DNA from: Acidobacteriota bacterium
GTDB taxonomy: Bacteria; Acidobacteriota; Vicinamibacteria; Vicinamibacterales; UBA8438
DNA length: 44,016 bases
Direction: 5' to 3'
NCBI GenBank assembly: GCA_026706755.1
Contig: JAPOYG010000224.1
Location: 1 to 44,016 of the forward strand
Positions 1 to 44,016 of the stretch are shown one piece after another. The translations under genes and the position numbers were made by a program. The notes under the pieces are model-generated. The model searched no databases, had not been told where the DNA came from, and saw only the letters and a program-made list of their open reading frames with translations. Each line of letters starts with the position of its first letter. Positions within the stretch are counted from its first letter, which is position 1.

Positions 1-489
1 CTCGACCTGCTTGAGGGCGTCGTCGATCAGCGCTTCGTTGTCTTCCCGGGTGATGTTCCGCTGGATGAGCTTGGTGGCGATCGCCAGCGAGACGTCGACC
101 GCTTCCCGCCGTACCTCCGCCAGGGCGCGGTCGCGTTCCAGTTGAATCTGCCGCTCGGCGTTGGCGACGAGGGACTGGGCCTCGGCCTGCGCTTCCTGCC
201 GCATCTGCTCGCGCAGGGTGGCCGCCGCGGAGCGTGTGTCGGAGAGGATGGTGTCGGCCTCGACGCGCGCCTGGCGCATCGTGGCCTCCGCGTTCTGCTG
301 GGCCTGCTCGAGCTGCCGCCGGGCCGCCTCGGCGTCGTCGAGCGATTTCCGAATCGTCGCCTGCCGGCTCTCGAGCGCGCCGAGCAGGGGCCGCCAGGCG
401 AACCTCGCCAGGAGCCCCAGCAGGATCAGGAACGTGAAGATGGTCCAGAAGAAGAGCCCCGGATCGAGTTGGACCAGAGGGTTGTCCAT
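1..489 (-). CDS. atpF: ATP synthase F0 subunit b (partial, runs off the window)
   Basis: Subunit b forms the peripheral stalk that ties the F1 head to the membrane sector of the ATP synthase. The frame opens at an ATG read from 489 and is still open at base 1, giving 163 codons, about the usual full length of 160-170, so only a few C-terminal residues may be missing. Residues about 9-28 form one hydrophobic membrane segment (LFFWTIFTFLILLGLLA). The rest is a charged, Ala/Glu/Arg-rich helix typical of the b-subunit dimerisation region. An AAGGA Shine-Dalgarno-like site lies 8 nt before the ATG. It is the fifth gene of the minus-strand ATP synthase block, 29 nt after atpE. Identification rests on context plus architecture and is secure. 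Confidence 0.93.
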   Translation of the reverse strand, partial: MDNPLVQLDPGLFFWTIFTFLILLGLLARFAWRPLLGALESRQATIRKSLDDAEAARRQLEQAQQNAEATMRQARVEADTILSDTRSAAATLREQMRQEAQAEAQSLVANAERQIQLERDRALAEVRREAVDVSLAIATKLIQRNITREDNEALIDDALKQVE

Positions 490-518
490 GGGCCGTGTCC
501 TTGGCGCGGGATGGGCGC

Positions 519-746
519 CTACGCGATGAAGAGGCTGACCAGCACGAACGCCTCGGCGACGATCGCCACCCCTTCGAGCAGGAACAGCGGCAGGTTGACG
601 GCCCCGGTGATCTGGCTGGTGGCGTTCGGTTGCCGCGCGATGCCTTCCGCGGCGGCCGCGGCCAGCTTGCCGATGCCGAGCCCTGCGCCGATGACGATCA
701 GTCCGAGCCCGAGCGACGCGCCGAAGATGTTCAGCGTACCTTCCAT
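519..746 (-). CDS. atpE: ATP synthase F0 subunit c
   Basis: The c subunit forms the rotor ring that carries protons through the membrane. The 75-residue protein is a helical hairpin: a Gly-rich first helix (residues 10-33), the conserved polar loop Arg38-Gln39-Pro40, and a second helix from about 50 to 75. The ion-binding carboxylate is Glu58 (in FLLEG), which aligns with Asp61 of the E. coli subunit when counted from the C-terminus. The residue aligned with the Na+ ligand Gln of Na+-type rings is Ile25, which points to proton use (inference by hand alignment). Unusually, a second glutamate, Glu65, lies seven residues further along the same helix. Gene position between atpB and atpF is canonical. 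Confidence 0.97.
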   Translation of the reverse strand: MEGTLNIFGASLGLGLIVIGAGLGIGKLAAAAAEGIARQPNATSQITGAVNLPLFLLEGVAIVAEAFVLVSLFIA

Positions 747-780
747 TCCGTAGCCTCCGTTTCCGTTCCGTCCCGGGTGT

Positions 781-1737
781 CTAGTGATGCACGTTGATGG
801 CCATCCCGATGAAGGTGGTGGTGAGCAGCGTGAAGACGTACGCCTGCACCAGGATGACGATGATCTCGAGCGCGTAGATGCCGACGGCCATGGGCACCGA
901 TACGACGAGCCCGATTCCGATCCCGGCCGCGGCGCTCTGGAACTGCTCCGCGAAGATCAGCACGAACGACAGGAGCGCGAGAATCGCGATGTGTCCGGCC
1001 GTCATGTTCGCCGCGAGACGCAGCGTCAAGGCGAACGGCCTGACGATCATGCCGATGAGCTCGATCGGGATCAGCAGGAAGTAGATCGGCCACGCCAGGC
1101 CGTGCGGCACCAGGTTCTTCCAGTGCTGGATGAACCCGTGCGCGGTCGTTCCGGCGACGATGATGGCGATGAACGTGATGACCGCGAGGCCGGCCGTGAC
1201 GTTGAAGTTGGCGGTGGCCGTCGCGCCGCCGTGCAGGAGCTGCTTCACGAACGAGTCCTCGCCCGTGTGCAGCACGTAGTGGTCGATCAGCCCGAGCACC
1301 TCGAACATCGGGATCAGGCCGACGAGGTTGGCCAACAGAATAAAGATGAAGAAGGTCAGGATGAGCGGCGCCCATCTCCTGGCGTAGCGCTCGCCGACGT
1401 TGGGGGCCACGATCGAATCGCGGATGAATTCGACCATGAACTCCAGGACGGTCATGAAGCGGCCCGGCACCAGCCGGTCCTGGCGCAGGTAGCGCCGCAC
1501 GGTGACCGTCACCAGCGTGAAGACCGTGGCCGCCACGAGCCACAGCATGAGCACGTGCTTGGTAATCGAGAAATCGATCCCGAGCAGCGGTGGGAGATGA
1601 ATCAGCGGGTGGTCGATGGGACTGTTCGCGATGTGCTCGACGATCATCTCCCCGGCATTGAACGGCCCGTCACCGTGGCCGCCGTGGCCGGCGTCGGCGG
1701 CGTGACCGGCCGCAGGCTCGCCGTGAGGTTGGGTCAT
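781..1737 (-). CDS. atpB: ATP synthase F0 subunit a
   Basis: Subunit a is the stator channel that passes protons to the c-ring. The 318-residue protein has several long hydrophobic segments from residue 60 onwards and the diagnostic segment LRLAANMTAGH, in which Arg240 is the essential arginine facing the c-ring carboxylate. The N-terminus (residues 1-25) is unusually rich in His and Gly, with six His before residue 22. A hydrophilic insert around residues 145-180 separates two membrane segments; similar longer a-subunits occur in Acidobacteriota and Bacteroidota (general knowledge). The gene follows the subunit I-like gene by 25 nt and precedes atpE by 34 nt on the same strand. Confidence 0.97.
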   Translation of the reverse strand: MTQPHGEPAAGHAADAGHGGHGDGPFNAGEMIVEHIANSPIDHPLIHLPPLLGIDFSITKHVLMLWLVAATVFTLVTVTVRRYLRQDRLVPGRFMTVLEFMVEFIRDSIVAPNVGERYARRWAPLILTFFIFILLANLVGLIPMFEVLGLIDHYVLHTGEDSFVKQLLHGGATATANFNVTAGLAVITFIAIIVAGTTAHGFIQHWKNLVPHGLAWPIYFLLIPIELIGMIVRPFALTLRLAANMTAGHIAILALLSFVLIFAEQFQSAAAGIGIGLVVSVPMAVGIYALEIIVILVQAYVFTLLTTTFIGMAINVHH

Positions 1738-1762
1738 CTGCTCGTTGGCTCCTGACAGGCAA

Positions 1763-2110
1763 TCACGCGGCGGACAGCCGGCGCAGGTGTGCGGCCTCCA
1801 CGACGTGCAGCACCGCGAAGTAGGCGACGAAGCTCAGCAGGAACGGGGCGGCGTCGAGCGGCAGGCTCGTCATCGCCAGGACGATGTAGGCACCGAAGAG
1901 GACGAACTTCCCGGCGAAGAGTCGCACCATGACTCCGGTGAGCCGGGCGGGGTCCCGCCGATGGGTCCTCGCGATCGCCAGGTGGGTGCAAATCGCGGCG
2001 GCGAGCGGCGCGGCGAGGCCGAGCCATATCTCCAGGGCCGCGCCGGGCAGGGCGACGGCGACCAGCGCACCGGACGCGAGCGTCGCTCCGGCCAGCGTCA
2101 GTACCGTCAT
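1763..2110 (-). CDS. ATP synthase subunit I-like membrane protein
   Basis: This 115-residue, very hydrophobic protein has about four predicted membrane segments (roughly residues 3-22, 27-45, 62-82 and 86-106), with a basic cytoplasmic stretch (ARTHRRDPARL) in the middle. Length, topology and position between an AtpZ-like gene and atpB fit the AtpI/ATP synthase subunit I family, small proteins that help c-ring assembly or Mg2+ supply. Sequence identity within that family is low, so the call depends mainly on position. It ends 25 nt before atpB and starts 4 nt after the upstream gene, so the genes are surely cotranscribed. Confidence 0.75.
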   Translation of the reverse strand: MTVLTLAGATLASGALVAVALPGAALEIWLGLAAPLAAAICTHLAIARTHRRDPARLTGVMVRLFAGKFVLFGAYIVLAMTSLPLDAAPFLLSFVAYFAVLHVVEAAHLRRLSAA

Positions 2111-2114
2111 CGGC

Positions 2115-2357
2115 TCAGCGTCTCCACATCACCATCGCAAGCTGATAGAACCCGACGATGAGCCCGAGGACCAGGCCGGCCAGCACCCCCCACGGCGCCG
2201 TCCCCTGCCAGCGGTCGACGAGGAGCCCGACGCCGCCCAGCAGAAGGACGGCGCCGATCAGCGAGTAGCTCGCCGTTGCGGCCGGTCCTGCTCTGCGGAT
2301 ATTCTCGTGCAGGGACTGCAGAGAACGCGCCAGGGACGTGTCCCGCTCATCGGGCAT
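2115..2357 (-). CDS. atpZ: AtpZ/AtpI family F0F1 accessory protein
   Basis: An 80-residue protein with a soluble N-terminus and two membrane helices, roughly residues 30-46 and 56-76, separated by the short segment [10 protein letters not shown]. This is the layout of the AtpZ family (putative F0F1-ATPase subunit, Ca2+/Mg2+ transporter-like), which typically opens ATP synthase operons. It is the first gene of the minus-strand block. The ATG is read from 2357. Nothing on this strand lies directly upstream, so transcription should begin between it and the divergent phzF-like gene. Function in this organism is inferred from position and family. Confidence 0.78.
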
Positions 2358-2389
2358 GCCAACGCTGGCGCGCCCTGCGGGGCACGTTG

Positions 2390-2413
2390 GGAGTCTGTGC
2401 GGGCACGAACTCC
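2390..2413. repeat. Small palindrome in the atpZ/phzF intergenic region
   Basis: GGAGT (2390-2394) pairs with ACTCC (2409-2413), and GTGC (2397-2400) pairs with GCAC (2403-2406) inside it. The AACTCCT end resembles the arms of palindromes at 7216-7269 and 38611-38670. A further GACTCCTGGCC lies at 2438-2448. It sits in what would be the 5' leader of the ATP synthase operon, so it may be a repeat or an RNA element. Apart from this and a weak promoter guess, the 272 bases between atpZ and the phzF-like gene show nothing recognisable. Confidence 0.45.
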
Positions 2414-2504
2414 TTCATGGGTGCGTTCCGCGGTGCAGACTCCTGGCCGCCGCATCGCGGCCTACGCGCACGGTCGGCCGCTCCCCGAACCGAACAAACG
2501 GCCA

Positions 2505-2534
2505 ATGATAACAAAGCGCCTCCCGGCGAAGCAA
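2505..2534 (-). promoter_or_regulatory. Candidate promoter of the ATP synthase operon
   Basis: On the minus strand, TTGCTT (read from 2534) is followed after 18 nt by TATCAT (2510-2505), a five-of-six match to the -10 consensus. It would give a leader of roughly 140 nt before atpZ. The -35 match is weak, so this is only a candidate. Confidence 0.3.
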
Positions 2535-2629
2535 TCGACGGGCCTCGCGGCCGAGCGATCGAGCCCGTTGCGCCGCCAGCCGGCCGCATCGTCGCCGGTC
2601 GGTCCCGGCGTGGGGGCGCTGCCGTGGAC

Positions 2630-3420
2630 GTGAGGCTCGTCCAGGTGGACGCGTTCGCGCGCACACTCTTCGAGGGCAACCCCGCCGCCGTCTGCCTGCC
2701 GCCCGAGCCGGTCGACGCGAGCTGGATGCAGAACGTGGCCCGGGAGATGAACCTCTCCGAGACCGCCTTCCTCCTCCCGCGATCGCCCGGCGTGTACGGC
2801 CTGCGTTGGTTCACGCCGGCGGTAGAGGTCGACCTCTGCGGGCATGCCACGCTGGCCAGCGCCCACGTCCTGTGGGAGGAGGGCTCGCGGCGCGCGCTGC
2901 CGACCTGCGCTTCGAGACACGCTCCGGGGAGTTGCGCGCGGCGAGCCGCGACGACTGGATCGAGCTCGACTTCCCGGCCGAGCCGGCCGAGCCCGCCGAG
3001 CCCCCGCGCGGGCTCCTCGAAGCCCTGGCCGTGGAGGCGCGCTTCGTGGGCCGCAACCGGTTCGACTACCTGGTGGAGGTCGACTCCGAGGCGGAGCTGC
3101 GCGCGGTCGCGCCCGACATGGCCGCGCTGCGGCGCATCGGCGGCCGCGGGGTCATCGTCACGAGCCGGGCGGCGGGCGCCGCATACGACTTCGTCTCGCG
3201 ATTCTTCGCGCCCGCGGCCGGCATCGACGAGGATCCGGTCACCGGGTCGGCGCACTGCTGCCTCGGCCCGTACTGGCGGAGCCGGCTGGGGCGGAATCCG
3301 CTGACCGGCTACCAGGCTTCCGCCCGGGGCGGCGTCGTGCGGGTGCGCGTCGCCGGGGAGCGCGTGCAGATCGGCGGGCAGGCCGTGACGGTGTTCCGGA
3401 CGACGCTCACCACACCGTGA
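2630..3420 (+). pseudogene. PhzF-family epimerase/isomerase with a one-base frameshift
   Basis: PhzF-family proteins isomerise small acids such as trans-2,3-dihydro-3-hydroxyanthranilate; most members have unknown substrates. The first part (from GTG at 2630; an in-frame GTG also at 2624) encodes the N-terminal diaminopimelate epimerase-like fold with NLSETAFL, holding the catalytic Glu, and [15 protein letters not shown]. The second part continues in the next frame with RFETRSGEL, then [12 protein letters not shown], and ends at 3420. The break lies at about 2884-2885. Restoring one C there gives the expected [18 protein letters not shown] reading, so a single-base deletion or sequencing error explains it. 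Joined length, about 263 residues, is near normal for the family. The 3' end overlaps the convergent propeller gene by 14 nt. Confidence 0.82.
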
Positions 3421-4426
3421 ACTCGAAGCCGCCAGGGGCCACGAGCATCCGCCTGCGGTCGGGGAAGTAGAGGCTCGACGGCTGCAGGATGCCCGCCGCC
3501 CGAAGCCGCACCGTGCGGATCTTCTCGCCGTTCGGGTCGTAGACGAAGATCACCGGCACCGAGAGCGCGATCCAGAGATTGCCGGCGCGATCGACCGCGG
3601 CGGTCCGGACGGTCGGAGGAATGAACGGCAACGTGACGCCCCGGTCGCGCGCGCGGCGCGGCCACGTGGTCGGCATCGCGTTGATCGTCGCATCGAGGGC
3701 CGGACCCTCGACGTGCCGCTCGAACAGCAGCGTGCCGCGCGCATCGTACTTGCGGTACATCGGCACCCCGGTCTGGAAGACGAAGTAGTAGCTGCCGTCG
3801 TGCGCCAGGCGCGGGATTCCGCTGTTCAGCGCCAGGTGCACGTCCCGGTCGGACTCGTGCCCGGTGCGCCGGAGCGCCCCGAAGGTGTGAAACGGTTGTC
3901 CGCGAAGGCTGAAGCGGGTGACCAGCCCGCCGAGCTCCGGCTGGTTCATCAGGATCTCGCCGCCGGTGAACTCGAGCGTCCCGATGCCGCTCAGCACCGT
4001 GTCGTCGAGCGTCACCCGCGGCATCGCGCGCCCCGGCAGCGAGAAGCCGCCGACGCGGCGGCCGTCGAGGTTGAAGATCTGCACCCGCTCCCGGCCTTCG
4101 GGCGCGTCGGCGACGACGAAGTACCGTTCCGGCGTACGCCCGAGGTCGAAGGCGCTCGCGCCGAGGATGCGGCCTGGCTCGGGACCGATCTCCACGAGGA
4201 CCGCGGCCCGGTCGGCGCCGGGGTCGAGCCGGTGCACGCGGTGCCCGCGCCGGTCGAAGAGGAACCGCCGCCCGTCGGGGGTCTCCTGGAAGACCGCCGG
4301 CAGCCGCAGCTCGCCGACGATGTGGGGCGGCAGGCTGCGGGTCGGCTCGAGCGTCTCGACCCGCTGGCCCCATCCCGGGGCGGCGACGGCAAGCACGAGG
4401 AAGGCGGCGAGCGGGATGCGGGGCAC
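3407..4426 (-). CDS. Secreted beta-propeller (NHL/6-bladed type) protein of unknown function
   Basis: The 339-residue protein begins with a signal peptide (hydrophobic residues 5-16, likely cleavage before Gln21). The mature part is a series of beta-rich repeats of the kind seen in NHL or 6-bladed propellers, with blade-like pieces such as FLFDRRGHRVHRL, VQIFNLDGRRVGGF, YRKYDARGTLLF and AAVDRAGNLWIALSVPVIFVYDPNGEK quoted here in shorter form: AVDRAGNLWIAL and FVYDPNGEKI. No catalytic motif is recognisable. Such exported propellers are abundant in Acidobacteriota. The gene lies 30 nt after the E1 gene on the same strand and may be cotranscribed, though no functional link is evident. The substrate or partner is unknown. 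Confidence 0.8.
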   Translation of the reverse strand: MPRIPLAAFLVLAVAAPGWGQRVETLEPTRSLPPHIVGELRLPAVFQETPDGRRFLFDRRGHRVHRLDPGADRAAVLVEIGPEPGRILGASAFDLGRTPERYFVVADAPEGRERVQIFNLDGRRVGGFSLPGRAMPRVTLDDTVLSGIGTLEFTGGEILMNQPELGGLVTRFSLRGQPFHTFGALRRTGHESDRDVHLALNSGIPRLAHDGSYYFVFQTGVPMYRKYDARGTLLFERHVEGPALDATINAMPTTWPRRARDRGVTLPFIPPTVRTAAVDRAGNLWIALSVPVIFVYDPNGEKIRTVRLRAAGILQPSSLYFPDRRRMLVAPGGFEFTVW

Positions 4427-4456
4427 TGGAAGCTCGCTGCGCGCCGGCGGCGCGGC

Positions 4457-6601
4457 CTAGTACCGCGCGACCTCGCGGACGACCTCGAGGATGTCGGCCG
4501 ACTGGGGCAGGATCGCCTCCTCGAGGACGGGGCTGTAGGCGACCGGACAGTCCAGCGCGGCCACGCGCTTCACCGGCGCGTCGAGGTGCTCGAACAGCTC
4601 GTCCGCGATCCGGGCCGCGATCTCCGCGCCGAATCCGCACGTCAACTGGTCCTCGTGGGCGACGACCACGCGGTTGGTGGTCCGCACGGCCTGCTCGATG
4701 CCGTCCCAGTCGCAGGGCGCGATCGTGCGCAGGTCGACGACCATCACGTCGATGCCGTCCTCCCGCGCCCGCTCGGCCGCCAGCAGCGAGCGCTGCACCA
4801 GCGCTCCCCAGGTGAGGACGACGACGTCACGGCCCGGCCGCCGGACGACGGAGCGCGCGAACGGCAGCGTGTAGTCGGCACCCGGGTAGGGGGCCTTGTT
4901 GTACGTCTGCCGGTAGAGGTGCTTGTGCTCGAGGAAGAGGACCGGGTCGTCGCAGCGGATCGCCGTGCGCAGCAGCCCCGCCGCGTCGCCGGCGTCGGAC
5001 GGGAACGCGATCCGGAGCCCGGGGCAGTGGGCGAAGATGCTCTCGCCCGACTGGCTGTGGTAGAGCGAGCCGCCGCGCAGGTAGCCGCCGATCGGCGCGC
5101 GAATCACGACCGGGCACGAGAACGCGTTGTTCGACCGGTACCGCAGCATCGTCAGCTCGTCGCGGATCTGCATCATCGCCGGCCAGATGTAGTCGAAGAA
5201 CTGGATCTCGACCACCGGCTTCAGGCCGCGCACCGCCATGCCGATCGCCCGTCCGACGATGTTGGCCTCCGCGAGCGGGGAGTTGAAGCAGCGCTCGCGC
5301 CCGTAGGTGCGCTGCAGGCCCAGCGTCGCCTTGAACACGCCGCCCTTGCCGGCGACCTCGCCCAGCAGCTCGGCCCGGCTTGCGTCCGCCACGTCCTCGC
5401 CGAACACGATGACGCGCGGGTCGCGCGCCATCTCGTCCTTCAGCGTGCGGTTGATCGCCGCCACCATCGTGTCCGGCCGGCCCTCGGGGGCCGGCTCGGC
5501 CTCGAACTTCGCCGAGGCAGGGTCGACGGTGGGCGAGTAGACGTAGAGGGTGGCGCTCGCGGCATCCGGCTTCGGCGCCGCGAGGGCGAGATCGGTCGCC
5601 TCCCGAATCTCGCGGTCGACGCTCGCCGCGACCTCCTCGAGGTCGGATGCCGTCGCGAGCCCGCCGACCGTCAGGAAGTCCGCGAATCGCCGCAGGGGAT
5701 CCCGCGCCGCCTCCATGCTGCGCTCCGCGGCGCTCTTGTAGTGGCGCTCGTCGTCCGACATGGAGTGCGAGTACGGCCGCGTCACGTGCGCCCGGACCAG
5801 CACGGGCCCGGAGCGCGCGCGGGCATGCGCCACGGCTTCCGTCATGGCGCGGAAGCTCGCCATTCCGTCCGTGCCGTCGACGCGGATCACCTTCAGGCCC
5901 GGGAACGATTCGACGAGCCGCGCGACATCGCCGCCCGGCGTCTGCACCTCGACGGGCACGGATATCGCATAGCCGTTGTCCTCGACGAGGTAGATGACGG
6001 GGGCCTGCCCCGTGCAGGCGGTGTTGAGCGACTCCCAGAACTCGCCGCCGCTGGTCTGGCCGTCACCGAGGGTGACGAGCACGACCTCGTCGGCCTGGGC
6101 CGGGACGTCGGGGGCGAGTTCCGGTACGCCCTCGCGCAGGCGGCCGGCCTCGGCGGCCCCCACGGCGTGCAGGCACTGCGTGGTGCAGGCGCTCGAGGGG
6201 GAGACGATGCGGAGACGGGTAGAGCTCCAGTGGGTCGGCATCTGGCGGCCGCCCGAATGCGGATCGTCGCGGGCGGCCACCGCGTTCAGCAGCATGTCGG
6301 TCGCCGTCACGCCGAGGGCCAGACAGAGCGCCCGGTCCCGATAGTACGGAAAGACCCAGTCGTGGCCCGGGCGCAGGGCCATGCCGGCCGCGACCTGAAT
6401 CGCCTCGTGCCCCGCGCCGCTGATCTGGAAGTAGCTCTGGCTCTGGTTCTTGAGCTGGATCTCCTTGTCGTCGAGCCGCCGCGAGAGCAGCATCGCGCGA
6501 TAGAAGGCGTGGAGCTGCTCCCGCGAGAGACCGGCCGTCCGAACCGCGAACGGCGACGGCGCACCGGTCGGCAGCCCGTTCGAGACCGTCGACGCCTTCA
6601 T
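4457..6601 (-). CDS. 2-oxoacid (branched-chain type) dehydrogenase E1, alpha and beta subunits fused
   Basis: This is the thiamine diphosphate-dependent decarboxylase of a 2-oxoacid dehydrogenase complex. Residues 1-350 are the alpha part: [16 protein letters not shown] near 61 and the cofactor motif [10 protein letters not shown] (179-188) with Asn193. Residues about 375-714 are the beta part, starting at [19 protein letters not shown] and including [27 protein letters not shown] and [11 protein letters not shown]. In most bacteria these are two genes; the single-chain form resembles the branched-chain (2-oxoisovalerate) E1 fusions seen in Acidobacteriota and Bacteroidota (general knowledge). 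An AAGGAT ribosome site precedes the ATG. E2 and E3 are not in the window. Exact substrate is inferred. Confidence 0.93.
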
Positions 6602-6672
6602 GGTGCAGGATCCTTGCGGTGGGCGGAACCGAACGCCGGCCTGCGCCTGACCACGCCACGCACAGCAAAACC

Positions 6673-6678
6673 ACTATA
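6673..6678 (-). promoter_or_regulatory. Candidate -10 box of the E1 gene
   Basis: On the minus strand TATAGT (6678-6673) lies about 70 nt before the E1 start codon, in an AT-rich island unusual for this sequence. No convincing -35 hexamer is visible. The 147-base gap between the divergent E1 and cupin genes holds nothing else recognisable. Confidence 0.4.
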
Positions 6679-6748
6679 TCATGACGCGACACGTTGGCCG
6701 ACCTTCCGTTCTCGCTCGTAAGTGCTTGCTTGTCAACAGATACAGCAG

Positions 6749-7174
6749 ATGGCCGAACCGACGGCCCAGCCGCCCATGCCACCGAGCGCCGCCGTCCATC
6801 GCTGGGACGGGATAGCAGTCGAGAAGGTCACCGAGATGATCTCCCGGAAGGTCGTGGCCGGCGGGCGGCAGATGCTGGCGCAGGTCTACCTGAAGCGCGG
6901 CGCCCACGTTCCGCTGCACCGCCACGCGAGCGAGCAGATGACCTACGTGCTGCAGGGCGCCCTGCGGTGCCGGGTCGGCCCGGACGAGATCGTCGTCCGC
7001 GCGGGCGAGGTGCTGCACATACCGTCCGGCCGGCCCCACCAGGCGGAGGCGCTCGAGGACACCTTCGAGATGGAGGTCTTCAGTCCCGTTCGGGACGACT
7101 GGCTCGACCTCGCCGGCGCGGAGCGGCCGGCTCCCGGGACGCCGTCGGGGTCGCCGCCGGCGGAACGGGAGTGA
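6749..7174 (+). CDS. Single-domain cupin protein
   Basis: A small beta-barrel cupin of 141 residues. Motif 1 is GAHVPLHRHASEQMTYVLQG (residues 51-70), giving metal ligands His57, His59 and Glu62. Motif 2 is GEVLHIPSGRPH, with His97 as the fourth ligand. Proteins of this size include dioxygenases, isomerases and small-molecule sensors, so no reaction can be assigned. The ATG at 6749 is chosen because the cupin fold begins soon after it; an in-frame GTG at 6722 would add nine residues. It is transcribed divergently from the E1 gene and converges on the rhomboid gene. Confidence 0.85.
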   Translation: MAEPTAQPPMPPSAAVHRWDGIAVEKVTEMISRKVVAGGRQMLAQVYLKRGAHVPLHRHASEQMTYVLQGALRCRVGPDEIVVRAGEVLHIPSGRPHQAEALEDTFEMEVFSPVRDDWLDLAGAERPAPGTPSGSPPAERE

Positions 7175-7215
7175 GCCGGCGATGCCCACCGGCATGCGCT
7201 TTCGCGGCGGGGGCT

Positions 7216-7269
7216 AGGAGCTTGCGCCGCAGAACGCCAACGAAAGTGCGTGCCGCGGCGCAAACTCCT
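7216..7269. terminator. Long inverted repeat between convergent genes (probable bidirectional terminator)
   Basis: Arms AGGAGCTTGCGCCGC (7216-7230) and GCGGCGCAAACTCCT (7255-7269) pair over 15 positions with one mismatch around a 24-base loop. It lies between the cupin gene and the convergent rhomboid gene. There is no T-tract, as often in very GC-rich genomes. The AAACTCCTGGGCC end is shared with the element near 38601-38684, so it may belong to a dispersed repeat family. Confidence 0.6.
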
Positions 7270-7337
7270 GGGCCGGTGGGGGCTGGGGCCGACCCGGAGC
7301 CTGCGACGGGTTGGCGGCGCTCGCGGCCGGTCGGGGA

Positions 7338-8117
7338 TCAGTGGATCCGGTCTTCGTGGTCCCGGCCGCCGCGGCCCGGGTAGACGTCGAACCGCTTCCG
7401 CAGCCGCTCCATCTTCCAGCGCAGGTAGCGGTACTTGATGTCGGCCATCACCCCGAGGCGGCCGAAACCGGACCGGGAGCTCGCGCCGCGCCGGTACCTC
7501 AGATAGAGGTAGCCGACCACCAGCCCGCCCAGGTGCGCGATGTGGGCGACGCCCCCGCTACGGGGGACGGAGAGGAACGCGATCGCCCCGATGATCATCA
7601 CGAAGTAGCGGGCCGGCACCGGGAACAGGAAGAACATCAGGACCGGCGCGTTCGGGTAGTACAGCGCGAACGCCACCAGCAGGCCGTAGATCGCGCCGGA
7701 GGCGCCGATGGTCACCCCGGCGTAGGTCGGCTCGGCGAACGCCGCCGGCAGCAGCCCGGCGGCGATCGTTGCGACGCCCGCCCCGACGCCGGTGATGAAG
7801 TAGTAGCGCAGGAAGAAGCGCGACCCCCAGATGCGCTCGAGCTGGGTGCCGAACATCCAGAGCACGAGCATGTTCAGCAGGATGTGGCCGATGCCCCCGT
7901 GCAGGAACATGTACGTGAACGGCTGCCACACCCACAGCCGCGTCAGGACCAGTTGCGGGGTCAGTCCGAAGAGGCTCGTGGCCCAGTAGAAGGCCGGCGG
8001 AACGAGCGTCGTGAGGAGAAAGACGCCGACGTTGGCCCACAGGAGCATGCGGACCGCCGGAGTCATCAGCCCCGGGCCGAACGCATAGTGGCCGCCACCG
8101 CCGTACACGGCTCGCAT
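7338..8117 (-). CDS. Rhomboid family intramembrane serine protease
   Basis: Rhomboids cleave membrane proteins inside the lipid bilayer. From the ATG at 8117 the protein is 259 residues with six or so membrane helices. The catalytic pair is visible: Ser140 in the GASG motif (TIGASGAIYG) and His195 in AHIAHLGG. The conserved HILLNMLVLWMFG segment (78-90) carries the family's helix 2 His-Asn features. The C-terminal 45 residues are basic and cytoplasmic, containing KYRYLRWKMERLRKRF. The start was set here because upstream codons would run into murJ. It follows murJ by 64 nt on the same strand. Substrates are unknown. Confidence 0.93.
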   Translation of the reverse strand: MRAVYGGGGHYAFGPGLMTPAVRMLLWANVGVFLLTTLVPPAFYWATSLFGLTPQLVLTRLWVWQPFTYMFLHGGIGHILLNMLVLWMFGTQLERIWGSRFFLRYYFITGVGAGVATIAAGLLPAAFAEPTYAGVTIGASGAIYGLLVAFALYYPNAPVLMFFLFPVPARYFVMIIGAIAFLSVPRSGGVAHIAHLGGLVVGYLYLRYRRGASSRSGFGRLGVMADIKYRYLRWKMERLRKRFDVYPGRGGRDHEDRIH

Positions 8118-8181
8118 CGGCGTCCATCGTACATCACCGGTCCGGGCGGTGCGGCGGCGCAGGGTTGGGCGGAGGCGCCGC

Positions 8182-9822
8182 TCACCGCCGGCGCAGCCGC
8201 GCCGCGATCTGTCCCGCCGCCTCGTCGAGCTCCCGGAGGCGCAGGAGACGCGCGGAGACGACCAGCACCAGCAGGCCGGCCGCGATGGCTGCCGCGAGGC
8301 GGCCGAGGCGCACCGCGAAGGCGGCGCCCTCCCAGGCGTCCAGCAGCCGATCGTGGACGATCCACGCCGCGGCACCCATCGCGGCCGACGCGACCGAGAC
8401 CTTGCCGACGAGCGTCAGCACGCGCCGCAGGTCCAGGCCGTCCAGCCGCGGGCGTAGCAGGATCAGCAGCGCCAGCGCGTTCGCCAGGGCGGCAACGGAA
8501 GTCCCGAGCGCCAGGCCGCGGTAGCCGAGCACCCGGACCAGGACGAGATTGAGCCCGATGTTGAGCGCGACGGCGGCCACGCTGATCACCGCCGGCGTGC
8601 GGCTGCTCCCGAGGGCGTAGTAGCAGGGCACGGCGATGCGCACCGCGGCATAGCCGGCGAGCCCGGGAGCGTACAGGAGGAGCGCGGCGGCCGTGGACGC
8701 GGTGTCGGCGGGCGTGAAGGCCCCCCGCTCGAAGATCACCGCGACGATGGGCAGCGCCAGCACCATGAGGCCGACCGTGGCCGGCACGTTGATGGCGAGC
8801 GTCAGCCGGAGCGCCCGCGACACCGTATCGCGCATGCCCTCCAGGTCGTTCTCCGCCCCGTGGCGCGAGAGGAGCGGCACCGCCGCGGCGGCGACCGAGA
8901 CGCCGAACAGGCCGATCGGCAGGTACATCACGCGGAAGGCGTAGCTGAGCCAGGAGACCGCGCCCGTGCCCTCGCCGGCCGCCAGGACCATGTTGACGAG
9001 GAGATTGATCTGCACCGCGGCGCCGGCGAGGGTACCGGGTCCCATCAGGCGCAGGATGTCCCGCAGCCCCGGGTCGGAGGGGTCGAGGGCGGGGCGGTAG
9101 CGGAATCCCTGCCGGTACAGCGCCGGCGCCTGCAGCGCCACCTGACCCATGGCTCCGAGCAACGCACCGACGGCTACCGCCGCGACGGGATCGAGGCCCA
9201 GCCCCGGCATCAGCGGGACGAGGAGCGCGCCGCCGGCGATGATGCCGACGTTGTACATGGCCGGCGACAGCGCGGGAACGAAGAAGCGGTCGAGGGAGTT
9301 GAGCATCCCCATCATCGCGGCGGCCACGGCGACCATGGTCAGGACGGGGAGCAGGATGCGGGTGAGCTGCGCGGCCAGCTCGAGCTTGCCTGCCACCTCC
9401 GCGTAGTCGCCGGCCAGCACGCGCACGAGCGGCTCCGCGAACAGGATGCCCGCCACGACGACGATTCCCGTTGCGGCGATCAGCGCGTTGACCACCTGGT
9501 TCCCGAGCAGGAGGGCCGGCGTGCGCCCGTCCTTCGTCAGGCGGCGCATGAACGTCGGCACGAAGGCCGCGCTCATCGCGCCCTCCGCGAACAGGTCGCG
9601 CATCAGGTTGGGGATGCGGGACGCCACGTTGAAGGCGTCCATCGCGTCGCCGGCGCCGAAGCGGTAGGCGAGGACCTGGTCGCGGACCAGGCCGAGGAGG
9701 CGGCTGGCGAGGGTGGCGGCGCCGACGACGCCGGCCGAAGCTGCAAGCCGGGCGGCGCGGGATCCGCGACCGGCGCCGGGAGTCCTCGTCGCGGGCGGAT
9801 CCGTCGGCGGGCTGGGTGTCAC
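8182..9822 (-). CDS. murJ: Lipid II flippase MurJ
   Basis: MurJ flips the undecaprenyl-linked peptidoglycan precursor (lipid II) to the outside of the inner membrane. The 546-residue protein is hydrophobic throughout, consistent with about 14 helices, and carries the MVF-family signature near the N-terminus: TLASRLLGLVRDQVLAYRFG, then DAFNVASRIPNLMRDLFAEGAMSAAF in pieces such as RIPNLMRDLFAEG. The GTG at 9822 lies 3 nt after the YchF-like stop, so the two are cotranscribed. It is transcribed away from the dcw cluster that makes its substrate, and is separated from mraZ only by the YchF-like gene, a sensible functional neighbourhood. Confidence 0.96.
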   Translation of the reverse strand: MTPSPPTDPPATRTPGAGRGSRAARLAASAGVVGAATLASRLLGLVRDQVLAYRFGAGDAMDAFNVASRIPNLMRDLFAEGAMSAAFVPTFMRRLTKDGRTPALLLGNQVVNALIAATGIVVVAGILFAEPLVRVLAGDYAEVAGKLELAAQLTRILLPVLTMVAVAAAMMGMLNSLDRFFVPALSPAMYNVGIIAGGALLVPLMPGLGLDPVAAVAVGALLGAMGQVALQAPALYRQGFRYRPALDPSDPGLRDILRLMGPGTLAGAAVQINLLVNMVLAAGEGTGAVSWLSYAFRVMYLPIGLFGVSVAAAAVPLLSRHGAENDLEGMRDTVSRALRLTLAINVPATVGLMVLALPIVAVIFERGAFTPADTASTAAALLLYAPGLAGYAAVRIAVPCYYALGSSRTPAVISVAAVALNIGLNLVLVRVLGYRGLALGTSVAALANALALLILLRPRLDGLDLRRVLTLVGKVSVASAAMGAAAWIVHDRLLDAWEGAAFAVRLGRLAAAIAAGLLVLVVSARLLRLRELDEAAGQIAARLRRR

Positions 9823-9825
9823 GCG

Positions 9826-10929
9826 TCAGATCGCGAAGCGGACGTTGACGACGTCGCCGTCGCGGATGACGTAGTCCTTCCCCTCGAGCCGCACCTCGGC
9901 GTGCCTGCGGCACTCGGCGAGCGAGCCGCGGGCGAGCAGCGGATCGCAGGGGACCACCTCGGCGCGGATGAAGCCTCGCGCCATGTCGGTGTGAATCTCG
10001 CCGGCCGCGTCCTGCGCGCGCGTCCCGGCCGCGACGGACCACGCCCGGCATTCGTCCTCTCCCACGGTGAAGAAGGAGATGTAGCCGAGCAGCTCGTAGG
10101 TGGCGCGGATGACCCGGTCGAGACCCGTGCCCCGCAGCCCGAGGTCGGCCAGGAAGGCGGCCGCGTCCGCCGCCTCGAGCTCGGCGATCTCGAGCTCGAT
10201 CTTCGCGCAGACGGAGAGCGCGCGGACGCCGGGCCGCTCCAGGAAGGCGTCGAGACCCGCGGCGCGCACGGCGGTCTCCGTGGCAACCGCGGCGTCGGCT
10301 TCATCCCCGTTCAGCACCAGCAGCAGCGGCTTGGCGGAGAGGAACTGAAAGCCGCGGAGCAGCCTGGCGGAGGCGCCGTCGAACTCGAGCGAGCGGAGCG
10401 GGGTGCCCGCTTCGAGGGCCTCCGCGGCGCGCCGGAGGAGCTCGAGCTCGGCTCCCTGGTCCTTCGCGACTCCCTTGCGCCGGTCCTTCTCGATCCGTTC
10501 GATGCGCCGCTCGGCGACCGACAGATCGGCCAGGATGAGCTCGTCCTCCATCGCCCGCGCGTCGCGCGCCGGATCGATCGACTCCGCCGGGTGCGGCACG
10601 GTGTCGTCCCGGAACGCCCGCACGACGTGCAGGAGCGCGTGCGCGGTGCGGTACGGCGCGACGTCGACGAGGGCGGCGCCGGTCGCGGGGCGGGCCGCCA
10701 GGTCGACGAACGTCACCGTGGCCGGAGTCCGCTTGCGCGGCGAGTACAGCTCCGCCAGCCGGTCGAGCCGGGGGTCGGGGACCAGGGCCGGCCCGACGCT
10801 GGCATCGTGCCGGGTCGCGCCCTGGCCGCCCGCGCCCCGCGGCCGGGTCAGGAGCTGGAACAGGGTGGTCTTGCCTGAGGAGGACACTCCGATCAGTCCG
10901 GCGCGCAGCATGCCGGAGGAGTGTCGCAC
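9826..10929 (-). CDS. YchF/OLA1-related GTPase-like protein with C-terminal TGS-like (DUF933) domain
   Basis: The protein resembles the ribosome-associated nucleotidase YchF: N-terminal G domain, a coiled helical insert (about 125-190), and a C-terminal part matching the YchF TGS/DUF933 region (YISFFTVGEDECRAWSV, EIHTDMARGFIRAEVV, LEGKDYVIRDGDVVNVRF). The P-loop reads GVSSSGKT (14-21) instead of the usual GLPNVGKST, and the base-recognition site is NGDE instead of NVDE, so it is a divergent paralogue rather than standard YchF. A GTG at 10929 has an AGGGGAA site ahead of it; an ATG at 10911 (MLRAGLIG) matches the usual family start and is a real alternative. Overlapping operon with murJ. Confidence 0.85.
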   Translation of the reverse strand: MRHSSGMLRAGLIGVSSSGKTTLFQLLTRPRGAGGQGATRHDASVGPALVPDPRLDRLAELYSPRKRTPATVTFVDLAARPATGAALVDVAPYRTAHALLHVVRAFRDDTVPHPAESIDPARDARAMEDELILADLSVAERRIERIEKDRRKGVAKDQGAELELLRRAAEALEAGTPLRSLEFDGASARLLRGFQFLSAKPLLLVLNGDEADAAVATETAVRAAGLDAFLERPGVRALSVCAKIELEIAELEAADAAAFLADLGLRGTGLDRVIRATYELLGYISFFTVGEDECRAWSVAAGTRAQDAAGEIHTDMARGFIRAEVVPCDPLLARGSLAECRRHAEVRLEGKDYVIRDGDVVNVRFAI

Positions 10930-10999
10930 ATCGCTTCCCCTGCAGCCACGGGGGCAGCGGAGGCCGGCGTCCTGCGCGGGTGGCTCCTCGATTCGGATG

Positions 11000-11029
11000 T
11001 TGACAAGGGCGAGGCCGGTTTCCTAGGAT
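11000..11029 (+). promoter_or_regulatory. Promoter of the dcw (division and cell wall) cluster
   Basis: TTGACA (11000-11005) is a perfect -35 box; TAGGAT (11024-11029) is a four-of-six -10 box at 18-nt spacing. Transcription would start near 11036, inside the triple TGGAN repeat, so bound repressor would block it directly. Confidence 0.7.
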
Positions 11030-11032
11030 TGG

Positions 11033-11057
11033 TGGACCAAATTGGAGCGAGGTGGAG
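11033..11057 (+). promoter_or_regulatory. MraZ operator: three TGGAN boxes at 10-bp spacing
   Basis: TGGAC (11033), TGGAG (11043) and TGGAG (11053) are separated by exactly 5 nt each. Known MraZ operators in other bacteria are direct TGGGN repeats with 5-nt spacers just upstream of mraZ (established for E. coli). Here the fourth base is A. Position between the -10 box and the mraZ start supports autorepression of the whole cluster. Confidence 0.75.
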
Positions 11058-11064
11058 ATAGAGG

Positions 11065-11505
11065 GTGTTTTGGGGGAGCTTCTCCGCCAAGATCGATGAC
11101 AAGGGGAGGCTGAAAGTTCCCACGGCCTTCCGATCCGTCATCGAGGGGCGGTACGGCGACCTGCTGTTCGTGACGAGCCTCAGCGGCGAGTCCGTGCGGC
11201 TCTACCCGATGCCGGTCTGGGCCGCGGTCGAGGAGAAGCTGCGCAAGGTGCCGTCGATGCTCCCGGCCCTGATCCGGTTCGTCGATCGGGTGAGCTACTA
11301 CGGGCAGCCGGCCAACCTCGACAAGCAGGGGCGCGTCTCCATCCACGGTCGCCTCCGGGAATCGGCCGACATGACCGGGGAAGTCGACGTCCTGGGTCGG
11401 AACGACTACCTCGAGGTGTGGAACCACGAACGCCTTCGGTCGCGAATGGACAAGGAGCCGCTCACGAAGGACGACCTTCTCGCACTCTCGGAGTACGGGA
11501 TCTGA
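11065..11505 (+). CDS. mraZ: Transcriptional regulator MraZ
   Basis: MraZ is a ring-forming DNA-binding protein that represses its own dcw operon. The 146-residue protein has two SpoVT/AbrB-like half-domains, each with the family signature: DKGRLKVPTAFR (12-23) and DKQGRVSIHGRLRE (86-99). Length matches the usual 140-150. The start is GTG at 11065, giving the expected MFWGSF N-terminus, with a GGAG ribosome site 9 nt upstream that lies within the third operator box. It is the first gene of the cluster and ends 1 nt before rsmH. Confidence 0.97.
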   Translation: MFWGSFSAKIDDKGRLKVPTAFRSVIEGRYGDLLFVTSLSGESVRLYPMPVWAAVEEKLRKVPSMLPALIRFVDRVSYYGQPANLDKQGRVSIHGRLRESADMTGEVDVLGRNDYLEVWNHERLRSRMDKEPLTKDDLLALSEYGI

Positions 11506-11506
11506 C

Positions 11507-12418
11507 GTGGACGGCCGCTCGGAGCCGCAGGCCGGTCACGTGCCGGTGATGGCGGCCGAGGTGATGACGTTGCTCGAACCAGGCCGGGACGGGCTGTTCG
11601 TCGATTGCACCGTCGGTGGCGGCGGCCACGCCCGGGCGCTGCTGGGGGCAGGAGTCGGCCGCCTGATCGGCCTCGATCGGGACCCGGAAGCGCTGTCGCT
11701 CGCGGCCGGGCGCCTCCGGGACTGGGGTGATCGGGTCGAGCTGGTCCACTCCGACTTCCGGGAGCTGGAGGCGGTGCTGGCGGCGCGCGGCATCGGCGAC
11801 ATCGACGGCGGGGCGCTGGCCGACCTCGGGGTCTCGACCCTGCAGCTCGACGGCGACGGACGGGGGTTCAGCTTCCGGCGCGACGAGCCGCTCGACATGC
11901 GGATGGACCGGTCGGCGGGGCCGACGGCGGCCGAGGTCCTGGAGTCGGCCTCCGAGAGCCGGCTCGCCGACATCCTCTTTGGCTACGGGGAAGAGCGGCA
12001 CGCGCGCCGCATCGCGCGGGCTCTGGTCGCGGCGCGCGAACGGGAGCCGCTGACCACTACCGGGCAGCTTGCGGCGCTGGTGCGGCGCACGCTGCCGCGA
12101 CCGCGGCGATGGCGGATCGATCCGGCGACGCGGACGTTCCAGGCGCTCAGGATCTGGGTGAACCGGGAGCTGGACGGGCTCGATGACTTTCTCCGGACCG
12201 TCTGCCGCCGGCTGCGCGCGGGAGCCCGCCTCGCCGTGATCACGTTCCACTCGCTGGAGGACCGCATCGTGAAGCACACCCTCCGCGACCTGGAACGGAG
12301 CGGAGCCGTGGCGCTGCGCGTGCTGACCCGACGCCCGCTGCGCCCGTCGCCCGACGAGGTCGCGAGGAATCCGCGGGCCCGCAGCGCGAAGCTGCGGGGG
12401 GCGGAGAGGCTGGCATGA
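11507..12418 (+). CDS. rsmH: 16S rRNA (cytosine-1402 N4)-methyltransferase RsmH
   Basis: RsmH (formerly MraW) methylates C1402 in the decoding centre of 16S rRNA using S-adenosylmethionine. The 303-residue protein has the N-terminal HVPVMAAEVM, the SAM-binding loop FVDCTVGGGGHARALL (31-46), ADLGVSTLQLD, and the C-terminal ITFHSLEDRIVKH signature. Length fits the family. GTG at 11507 follows the mraZ stop by one base, and the 3' end overlaps ftsL by 4 nt (ATGA), implying translational coupling. Second place in the cluster is its standard position. Confidence 0.97.
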   Translation: MDGRSEPQAGHVPVMAAEVMTLLEPGRDGLFVDCTVGGGGHARALLGAGVGRLIGLDRDPEALSLAAGRLRDWGDRVELVHSDFRELEAVLAARGIGDIDGGALADLGVSTLQLDGDGRGFSFRRDEPLDMRMDRSAGPTAAEVLESASESRLADILFGYGEERHARRIARALVAAREREPLTTTGQLAALVRRTLPRPRRWRIDPATRTFQALRIWVNRELDGLDDFLRTVCRRLRAGARLAVITFHSLEDRIVKHTLRDLERSGAVALRVLTRRPLRPSPDEVARNPRARSAKLRGAERLA

Positions 12419-12843
12419 GGCAGCAGCAGCTCGAGTACGCCGTCCGGCGCGAGATCCGGAACAGCCCCATCGTGCGCGAGGTGGATCGGGAGCGCCAGCG
12501 CGAGCAATGGCGGTCGCTGGGGGTGGGCTTGTTGCTGGCCGCGGTCGTGCTCGTGTCGGCCTGGCAGCAGTTCGAGCTGCTGCGGAACGGCTACCAGGTC
12601 GAGCAACTGCAGCAGGAGAGGGCTCGCGAGATCGAGATCAACCGCCAGCTCCGCCTCGAGATCGAGACGCTCCGGTCGCCCGCGCGCATCGAGCGGATCG
12701 CCACCGAGCGGATCGGCCTCGTGGCTCCATCGAACGACGAGGCACTCGTGATCGAGCATGTCCGGCCCGCCCCGCCGCCGGCTCGCTCCGTCCTCGCCGC
12801 CCGCCGGGTGCAGGGAGGTGCACAGGATGTTGCAGCTCGGTAG
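12415..12843 (+). CDS. ftsL: Cell division protein FtsL-like
   Basis: FtsL is a bitopic divisome protein that works with FtsB and FtsQ to activate FtsWI. The 142-residue protein has a basic cytoplasmic N-terminus, one membrane helix (about 34-50) and a periplasmic coiled coil (about 55-88) with leucine spacing, followed by ARIERIATERIGLVAP, the typical FtsL end. The sequence is poorly conserved in the family, so identification uses architecture and its place between rsmH and ftsI. It overlaps rsmH by 4 nt and ftsI by 17 nt. The C-terminal 30 residues are Pro/Ala/Arg-rich and probably disordered. Confidence 0.88.
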   Translation: MRQQQLEYAVRREIRNSPIVREVDRERQREQWRSLGVGLLLAAVVLVSAWQQFELLRNGYQVEQLQQERAREIEINRQLRLEIETLRSPARIERIATERIGLVAPSNDEALVIEHVRPAPPPARSVLAARRVQGGAQDVAAR

Positions 12844-14908
12844 CCGCGGTCGCGGGGGTGACGCACGGCCCTCGAGCGCGCGTCGGACCGCACCGCGCCT
12901 CGACTGGCGTACCACGGTGAGAGGGCGGGTGGCGGTGGTGGCCGCTGCCTTCGCCGTGTGGGCGGCCGGGATCGAGGCGAAGCTCGTCTACCTGCAGTTC
13001 GTCCAGCGCGACTGGCTCGTCGAGCGCGCCCAGAGCCAGCAGCAACGCACGATCGCCGCCCACCCTCGGCGGGGAGACATCCTGGACCGGGCCGGGCGCG
13101 TGCTGGCCTACAGCGTCGAGGCCTCGACCGTCTACGCGGTGCCGACGAAGATCGACGACCCGGACGCCACCGCGGACGCCCTGTGCGGTGCCCTGGAGTG
13201 TTCCGCGGCGCAGCGCGCCACCATCGGCGCCCGCCTGTCGAGGGACGCCGAGTTCGTCCACGTGGAGCGGCAGGTCTCGCCCGCGAAGGCGCGCCGCGTC
13301 GACGATCTCGGGTTGCCGGGAGTGGGTTTCACCACGGAGCCCCGCCGCTACTATCCCAACAAGGAGCTCGCCGCCCACCTGCTCGGCTACGTGGGCATCG
13401 ACCACCAGGGTCTGGCCGGCATCGAGTCGACCTACGACGGGGTGATCCGGGGCGAGCCCGGGCGCGTCCTGATCCGCACCGATGCGCGCGGCAGCGCCTT
13501 CAGTCGCGTCGAGGCGCCGCCCGAGAGCGGCGCGACGCTCGAGCTGACGATCGACAAGTACCTCCAGCACATCGCCGAGCGCGAGCTGCGAGCCGGGATC
13601 GGCGAGTTCGGGGCGGACGCCGGAGCCGTCGTCATGCTCGATCCGGCGACCGGCGAGGTGCTGGCGATGGCGAGCGAGCCGACGTTCAATCCGAACGTGT
13701 TCGCCCTGGCATCCTCCGAAGCGCGCCGCAACCGGGCCGTGCAGGACGTCTACGAGCCCGGATCGACCTTCAAGGTCGTGACCGCGTCGACGGCGCTCGA
13801 AGAGCGGCTGGTCCACCGCGACGAGATATTCGACGTCAGCGACGGCTACATCCGGATCGCCGGCGACATCATTCGGGACTTCCGGACCACCGGCCCGCTC
13901 TCGTTCATCGACGTCATGGTCCGGTCGAGCAATGTCGGGGCCATCCGGGTGGGGCTGCGGATCGGGCCGGAGCGCTTCAGCGAGCGCGTGCGGCGCTTCG
14001 GGTTCGGCCAGGCCTTCGCGCGCGACTTCCCGAGCGAGAACCCCGGCATCGTCTGGGCTCCGGCCGCACTCAACGATCGGGCGCTGGCTTCGCTCTCGAT
14101 GGGCTACCAGATCGCGGTCACTCCGCTGCAGATGGCGGCGGCGGTGGCGGCCATCGCCAACGGCGGCGATCTGATCGAATCGCGGGTCGTGCGGGCCGTC
14201 CGCCGGGGCGGCGAGCGCGACGAGTTCGGGAGCCGCATCATCCGGCCCGTTGTCTCCCGCGACACCGCGGCCGAGATGACCGCCATCATGGAAGCCGTCG
14301 CCGAGCGGGGCACCGCCCGCCGGGCCCGGGTTCCCGGCTACACGGTGGCGGGCAAGACCGGTACGGCGGAGAAGCTGATCGACGGCCGGTACTCGAGCAC
14401 CGACCACAACGCCTCGTTCGTCGGATTCGTGCCTTCCCGGCGGCCGCGACTCGTGATCCTCGTGATGATCGACACGCCGCGGGCGACCGTCGTCAACGGA
14501 GTGCGGCAGCGCGCCTACACCGGCGGCGCCGTGGCCGCTCCCATCTTCCGGCGCATCGCCGAGGCGTCGCTGCGCCATCTTGCCGTGCCGCGCAACGTCG
14601 ATCCGATTCCCGCGGCACTGTCCGCGGAACGCGCCGCGCCGCGGGGGATCGCCGTGCCCATCCCGGCGGCGACGCGGCAGGCCGGCTTCCCCGCCCCCGA
14701 GGCGGGCAGGATGCCCGACGTCCGCGGGCTGAGCGGACGCGAGGCGATCCACGCGCTGGCGCGGCTGGGGCTCGACGTGCGCGTCGAGGGGGACGGCGTA
14801 GTCGTGGCGCACGATCCCGAGCCCGGCACGGTTCTGGTGCCGGGCATGGTGGCGACCGCCAGGATGAGCCGGCATCCGGACGGGGGGCGCGGGCAGGGGG
14901 GGCCCTAG
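12827..14908 (+). CDS. ftsI: Septal class B penicillin-binding protein FtsI with C-terminal PASTA domain
   Basis: FtsI (PBP3) cross-links septal peptidoglycan. From the ATG at 12827, backed by a strong GGAGG site 7-8 nt upstream, the protein is 693 residues: membrane anchor (about 35-55), a class B dimerisation/pedestal domain (RRGDILDRAGRVLA at 81-94), then the transpeptidase with STFK (Ser313 and Lys316), SSN (367-369) and KTG (510-512). Residues about 629-683 form one PASTA domain (MPDVRGLSGREAIHAL onwards), as in SpoVD-type proteins; proteobacterial FtsI lacks it. The active-site triad is complete. It overlaps the end of ftsL by 17 nt and is followed by murE after 1 nt. Confidence 0.95.
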   Translation: MLQLGSRGRGGDARPSSARRTAPRLDWRTTVRGRVAVVAAAFAVWAAGIEAKLVYLQFVQRDWLVERAQSQQQRTIAAHPRRGDILDRAGRVLAYSVEASTVYAVPTKIDDPDATADALCGALECSAAQRATIGARLSRDAEFVHVERQVSPAKARRVDDLGLPGVGFTTEPRRYYPNKELAAHLLGYVGIDHQGLAGIESTYDGVIRGEPGRVLIRTDARGSAFSRVEAPPESGATLELTIDKYLQHIAERELRAGIGEFGADAGAVVMLDPATGEVLAMASEPTFNPNVFALASSEARRNRAVQDVYEPGSTFKVVTASTALEERLVHRDEIFDVSDGYIRIAGDIIRDFRTTGPLSFIDVMVRSSNVGAIRVGLRIGPERFSERVRRFGFGQAFARDFPSENPGIVWAPAALNDRALASLSMGYQIAVTPLQMAAAVAAIANGGDLIESRVVRAVRRGGERDEFGSRIIRPVVSRDTAAEMTAIMEAVAERGTARRARVPGYTVAGKTGTAEKLIDGRYSSTDHNASFVGFVPSRRPRLVILVMIDTPRATVVNGVRQRAYTGGAVAAPIFRRIAEASLRHLAVPRNVDPIPAALSAERAAPRGIAVPIPAATRQAGFPAPEAGRMPDVRGLSGREAIHALARLGLDVRVEGDGVVVAHDPEPGTVLVPGMVATARMSRHPDGGRGQGGP

Positions 14909-14909
14909 C

Positions 14910-16442
14910 ATGCCTGCCACGCCCGTGCCGTCGAGCTCGCCGCCGCGCGCCAGCCTTGGGGAGCTGCTGGCGCGGGCAGGGATCGAGCGGCCCGCGGGAG
15001 CCGGGGCGGAGGTCCTCGCCAAGCCGGTCACCGGCCTGGCGTACGACTCGCGGTCCGTCACCCCGGGCGCGATCTTCGTCGCCATCCGCGGCGCGCGGCA
15101 CGACGGCGCGTCGTTTGCCGCCGACGCATGCGACCGCGGGGCCTGCGCGGTGATCGCAGAGAACGAGCCGCCGGCCGCGACCGGCGTGCCCTGGATCCGG
15201 GTCGCGGACGCGCGTGCGGCGCTGGCAGCCGCCGCGGCCGCCTTCCACCGCAACCCGAGCCGGGCGCTGCGCGTGGTCGGCACGACCGGGACGAACGGGA
15301 AGACGACCACTACCTACCTGCTCGAGTCCATCTTCGAGCAGAGCGGCATCCCCACCGGCCGCATCAGCACCGTCGCGCATCGGACCGGGACGGGCGAGGA
15401 GCGCCCGGCCGAGCGCACGACGCCGGAGGCTGCCGACGTGCAGGCGCTCCTCGCACGCATGCGGGACAGCGGCGCGAAGGCGTGCGCCATGGAAGTCTCA
15501 TCGCACGCGCTCGCGCTGCGCCGGGTGGATGGCGTGCGCTTCGCCGCCGCGGTCTTCACCAACCTGACGCGCGACCATCTCGATTTCCACGGCGACATGG
15601 AGCGCTACTTCGCGGTCAAGCGCCTCCTGTTCGCGGGCCTGCCGAGCGACGCGCCCAGCGTCATCAACGCGGACGACGAGTACGGCCGCCGACTGCTCGG
15701 CGACGTCGCCCGACCGGTTACCTACGGCCTCGATGCGGCTGCCGACGTGTCGGCCCTGCGGCTGGCCGTGTCGCGCAACGGGATCTCGATGGACGCCTGC
15801 TCGCCGGCCGGCAAGCTGCGCCTCCGCTCGCCGCTGCTCGGCCGCTTCAACGCGTACAACGTGCTGGCGGCCGCGGCGACCGCAGCGGCGCTCGACGTCC
15901 CCGCGCGCGGCATCGAGGCCGGGGTCCGCGCCCTCGACGCAGTACCCGGCCGCATGCAGGTCGTCACCGGTGAGAGCGACGACGTCACCGTCATCGTCGA
16001 CTTCGCGCATACGGACGCCGCGCTCCGCGGCACGCTCGAGGCGATCCGCGCTCTCGCCGAGGGCGGTCTGGTCACCGTCTTCGGTTGCGGAGGCGACCGC
16101 GAGGTTTCGAAGCGTTCCCTGATGGGTGCGGTCGCGGCGCGCCTCAGCGACCGGATCGTGCTCACGTCCGACAACCCGCGTTCCGAGGACCCGCGCGCCA
16201 TCATCGAAGACATCCAGCGGGGACTGCCGCGCGAAGGCCCCCCTCCCTGGCTGGCGATCGTCGATCGCGAGGAGGCGATCTCGCGGGCCGTCCGCGACGC
16301 GCGGCCCGGCGACGTGGTCGTGGTGGCCGGCAAGGGGCACGAGCAGCACCAGGTGATCGGCAGGCGGCGCGTGCCGTTCCGGGATGCGGCGGTTGCGCGG
16401 ACCGCCCTGGCGCGCAGGCGGGCCGTGGCGGGGGCAGGGTGA
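14910..16442 (+). CDS. murE: UDP-MurNAc-tripeptide synthetase MurE (meso-diaminopimelate type)
   Basis: MurE adds the third stem-peptide residue to UDP-MurNAc-L-Ala-D-Glu. The 510-residue protein shows the three Mur ligase domains: N-terminal UDP-binding part (YDSRSVTPGAIFVAIRG, 45-61), ATPase centre with P-loop GTTGTNGKTT (124-133), and C-terminal domain with the substrate-selecting motif DNPR (421-424). DNPR marks enzymes that use meso-diaminopimelate rather than lysine, so the wall should be of the DAP type. It starts one base after ftsI and ends 7 nt before the murF start. Confidence 0.97.
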   Translation: MPATPVPSSSPPRASLGELLARAGIERPAGAGAEVLAKPVTGLAYDSRSVTPGAIFVAIRGARHDGASFAADACDRGACAVIAENEPPAATGVPWIRVADARAALAAAAAAFHRNPSRALRVVGTTGTNGKTTTTYLLESIFEQSGIPTGRISTVAHRTGTGEERPAERTTPEAADVQALLARMRDSGAKACAMEVSSHALALRRVDGVRFAAAVFTNLTRDHLDFHGDMERYFAVKRLLFAGLPSDAPSVINADDEYGRRLLGDVARPVTYGLDAAADVSALRLAVSRNGISMDACSPAGKLRLRSPLLGRFNAYNVLAAAATAAALDVPARGIEAGVRALDAVPGRMQVVTGESDDVTVIVDFAHTDAALRGTLEAIRALAEGGLVTVFGCGGDREVSKRSLMGAVAARLSDRIVLTSDNPRSEDPRAIIEDIQRGLPREGPPPWLAIVDREEAISRAVRDARPGDVVVVAGKGHEQHQVIGRRRVPFRDAAVARTALARRRAVAGAG

Positions 16443-16449
16443 CAGACAC

Positions 16450-17862
16450 GTGCCGCAGCAGGCCGAGATCGTGTTTCGCGCGGGCGAGCTCGCCGCCGTG
16501 GCCGGCGGGCACCTCCATCGCGGACGGCCGGATACGGAGCTGGGCCGGTTCGCAATCGACAGCCGGCGCGTCCGGCCCGGTGACGTGTTCGTGGCAATCC
16601 ACGGAGCGCGCTTCGACGGGCACCGATTCGTCGCCGAGGCGCTCGGCAAGGGAGCGGCGGGCGCCATCGTCGCCCACGCCTCCGCGCTGCCGCCCGATGC
16701 CGGGCCGCACGCCTGGGTCGTCGTCGACGATACGGTCGCGGCGTTGCAGCGAATCGCGCAGGCGGTACGCCGGCGATCCGGCGCGCGGGTGGTGGCGATC
16801 ACCGGCAGCGTCGGGAAGACCACGACGAAGGAGTTGACAGCCGCCTTGCTCGGGACCCGCTATCGCGTGTTGCGGAACGAGGGGAACCTCAACAACCACA
16901 TCGGGTTGCCCCTCTCGCTTCTCGAGTTGCGGCGCCGCCCGGAGGCGGCGGTGGTGGAGCTTGGCATGAATCACGCAGGGGAGATCAGCACCCTGGTCCG
17001 GATCGCGGAGCCGGACTTCCGGGTGTGGACCAACGTGGCCGAGGTTCATGCGGCGTTCTTCGAATCTGTCGACGCGATCGCCGATGCGAAGGCGGAGATT
17101 CTCGAGGGTGCGACCCCGGAGACGGAGCTCGTCGTGAACGCGGCCGACCAGCGGGCGATGGCGCGGGTTGCGCGGTTCCCCGGCCGGATGACGACGTTCG
17201 GCGTGACCGGCGCCGCGGAGGTGCGGGCCGTCGAGGTCACCGACCTGGGGCTCGACGGTTCGCGGTCCCGGATCGAGACCCCGGCGGGGGCCGGCACCCT
17301 GCGAATGCGCCTCATCGGCCGCGGGCACGTAGCGAATGCGCTCGCCGCAATCGCCGTGGCGCTTCGCTTTCAGGTACCGCTGGAGACGATTCTGTCCACC
17401 GCCGCCACGTTTCGCGCCCAGCCCCGGCGGGGCGAGGTGTTGCGGCTCGGGGCCGGCGTGACCGTCGTCGACGACTCGTACAACTCCAGCCCGGCTGCCC
17501 TGCGGAGCACCCTGCGGTCGGTCGGGGGCGATCGGACGGACGGCCGCCGCGTGGCGGTGCTGGGGGAGATGCTGGAGCTCGGCGCTCGGGCGGAAGCCCT
17601 CCACCGCGCCTGCGGCGCGGCCGCGGTGGAGGCGGGGTTCACGCACATCGTGGCGATTGGCGGCGCCCCGGCCGTCGCGCTGGCGGCGGGGGCGGTGACG
17701 GCGGGCCTGCCGTCCTCGGCCGTGACGACCTGGGGGACGAGCGCGGAGGCGGAGCCGGCCGTGTCCGCCCTGGTGCAGGCCGGCGACCTGGTGCTGGTGA
17801 AGGGGTCCCGCGGCGTCGGGACGGACCGGATCGTGGACCGTCTCCGGTTGGACTGGGCCTGA
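16450..17862 (+). CDS. murF: UDP-MurNAc-tripeptide:D-Ala-D-Ala ligase MurF
   Basis: MurF attaches the D-Ala-D-Ala dipeptide, completing the cytoplasmic pentapeptide precursor. From GTG at 16450 the protein is 470 residues. It has the N-terminal recognition motif FAIDSRRVRPGDVFVAIHG (34-52), the P-loop ITGSVGKTTTK (117-127), ELGMNHAGEI in the ATPase domain, and DDSYNSSP in the C-terminal domain. The GTG was chosen as the first plausible codon after the murE stop; GTG at 16471 would remove seven residues. The stop overlaps the mraY ATG by one base (TGATG). The ligase that makes its dipeptide (ddl) is not in this cluster. Confidence 0.96.
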   Translation: MPQQAEIVFRAGELAAVAGGHLHRGRPDTELGRFAIDSRRVRPGDVFVAIHGARFDGHRFVAEALGKGAAGAIVAHASALPPDAGPHAWVVVDDTVAALQRIAQAVRRRSGARVVAITGSVGKTTTKELTAALLGTRYRVLRNEGNLNNHIGLPLSLLELRRRPEAAVVELGMNHAGEISTLVRIAEPDFRVWTNVAEVHAAFFESVDAIADAKAEILEGATPETELVVNAADQRAMARVARFPGRMTTFGVTGAAEVRAVEVTDLGLDGSRSRIETPAGAGTLRMRLIGRGHVANALAAIAVALRFQVPLETILSTAATFRAQPRRGEVLRLGAGVTVVDDSYNSSPAALRSTLRSVGGDRTDGRRVAVLGEMLELGARAEALHRACGAAAVEAGFTHIVAIGGAPAVALAAGAVTAGLPSSAVTTWGTSAEAEPAVSALVQAGDLVLVKGSRGVGTDRIVDRLRLDWA

Positions 17863-18947
17863 TGCTCTACTACCTGCTGTATCCGCTACGGACGGAGTTT
17901 GGCGTCCTCAACGTGACGCAGTACATCACATTCCGGACCGCGGCGGCCAGCCTCACCGCTTTCGCGCTGACGCTCGTGCTCGGGCCCTGGGTGATTCGTC
18001 GCCTGCGGGCGATGCAGATCGGGCAGGTCGTGCGCGCCGACGGCCCCGCGACCCATCAGGCGAAGGCCGGGACGCCGACCATGGGCGGGTTGCTCGTGCT
18101 TCTCGCGGCGGTCGTCCCGACCGTGCTGTGGGCGGACCTCGGCAACGTGTACGTGCAGGTCGCCGTCCTGTCGACGGCGGCGTTCGGCGTCATCGGCTTC
18201 GTCGACGATGCACTCAAGGTGGGCCGTGCGTCCCACCGGGGCCTCTCCCCGAGCCGCAAGCTGATCGCCCAGGCGGCGGTCGCCACCGTCGTCGGCGTCG
18301 TCCTGCTGCGGCTGACCGAGGGCGGCCTGTACAGCACGGAGATCATCTTCCCGTTCTTCAAGCAGTTCACGCCCGACGTCGGGTGGCTCTACCTCCCGTT
18401 CGCCGTGCTCGTCCTGGTGGCGGCGTCGAACGCCGTCAATCTCACGGACGGCCTCGACGGGCTGGCCATCAGCATCTTCACGGTCGCCGCCGGAGCCTTC
18501 ACCGCGCTCACGTACGTCGCCGGCCACGCGGAGATCGCCGATTTCCTGCTGATCGCACGGTTCCCGCCGGCCGGCGAGCTGACGATCTTCTGCGGCTCCC
18601 TCGTCGGCGCCGGCCTGGGCTTTCTCTGGTACAACTCGTATCCCGCCGACGTCTTCCTGGGAGACGTCGGCGCGCTCGCCCTCGGGGGCGCCCTCGGCAC
18701 GGTGGCCCTGCTGATCAAGCAGGAGCTGCTGCTGCCCATCGTCGGCGCCGTGTTCGTCGTCGAGCTCCTCTCGGTCGCCATCCAGGTCGCCTCGTTCCGG
18801 CTGACGGGGCAGCGCGTGTTCCGGATGGCGCCCCTCCACCACCACTACGAGCTGGTCGGCTGGAGCGAGCCCAAGATCATCACCCGGTTCCTGATCATGG
18901 CGGTCGTCTTCGCGCTGTTCAGCCTGACGACGCTGAAGCTCAGATGA
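17862..18947 (+). CDS. mraY: Phospho-MurNAc-pentapeptide transferase MraY
   Basis: MraY moves phospho-MurNAc-pentapeptide from UDP to undecaprenyl phosphate, making lipid I, the first membrane step. The 361-residue protein has about ten membrane helices and the family's cytoplasmic motifs: KAGTPTMGG (68-76), FVDD with Asp115 and Asp116, NLTDGLDGLA (193-202), and the final MAPLHHHYELVGWSEPKI histidine motif. Length is normal. Its start overlaps the murF stop, and its stop overlaps the murD ATG by 4 nt, so the three should be translationally coupled. Confidence 0.98.
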   Translation: MLYYLLYPLRTEFGVLNVTQYITFRTAAASLTAFALTLVLGPWVIRRLRAMQIGQVVRADGPATHQAKAGTPTMGGLLVLLAAVVPTVLWADLGNVYVQVAVLSTAAFGVIGFVDDALKVGRASHRGLSPSRKLIAQAAVATVVGVVLLRLTEGGLYSTEIIFPFFKQFTPDVGWLYLPFAVLVLVAASNAVNLTDGLDGLAISIFTVAAGAFTALTYVAGHAEIADFLLIARFPPAGELTIFCGSLVGAGLGFLWYNSYPADVFLGDVGALALGGALGTVALLIKQELLLPIVGAVFVVELLSVAIQVASFRLTGQRVFRMAPLHHHYELVGWSEPKIITRFLIMAVVFALFSLTTLKLR

Positions 18948-20317
18948 CCTCCTTCTCGGTCGCCGGATCGCACGTCGTGGTGGTCGGCGCCGCCCGCAGC
19001 GGGCTGGCGGCGGCGGCGCTGGCAGCGCGGCGCGGAGCCCGCGTCACCGTGAGCGAGGTGCGCCCGGCGGCAGCGGACGCAGCCGGGGCGGCGTCGCTCC
19101 GGCGCCTCGGCGTCGCACTGGAGCTCGGGGGACATCGGCCGGGGACGTTCGATGCGGCGGACCTGATCGTGTTGAGTCCGGGCGTATCGCCGCGGATCCC
19201 GCCGGTGGCCCGCGCGCGCGCCGCCGGGGTGCCCGTCATCAGCGAGATCGAGCTGGCCGCCCGCTGGCTCCGGGGGCGCCTCGTCGCGGTCACCGGTACC
19301 AAGGGCAAGTCGACGACAACCGCGCTGAGCGGCCGCATGCTCGACACGGGCGGGCACCGGACCGTCGTCGGTGGGAACATCGGCCAGGCGCTGAGCAGCC
19401 AGGTGGACGCCTCGACCCCGGACGCGATCCACGTCGTCGAGGTGAGCAGCTTCCAGCTCGAGCTCACGGCGACGTTCCGGCCCTGGATCGCGGTCTGCCT
19501 CAACCTCTCGCCCGATCACCTCGACCGCCACGGGACCCTCGAGGAGTACGCCCGGGCCAAGGCGCGCATCTTCGCCAACCAGACGGGCGACGACGCGATG
19601 GTGATCAACGCGGACGACCCGCGGGTGCTGGAGATGGCGCGCGGCGGACGGGCGCGATCCCTGCGGTTCGCGGTGTCCCGCACGCTGTCCGAGGGCGTGC
19701 ACGTCAACGGGGACGCCATCGCGCACCGCAGCGGCGGAGTGGACCGGCGGCTCGTACCGCTGTCCGCCGTCCGGCTCCCCGGCCGGCATCTGCTGAGCGA
19801 CGTGGCGGCGGCGGCGGCCGTCGGCACCCTGGCCGGCGTCGACCCCGATGCAATGACCCGCGCCGTGCAGTCGTTCGCCGGCCTCGAGCACGCGCTCGAG
19901 TTCGTGGCCGAGCACCGGGGCGTCCGCTATGTCAACGATTCGAAGGCGACGAATCTGGCCGCGGCGCGAGCCGCCATCGAGTGCTTCGACCGGGATCTGG
20001 TGGTGATCCTCGGCGGCCGCTTCAAGGGCGGGCGGCTGGCCGACCTCGGAGCTCCCCTGGCCGCCCGCGAGGCCGCGGTGGTGGCGATCGGGGAAGCGCG
20101 TCCGCGCATCCGCGAAGCGCTCGGGGACATCGTGACCGTGGTCGACGCCGACTCGATGACCGTGGCGGTGGCCGCGGCGCGACGGCTGGCCCGGGCAGGG
20201 GGGACCGTGCTGCTGGCGCCCGCGTGCGCCAGCCTCGACATGTTCTCGGACTACTCGGCGCGGGGCCGCGCCTTCAAGGAGGCGGTAGGCCGACTGTCCG
20301 GCGCAGATGAGCCGTGA
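18944..20317 (+). CDS. murD: UDP-MurNAc-L-Ala:D-glutamate ligase MurD
   Basis: MurD adds D-glutamate to UDP-MurNAc-L-Ala. The 457-residue protein opens with a Rossmann-like part (VVVVGAARSGLAAAALA, 11-27; LSPGVSP), followed by the ATPase P-loop VAVTGTKGKSTTT (114-126), NLSPDHLDRH, and the C-terminal domain with NDSKATN and LLAPACASLDMFSDYSARG. Length is normal. The ATG overlaps the mraY stop by 4 nt. The final codons and the stop lie within the left arm of a 121-bp inverted repeat, so the last few residues (GADEP) may come from that element; the catalytic parts are unaffected. Confidence 0.97.
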   Translation: MTSFSVAGSHVVVVGAARSGLAAAALAARRGARVTVSEVRPAAADAAGAASLRRLGVALELGGHRPGTFDAADLIVLSPGVSPRIPPVARARAAGVPVISEIELAARWLRGRLVAVTGTKGKSTTTALSGRMLDTGGHRTVVGGNIGQALSSQVDASTPDAIHVVEVSSFQLELTATFRPWIAVCLNLSPDHLDRHGTLEEYARAKARIFANQTGDDAMVINADDPRVLEMARGGRARSLRFAVSRTLSEGVHVNGDAIAHRSGGVDRRLVPLSAVRLPGRHLLSDVAAAAAVGTLAGVDPDAMTRAVQSFAGLEHALEFVAEHRGVRYVNDSKATNLAAARAAIECFDRDLVVILGGRFKGGRLADLGAPLAAREAAVVAIGEARPRIREALGDIVTVVDADSMTVAVAAARRLARAGGTVLLAPACASLDMFSDYSARGRAFKEAVGRLSGADEP

Positions 20318-20429
20318 GCAGTCATCAGTCGGACTGAGCGGTGTGGAGCTGGCCGCTGGGAGCGCAGGCTGACCCGGCCTGCGAGGCTGGTGTCCACACC
20401 CGGGTTCGACTGATGACTGCTGGCGGCTC
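20309..20429. repeat. 121-bp near-perfect inverted repeat spanning the murD stop codon
   Basis: Paired arms, outermost first: GAGCCG (20309-20314) with CGGCTC (20424-20429); AGCAGTCATCAGTCG (20317-20331) with CGACTGATGACTGCT (20407-20421), 15 bp perfect; GTGTGGA (20341-20347) with TCCACAC (20393-20399); and a small apical CAGGC/GCCTG stem near 20365-20381. It fills most of the 195-base murD-ftsW gap, the only sizeable gap in the cluster. It could be a MITE-like insertion or an RNA attenuator or processing site. No second copy is visible in this window. The rest of the gap (20430-20512) shows nothing recognisable. Confidence 0.8.
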
Positions 20430-20512
20430 AACCGCCGGGGTCGCCGGCAGCGCACCCCGCCACCGGCCGGGATCCTCCGCGTGGCCTCCGGGCTGCGCCG
20501 CGAGCCGCGAGT

Positions 20513-21613
20513 ATGGCGCGAACACTCAAATCGGACAAGCCGCTGTACCTCGCCACCCTGGCGTTGCTCTTCTCGAGTCTCGTCATGGTCTACAGCGCGT
20601 CCGCCGTCGTCGCGGGCGAACGGCTCGGCCAACCGTACTTCTTCCTGTTTCGGCAGATGGCGTGGCTGGCGATAGGCGTCGGCCTGCTGGTCGCGGTGAT
20701 GCGCATCGACTACCGGCGACTGAAGCGGCCGGTGGTGGTCTGGACGGTGCTCGGCATCACCACGGCCGCCCTGATCGCGGTGCTCTTCGCCCCGCCGATC
20801 AACGGCACCCGGCGCTGGTTCGGCATCGCGGGGTTCGGCGTTCAGCCCTCCGAGATCGCCAAGCTGGCCGTCATCCTTTTCGTGGCCGCGTTCCTCGACC
20901 GGCGCATGGCGCAGGGCGACGACCTCGCGCGGTCCGTGCTTCCGCTGTCCGCCGTAACGGCCGGCGTGGCGGGTCTGATCCTGCTGGGCCCCGACTTCGG
21001 GACGGCGTTCACCCTGCTCGTGATCGCGACCGGCATGGTCTTCGCGGCGGGGTTGAGCTATCGCTACTTCATCGGCATCGGCCTGGTCGCCCTGCCCGCG
21101 CTGGTTGCCGTCCTGGCCAGCGCCGAGTACCGCCGCCGCCGGCTGTTCGTCTTTCTCGATCCGTGGGCCGATCCGCTCGACTCCGGATTCCAGCTCGCGC
21201 AGTCCCAGATAGCCGTGGGCACCGGCGGGCTGTTCGGGCGCGGGGTCATGGGCGGGGTGCAGAAGCTGTTCTTCCTGCCGGAGCCCCACACCGACTTCAT
21301 CTACGCGGTGATCGCGGAGGAGACCGGTCTCGTCGGCGCCACGGCGGTCCTGCTCTGCTTCGCCGTGATCATCTGGCGCGGCCTGCGGGTGACGCGGAAC
21401 GCGCCCGATCCGTTCGGGTCGCTGCTCGCGTTCGGCATCACCGCGATGCTGGCCCTGCAGGCGTTCATGAACATGAGCGTCGTGCTCAGCCTGATGCCGA
21501 CCACGGGGCTGCCGCTGCCGTTCGTGAGCTTCGGCGGATCGTCGCTGATGACGAGCCTGCTCGGGATGGCGGTGCTGCTGAACGTCTCGCAGCATGCATC
21601 GGCCGCAACGTGA
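20513..21613 (+). CDS. ftsW: Septal peptidoglycan glycosyltransferase FtsW
   Basis: FtsW is the SEDS-family polymerase that builds septal glycan strands together with FtsI. The 366-residue protein has about ten membrane helices and SEDS signatures: MVYSASAV near residue 26, INGTRRWFGIAGFGVQPSEI around 96-115, GPDFGTAF, the extracellular loop ending PEPHTDFIYAVIAEETG, and PLPFVSFGGSSL near the C-terminus. The start ATG at 20513 has no good ribosome site, perhaps because the upstream gap contains a large inverted repeat. Its stop overlaps the murG GTG by 4 nt. The neighbourhood favours FtsW over RodA. Confidence 0.95.
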   Translation: MARTLKSDKPLYLATLALLFSSLVMVYSASAVVAGERLGQPYFFLFRQMAWLAIGVGLLVAVMRIDYRRLKRPVVVWTVLGITTAALIAVLFAPPINGTRRWFGIAGFGVQPSEIAKLAVILFVAAFLDRRMAQGDDLARSVLPLSAVTAGVAGLILLGPDFGTAFTLLVIATGMVFAAGLSYRYFIGIGLVALPALVAVLASAEYRRRRLFVFLDPWADPLDSGFQLAQSQIAVGTGGLFGRGVMGGVQKLFFLPEPHTDFIYAVIAEETGLVGATAVLLCFAVIIWRGLRVTRNAPDPFGSLLAFGITAMLALQAFMNMSVVLSLMPTTGLPLPFVSFGGSSLMTSLLGMAVLLNVSQHASAAT

Positions 21614-22725
21614 CCGGCGCACCGCACCCGGCGCTCCGCGTGGTCTTCGCGGGAGGAGGAACCGGCGGGCACCTGTTCCCGGGCGTCGCGGTGGCGCGGG
21701 AGTTGATGCGGCGCCGCCCCGACGCGCGCATCGTGTTCGTCGGCGCGGGGCGCGGAATCGAGAACCGGGTCCTGGCCCGGGAGGGCTTCGCCCTGGAGCG
21801 CATACGCAGCATGGGATTGATGGGCAAGTCGCTCGGGGCGATCGGGCGGGCCGCGGCGCTGGCGCCGCTCACCGTCGTGGACGCGCTGGCGGTCCTGCGC
21901 CGGACGCGCCCGGACGTCGTCGTCGGGCTCGGCGGCTACAGCGCGGGCCCGGTGGTGCTCCTCGCGGCCATCGGGGGCCGGCCGACGATGCTCATGGAGC
22001 AGAACGCGGTGCCGGGCATCACCAACCGGCTGCTGGCGCCGGTCGTCCGCGCCGCGGCCGTCTCGTACGACGCGGCGGCCGACTACTTCGGAGCGAAGGC
22101 CTTCGTGGCCGGCAACCCGGTGCGCGACGCGTTCCTCGCGCCGCCGGTTCCGTCGCCCGGCGCAGGCTTGCGGGTGCTCGTGCTCGGCGGCTCGCAGGGT
22201 GCGCACCCGCTGAACGAGGCGATGGTGCGGGCGGCGCCCGCGCTCGGGGCGGCCGGGCCGGGCATAGCGCTCACGCACCAGACGGGCGAGCGGGACTGCG
22301 AGGCGGTACGCGCCGGCTATCGGCAGGCCGGGATGACGGCCCGCGTCGAGCCGTTCCTCGATACGGTGGCGGAAGACATGCGCGCGGCCGATGCGGTGGT
22401 CTGCCGGGCGGGGGCGACGACGCTCGCGGAGGTGGCGGCGTCCGGCCGGCCGGCGCTGATCGTGCCGCTGCCGCGGGCCGCGAACGATCACCAGCGGCGA
22501 AACGCAGCCGTGTTCGCGGCCGCGGGGGCGGCGGAAGTCGTCGAGGAGGCCGTGCTGGGAACGCAGCTGGCGCCACGGCTCCTGGCGCTGCTCGCCGACG
22601 CGGGCCGGCGCGAGGCGATGGCGGAGGCGGCCCGTCGCCTCGCCCGGCCGGACGCGGCGCGCCGGGTCGTCGATCGCATCGAGCGGTTGGCGGGGCTGCC
22701 GCCAGCGGGCGGCGACCGAGAGTGA
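21610..22725 (+). CDS. murG: Lipid II synthase MurG (undecaprenyl-PP-MurNAc-pentapeptide GlcNAc transferase)
   Basis: MurG adds GlcNAc to lipid I on the cytoplasmic membrane face, forming lipid II. The 371-residue GT-B protein has FAGGGTGGHLFPGVAVA (13-29), DVVVGLGGYSAGPVVLAA-type sequence in the N-domain, EQNAVPG, and the C-domain motifs VLGGSQGAHPLNE and CRAGATTLAEVAASGRPALI, where the sugar nucleotide binds. The frame is open far upstream, but GTG at 21610, overlapping the ftsW stop (GTGA), places the start exactly where the family begins. It ends 16 nt before murC. Confidence 0.97.
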   Translation: MTGAPHPALRVVFAGGGTGGHLFPGVAVARELMRRRPDARIVFVGAGRGIENRVLAREGFALERIRSMGLMGKSLGAIGRAAALAPLTVVDALAVLRRTRPDVVVGLGGYSAGPVVLLAAIGGRPTMLMEQNAVPGITNRLLAPVVRAAAVSYDAAADYFGAKAFVAGNPVRDAFLAPPVPSPGAGLRVLVLGGSQGAHPLNEAMVRAAPALGAAGPGIALTHQTGERDCEAVRAGYRQAGMTARVEPFLDTVAEDMRAADAVVCRAGATTLAEVAASGRPALIVPLPRAANDHQRRNAAVFAAAGAAEVVEEAVLGTQLAPRLLALLADAGRREAMAEAARRLARPDAARRVVDRIERLAGLPPAGGDRE

Positions 22726-22741
22726 TTGCCTGGAATGGCCG

Positions 22742-24139
22742 GTGCGTGAAGGGGTCAGGCGTGTCCACATGGTGGGGATCGGCGGGGCTGGGATGAGCGC
22801 CATCGCGGAGATCCTGCTCGACCGCGGCCTGGAGGTGAGCGGCTCGGACGCCGCGCCCTCGGCGACGCTGGACCGTTTGCGCGGCGCCGGCGCGAGGGTG
22901 CACGTGGGCCATGCGGCCCGGCAGGTCGGCGCCGCCGACCTCCTGGTCGTCTCGTCTGCCGTGCCCGCCGACAACCCGGAGCTCGAGGAGGCGGCGCGGC
23001 GCGCCATCCCCGTGGTCGGCCGCGGGGCCCTGCTCGCCGAGCTCGCCGCTTCCCGGCGCACCGTCGCGGTGGCCGGGTCGCACGGCAAGACCACCACGAC
23101 GTCGATGATTGCGCTGGCGCTCGAGGACGCCGGCGGCGACCCCACGGCAGTGATCGGCGGCCGCGTGCGCGCCCTGGGGGGGAACGCGCGCGTCGGACGG
23201 GGTCCGTGGATGGTGGTGGAGGCCGACGAGAGCGACCGATCGTTCCTGCACCTCGCGCCCGAGATCGCCGTGCTCACGAGCATCGACGACGAGCACCTCG
23301 ATGCCTATGGCGGCATGGCCGAGCTCGAGGCGGCGTTCGCGGCGTTCGCGGCGCGCGTGCCGGCCGCGGGGTGCGTCGTCATCTGCGCGGACGATGCGCG
23401 CCTCGGCCGCCTGCTGCGCGCCGCTCCCGCTCCCGCTCCCCTCCTCGCCTACGGCATCGACGAGCCGTCGGCCGCGGTGCGCGCGCTCGAGGTCACCCTC
23501 GGCGCGGCCGGGTCGCGCTGCCGCGTCGCCGTGCGCTGCGGCCCGGCGCCCGCGGAGGTCGAGCTGGCGCTCCGCGTGCCGGGGCGGCACAACCTGCAGA
23601 ACGCGCTGGCCGCGCTGACCGTCGCGGCGCGGCTGGGGCTGTCGCCGGCTCGCGCCGCCGCGGCACTGGCCCGCTTCGAGGGAGCCGAGCGTCGCTTCGA
23701 GCACCACGGCGAGGCCGGCGGCGTGCGGGTCGTCGATGACTACGGCCACCATCCGACGGAGGTCGCGGCGGCCATCGAGACGGCGCGCCTCGGCGCACCG
23801 GGACGCGTGATCGTCGTCTTCCAGCCGCATCGCTACACGCGGACGCTCCGGTTGCGCGAGCGGTTCGGGCCGGCGCTGGCGCTCGCGGACGCCGTGATCC
23901 TGACCGAGGTCTACGCGGCGGGAGAGCCCCCCGTCGCCGGCGCGACCAGCGGGGCCATCGCCGCCGCGGTCCGAGCCGTGTCGGCGGTTCCGGTCCATTG
24001 CGTCGAGACGCTCGACGCCGCCGCCGTTGCGGCGGCAGGGACGGCGCGGCGGGGCGATGTCGTCCTCACCCTGGGGGCGGGTACGGTGGGGACGATCGCG
24101 CCTCGCATCCTGCGGTCCCTCGAGGAGCGGGCATCGTGA
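22742..24139 (+). CDS. murC: UDP-MurNAc:L-alanine ligase MurC
   Basis: MurC adds L-alanine to UDP-MurNAc, the first ligase step of the stem peptide. The 465-residue protein begins with VHMVGIGGAGMSAIAEIL (8-25), has P-loop AGSHGKTTTT (111-120), the VEADESDRSFL segment, and DDYGHHPTEV in the C-terminal domain. The start is GTG at 22742, 16 nt after murG. Its stop overlaps the ftsQ GTG by 4 nt. In many clusters murB and ddl follow murC; here neither is present and ftsQ comes next, so UDP-MurNAc must be made by a murB elsewhere. Confidence 0.97.
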   Translation: MREGVRRVHMVGIGGAGMSAIAEILLDRGLEVSGSDAAPSATLDRLRGAGARVHVGHAARQVGAADLLVVSSAVPADNPELEEAARRAIPVVGRGALLAELAASRRTVAVAGSHGKTTTTSMIALALEDAGGDPTAVIGGRVRALGGNARVGRGPWMVVEADESDRSFLHLAPEIAVLTSIDDEHLDAYGGMAELEAAFAAFAARVPAAGCVVICADDARLGRLLRAAPAPAPLLAYGIDEPSAAVRALEVTLGAAGSRCRVAVRCGPAPAEVELALRVPGRHNLQNALAALTVAARLGLSPARAAAALARFEGAERRFEHHGEAGGVRVVDDYGHHPTEVAAAIETARLGAPGRVIVVFQPHRYTRTLRLRERFGPALALADAVILTEVYAAGEPPVAGATSGAIAAAVRAVSAVPVHCVETLDAAAVAAAGTARRGDVVLTLGAGTVGTIAPRILRSLEERAS

Positions 24140-24960
24140 CTGCTTCACGGCCCCGCGATCGCCGCCCGTCGGCGCCGCGCAAGATGGCGCGAAGGCGCCG
24201 CCTGGCGGGCTGGCGGCGATTCGTCGCGGGAGCGCTGCTCGCGGTGGCGTTGGGAGTGCCGGCGGCGTACGCGGTGCTGCGAGCACCCCAGCTCCAGGTG
24301 TCGACGATCGCCGTCACCGGAGCCCGCTGGGTATCCGAGGGCGAGGTGCGGAGCGCCGCGGAGCCGTTCCGGGGGCAGCACATCCTGGCCGTGGACCTCG
24401 ACGCGGCCCGCGCCGGCCTGCGGTCCCTGCCCTGGATCGCGGACGTGCAGCTCCGCCGCGTCCTGCCCTCGACGGTCGAGGTCCGGGTGAGGGAGCGGGT
24501 GCCGGTAGGCATCGCCCGCGTCGGTCGCCGCCTGTACCTGGTTGACCGCAATGGCGTGCTGCTCGACGACTACGGACCCCGCTTCTCCGAGCTCCGGCTG
24601 GCGATCATCGACGGTCTGGAGGGGCGGGGCGACGTCATGGAGAAGGTCGATCGGCGTCGTGCCGCCCTGGCCGCGCGTCTGATCGCGCAGGTGTCCGGAC
24701 ACGAGGATCTCGCCGCGCGCATCTCGCAGATCGACGTCCGGGACGCGGAGGATGCCGTGGTCCTTCTGAACGGGGACCCGGCGCGCATCCATCTCGGCGC
24801 CGAGCGGTTCGTCGAGCGGCTCAACACCTACCTCGATGTGGCCCCGACCCTGCGCGACCATGTTTCGGACATCGATGCCGTCGATCTCCGGTTCGGGCGG
24901 CGCATCTACGTTCGCCCGTCCGGAACGGGGGCGGGGCAGGGAGGTCGGCGTGCATCGTGA
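24136..24960 (+). CDS. ftsQ: Cell division protein FtsQ (POTRA domain)
   Basis: FtsQ (DivIB) is a bitopic divisome scaffold that binds FtsL and FtsB. From GTG at 24136 the protein is 274 residues: a highly basic cytoplasmic tail (residues 8-28), one membrane helix (about 29-47), a POTRA domain (about 53-122, VSTIAVTGARWVSEGEVRS to VEVRVRERVPVG in shorter pieces), then the FtsQ beta domain with YLVDRNGVLLDDY. The start overlaps the murC stop (GTGA) and is the only one giving a proper cytoplasmic tail. Its own stop overlaps a GTG that could open ftsA. Confidence 0.93.
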   Translation: MTASRPRDRRPSAPRKMARRRRLAGWRRFVAGALLAVALGVPAAYAVLRAPQLQVSTIAVTGARWVSEGEVRSAAEPFRGQHILAVDLDAARAGLRSLPWIADVQLRRVLPSTVEVRVRERVPVGIARVGRRLYLVDRNGVLLDDYGPRFSELRLAIIDGLEGRGDVMEKVDRRRAALAARLIAQVSGHEDLAARISQIDVRDAEDAVVLLNGDPARIHLGAERFVERLNTYLDVAPTLRDHVSDIDAVDLRFGRRIYVRPSGTGAGQGGRRAS

Positions 24961-24995
24961 CGTGGCGGGGGGACGGCGGGCTAGCGGAGGGCAGT

Positions 24996-26216
24996 GTGGC
25001 GCGTACTGAGCGTTACGTCGTTGGGCTCGACGTCGGCACCTCGCAGATCGCGGCGATCGTGGGGGAGGCCATGGAGGATGGCAGCCTCGACGTCGTGGGG
25101 GTCGGCAAGACGGACGCCAAGGGAATCCGCCGGGGCGTCGTGGTCGACCTCGAGGCCGCCGTCCGCTCGATCAAGGGCGCGATCAAGGAAGCCGAGCTCA
25201 TGGCCGGGGTCGACATCGACTCCGTGCATCTCGGCCTCTCCGGCGGCCAGGCGGACGCCTTCAACAGCCGCGGCGTGGTTGCCGTCGCCGGCAAGAGCCG
25301 CGTGATCACGCGGGCCGACGTGGACCGGGCCATCGCGGCAGCGCAGGCCGTTCCCCTGGACCCCGGACGCGAGATCCTCCACGTGCTGCCGCAGGAGTTC
25401 GTCGTCGACGACCAGGACGGCATCGGGGCGCCGATCGGCATGACCGGGGCCAGCATCGAGGTCAACGCGCACATCGTGACCGGGAGCGTGACGGCGTCTC
25501 ACAACATCGTCGCGTGCGTCAACCGCGCCGGGGTCGGCGTGGTCGACACCACGCTGGAGCAACTCGCCGCGGCGGAGTCGGTCCTCACCCCGGACGAGAA
25601 GGACCTCGGCGTGCTGCTCGTGGACGTCGGGGGAGGGACGACCGACTTCGTGGTCTACGAGCGGGGGAGCCTCTGGCACACCGGCTTCGTCGCGCTCGGC
25701 GGCGATCACTTCACCAATGACATCGCGGTCGGGCTGCGGACGCCGATCCCGGACGCCGAGGTGACCAAGCGGCGGGACGGATGCGCGCTTGCGGCGTTGG
25801 TCGACGAGGACCAGACGATCGAGGTGGCGAGCGTCGGCGGACGCCGGCCGCGCACGATGTCGCGCCGAAGGCTTGCCGACATCCTGCAGCCGCGGGCCGA
25901 GGAGATCTTCCACCGGTTGTGGGACGAGGTGTGCGGCGCCGGGTACGAGAGCGCGATCCACGCCGGCATCGTGCTGACCGGGGGTGGGGCGATCCTGGAG
26001 GGGATGCCGGAGATTGCGGAGCAGATCTTCGATCTTCCCATCCGGCGAGGCTGCCCGACGGGGGTCGGCGGACTGGCGGACCACGTGAAGAACCCGGCCT
26101 ACGCAACGGCGGTGGGGTTGGTGATGTACGCCCACCGGCAGGTGAAGACGAACGACGAGCCGATCCCGAACGGCTGGCTGAACCGGCTGCAGGCGGTCGT
26201 CAAGCGCTACTTCTAG
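24996..26216 (+). CDS. ftsA: Cell division protein FtsA
   Basis: FtsA is an actin-like ATPase that tethers FtsZ filaments to the membrane. From GTG at 24996 it has 406 residues: YVVGLDVGTSQIAAIVGE (7-24, phosphate 1), the 1C subdomain around 85-160, VLLVDVGGGTTDFVVYE (206-222, phosphate 2), VLTGGGAILEGM (adenosine), and a C-terminal amphipathic helix WLNRLQAVVKRYF for membrane binding. This start gives the usual family N-terminus and has GGAGG 5 nt upstream. A GTG at 24957 overlapping the ftsQ stop would add 13 atypical residues and remains possible. ftsZ follows after 31 nt. Confidence 0.95.
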   Translation: MARTERYVVGLDVGTSQIAAIVGEAMEDGSLDVVGVGKTDAKGIRRGVVVDLEAAVRSIKGAIKEAELMAGVDIDSVHLGLSGGQADAFNSRGVVAVAGKSRVITRADVDRAIAAAQAVPLDPGREILHVLPQEFVVDDQDGIGAPIGMTGASIEVNAHIVTGSVTASHNIVACVNRAGVGVVDTTLEQLAAAESVLTPDEKDLGVLLVDVGGGTTDFVVYERGSLWHTGFVALGGDHFTNDIAVGLRTPIPDAEVTKRRDGCALAALVDEDQTIEVASVGGRRPRTMSRRRLADILQPRAEEIFHRLWDEVCGAGYESAIHAGIVLTGGGAILEGMPEIAEQIFDLPIRRGCPTGVGGLADHVKNPAYATAVGLVMYAHRQVKTNDEPIPNGWLNRLQAVVKRYF

Positions 26217-26247
26217 GCGCTGAGCGGCGCCACTGGGAGGTGGGAGC

Positions 26248-27495
26248 ATGAGCGGACCCGGGGAGCTCAAGGGCGAGACCGACGCGATCGAGGGGCGGGG
26301 CCTGCGCCTCACGCTGGGCGAGGAGCGGCGCCCAGGGGCGCGCATCAAGGTCGTGGGGGTCGGCGGAGGTGGGAGCAACGCCGTCAACCGCATGGTGGCC
26401 TCGTCGCTGGGCGGCGTCGACTTCGTCGTCGTCAACACCGATGCCCAGGCGCTCCACCTCAACGAGGCGCCGGTCCGGCTGCAGATTGGCGAGCGCCTGA
26501 CGAAGGGGCTCGGGGCGGGGGCGGACCCCGCCATCGGGCGCAAGGCAGCGCTGGACGACACGGAACAGCTCATTCAGGCCCTCGACGGCGCCGACATGGT
26601 GTTCGTGGCGGCCGGCCTCGGCGGCGGAACCGGGACCGGCGCGGCGCCGGTCATCGCCAGCCTCGCCAGCGAGCTGAACGCACTGACGATCGCCGTCGTT
26701 ACCAAGCCGTTCGCGTTCGAGGGCAAACGGCGGATTGCCCAAGCGGAGGCCGGGCTCGACGCGCTGCGCGAGAGCGTGGACACCGTCATCGTGATTCCGA
26801 ACGAGCGCATCCTCACCACCATCGACACGACCACGAGCCTGACCGATGCGTTCGCTCTCGCCGACGACGTGCTTCACCAGGCCGTGCAGGGGATTTCGGA
26901 CCTGATCACGGTACCGGGGCTCATCAACCTCGATTTCGCCGACGTCACCGCCATCATGTCGCGCATGGGAATGGCGATCATGGGGACCGGCTACGGAGAC
27001 GGGGACAGCCGCAGCGTGGAAGCCGCGCACCGGGCGACGTCGAGTCCGCTCCTCGAGGATGCGTCGGTCGAGGGCGCGCGCGGGGTGATCGTCAACGTCA
27101 CCGGCGGCTCCGATCTGTCGCTGCACGAGGTCAACGAGGCCACGTCGATCATCCGCGCGACGGCGCACGAGGAGGCCAACATCATCTTCGGCGCGGTAGT
27201 CGATCCGGCGATGGAGGGGCAGATCAAGATCACGGTCATCGCCACGGGATTCGAGGCGGGACCACAGCCGGCGGCCGAGACCCCCGTCGATCTGGAGCAC
27301 TACGTGCGCTGGCAGGAGGAGCCTCCTGCTGCCGCAGCCGCCGCCGGAGACGGGTCCGGAGGAGTCGAGATCTCCCGGCGGCTGCCGCTCGACCTGCCTT
27401 CGCCCGACCGCTCCGAGCCCGTTGCCGAGACCGACACGGACGCGGCGGCCGGCGACGAGCCCGAGGAAGCGGCGATGCCCGCCTTCCTGCGCTGA
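26248..27495 (+). CDS. ftsZ: Cell division GTPase FtsZ
   Basis: FtsZ is the tubulin homologue that forms the Z-ring. The 415-residue protein contains [17 protein letters not shown] (33-49), the tubulin signature GGGTGTG (125-131), NFADVTAIM-type T7 loop ([15 protein letters not shown]) needed for GTP hydrolysis, and a C-terminal acidic linker (about 340-405) ending in AMPAFLR, the conserved peptide that binds FtsA. The ATG follows a good GGAGGTG ribosome site. An N-terminal extension of about 30 residues precedes the core. It is the last gene of the dcw cluster and faces acpS, with a hairpin in the 30-base gap. Confidence 0.98.
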
Positions 27496-27497
27496 GG

Positions 27498-27524
27498 GGC
27501 GCGGGGCTCGATGCCCGAGGCGCC
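27498..27524. terminator. Compact bidirectional terminator hairpin between ftsZ and acpS
   Basis: GGCGC (27498-27502) pairs with GCGCC (27520-27524), and GGGC with GCCC inside, around a five-base loop. It occupies almost the entire gap between the convergent ftsZ and acpS stop codons, a typical place for a shared terminator. Confidence 0.6.
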
Positions 27525-27525
27525 G

Positions 27526-27945
27526 TCAGGGGTGCCGGTCCGGGCCGAGCAGCACGACCTGCGCCATCGCCAGGCGCGGCGTGTGCGTGATGGAGACGAG
27601 CGCTCGGCTTGCGCCGAGACGATCGAAGTGGCGCCGAGCGCCCCCGCGGAGCTCCAGTTGCGGGGGACCGTGCCGTCGCACGACCTCCACGTCGCGCCAC
27701 AGGACGCCGCGCGAACGGCCCGTGCCGAGGGCCTTCATCGCGGCCTCCTTGACCGAGAAGCGCCCGGCGAGGTGCTGGGCCGGGAAACGGCGCCGGCGGC
27801 AGTACGCGACCTCCCGTTCCGTGAACACCCGCCCGAGGAATCTCTCCCCGTAGCGCTGCAGCAGCGCGTCGATCCGCTCGACGTCCTCCATGTCGATGCC
27901 GATGCCGAGCAGGCGCTCCTCGCCGGCCGACTCCGGGAGGCTCAT
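27526..27945 (-). CDS. acpS: Holo-[acyl-carrier-protein] synthase AcpS
   Basis: AcpS transfers the 4'-phosphopantetheine arm from coenzyme A to the acyl carrier protein, activating it for fatty acid synthesis. The 139-residue protein has both family signatures: GIGIDMEDVERI with metal ligand Asp18, and HLAGRFSVKEAAMKALGTG with Glu67. Length is close to the usual 120-140. Its ATG at 27945 overlaps the stop of the upstream zinc-ribbon gene by 4 nt (ATGA), so the two are coupled. Confidence 0.95.
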   Translation of the reverse strand: MSLPESAGEERLLGIGIDMEDVERIDALLQRYGERFLGRVFTEREVAYCRRRRFPAQHLAGRFSVKEAAMKALGTGRSRGVLWRDVEVVRRHGPPQLELRGGARRHFDRLGASRALVSITHTPRLAMAQVVLLGPDRHP

Positions 27946-28676
27946 GACGGTTGCTCGGTCGTCGCGCCCGGCTCCGGCGAGTAGTAGAGGATGCGCTGGC
28001 AGCTCTCGCACTGGATCAGGGTCCGGTTCAGGCGGATGTCGTTGTACAACTGCGGGCGCAGCCGGACCCGGCACGTCATGCACCGGCCGTCGCGGGCCTC
28101 CGCGACGGCAAGCCCCTTGCGCCCGCGGGTCAGGGTGTCGAACAGCACCGACAGGTGGGCAGGAAGCTCGTCGACGAGCGCCGCGCGCTCCCCGGCGTGC
28201 CGCTCGACCCGTGCCCGTAGCGCGCGCTGGCGGTCCTCCAGGGCCTCCCGTTCCGCCTCGACCACGGTCCGTTCGTCGCTCTCGGTCCGCTCGGCCTCGG
28301 TGACCGCGGTGGTCAACTCGTCCGCCTCGAGCATCTGCTCCAGCACCTGGTCCTCGAGCCTCGCCACTTCGGCCTCTGCGGCCGCGATCTCGGCCTGCAT
28401 GGCGCGATACTCCCTGTTGGTCTTGACCGCCATGAGCTGGTCCTTGTAGCGCCCCAGCCGCGCCTGGACCTGCGCCAGGGCGTTCTCCGCTTCCTGGCGG
28501 GCGGTACGGTGGTCGGCCACCCGGCTTCTGGCGCCGTCCACCTCCGCCGCGAGCGCTCTGAGCCGGGCGTCGAGCGCCGCGCTCGCGGCCGGTATGCCCT
28601 CGATGGCCTCCTGCGCCTCCGCGGTGGCGGAGTCGAGTCGCTGAAGGCGAATCAGCCGATCGAGGTCGGGAAGCAT
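27942..28676 (-). CDS. Coiled-coil protein with C4-type zinc ribbon (zf-RING_7 / DUF164 family)
   Basis: The 244-residue protein is mostly a long helical coiled coil (about residues 5-180, heptad-rich with many Ala, Glu and Arg) containing the conserved KTNREYRAMQAEI segment. It ends with a zinc ribbon: CMTC and, 19 residues on, CESC (about 195-220). Members are widespread in bacteria and related to the Helicobacter flagellar-linked protein of known structure; their molecular role is not firmly established, with nucleic-acid binding suggested. It lies downstream of the tRNA gene on the same strand and overlaps acpS by 4 nt. Confidence 0.88.
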   Translation of the reverse strand: MLPDLDRLIRLQRLDSATAEAQEAIEGIPAASAALDARLRALAAEVDGARSRVADHRTARQEAENALAQVQARLGRYKDQLMAVKTNREYRAMQAEIAAAEAEVARLEDQVLEQMLEADELTTAVTEAERTESDERTVVEAEREALEDRQRALRARVERHAGERAALVDELPAHLSVLFDTLTRGRKGLAVAEARDGRCMTCRVRLRPQLYNDIRLNRTLIQCESCQRILYYSPEPGATTEQPS

Positions 28677-28718
28677 CGTCAGCGGAGGGAGGATTCCCCG
28701 GATGGTCCCGGGGCGGGA

Positions 28719-28733
28719 CCGCCTCCCGGGCGG
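28719..28733 (-). terminator. Weak candidate terminator hairpin after the tRNA gene
   Basis: On the minus strand CCGCC and GGCGG (28733-28719) enclose a five-base loop, flanked by additional GGGG/CCCC runs. It lies in the 115-base gap between the tRNA and the zinc-ribbon gene, which is otherwise GC-rich and without recognisable features. There is no T-tract. Confidence 0.3.
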
Positions 28734-28791
28734 CCCCGAACGTGCCAGGGGTCGGCTCCGCGGAACGGCCCCGACTTCCGGACGAGGGTAA

Positions 28792-28867
28792 TGGTGGGCC
28801 CACCAGGATTCGAACCTGGGACAGACCGGTTATGAGCCGGCGGCTCTGACCGCTGAGCTATGGGCCC
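28792..28867 (-). tRNA. tRNA with CAU anticodon, probably tRNA-Ile2
   Basis: Read from 28867, the sequence folds as a full cloverleaf: acceptor GGGCCCA pairs with TGGGCCC, the D arm begins TAGCTCAGCGG, the anticodon loop CTCATAA holds CAT (complement at 28832-28834), the T arm contains GGTTCGAATCC, and CCA is encoded at the 3' end (28794-28792). CAT can belong to Met or, after lysidine modification of the C, to Ile reading AUA. The acceptor pairs C4-G69 and C5-G68 match the known identity elements for TilS in E. coli tRNA-Ile2, while elongator tRNA-Met lacks them, so Ile2 is preferred. It lies 17 nt after rpoD. Confidence 0.92.
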
Positions 28868-28884
28868 TGGTGGCGCCCCCAAGG

Positions 28885-30711
28885 CTACGTGCCTCCCTCG
28901 AGGAAGGCCCGCAGCTTGCGGCTGCGCGAAGGATGCCGCAGCTTGCGCAACGCCTTCGCCTCGATCTGGCGGATGCGTTCCCGCGTGACCGCGAAATCCT
29001 GGCCGACCTCTTCCAGGGTGTGCTCGCTGCCGTCGCCTACTCCGAAGCGCATCTTGATGACCCGCTCCTCGCGCGGCGTCAGGGTCTTGAGCACCGACTC
29101 GGTCTGTTCCTTGAGGTTCAGGTTGATCACCGCCTCGGCCGGGGACACGACCTGCCGGTCCTCGATGAAGTCCCCGAGGTGGCTGTCCTCCTCCTCGCCG
29201 ATCGGCGTCTCGAGAGAAATGGGCTCCTGCGCGATCTTCATCACGCGACGGACCTTGGTGACGGGAATGTCCATCCGCGCCGCGATCTCCTCCGACGTCG
29301 GCTCGCGGCCGAGCTCCTGCACGAGCGCGCGCGACGTGCGGATGAGCTTGTTGATGGTCTCGATCATGTGGACCGGAATCCGGATGGTGCGGGCCTGGTC
29401 GGCGATCGCCCGCGTTATCGCTTGCCGGATCCACCAGGTCGCATAGGTCGAGAACTTGTAGCCGCGGCGGTACTCGAACTTGTCGACGGCCTTCATCAGG
29501 CCGATGTTCCCCTCCTGGATGAGGTCCAGGAACTGCAGGCCGCGGTTCGTGTACTTCTTCGCGATCGAGACGACGAGGCGGAGATTGGCCTCGACCAGCT
29601 CCTTCTTCGCCTGCTCGGTCTGCCGTTCCCCGCGCTGGATCACCGCCAGCACCCGGTCGCCCGACGGCGGGGTCCGCCCCGGGTCGGCGAGCCGCTCGCG
29701 CTGCGCGGCCCTGAGATCGCGCAGGCGCTTCCGGAGACGCCGGGCGTCGCTCAGGCGCGGCCGCGTCGTCCGGCCCTGGAGCGGCCAGTCGGCGCGATCG
29801 ATCTCCCGCGGCCGCGGCACGGACTCGCCCCCGGCCTTGATGCAGTCGACGAGTCGCCGCCGCACGGGGTCCGTGAACTCGATTCGCCGGATGCACCTCG
29901 ACAGCCGGACCCGCGCCCGGAGCGCCCGCCAGCGAAGCTGGCGGTACCGGCGCTTGTTGCGCTTCGAGGCCTTGTCGAGAGCCTCCTGCGACTCGCGCGA
30001 CTGCCGCTCGGCCTCGGCCACGGCGTCCACCTGCTGCAGCAGATCCCGCGCGCGGCCGGCGACGCGATCCTCGGAGAGGTCGTCCTCCTGCAGGACCACC
30101 AGGTCGCGGACGCTGTGATCGCCCGACTGGAGCTGTTTCCCGAGCTGCACGATGAGCTCCGCGACGGCGGGCGCGCGCGACATGGCCCGGACGACCGACC
30201 GCTTGCCGTGCTCGATGCGCTTGGCGATCGCCACCTCGCCCTCGCGGGTCAGGAGCGGCACCGTGCCCATCTCGCGCAGGTACATGCGGACGGGGTCGTT
30301 CGTCTTGTCCGCCGCGCTCGGACCCGTGAGATCCGGCTCGGCATCGTCGCTCCCCTCGGGGGAGCGTTCGAGCAGCTTCCGTTCGTTGTACTTCTCCTCG
30401 GACTCGACGACCTCGATGCCTGCGGCCTGGAACGTGTTGAACAGGTCGTCGAGCTCCTCCGAGGACGTCACGTCCGCCGGCAGGCACTCGTTGATTTCTT
30501 CGAAGAGGAGGAAGCCCTTTTCCTTGCCGACGAGAATGAGCTGGCGGATCTCGTCCGAGCGTTCCTCGATGGGCGGCAGCCTGGCGCCTCGGGCCCCCAC
30601 GCGACTCTCTGCGTGCGCCACGGACCAGATTGTATATGGCACCGGGTGATCGTGCGCAGCCGCTCCGGGTGGGCTCCGGCCGGCGGTCCGGCCGCCGCGG
30701 GTGCGCTTCAT
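28885..30711 (-). CDS. rpoD: Primary sigma factor RpoD (sigma-70)
   Basis: RpoD directs RNA polymerase to housekeeping promoters. The protein of about 608 residues has region 1.1 ([20 protein letters not shown]), region 1.2 ([19 protein letters not shown]), a large basic non-conserved insert, region 2 ([51 protein letters not shown]), region 3 and region 4.2 ([20 protein letters not shown]). The ATG at 30711 is chosen because AAGGAG lies 6 nt before it. It yields about 45 unusual basic residues before region 1.1. A GTG at 30621, preceded by a -10-like TACAAT 7 nt upstream, would give a more typical N-terminus from a leaderless message. Confidence 0.96.
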
Positions 30712-30750
30712 GCGTCGCTCCTTCACCGCCGCCGGAACCGTCGCGTTTCT

Positions 30751-32580
30751 TCAGGCGCCCGGGTGCTCCTGGACGACGCCGGCGTCCAGCTCGTCGAGCT
30801 CGTTCACCCGCCGATGCAGCTCCTGCTTGCGCCGCAACAACTCATCGCTCTCGGTGGGGCGGCGCTCGATCTCGTCCCCGAGGAGTGCCAGCTCCTGCCG
30901 GTAGCGCCGCTGGCGGAGCGTGATCCAGCAGGCACCGGCGTTCGTCGCCGGCGCCACCGGCTCGGCGGCGATGGTCCGCACCAGCGCGGCCTCCTCCGGC
31001 TCGAGGCGCTCGACCAGGGTGTCGGGGACGGCGGCGGGCGGAATGCCCGCCAGCGAGAGCGCCACCTCGAGAATCGGGGCGGTGCGCAAGCCGTGGATGT
31101 CCCGGGGCTCGATCTCGCCCAGGGCGGCCAGGGCCGCCGCGGGTTCGCGGACGAGGGCCCAGAGCAGGGCCTTCTCCGCCTGGAGCATCGCCGGGGCGCG
31201 TTCCCCGCCGCCCGCGACCTCCGCCTCCCGGATCTCGCCGCCGAGGACGTCCTCCATGGCCGCCGGCGCGGTCGTGCGCCGTGCGACCGCCGCCTTCCGA
31301 ATCTCCGCGCGGAGGACATCTTCCGGTACGCGGGCTCGTTGCGCGAGCCGATCGGCGAACTGGTGGCGGGCCGCCGGGTCGGGAACGCGGGCGGCCAGAG
31401 TCAGCATCTCGGACAGGAACGCCCGCCGCGGCTGGTCGCGCGTGAAATCGCGGCCGGCCGCTGCGCGCTCGAGGGCGAACTCGAGATACGGCCGCGACTG
31501 CTTCAGCGTGTCGTTGAAGGCCGTCGCGCCCCGGTTGCGGACGCAGGCGTCGGGGTCCTCGCCGGGCGGGAGGATGGCGACGTTGACCTCCAGCCCCTGC
31601 GTCACGAGGATCTCGCCGGAGCGGACGGCGGCCTCCTGCCCCGCGGCGTCCGGATCGAAGCTGACGATCACCTTGGAAGCGAAGCGCCGCAGCAGTCGCC
31701 CCTGCGTCGCCGTCAGCGCCGTCCCGCAGGTAGCGACGACGGGCTCGATTCCTCCCTGCACGAGCTGGGCGAGGTCGAAGTAGCCCTCGACCATTACGGC
31801 GTAGCCGAGCCGGCGGACGGCCTGCTTCGTCAGGTGCAGGCCGTAGAGCGTTCGGCCCTTGGCGTAGAGCGGCGTCTCCGGAGAGTTGAGGTACTTCGGT
31901 TGCTGGCCCACCCCGAGGGCCCGCCCGCCGAAGGCCACGACCGAGCCCCCGTCCCGGCAGATCGGGATCATGAGCCGGTTGCGGAAGCGGTCCACGGTCC
32001 GTCCTTCCGCGCGCTCGACGACGAGGCCGCTCTTGAGGAGGACGTCGATGCCGTACCCCGCGTCGAGGAGGTGCCGTTTCAGCCCCTCCCGCTGCGGCGG
32101 CGCGAAGCCGAGCCCGAGGCGCTCCGCCGTGGGTGCCAGCACCTCGCGGGCCTCGAGGTGCGCGCGCGCCTCCGTTGCGGCGGGAGTCGCGAGCTCGGCC
32201 CGGAAGTAGTCGCGGGCCAGCTCGTGCACCGCCAGCAGCGTCTCCCGCTCGCCCTCCGCGGCCGCGTCGCGGGCCGGATCGTCCGACTCCGGCACCCGGA
32301 CGCCGAAGCGCTGCGCCAGGGCCAGGACCGCGTCCGGAAAGGTCAGGCTCTCCTGGAGCTGGACGAACTTGATGACGTCGCCGCCGGTCCCGCAGCCGAA
32401 GCAGTGGAAGAACCCCCGGTCCCCGTTGACGGTGAACGACGGCGTCTTCTCGGTGTGGAACGGGCAGAGCCCCTTGTAGCTGGTGCCCGCCCGGCGCAGC
32501 GCGACGACCTCCTGCACGACCTGCACGATGTCGGCCTGCGCCTTCAGATCGGCGACGAAGCCCGGCGGAAAGCGCGCCAC
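30751..32580 (-). CDS. dnaG: DNA primase DnaG
   Basis: DnaG makes RNA primers for DNA replication. The 609-residue protein has the N-terminal CHC2 zinc finger (Cys39, His42, Cys60, Cys63 in LCPFHTEKTPSF and FFHCFGCG), the RNA polymerase core with RNRLMIPI and GRAL, and the Toprim centre VMVEGYFDLAQLVQGG and VSFDPDAAG holding the metal-binding acidic residues. The C-terminal 150 residues would form the DnaB-binding domain and are less conserved. It lies 7 nt after mutS2 and 39 nt before rpoD, giving the dnaG-rpoD pair of the macromolecular synthesis operon, here without rpsU. Confidence 0.97.
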   Translation of the reverse strand: MARFPPGFVADLKAQADIVQVVQEVVALRRAGTSYKGLCPFHTEKTPSFTVNGDRGFFHCFGCGTGGDVIKFVQLQESLTFPDAVLALAQRFGVRVPESDDPARDAAAEGERETLLAVHELARDYFRAELATPAATEARAHLEAREVLAPTAERLGLGFAPPQREGLKRHLLDAGYGIDVLLKSGLVVERAEGRTVDRFRNRLMIPICRDGGSVVAFGGRALGVGQQPKYLNSPETPLYAKGRTLYGLHLTKQAVRRLGYAVMVEGYFDLAQLVQGGIEPVVATCGTALTATQGRLLRRFASKVIVSFDPDAAGQEAAVRSGEILVTQGLEVNVAILPPGEDPDACVRNRGATAFNDTLKQSRPYLEFALERAAAGRDFTRDQPRRAFLSEMLTLAARVPDPAARHQFADRLAQRARVPEDVLRAEIRKAAVARRTTAPAAMEDVLGGEIREAEVAGGGERAPAMLQAEKALLWALVREPAAALAALGEIEPRDIHGLRTAPILEVALSLAGIPPAAVPDTLVERLEPEEAALVRTIAAEPVAPATNAGACWITLRQRRYRQELALLGDEIERRPTESDELLRRKQELHRRVNELDELDAGVVQEHPGA

Positions 32581-32587
32581 GGGTCCC

Positions 32588-35098
32588 CTAGGGCGGGTTG
32601 CCGCCCTCGTCCGAATCCCTCAGCTCGATCACGGTCACGCCGCCCCCGCCGTGCTCGGGGGCGGCGGCGGCGAAGGTCGAGACCATGGGGTGCCCGTCGA
32701 GGAGCCCGGCGATCGCCTTCCGCAACTGGCCCGTGCCATGGCCGTGGATGACGCGCACCTGCCGCTGCTCGCTGACGATCGCCTGATCGAGGTACTTGTC
32801 GACCCGGGACAGGGCTTCGTCCACGCGGCACCCAATCACGTTGAGCTCGGCCGGCGTGTCGTCCGCGCCCCGCACGTCCAGGGTGACGCCGCCCCCGGTC
32901 GCCGCCGGCGGCGCGTCGGCGAGGATCCGGACGTCGGCGAAGCCGACGCGCAGCCGCTTGCCGCGGACCTCGACCTCGGCCTTCCGCCCGTGGATCGCCA
33001 TCACCCGCCCCTCCATCCCGAGGCTCTCCACGGTGACCCGGTTGCCGACGCCGGGCGGAGCCGCAGGCGGCGTCGGCGGAGCCGGCGGGCGTTCCCCTTC
33101 CGGAGCTCCGGCCCGGGGGCCGGGGTCTCCGCCGCGCCGCTCGGAGACCGCGGCGAGCGCGTCGGTCGCCTCCCGCTTGAGGCCTCCGGTGTCTCCGGTG
33201 GACAGCCTCGGCCGCCCGGGGGGGCGGCGTCCCCCCTGACGTGCGAGATCCGCGGCGCGCGCCCGCAGGCCGGCAACGATCGTCCCGACCTCGCGGCGCG
33301 CGGCCTCGATCTCTGCCGCGACGCCCTGCTTGAGCTGCTTGCGCAGCTCCGCCTGACGCTCGTCCACCTCGCGCCGCGCGGCGGCGAGACGGGCGTCCTC
33401 GGCGCTGAGCCGCTTGCGCTCCGCCGCCACCTCCGCGCGCGCGGCCTCGAGCTCCTCGAGCGCCCTGGCCGTTCGTTCCAGGTGCTCGGCGAGCTGGGCC
33501 TCCCGCGCGCTGCGCCGGTCGCGGGCGTCCTCGATGACCGCCTCGGGGAGGCCGAGCCGGCTGGCGATCTCGAAGGCCAGGCTCCGCCCGGGCACGCCGT
33601 ACGCAAGGTGGTAGGTGGGCGCGTACGTGTCCGGATCGAAACCGAATCCCGCGCAGGTGACGCCATCCGTGGTCGAGGCGTACGACTTGAGCAGATCGTC
33701 GTGCGTCGTCGCTGCCACGAGCGCGCCGCGGCAGCGGAAGCGCTCGATGATGGCGGCGCCGAGCGCGCCGCCCTCCGTGGGATCGGTCCCCGCGCCGACC
33801 TCGTCCAGCAGGACGAGGGCCGGCAGCAGCAGGCGCTCCTCCATCTCGACGATGTGGGCGATGTGGCCCGAGAAGGTGGACAGGCTGTTCGCTATCGACT
33901 GGTCGTCGCCGATGTCGGCGAACACGGACTGGAAGACCCCCACGCGCGCGCCGCTGGCGGCCGGGACGTGGAGCCCTGCCTGGGCCATCAGGATCAGCAG
34001 TCCGGTGGTCTTCAGGGCCACCGTCTTGCCGCCGGTGTTCGGGCCCGTCACGACCAGGGCGGCGGTCGGCGGGGCCAGCTCGATATCGACGGGCACCGGG
34101 CCCGCGGCCTCTCCCGGGTTCGCGGAAGCCTCGTTCCCGTTCCCGGCCCGCGCGCGAACCGCGGGGATGAGCAACGGGTGGCGGGCGGCCGGGAGCTCGA
34201 TGCGCGAGTCGGGCGCGAGGGCCGGCTCGACGCCGTCCACGAGCCGCGAGAATCGGGCGCGGGCCTGGATGACGTCGAGCTCGGCGGCAGCCGACACCGT
34301 GCGCCGCAGGTCCAGCCCCCGCCGGCGCAGCCCGTTGGCCAGGGCCAGCAGGATGCGGCGGATCTCGTTCGTCTCGTCCTGCTCCAGGGCGACGATGTCG
34401 TTGTTGATCTCGACCGTGCTCAGCGGCTCGAGAAAGAGGCTGGCTCCGCTGCCGGAGCTGCCGTGCACGATGCCCGGAATCGATCCCCGGTGCTCCGAGC
34501 GCACGAGAAGCACGAAGCGCCCGTCGCGTTCGGTGACGACCTGTTCCTGCAGGTACCTCGCCGTATCGCGGCCGCGCAGGAACGACGCAAGCGTGTTGCG
34601 GAGCCGCTGCCGCTGCTTGCGCAGCCTTTCGCGGATCGCCCGCAGCTCCGGCGACGCGCGGTCGACCACCTCCCCCTGCTCGTCGATGGTCGCCAGGATC
34701 TCCGCCCCTTCGCGCTCGAACGACCGGCAGCCCTCGACGAGGGTCCTCAGGGCCGGGAAGGCGTCGGCGTCGGCCTGCCGGACTGCGGCCCGCACCGCGT
34801 CGACCGACGCGAGAAAGGTGGCGAGGCCCCGCAGTTGCCGGGGTTCGAGGAGCCGGCCCTCGATGGCCAGGGCCCCCAGCGATTCCTCGAGGTCGTCCGG
34901 GCCGGCCAGTGGCAGGTCGTGGGATTCGAGGAACTCGACTCCCTCGGTGGTGGCGGCGAGCGCGGTCCGGACCGCCCGGGCGTCGGTCTGCGGTGCGAGG
35001 TCGCCCAGGGCGGCCGCCCCGAGCGGTGTCAGCGCCAGGCTGCGGACCGCCTCCACGATGCGGTCGAACTCCAACGCCCGCAACGAGCCGTCGTGCAT
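32588..35098 (-). CDS. mutS2: Endonuclease MutS2
   Basis: MutS2 is a MutS-like ATPase with a nuclease domain; it is linked to suppression of recombination and, in Bacillus, to rescue of collided ribosomes. The 836-residue protein has the clamp/core helices, Walker A GPNTGGKT (352-359), Walker B-type LLDEVGAGTDPTEGGALG, a long coiled coil (about 515-620), and a C-terminal Smr domain (about 755-836) with VIHGHGTGQLRKAI. The mismatch-recognition domain of MutS is absent, as expected. No ribosome site is evident; TAGTAT lies 6 nt before the ATG, suggesting a leaderless message. It heads the mutS2-dnaG-rpoD unit. Confidence 0.96.
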   Translation of the reverse strand: MHDGSLRALEFDRIVEAVRSLALTPLGAAALGDLAPQTDARAVRTALAATTEGVEFLESHDLPLAGPDDLEESLGALAIEGRLLEPRQLRGLATFLASVDAVRAAVRQADADAFPALRTLVEGCRSFEREGAEILATIDEQGEVVDRASPELRAIRERLRKQRQRLRNTLASFLRGRDTARYLQEQVVTERDGRFVLLVRSEHRGSIPGIVHGSSGSGASLFLEPLSTVEINNDIVALEQDETNEIRRILLALANGLRRRGLDLRRTVSAAAELDVIQARARFSRLVDGVEPALAPDSRIELPAARHPLLIPAVRARAGNGNEASANPGEAAGPVPVDIELAPPTAALVVTGPNTGGKTVALKTTGLLILMAQAGLHVPAASGARVGVFQSVFADIGDDQSIANSLSTFSGHIAHIVEMEERLLLPALVLLDEVGAGTDPTEGGALGAAIIERFRCRGALVAATTHDDLLKSYASTTDGVTCAGFGFDPDTYAPTYHLAYGVPGRSLAFEIASRLGLPEAVIEDARDRRSAREAQLAEHLERTARALEELEAARAEVAAERKRLSAEDARLAAARREVDERQAELRKQLKQGVAAEIEAARREVGTIVAGLRARAADLARQGGRRPPGRPRLSTGDTGGLKREATDALAAVSERRGGDPGPRAGAPEGERPPAPPTPPAAPPGVGNRVTVESLGMEGRVMAIHGRKAEVEVRGKRLRVGFADVRILADAPPAATGGGVTLDVRGADDTPAELNVIGCRVDEALSRVDKYLDQAIVSEQRQVRVIHGHGTGQLRKAIAGLLDGHPMVSTFAAAAPEHGGGGVTVIELRDSDEGGNPP

Positions 35099-35130
35099 GC
35101 CTACATACTAACCAAGCGCCCCCGGCCCCC

Positions 35131-35895
35131 TCAGTCGAGGTGATTGATGGTGCTCGCGAGGGCGGCGGCGCCGAAGCCGTTGTCGATGTTGACGACGGAG
35201 ACGCCCGAGGCGCAACTGTTGAGCATGCCGAGCAGGGCCGCCAGCCCGCCGAAGGCGGCGCCGTAGCCGACGCTCGTCGGGACGGCGATGACCGGGACGC
35301 GCACCAGGCCGCCGATGACGCTCGGCAGCGCCCCCTCCAGGCCGGCCGCGGCGATGATCACGCGCGCCTCGTGCAGCCGATCCTCGGCTGCGAGGAGGCG
35401 ATGCAGGCCCGCGACCCCAACGTCGTACAACGTCTCGACCCGATTGCCGAGCGTCTCGGCCGCAACGCGGGCCTCCTCCGCCACCGGGAGGTCGGACGTT
35501 CCTCCCGTCGCGATCAGGATCGTGCCGCGGCCCGTCGGGGCGGTCGCACCGCGGGTGATGCAGCGCGCCGTTTCGTGGAACGTGGCGTCGGGCACGGCCT
35601 CGAGCACCGCGGCGTGGGCGGCTCGGTTCGTGCGGGTCACCAGCAGGGTCTGACCGGCCTCCACGAGGCGCTCGGCGATCGCCGCCACCTGCTCGGGGGT
35701 CTTGCCGGCGCCGAAGACCACCTCGGGGAACCCCTGGCGGACGGGGCGCTGGAGGTCGACGCGCGCGAACCCCAGGTCCTCGAACGAACGGCGGCGGACG
35801 ATGTCGACGATGCGCCGCTCCGCGTCGGCGGGGCTCAGCACGCCGCGGGCGACGTCCGACAGGAGACCGGGCAACTGGTCGAGAGGCACGGGCAC
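35131..35895 (-). CDS. larB: Nickel pincer cofactor biosynthesis protein LarB
   Basis: LarB carboxylates and hydrolyses nicotinic acid adenine dinucleotide, the first step in making the nickel-pincer cofactor of lactate racemase and related enzymes. The C-terminal two thirds is a PurE-like (AIR carboxylase) domain: LIATGGTSDLPVAEEA, YDVGVAGLHRLL, ARVIIAAAGLEGALPSVIGG, VPVIAVPTSVGYG and VVNIDNGFGAA. The N-terminal segment (LPGLLSDVARGVLSPADAERRI) is also typical. GTG at 35895 gives 254 residues, the family length; the frame is open further but that extension would cross the divergent glycosyltransferase start. larC and larE are not in the window. Confidence 0.92.
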   Translation of the reverse strand: MPVPLDQLPGLLSDVARGVLSPADAERRIVDIVRRRSFEDLGFARVDLQRPVRQGFPEVVFGAGKTPEQVAAIAERLVEAGQTLLVTRTNRAAHAAVLEAVPDATFHETARCITRGATAPTGRGTILIATGGTSDLPVAEEARVAAETLGNRVETLYDVGVAGLHRLLAAEDRLHEARVIIAAAGLEGALPSVIGGLVRVPVIAVPTSVGYGAAFGGLAALLGMLNSCASGVSVVNIDNGFGAAALASTINHLD

Positions 35896-35954
35896 ATGCT
35901 GCGATCCCGGGGCGACTTGCGCCCCGGCGGCGACGGATGTAACGTCGCGGCCGG

Positions 35955-37469
35955 ATGCCACCCCCGGTCGACGCGCTGGTGGTCGCACTGTACTTCGGCG
36001 TGCTGGCGTGCCTTGCCGCCTACTGGGCGCACCGCGCGTACCTCGTGTATCTTTACACAACGCGCCGTTCCCGATCGGCCTCCCGGAACGCGCAGGCCGG
36101 GCTCCCGAGCGCGGTTCTCCCGCGGGTCACGGTTCAGCTTCCCGTCTACAACGAGATGTACGTCGTCGAGCGTCTCATCGACGCGGTGGGCCGCCTGCGC
36201 TACCCGCGGGATCGTCTCGACGTCCAGGTGCTGGACGACTCGACGGACGAGACGAGCCGGATCGTGGATCAGGCCGTCCGTCGTTGGCGCGAGCGGGGGC
36301 TCGCCATCGCGTGCCTGCGCCGGCCGGCCCGCACGGGCTTCAAGGCCGGCGCGCTGGCCGCGGGCCTCGACGCGGCGAAAGGGGAGCTCATCGCGATCTT
36401 CGATGCCGATTTCGTCCCGCCGCCCGGGTTTCTCGAGCAGGCCGTGCCGCTCTTCTCAGACGGCAAGGTGGGCATGGTCCAGGCGCGCTGGGGCCACCGC
36501 AACCGGCACGACTCGCTCCTGACGCGCGTGCAGGCGCTCCTGCTCGACGCCCACTTCCTGCTCGAGCACGGCGCCCGTCATCGCGGCGGCTGCTTCTTCA
36601 ACTTCAACGGCACGGCCGGCGTCTGGCGCCGGGCGGCCATCGTCTCGGCCGGCGGGTGGCAGCACGACACGCTCACCGAGGATCTCGATCTCAGCTACCG
36701 GGCCCAGCTTGCGGGATGGCACTTCGTCTTCGTGCCCGACGTCGTCGCTCCGGCCGAGCTGCCGGTCGAGATGAACGCGTTCAAGTCGCAGCAGCACCGG
36801 TGGGCGAAGGGCTCGATCCAGACCTGCCGGAAGCTGCTGCCGCGCGTTCTCCGGGCGCCCGTGCCGTTCCGCGTGCGAGTCGAGTCGGTCTTTCATCTCA
36901 CCGCCAACCTCAACTACCTGCTCGTGCTCGCCTGGTCGGCGCTGGTCGTGCCCGCGCTGTTCGTGCGCGCCTCGGCGGGCGGCTGGTGGCTCTGGCTCGA
37001 TGCCCCGATCTTCGCGGCGGCGGGATGTGCCGCGGGCCTCTTCTACACGCTGAGCCAGCGCGAGGTGGGCGGGAACTGGCTCGCCCGCGCGCGCGACATC
37101 CCGGCCCTGGCCGCCGTCGGGCTCGGCATGTCGGTGAACAACGCCCTCGCCGTGGTCGGAGCGCTGACGGGGCGCCCGGGCGGATTCGCGCGGACGGCCA
37201 AGTACGGCCCGCTGGCCGCCGGCGGCGCCTGGACCGGCGCCCGCTATCGGCAGGTGGCGGTCCTCCAGCCGCTTGTCGAGCTCGCCTGCGGCATCTACTT
37301 CACGGTGGCCGCCGGCTGCGCCCTCGCCCTCGGGGTGCTGGCCCCGGTGCCGGTGCTCGTGCTCTGCCAGCTCGGCTTCTTCTACGCCGGGTGGCTTTCG
37401 CTGGCGCAGCAGCGAGCGGGGGCGGATGCCGCCTGGCAGCCCGAAGGGGCCGGGGGGAACGCGCCGTGA
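35955..37469 (+). CDS. Processive family 2 glycosyltransferase (cellulose synthase-like)
   Basis: A membrane glycosyltransferase that probably makes a polysaccharide or glycolipid from a UDP- or GDP-sugar. The 504-residue protein has one N-terminal membrane helix (about 8-33), a GT-A domain with VQLPVYNE (60-67), Asp94/Asp95 in VLDDSTDET, DAD at 150-152, TED at 241-243 (catalytic base), and the processive signature QQHRW (279-283). Three or four membrane helices follow (roughly 310-345, 375-400, 425-470). Family knowledge places it near CsbB/BcsA/mannan synthase-type enzymes; the product cannot be read from sequence. Its stop overlaps the citrate synthase GTG. Confidence 0.9.
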   Translation: MPPPVDALVVALYFGVLACLAAYWAHRAYLVYLYTTRRSRSASRNAQAGLPSAVLPRVTVQLPVYNEMYVVERLIDAVGRLRYPRDRLDVQVLDDSTDETSRIVDQAVRRWRERGLAIACLRRPARTGFKAGALAAGLDAAKGELIAIFDADFVPPPGFLEQAVPLFSDGKVGMVQARWGHRNRHDSLLTRVQALLLDAHFLLEHGARHRGGCFFNFNGTAGVWRRAAIVSAGGWQHDTLTEDLDLSYRAQLAGWHFVFVPDVVAPAELPVEMNAFKSQQHRWAKGSIQTCRKLLPRVLRAPVPFRVRVESVFHLTANLNYLLVLAWSALVVPALFVRASAGGWWLWLDAPIFAAAGCAAGLFYTLSQREVGGNWLARARDIPALAAVGLGMSVNNALAVVGALTGRPGGFARTAKYGPLAAGGAWTGARYRQVAVLQPLVELACGIYFTVAAGCALALGVLAPVPVLVLCQLGFFYAGWLSLAQQRAGADAAWQPEGAGGNAP

Positions 37470-38599
37470 CCCGGCCCGGCGGACTCGAGGGCGTGGTCGC
37501 GACCTCGTCGGCGATCTGCCACATCGACGGCGAACGCGGCGTGCTGGCCTACTGCGGCTTCGACATCCACGACCTGGCGCGGGAAGCCACCTTCGAGGAG
37601 GTGGCGTACCTCCTGTGGCACCGGCGGCTGCCGTCGCGGGCCGAGCTCGGCGACCTGCGTTCGGCCCTCGCCGCGGCGCGCCGGTTGGAGGAGCCCTTCC
37701 TGCGGCATCTCCGCTCCTTCCCGCCCGCCGAGGCGATGGACTCGCTGCGCACGCTCGTCTCCCTGCTGGCGCACTACGACGCCGATGCGGGCGATCGCTC
37801 GCCGGAGGCGGCGTACCGGACCGCCGTGCGCCTCACTGCGCAGGTGGGCAGCGTCGTCGCCGCGTGCGGTCGTCTGGCGGCCGGGGGGGGCCTGATCGAT
37901 CCCGATCCGGGGCTGTCGCACGCCGCCAACTTCCTGTTGATGCTGACCGGCGACCGTCCGTCGGCGGAAGCGGCCCGGGCATTCGACGTGGCGCTCATCC
38001 TGCACGCCGACCACGAGCTCAACGCCTCGACGTTCGCGTCGCGCGTGACCGCGGCGACCCTCAGCGACGTCCACTCCGCGGTGGTGTCGGGCATCGGGAC
38101 GCTGAAGGGGCCGCTGCACGGCGGCGCCAACGCCGAGGTCATGAAGCTGCTGCTGTCCCTCGGCGAGGATGCCGACGACGGACGCGTCGACCGCGTGGTG
38201 CGGGGCATGCTGGCCGACAAGAAGAAGGTCCCCGGATTCGGGCACCGCGTCTACCGCACCGAGGACCCTCGGGCGACGCACCTCCGGCGGATGTCGGAGC
38301 GGCTCGGCGAGCGGACCGGCCGGACGCGCTGGTTCGCCATCTCGCGGCGGATCGAGGAGATCATGCGGGCGGAGCGCAGCATCGACGCCAACGTCGACTT
38401 CTACTCGGCGTCGACCTACCACCTGCTGGGGATTCCGATCGAGCTCTTCACGCCGGTCTTCGCCGTGAGCCGCGTGGCGGGCTGGACCGCTCACGTCCTC
38501 GAGCAGTACGCCAACAACCGGCTCATCCGCCCCCGCGCGGAGTACGTCGGGCCGGAGTACCCGCAGGCCCACGTGCCGCTCGCCGACCGGGCGCCCTGA
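37466..38599 (+). CDS. Citrate synthase (type II short form; citrate or 2-methylcitrate synthase)
   Basis: The enzyme condenses an acyl-CoA with oxaloacetate; acetyl-CoA gives citrate for the TCA cycle, propionyl-CoA gives 2-methylcitrate. The 377-residue protein carries the full catalytic triad: His218 (PLHGGANAEVM), His260 (PGFGHRVYRTEDPR) and Asp311 (NVDFYS), plus ILHADHELNASTFASR (178-193). GTG at 37466 overlaps the glycosyltransferase stop (GTGA) and starts the expected N-terminal GLEGVVATSSAICHIDGE region. Substrate choice between citrate and methylcitrate cannot be settled here; no prp genes are nearby. Confidence 0.94.
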   Translation: MTRPGGLEGVVATSSAICHIDGERGVLAYCGFDIHDLAREATFEEVAYLLWHRRLPSRAELGDLRSALAAARRLEEPFLRHLRSFPPAEAMDSLRTLVSLLAHYDADAGDRSPEAAYRTAVRLTAQVGSVVAACGRLAAGGGLIDPDPGLSHAANFLLMLTGDRPSAEAARAFDVALILHADHELNASTFASRVTAATLSDVHSAVVSGIGTLKGPLHGGANAEVMKLLLSLGEDADDGRVDRVVRGMLADKKKVPGFGHRVYRTEDPRATHLRRMSERLGERTGRTRWFAISRRIEEIMRAERSIDANVDFYSASTYHLLGIPIELFTPVFAVSRVAGWTAHVLEQYANNRLIRPRAEYVGPEYPQAHVPLADRAP

Positions 38600-38600
38600 C

Positions 38601-38684
38601 GGGCGCCTTGGGAGTTTCGCTTCGGGAACTCCTGGGCTTGGCGGGCGCCTTGGGTTTCGCACGGCGAAACTCCTGCGCCCGTCT
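38601..38684. repeat. Two tandem 42-bp units, each with a hairpin, after the citrate synthase gene
   Basis: GGGCGCCTTGGG occurs at 38601-38612 and again at 38643-38654, so the units are 42 bp apart. Each contains a hairpin: GGAGTTTC (38611-38618) with GGAACTCC (38625-38632), and GTTTCGC (38654-38660) with GCGAAAC (38664-38670). Both units then read ACTCCTG. The element directly follows the citrate synthase stop and may end transcription. It shares the AACTCCTGG end with the palindrome at 7216-7269. Confidence 0.65.
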
Positions 38685-38723
38685 CGCCGAAGGAGGGCGC
38701 GCCCCGGCCGACGGGTTCTCTCC

Positions 38724-38755
38724 TATAATGATGGGGCCGCAGGTTGCAGAAGGAG
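38724..38755 (+). promoter_or_regulatory. -10 box and ribosome site of the DUF411 selenoprotein gene
   Basis: TATAAT (38724-38729) is a perfect -10 box and stands out in this GC-rich sequence; no good -35 hexamer is seen. AAGGAG (38750-38755) is a strong ribosome site 7 nt before the ATG at 38763. These fix the start upstream of the in-frame TGA and show that expression signals are intact. Confidence 0.75.
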
Positions 38756-38762
38756 TGACGGC

Positions 38763-39212
38763 ATGCGCACCGCGATTCTCGCCACCGTTCTCGGGTTGAC
38801 CGGGGCGGGCCTCCTCGTCCCGGGCACCGCCGCCGAGGAGCCTGTCGTCGAGGTGTACAAGACGCCGACCTGAGGCTGCTGCACCAAGTGGGTGGTTCAC
38901 CTGCAACAGCACGGGCTCGAGGTCAATGCAACGGATGTACGGAGCGTGGTCGGTCTCAAGCAGCGCGTCGGCCTGCCGCGCCGCCTGGGGTCGTGCCACA
39001 CCGCAATCGTCGACGGCTACGTCGTCGAGGGCCATGTTCCGGCCGCCGACGTGAAGCGCCTGCTCGCGGAGCGCCCCGACATCGTCGGCCTGGCCGTGCC
39101 CGGCATGCCGGCCGGCTCGCCCGGCATGGAAGGCCCGCCCCCCGTCGCCTACAACGTCTACGCGTTCGACGAAGCGGGCAACATCGAGGTCTTCTCGTCG
39201 CACGGTCCGTGA
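38763..39212 (+). CDS. Exported DUF411 metal-binding protein, candidate selenoprotein with in-frame TGA (Sec37)
   Basis: DUF411 proteins are small exported metal-binding (often copper-linked) proteins with a conserved TCGCC motif. The frame runs from ATG 38763 to the stop at 39212, 149 residues, interrupted only by TGA at 38871-38873 (codon 37). Before it is a signal peptide (residues 1-24, ending GTAA) and VEVYKTPT; after it [14 protein letters not shown], then [18 protein letters not shown] (Cys78, His79, His91) and [13 protein letters not shown], all standard DUF411 sequence. The TGA therefore replaces the first cysteine of TCGCC, leaving Cys39 and Cys40. A SECIS-like hairpin follows directly. 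TGA is an ordinary stop in neighbouring genes, so the code is not altered. Selenocysteine insertion is inferred; a point mutation TGC to TGA or a base-call error is the alternative. Confidence 0.85.
38875..38910 (+). promoter_or_regulatory. Candidate bacterial SECIS element
   Basis: Starting 1 nt after the TGA, GCTGCTGCA (38875-38883) pairs with TGCAACAGC (38902-38910), eight of nine positions. Inside, either GTG (38888-38890) pairs with CAC around a loop starting GGT, or GGTG (38891-38894) pairs with CACC (38898-38901) around GTT. Both put a G at the start of the apical loop 17-21 nt after the TGA, which agrees with the general bacterial SECIS pattern (loop 16-37 nt downstream, G among its first two bases). 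Binding by SelB is inferred. Confidence 0.65.
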
Positions 39213-39355
39213 GCCTCGGCCGGGCGGGGCCGCGGCCCGACCCGGCTCCACATGCCGTCCGCCCCGGGCGTCGGCCGTCGGCGCCGGGACAGGGCCGTCG
39301 TCCGCCCGCCCGGGCCGCGCCCCGGACCGTCGAGGGCGCATCCGCTGGCCGGTCG

Positions 39356-41158
39356 ATGGATCATCACCGCATCCGCAACTTCTCCATCATCGCCCACATC
39401 GATCACGGGAAGTCGACGCTGGCGGATCGATTTCTCGAGTGCACGGGTGCGTTGCGCCCGCGGGAGATGGAGGAGCAGGTCCTCGACAGCATGGACCTGG
39501 AGCGCGAGCGCGGCATCACCATCAAGGCCCATGCGGTGCGTCTCTCCTACCGGGCCCGTGACGGTCAGTCCTACGTCCTGAACCTCATCGACACGCCGGG
39601 ACACGTCGACTTCTCCTACGAGGTGACCCGCTCGCTCGCCGCCTGCGAGGGCGCCCTGCTCCTCGTCGACGCCTCGCAGGGCGTGGAGGCCCAGACGGTC
39701 GCCAACGCCTACCTGGCCGTCGACCACGGCCTGGAGATCATTCCGGTCATCAACAAGATCGACCTGCCGGGGGCCCGTCCCGACGACGCCGCGCTGCAGA
39801 TCGACGACCTGGTCGGCCTCGACGCGACGCAGGCCCTGCTGGCGAGCGCCAAGGAGGGCTACGGCACGGACGACATCCTCGAGGCGATCGTGAGCCGGCT
39901 CCCCGCCCCCGCCGGCGACCCCGCCGCTCCGTTGAAGGCGCTGATATTCGATTCGTGGTACGACGCGTACCGTGGCGTCGTCATGCTGGTGCGCGTCGTC
40001 GACGGCGCGCTGCGGCCCCGGACCCGGATCCGGCTGATGGCGGCCCGCGAGGACTACGAGGTGGAGCAGGTCGGCGTCTTCTCGCCGAAGCCCGATCCGG
40101 TCGATCGGCTCGCGGTCGGCGAGGTCGGCTTCGTCATCGCGAACATCAAGAACATCGCCGACGCGCGCATCGGCGACACCGTGACGGAGGCGTCGCGGGT
40201 TACCACCGCGCCATTCCCCGGCTTCCAGGAGATGAAGCCGATGGTGTTCGCGGGGCTCTACCCGGTCGAGGGGCACCGCTACGCTGAACTCCGGGAGGCG
40301 CTCGAGCGCTTGCGCCTGAACGATGCGGCGTTCTTCTTCGAGCCGGAGACGTCGGCCGCGCTCGGGTTCGGGTTCCGCTGCGGCTTCCTGGGTCTGCTGC
40401 ACATGGAGATCGTGCAGGAGCGGCTCGAGCGCGAGTTCGACATCGACCTCGTGACGACCGCGCCCGGCGTCCTCTACCGGGTGACGACGACCGACGGCGA
40501 GGTCACGGAGATCGACAGCCCCGCCAAGCTGCCCGACGCCGGCCGCATCGCACGGCTGGAGGAGCCGGTGATTGCGGCCACCATCCTGACGCCGGCCGAC
40601 CAGGTGGGCGCGATCCTGCAGCTCTGCCAGGAGAAGCGCGGTGTCCAGAAGGGCCTCGAGTACCACGCCTCGAACCGCGTGCTCGTCTCCTACGAACTGC
40701 CCTTCAACGAGGTCGTGCTCGACTTCTACGACCGCCTGAAGACGATTTCGCGCGGCTACGCGTCGCTCGACTATGATGTGACCGGCTACTGGGAGTCGCC
40801 GCTCGTCAAGCTCGACCTGCTGGTGAACGGCGAGCCGGTCGACGCGCTCTCGATCATCGTGCACCGCGAGTCGGCCGCGGCGCGCGGTCGCGCGCTGGCC
40901 GTCAAGATGCGCCAGCTCATCCCGCGGCAGATGTTCGAGGTCGCGATCCAGGCCGCCATCGGGAACCGCATCATCGCCCGCGAGAGCGTCAAGGCGCTGC
41001 GCAAGAACGTGCTCGCCAAGTGCTACGGGGGCGACATCACGCGCAAGCGCAAGTTGCTCGAGAAGCAGAAGGAAGGCAAGCGCCGCATGAAGCGGGTCGG
41101 AAGCGTCGACATTCCGCAGGAGGCGTTCCTCGCCGTCCTGAAGGTAGGCGACGACTGA
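39356..41158 (+). CDS. lepA: Elongation factor 4 (LepA)
   Basis: LepA is a translational GTPase related to EF-G that acts on stalled or initiating ribosomes. The 600-residue protein has G1 AHIDHGKST near residue 14, G2 RGITIKA, G3 [13 protein letters not shown]4 NKIDLPGA, then domain II, EF-G-like domains III and V, and the LepA-specific C-terminal domain with [23 protein letters not shown] (in part: [18 protein letters not shown]). Length is the family standard. The ATG at 39356 gives the usual [20 protein letters not shown] start. The 143 bases before it, after the DUF411 gene, show no clear promoter. Confidence 0.97.
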
Positions 41159-41182
41159 CGAGCCCGGGCGCGCAGGTCAGCC

Positions 41183-41959
41183 ATGAAGCGACGCAGGAAG
41201 GGAGACCGCTCCGCGGCGCGCGGCCGAACGCCCGCGCCAGCGCCCGAGCCCGGGCCGGGGGGCGACGCGGCGCGGCCCCGCAAGTCGACGACACGCGAGT
41301 ACGTCGAGTCGCTGGTGATCGCGGTCATCCTTGCCTTCTTCATTCGCACGTGGGTGGTGCAGGCCTTCAAGATCCCGACCGGGTCCATGGAGCACAACCT
41401 GCTGATCGGGGATCACCTCCTGGTCAACAAGTTCGTCTTCAGCCCGTCGGAGTCCGGGATCGAGCGCCTGCTGCTGCCGCACCGGGAAGTGGACCGGGGC
41501 GACATCGTCGTCTTCAAGTACCCGGAAGCTCCCGAGCGGGACTTCATCAAGCGCGTCATCGGCCTCCCGGGCGAGTCGCTCGAGGTCCGCGACAAGACGG
41601 TCCTCATCGACGGCGCTCCCCTCGACGAGCCGTACCTGCCGGAGTGGATGACCCGTTTGACCCAGGGAGCCTACGCGGTCGACGGGCGCGACAACCATGG
41701 ACCGGTCGCGATCCCCCAGGGTCACTACTTCGTCATGGGCGACAACCGCGACAATTCGGAGGACAGCCGGTACTGGGGAACGCTGCCGCACGACCACCTG
41801 AAGGGCAAGGCCGTCCTCGTCTACTGGTCCTACGATGCGGAGCGGCCGGAGCTGATGACCCAGACGGGCGTCGGCGCCACGGTCCGCCGCATGGCGTCCG
41901 TGGTCACGCACTTCTTCACACGCACGCGCTGGAGCCGGATGTTCCGCCCCGTCGGGTGA
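41183..41959 (+). CDS. lepB: Signal peptidase I
   Basis: Signal peptidase I removes signal peptides from exported proteins. The 258-residue protein has a basic, Pro-rich cytoplasmic start, one membrane helix (about 43-60), the catalytic Ser68 in KIPTGSMEHNLLIGD, Lys123 in DFIKRVIGLPGE as general base, and the box E motif FVMGDNRDNSEDSRYWG. It begins 24 nt after lepA on the same strand; lepA-lepB is a classic gene pair. A terminator-like hairpin pair follows it. Confidence 0.97.
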   Translation: MKRRRKGDRSAARGRTPAPAPEPGPGGDAARPRKSTTREYVESLVIAVILAFFIRTWVVQAFKIPTGSMEHNLLIGDHLLVNKFVFSPSESGIERLLLPHREVDRGDIVVFKYPEAPERDFIKRVIGLPGESLEVRDKTVLIDGAPLDEPYLPEWMTRLTQGAYAVDGRDNHGPVAIPQGHYFVMGDNRDNSEDSRYWGTLPHDHLKGKAVLVYWSYDAERPELMTQTGVGATVRRMASVVTHFFTRTRWSRMFRPVG

Positions 41960-41965
41960 GGCAGG

Positions 41966-42038
41966 CCGCGTCCCGGAGGAGGCGGTTCCCGAGGACGCGG
42001 CACGGCGCCCGCAGCCGCCCCGAGGGCTGCAGGCGCCG
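41966..42038. terminator. Two hairpins between convergent lepB and ankyrin genes
   Basis: First: CCGCGTCC (41966-41973) pairs with GGACGCGG (41993-42000). Second and stronger: CGGCGCCCGCAGCC (42003-42016) pairs with GGCTGCAGGCGCCG (42025-42038), with one mismatch, around an eight-base loop. They fill the 87-base gap between convergent genes, so they probably end transcription from both sides. Confidence 0.65.
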
Positions 42039-42046
42039 CCGTGGTC

Positions 42047-43657
42047 TCAGTTGTCGGTCGTCGCGGGAACGTCCCGCAGGCGCTCCTGGACCGTGCCGGG
42101 GATCCCGAGCCGGGTGTTCGCGCCGAGCTCGGCGAGCAGCTCGGCCGTCTCCGGCCAGCTCTGGAACTGGAACGACTGCTTGGAGCCCTCGGCCATGCGG
42201 TACGCGGTCCGGCCCCGGAAGTCCCGCGCGTCGATGTCCGCCCCGTGGGCGACGAGGTACTCGATGACCTCGTTCATCCCGCGGAAGGCGGCGCCGTGCA
42301 GGGCGGTGAAGTTCGCTTCGTTGGTCGCGTTGATGTCGGCCCCGGCCTCGTGGAGAACGCGAACCGCTTCCTCGGAGCTCGTCGCGCGGACGCCGCGCGG
42401 CTGCCGCGGCGTGTAGGTGGCCGGTCCGAGCCCCGCCGCCGCCATGAACGGTGTCGTCCCGTCGACCGTGGTCAGGTGCTGGTCGGCGCCCGCCTCGAGC
42501 AGGATCCGAAGCACCTCCGCGCTGCTCGACGTGAAGCTCGGCATCACGGCGAAGACGTGCGACTGCCCGCCGGTGCCGTTCAGGTCGTATGCCGCCACCC
42601 AGAGCGGCGTCGCGCCCCGCAGGTCGCCGGTGCCGCAGGCGAACGGCTCGAAGGCGCCCTTCTTCGGGTAGCCGATGTAGCTCATGATCATCGCCGAGGT
42701 CGTGATGCGGCCGTTCGGGTCGGCCCCCGCGTCGAGCAGCGCCTGCACCAGCGCCGGCCGCTGGGCCGGGCTCAGGCGCCGCGCCCCGAGCCCCGCGTAG
42801 AGTCCGCCGCGGCCGTGCCGCCGGTACCAGTCGTCCAGCCACATGCTGACGTTGCCGGCTGCTGCGTGGAGGGCGGGAATGCCGTTGATGGTGGAGTTCG
42901 GGTCCGCGCCCTGCTCCAGCAGGAAGCGCGCGAACGCGTCCTGCGCACTCGTGATCGCGAACGGGAGGGCGTGGGTGCCGTCGGCGCTCGGCTCGTTGAC
43001 GTCGACGCCGGCCGCGAGGAGCGCCTCGGCGGTGGCGATGTCGCCGTTCCGGGCCGCGTACAGGAGCGGGGTGAAGCCCTTCACGGTCGAAAGGTGCGGG
43101 TCGGCGCCTGCTTCGAGCAGCAGGTGCACGATCTCCGGATGAGGCTCGGACACCGCCCACATGAGGGCGCTGCTGCGCGTCTCGCCGGTGACGGCGTTGA
43201 CGTCGGCGCCGTGCCCGACGAGCAGGCGCACGACTTCCGTGCTGCCGGTCCGGGCCGCGGTCATCAGCGGGGTGAGGCCGCTGGCCTGCGACGCGTTCAC
43301 GTTGGCGCCGGCCTCCACGAGGCGGCGCACCATCGGGAGGCTGGCGTTCTCGGCCGCCCGCTCCAGCGGGGTCACCCCGTGGTCGTCGGCGGCGTTGACG
43401 CTCGCGCCCGCCGCGAGCAGCCGATCGGCCGACTCGAGGTCGTCCCAGTGGGCGGCCCACAGCAGGGCCGTGGCGCCGTCCGCGCGGGCCGCGTTCGCGT
43501 CGACCCCTTCCGCGAGGAGTCGGCGAACCTCGGCGGAGTCCTGCTCCGCCGCGGCGGTCACGAGCCGCAGATCCTGCGCCTGGGCCGCGGTCGCGGCGAC
43601 GACGATCCAGGCCGCGAGCCATGCGGCGGGACCACAACGTCTGATTGTCACCAGCAT
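42047..43657 (-). CDS. Exported ankyrin-repeat protein
   Basis: Ankyrin repeats are protein-binding helical hairpins. The 536-residue protein starts with a signal peptide (residues 1-28, AAWLAAWIVVAATAAQAQ, cleavage after AQA) and then carries roughly twelve ankyrin repeats through most of its length, for example ADGATALLWAAHWDDLESA, GFTPLLYAARNGDIATAEAL and NFTALHGAAFRGMNEVIEYL, each about 33 residues with G-x-TPL-x-x-AA and LL-x-x-GAD-x-N features. There is no enzyme domain. A non-repeat insert near residues 270-345 includes WLDDWYRRHGRGG. The partner is unknown. A -10 box only 6 nt before the ATG suggests a leaderless transcript. Confidence 0.9.
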   Translation of the reverse strand: MLVTIRRCGPAAWLAAWIVVAATAAQAQDLRLVTAAAEQDSAEVRRLLAEGVDANAARADGATALLWAAHWDDLESADRLLAAGASVNAADDHGVTPLERAAENASLPMVRRLVEAGANVNASQASGLTPLMTAARTGSTEVVRLLVGHGADVNAVTGETRSSALMWAVSEPHPEIVHLLLEAGADPHLSTVKGFTPLLYAARNGDIATAEALLAAGVDVNEPSADGTHALPFAITSAQDAFARFLLEQGADPNSTINGIPALHAAAGNVSMWLDDWYRRHGRGGLYAGLGARRLSPAQRPALVQALLDAGADPNGRITTSAMIMSYIGYPKKGAFEPFACGTGDLRGATPLWVAAYDLNGTGGQSHVFAVMPSFTSSSAEVLRILLEAGADQHLTTVDGTTPFMAAAGLGPATYTPRQPRGVRATSSEEAVRVLHEAGADINATNEANFTALHGAAFRGMNEVIEYLVAHGADIDARDFRGRTAYRMAEGSKQSFQFQSWPETAELLAELGANTRLGIPGTVQERLRDVPATTDN

Positions 43658-43663
43658 GGCCCC

Positions 43664-43693
43664 ACTATATGCAAGAGCCGGCGCCGCCGTCTA
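43664..43693 (-). promoter_or_regulatory. Promoter of the ankyrin gene, likely giving a leaderless transcript
   Basis: On the minus strand TAGACG (43693-43688) and TATAGT (43669-43664) are 18 nt apart. The -10 box ends 6 nt before the ATG at 43657, so RNA should start at or next to the start codon, and no ribosome site is present. Confidence 0.55.
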
Positions 43694-43712
43694 CCGGCGG
43701 CCCGGTGCCGCA

Positions 43713-43738
43713 CGCGCGGCGTCCCTGCGTGCCGCGCG
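43713..43738. repeat. GC-rich hairpin in the 339-base ankyrin upstream region
   Basis: CGCGCGGC (43713-43720) pairs perfectly with GCCGCGCG (43731-43738) around a ten-base loop. The rest of the region between the ankyrin gene and the last gene is extremely GC-rich, with no convincing coding sequence, only promoter signals at both ends. Confidence 0.4.
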
Positions 43739-43929
43739 GGTCGCGGAGCGAAGGAGCTCGACCGGGCTCCGCCCGCGCGGCGTCCCCCGGCCCGGCGGCC
43801 CGGAGGCCGACCCGGGAGCCCTCGCCGTGGACGGCGCGAACCCCTCGGGTCTGCGGGGCGCCGGGCGGAGCCGTCCGGCGGCGATTCGCGGGCTCGATCT
43901 TTTCGAGTTCCGGGCGCCGCGTCCAGGGG

Positions 43930-43935
43930 TATACT
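43930..43935 (+). promoter_or_regulatory. Candidate -10 box of the last gene
   Basis: TATACT matches the -10 consensus in five of six positions and lies about 62 nt before the ATG at 43997. The best -35 candidate, TTCCGG at 43908-43913, is weak. Confidence 0.45.
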
Positions 43936-43996
43936 GTGGGGCTCAGAACACAGGCTGCCACCGTTCCGGCCGCCGCGTGCTCCAGGAGCTGGGACC

Positions 43997-44016
43997 ATGT
44001 CGAGAAAGCTGATCGC
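43997..44016 (+). CDS. Start of an unidentified gene (partial)
   Basis: ATG at 43997 begins the reading MSRKLI and runs off the window. AGGAG at 43984-43988, 8 nt upstream, and the -10 box at 43930 support a real start. Nothing can be said about its function from six codons. Confidence 0.5.

Follow-up and report, generated by a model that had tools for sequence, protein, structure and literature searches.

The closest described counterpart of the protein considered here is CopG (DUF411, PF04214; structures 6wis and 6wje), for which binding of a tetranuclear copper cluster and copper resistance were reported (PMC7558416, PMC8456105). The cluster is held via a CxCC motif and two methionines, and the protein may oxidise Cu(I) and may hand copper on (PMC7558416), while for the R. 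capsulatus homologue CutG a modest role was described, mutants of its motif having barely affected CutO (PMC8456105). On the selenium side, Table 1 of a 2026 review comprises 119 prokaryotic selenoprotein families and subfamilies (PMC13188914). The metal-linked members of this set are the SO_0444 Cu/Zn efflux transporter, the E1-E2 cation ATPase, the CopZ-like (2Fe-2S) proteins, and the MerP-like transport protein. The protein proposed below would resemble these four as a selenoprotein with a link to copper or another heavy metal, but they belong to families and folds other than CopG.

The window (the whole stretch of Acidobacteriota DNA that was analysed, 44,016 nucleotides) contains a gene of the CopG family, which is flanked by the citrate synthase gene on one side and by lepA, then a signal-peptidase gene, on the other; its features are collected in Table 1. 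The first-pass annotation, made from the sequence alone, had described a single in-frame TGA in an otherwise intact DUF411 gene, placed exactly at the first Cys of the motif and followed by all the conserved residues of the family. This description was confirmed: the 149-residue frame has no further lesion, its product with Cys put at codon 37 scores 98.8 bits with Pfam DUF411 (PF04214) against a cut-off of 27, and residues 37, 39, 40, 78, 79, 115, and 122 are invariant in 36 sequences if Sec is taken as equivalent to Cys. The -10 box and ribosome-binding site that had been noted are present as TATAAT and AAGGAG, but the two-hexamer scan gave no sigma-70 promoter, so that the -10-like box alone stands as a promoter element. 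No terminator was found. The spacer between the stop codon of citrate synthase and the gene carries, at 38597-38673, two imperfect copies of GGGCGCCTTGGG along with an inverted repeat of 27 nt.

Table 1. Features of the putative Sec-containing copG gene in the window.
Feature	Position	Strand	Basis
Putative Sec-containing CopG/DUF411 gene, complete, 149 residues, own stop TGA 39210-39212	38763-39212	+	Frame, Pfam, orthologues, fold
Likely signal peptide, approximately residues 1-25	38763-38837	+	Sequence pattern; pLDDT 63-65 at residues 1-20
In-frame TGA, codon 37, proposed selenocysteine	38871-38873	+	Cys in 85 aligned loci, TGA in 49, TAA/TAG in 0
Cys39-Cys40, remainder of the (U)GCC motif	38877-38882	+	Invariant in 36 aligned sequences
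Cys78-His79 of the SCHT motif	38994-38999	+	Invariant in 36 aligned sequences
Met115 and Met122 (GMPxGSPGM), invariant	39105-39128	+	Match to the CopG methionine pair (PMC7558416, PMC8456105)
Ribosome-binding site AAGGAG	38750-38755	+	Sequence
TATAAT, possible -10 box without recognisable -35	38724-38729	+	Sequence
Candidate bacterial SECIS hairpin, 7 pairs, loop GUU 38895-38897, 21 nt after the TGA	38888-38904	+	Stem search, folding

By sequence and by predicted fold the protein is CopG. This is its sole solved relative by sequence (6wis and 6wje; phmmer 3.3e-32 for 6wis), and the AlphaFold2 model, in which codon 37 was set to Cys (mean pLDDT 90.6), retrieved 6wje in Foldseek with E 9.2e-16 and TM 0.91; the superposition on 6wje and 6wis resulted in TM 0.91–0.93 by target length at 43–44% identity. 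Likeness to CopG extends to the fold, the position of the CxCC motif, the methionine pair (Met115 and Met122), and the predicted export. The difference is that the motif appears as UGCC, its first Cys being replaced by the TGA codon (proposed Sec), after which a candidate hairpin follows. The previous suggestion of a "probably copper-binding" protein can thus be sharpened to the copper-resistance protein CopG, copper binding itself being predicted from the motif, and selenium as a copper ligand would follow naturally from the place of Sec within it.

The same TGA is found in the orthologues of two genomes of the same genus (G001, 95% identity; G002, 87% identity), and the nearest named relative by protein is the Vicinamibacterales (Acidobacteriota) metagenome-assembled genome L065 from the same family as the window's genome. 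Among 198 related genomes the protein is present in 92, with the in-frame TGA in 42 and Cys in 50, and within the family of the window's genome the gene occurs in 25 genomes, 24 of them with TGA. The sole Cys carrier of this family (G006, locus L048) nonetheless has selA, selB, and tRNA-Sec. When the named genomes were included, the codon-37 alignment comprised 134 loci with 49 TGA, 61 TGC, and 24 TGT codons and no TAA or TAG, so both homologues with Cys and other genomes with TGA exist at this position; L026 and L065 encode one identical protein, hence the 49 TGA loci represent 48 distinct proteins. The TGA carriers span at least five phyla, namely, uncultured Acidobacteria and some bacteria of four others. 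The search of viral contigs gave one relative, carrying Cys. Past the TGA the frame remains open for 112–119 codons to a real stop (TAG, TGA, or TAA) in 49/49 genes, and the occurrence of all three kinds indicates that TGA also serves as an ordinary stop in these genomes; it terminates 19 of the 49 TGA genes, including that of the window. In same-genus genes pN/pS was 0.11–0.18 downstream of the TGA, indicating clear purifying selection, and 0.29–0.71 in the signal-peptide half, where it is weaker. Judged by these comparisons, the TGA of the window's gene is neither a lone lesion nor a sequencing error.

The machinery for selenocysteine was found in part in the window's genome (713 contigs, 5.84 Mb): tRNA-Sec (selC) with anticodon tca, selA (509 bits, the match beginning at model position 51), and selD (306 bits) are present, but selB is absent from this assembly, where both the HMM and a congener's protein used as query retrieved only other translation GTPases, for example, IF-2 and LepA. 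In the same genus selB is above the cut-off in G002 and G003, and the match in G001 is no stronger than EF-Tu-like genes give; its absence from the window's assembly is likely an assembly gap. Under the criterion of a selA match with E < 1e-30 or selB above the cut-off, presence being scored by hand from tables, 42/42 TGA genomes and 37/50 Cys genomes were positive (p = 0.0002), and with selA alone 40/42 and 35/50, respectively (p = 0.002). In named TGA carriers from Gemmatimonadota (2), Chloroflexota (2), Methylomirabilota, and Myxococcota selA above the cut-off and tRNA-Sec occur together. The selA match of G025 is partial, as it is in L065, where tRNA-Sec was not found and which is apparently the same fragmented assembly as G025.

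Insertion of Sec in bacteria requires a hairpin shortly 3' of the UGA. The candidate hairpin of the window starts 14 nt past the TGA and by itself is no more stable than shuffled sequences (z 0.04). Across the family, with relatedness ignored, the longest perfect stem at the expected place has a mean of 7.7 pairs in TGA genes versus 5.6 in the synonymous-codon null, and 4.87 versus 4.82 in Cys genes, while the overall folding energy relative to the same null did not separate the two groups (p = 0.35). Three lineage types of hairpin can be distinguished among the TGA genes: type 1, with an apical loop starting with GGUC approximately 17 nt past the UGA, is that of most of the window's family; type 2, with a 3-nt loop, includes the window's gene; and type 3, with a 9-nt loop, belongs to other families. 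A few pairs are altered on both sides of the stem, among them 11/35 and 14/30 (G-C to C-G) and 14/26 (A-U to G-C).

In the protein tree, computed without codon 37, TGA genes are spread over several clades, the interchanges between TGA and Cys number at least 13 versus about 40 in shuffles, and branches with strong support require at least 4 of them. One Gemmatimonadota assembly holds both forms, the TGA copy L110 (JADFNB010000016.1) and the Cys copy L115 (JADFNB010000017.1). With regard to gene neighbourhoods, in L114 the Sec copG follows a copper P-type ATPase gene (869-2941), and in L156 a CusA/CzcA-type pump gene (1-2154) lies upstream near the Sec copG, while most Sec copG copies, that of the window included, have no adjoining copper genes.

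The reading that we prefer, with a probability of roughly 0.75 for the statement as a whole, is that of a selenoprotein CopG whose selenolate replaces one thiolate of the predicted copper site; its first part taken alone, that the gene encodes a selenoprotein, is almost certainly correct as far as comparative sequence data can indicate. That the TGA arose from a Cys codon by nonsense mutation in a pseudogene, or is an error of sequencing, is scarcely credible: TGA is indeed one base from TGC and TGT, and selB is missing in the window's assembly, but TGA recurs at the same codon in 49 loci of at least five phyla, where TAA or TAG never occurs, purifying selection acts past it, close relatives carry TGA as well, and the window's copy shows no additional damage. 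That the UGA is decoded as Cys or Trp instead of Sec, through near-cognate or reassigned reading, is very improbable, even though the coding data by themselves do not tell which residue is inserted and Cys at codon 37 would restore the usual motif; the use of TGA as a true stop in 19/49 genes, the window's among them, means that the genetic code is not reassigned, and selA or selB in TGA carriers and a longer downstream stem specific to TGA genes speak in favour of Sec.

A more serious competitor, which we nevertheless regard as unlikely, accepts a real selenoprotein of the CopG fold and assigns to it mainly thiol/selenol redox chemistry of the thioredoxin-like kind instead of copper handling. 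Such a role agrees with the thioredoxin-like fold, with the position of most Sec copies outside copper operons, with the predominance of Sec in redox sites (PMC13188914), and with the little effect of the CutG motif mutants on CutO in R. capsulatus (PMC8456105); on the other hand, Sec and Cys forms alike keep both methionines of the copper site and the spacing of CxCC without exception, and metal-export genes adjoin two Sec copies.

Under the preferred reading of a selenoprotein CopG, we infer recoding of UGA in the cell, export, copper binding, and a contribution of selenium as follows. Codon 37 would be decoded as selenocysteine by SelA, SelB, and tRNA-Sec with the help of the downstream hairpin, the signal peptide would export the protein, and the thioredoxin-like CopG fold would be adopted; the copper ligands would be the two methionines along with Sec37, Cys39, and Cys40, while Cys78 and His79 are invariant as well, and the selenolate may modulate the copper site or the redox reactions there (the balance of Cu(I) and Cu(II), in line with what has been proposed for CopG).

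The first-pass annotation did not count DUF411 among the commonly listed bacterial selenoprotein families, and in the 119-family table DUF411, PF04214, and CopG have no entry (PMC13188914). Copper and CopG are not mentioned in the deep-Sep paper, the NCBIfam scan of the protein gave no DUF411 selenoprotein model, and the literature search revealed no report linking DUF411/COG3019/PF04214 or CopG to selenoproteins; since the coverage of the literature is partial and GenBank annotation lay outside its scope, priority is not certain. The proposed protein shares with the known prokaryotic families (PMC13188914) the substitution of Sec for Cys in a metal or redox motif, the TGA with a candidate downstream hairpin, and the existence of Cys homologues, and differs from them in its UGCC motif and in being unlisted. 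On balance the data favour, with some reserve, a widespread, previously unlisted selenoprotein family whose exported members use Sec as a ligand of a multinuclear copper cluster, with repeated gains or losses in no fewer than five phyla. If so, the prokaryotic selenoproteome would be enlarged by one more family, and standard annotation would truncate Sec copG genes in many genomes. The family would also offer a natural candidate Cu-Se site beside its structurally solved Cu-S counterpart, and the availability of the latter would allow a direct test of how selenium alters copper binding and redox chemistry.

Follow-up and report, generated by a model that had tools for sequence, protein, structure and literature searches.

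The window, a 44,016-nucleotide stretch of contig JAPOYG010000224.1 from an Acidobacteriota bacterium of the order Vicinamibacterales, carries a DUF411/CopG gene whose reading frame runs from an ATG at 38763 to a TGA at 39210-39212 and is open apart from a single TGA at 38871-38873 (Table 1). When that TGA is taken as one residue, the gene yields a 149-residue protein with the motif TPT-U-GCC. This product matches PF04214 (DUF411) at 98.8 bits against a Pfam cut-off of 27, and phmmer aligns it with the DUF411 protein of PDB entries 6wis/6wje at E 3e-32. The alignment to 6wis retains the CxCC motif (with U for its first Cys) and the methionine copper ligands, and it places the in-frame TGA at the first Cys of the CopG CxCC motif.

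Reviews assign the structure 6WIS to CopG, which acts in copper resistance in the periplasm and contains a thioredoxin-like domain (PMC7558416; PMC8456105). In Pseudomonas aeruginosa, CopG holds a tetranuclear copper cluster through the CxCC motif and two methionines (PMC7558416, PMC8456105), and it has been proposed to oxidize Cu(I) and pass copper on (PMC7558416). Likeness of the window gene to CopG/CutG (DUF411, PF04214; 6WIS, 6WJE) extends over the whole length and includes CxCC, SCHT, and GMPxGSPGM with its methionines; the difference lies in the UGA codon, predicted to specify selenocysteine (Sec), at the first CxCC cysteine. Judging from its translated N-terminus, the product is probably periplasmic.

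Table 1. Features at and around the in-frame TGA, in window coordinates.
Feature	Position	Strand	Remarks
Shine-Dalgarno-like AAGGAG	38750..38755	+	7 bases 5' of the ATG; read from sequence
DUF411/CopG gene (predicted selenoprotein)	38763..39212	+	149 codons plus TGA stop; in-frame TGA is codon 37
Probable signal peptide	38763..38834	+	inferred from the translated sequence
Predicted Sec-UGA codon	38871..38873	+	U of the U-G-C-C motif; TGA/Cys alternation in homologues
Outer 5' arm of first-pass annotation, GCTGCTGCA	38875..38883	+	not a conserved part of the putative SECIS
Putative SECIS core 5' arm, GUGGGUG	38888..38894	+	pairs with 38898-38904; register i+j=52; -8.0 kcal/mol
Putative SECIS apical loop, GUU	38895..38897	+	21 nt after the UGA
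Putative SECIS core 3' arm, CACCUGC	38898..38904	+	covariation as for 5' arm; CTA/CTG bias at Leu codon
Outer 3' arm of first-pass annotation, TGCAACAGC	38902..38910	+	not a conserved part of the putative SECIS; overlaps core 3' arm

The gene lies between an upstream citrate-synthase-like frame (assigned by eye; the frame submitted to Pfam gave no match) and LepA downstream, and no copper-gene neighbor was seen in the window. Some TGA-bearing homologues adjoin genes for multicopper oxidases, cupredoxins, or HMA-type (heavy-metal) ATPases, which fits the copper-handling role of CopG. Between the citrate-synthase-like frame and the DUF411 gene, two copies of TGRCGGGCGCCTTGGG lie 42 bp apart (38597-38690); these copies have inverted repeats and could form stems, possibly as a terminator or attenuator, though they are without a T run. 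A promoter and terminator scan found nothing, and Rfam reported no RNA family at the hairpin locus and a tRNA elsewhere.

Conservation of the in-frame TGA and the selenocysteine machinery

The in-frame TGA is a recurrent feature of DUF411 genes. Among 162 genomes of the order, 91 had a DUF411 match over threshold, and the best match was interrupted by the same TGA in 42 of these 91; one of the 42 (G038) also has a TAA in the matched stretch. Within the family to which the window's genome belongs, the TGA form occurs in 24 of 25 genomes, with one Cys exception (L038). Base-by-base reading of 70 order-level homologues gave TGA, TGC, or TGT at this codon in every one, with no other residue at the site. 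A scan of 84,980 species genomes with the DNA pattern P-T-TGA-G-C-C-x-x-W returned at least 117 loci, and by blastp 117 of 118 pattern sites were DUF411 homologues among the matches listed; L224, a chance pattern match, was set aside as non-DUF411. The record names of the pattern matches span Acidobacteria, Gemmatimonadota, Chloroflexi, Rokubacteria, Methylomirabilota, Tectomicrobia, and Beta-, Gamma-, and Deltaproteobacteria. One match (L208, CAMAYE010000013.1) is titled a Bordetella parapertussis metagenome-assembled genome (MAG), and its gene is nearly identical to environmental burkholderialean ones; the species name is probably a mislabel.

Sequence change beyond the TGA shows that the downstream part of the gene is translated and under selection at the protein level, since differences concentrate on third codon positions: copies in two genomes of the same genus are 87-95% identical and differ 3' of the TGA at 1/2/10 and 6/4/25 sites (codon positions 1/2/3). 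A quick tree of 125 rows required eight Sec/Cys changes, three of them forced by well-supported branches, on a topology that is poorly resolved. Two TGA-bearing DUF411 genes occur on one betaproteobacterial contig (L180, JACPTJ010000216.1) and likewise in one genome (L133/L167, JAUXMZ01), so that the putative Sec form is duplicated in places.

Both Rfam and ARAGORN detect a tRNA-Sec in the window's genome (G000), which also contains SelA and SelD. No selB was found in its contigs, and an assembly gap probably explains this: in the same-genus genome G002, the left flank of the selB region aligns with the terminal part of G000 contig C251, reaching to within 93 bases of the contig's end, and the right flank aligns with G000 contig C515 through to its final base, so that selB would lie in the piece missing between the two. 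The selB synteny is likewise broken at contig ends in G001, and full selB genes are present in G002 and G003, both of the same genus as the window's genome. SelB scored over the cut-off in 33 of the order's 42 TGA genomes; the nine remaining ones comprise six with a completeness of 83% or less, two gap cases, and one with a selB fragment. Among 20 genomes chosen from the wide scan, 17 contained SelB. However, 33 of 49 genomes carrying the Cys form have SelB as well (Fisher p 0.25 against the TGA genomes), so its co-occurrence agrees with a Sec reading and does not discriminate. One in-frame TGA, as in Sec-containing SelD, is present in the selD gene of another genome (L101, G052); SelD of G000-G002 is without a TGA.

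Could the UGA be read through as something other than Sec? Cysteine or another amino acid, inserted by a suppressor tRNA or through leaky termination, would match the Cys found at the homologous position; we nevertheless regard this as very unlikely given the tRNA-Sec, SelA, and SelD in this genome and, downstream of the UGA, a covarying G(G/U)-loop hairpin, which is what SelB recognizes. Genome-wide reassignment of UGA was rejected: neighboring genes, and the DUF411 gene itself, end in TGA.

A covarying stem-loop downstream of the UGA

The 17-nt inner hairpin GUGGGUG-GUU-CACCUGC (ensemble frequency 0.95 in a 24-nt context) is real and is very likely the core of a bacterial SECIS. Published bSECIS constraints comprise an apical loop of 3-9 nt, an upper stem of 4-16 bp, a G at loop position 1 or 2 with G or U as the usual next base, a UGA-to-loop distance of 16-37 nt, and a free energy of at most -7.5 kcal/mol (PMC13188914). 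The hairpin falls within these ranges with its 7-bp stem, GUU loop (G38895 U38896), 21-nt spacing, and an energy of -8.0 kcal/mol, just past the limit. In these respects, and in lying in-frame just 3' of the UGA, it resembles the bSECIS of the Escherichia coli fdhF type (PMC13188914); it differs in having a GUU triloop of its own sequence and in a stem register that varies among lineages of the DUF411 gene family. The first-pass annotation had described an apical loop that starts with G and contains U, 17-21 nt after the TGA, which agrees with the loop found here.

Covariation points to the same stem. We compared 125 TGA homologues, 72 TGA representatives (<72% identity), and 28 Cys homologues, numbering the T of the TGA as 1, so that the inner stem comprises pairs 18-34 to 24-28. 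Register i+j=52 had the largest Watson-Crick excess of 26 registers in the TGA homologues (z 6.3, n=125; z 5.0 in the 72 representatives, both values being inflated by relatedness), whereas the Cys homologues, a small set (n=28) taken only from this order, had no pairing excess at this register. Pairs above shuffles were 24-28 and 22-30 (each as G-C and A-U), 18-34, and 17-35; at pair 24-28, a silent Val base (GTG/GTA) is coupled to a His/Tyr change. The pattern scan partly fixed bases 1-12 and 19-23, which did not create the excess at 24-28, 18-34, and 17-35. The conservation of pairing among TGA-bearing homologues that the first-pass annotation had named as a check is thus clear, and it belongs to the inner stem.

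Codon usage supports a SECIS as well. A G(G/U) loop closed by 7 or more contiguous bp occurs in 68 of 125 TGA genes, against 14.4±3.3 (maximum 25) in 200 synonymous shuffles, in which codons were permuted within each gene and the protein left unchanged, and against only 1 of 28 Cys genes. The loop codon (38895-38897) starts with GG or GT in 38/72 TGA representatives versus 0/28 Cys genes, with GGT and GTT over-used in TGA genes. The RNA thus appears to have altered the protein, favoring Gly/Val over Glu/Lys at this site. The CTA/CTG bias at the 3'-arm Leu codon is in line with its pairing to the invariant U in the Trp codon.

Total folding energy no better than that of synonymous shuffles, an outcome that the first-pass annotation had said would refute the hairpin, is what this sequence gives when taken alone: the 45-nt fold has z 0.04 against dinucleotide shuffles and z +0.15 against synonymous shuffles. 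TGA and Cys homologues are also alike in folding energy (p 0.19), and the best bSECIS-like hairpin by energy gives weak contrast. Because GC-rich sequence folds strongly here by default, total energy is uninformative, and position-specific tests were used instead. A fold no better than shuffles is also what a true stop would allow, with the gene a pseudogene or the TGA a sequencing error and the hairpin present by chance. That reading is extremely improbable in view of the same TGA in 125 distinct homologues of many lineages, the third-position-biased change after it, and the covarying stem.

A different layout had been proposed in the first-pass annotation, which placed the SECIS directly after the TGA as an extended hairpin over 38875-38910, made of nine-base arms and an inner stem. 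A SECIS behind a Sec-UGA is strongly supported, but its core is very likely the inner stem rather than the outer arms. Those arms exist as described, beginning one base after the TGA with eight of nine positions paired (the mismatch is 38879 C/38906 A), and they pair 9/9 in a same-genus relative (L011/L228). However, arms with at least 8/9 positions paired are found in only 5 of 125 TGA homologues and in 7 of 28 Cys homologues, and the inner hairpin takes three bases of the outer 3' arm, so that the two cannot both form in full and pairing of the arms would cost the covarying core three of its base pairs. Moreover, the decoding ribosome covers mRNA 1 nt downstream of the UGA, the stretch where the arms start. 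The arms are better explained as a by-product of coding, since CTGCAGCA(C/G) arises from Leu-Gln-Gln/Glu-His codons opposite two fixed Cys codons. Codon choices such as CTG CAA CAG CAC had been thought to keep the arms paired, yet the mismatch base is the A of CAA, a codon used for 18 of the 26 Gln residues at this site in TGA homologues versus a 32% background (p 1e-4), a preference opposite to what keeping the outer arm paired would favor. Overall, we consider it very unlikely that the long hairpin is the SECIS.

The putative SECIS core is not uniform across the family. Loops lie mostly 15-21 nt after the TGA, with a 7-nt GGUC-type loop at 17 nt in several close genera; in Parendozoicomonas the loop, also at 17 nt, is a GGU triloop. 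About 40 of the 125 TGA homologues, many of them from Anaerolineae and others from one acidobacterial family, have no contiguous stem of at least 5 bp of the G(G/U)-loop type, and these would need other SECIS shapes. Among the TGA genes of one acidobacterial family (L047, L055, L134, L190, and others), several are without such a stem and have in common CCTGG...CC(A/G)GG around an 11-nt loop (positions 17-21/33-37), which may be a distinct SECIS shape. In one divergent homologue (L045, G047:C22), GPG-U-PCC replaces SPT-U-GCC and the stem is kept as GUGGGUG-AAG-CACCUGC.

A predicted selenoprotein form of CopG

Taken together, our data make us confident that the UGA in this DUF411/CopG mRNA encodes Sec, that 38888-38904 is the SECIS core, and that the gene would specify a periplasmic CopG whose motif reads U-G-C-C instead of C-G-C-C. 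The 7-bp stem and GUU loop would bring SelB, GTP, and Sec-tRNA(Sec) to a ribosome halted at the UGA, which would then be read as Sec. The substitution would fall on the first Cys of the tetranuclear-copper-cluster motif, a presumed copper ligand, and in the handling of Cu(I) and Cu(II) Sec would probably act both as a ligand to the metal and as a redox group. From the established chemistry of Sec, its presence at the first Cys position should bring a lower pKa, a lower redox potential, and tighter binding of soft metals. At a guess, it might aid copper chemistry or reactivation after oxidation.

This family is absent from the published selenoprotein catalogs consulted. A 2026 compilation of 119 prokaryotic selenoprotein families (PMC13188914) does not list DUF411, CopG, or PF04214, nor do the families newly described in the deep-Sep paper (PMC12013277) include them, and NCBIfam has no selenoprotein model for DUF411/CopG. 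A search of openly accessible papers found no mention of DUF411 together with selenocysteine. Catalogued small selenoproteins (DUF1573 UGC, SelW-like, and UGC-containing TlpA) likewise have one Sec where a redox or metal-binding Cys would otherwise stand, but they belong to families other than DUF411/CopG.

On balance, we favor the view that CopG is a widespread uncatalogued selenoprotein family in which Sec ligates a polynuclear copper cluster, an encoded Cu-Se site in periplasmic copper defense that has been gained or lost several times. This would bring a protein whose structure and copper cluster are already known into the selenoproteins, and Sec/Cys exchange would then offer a direct test of what Se does at a copper-thiolate site. 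The SECIS register shifts among lineages of one gene also provide natural variants for working out the requirements of SelB. Furthermore, since UGA resembles a stop, TGA-bearing DUF411 genes have likely been annotated as truncated or missed, and many environmental genomes may carry more copper-resistance genes than their annotations show.
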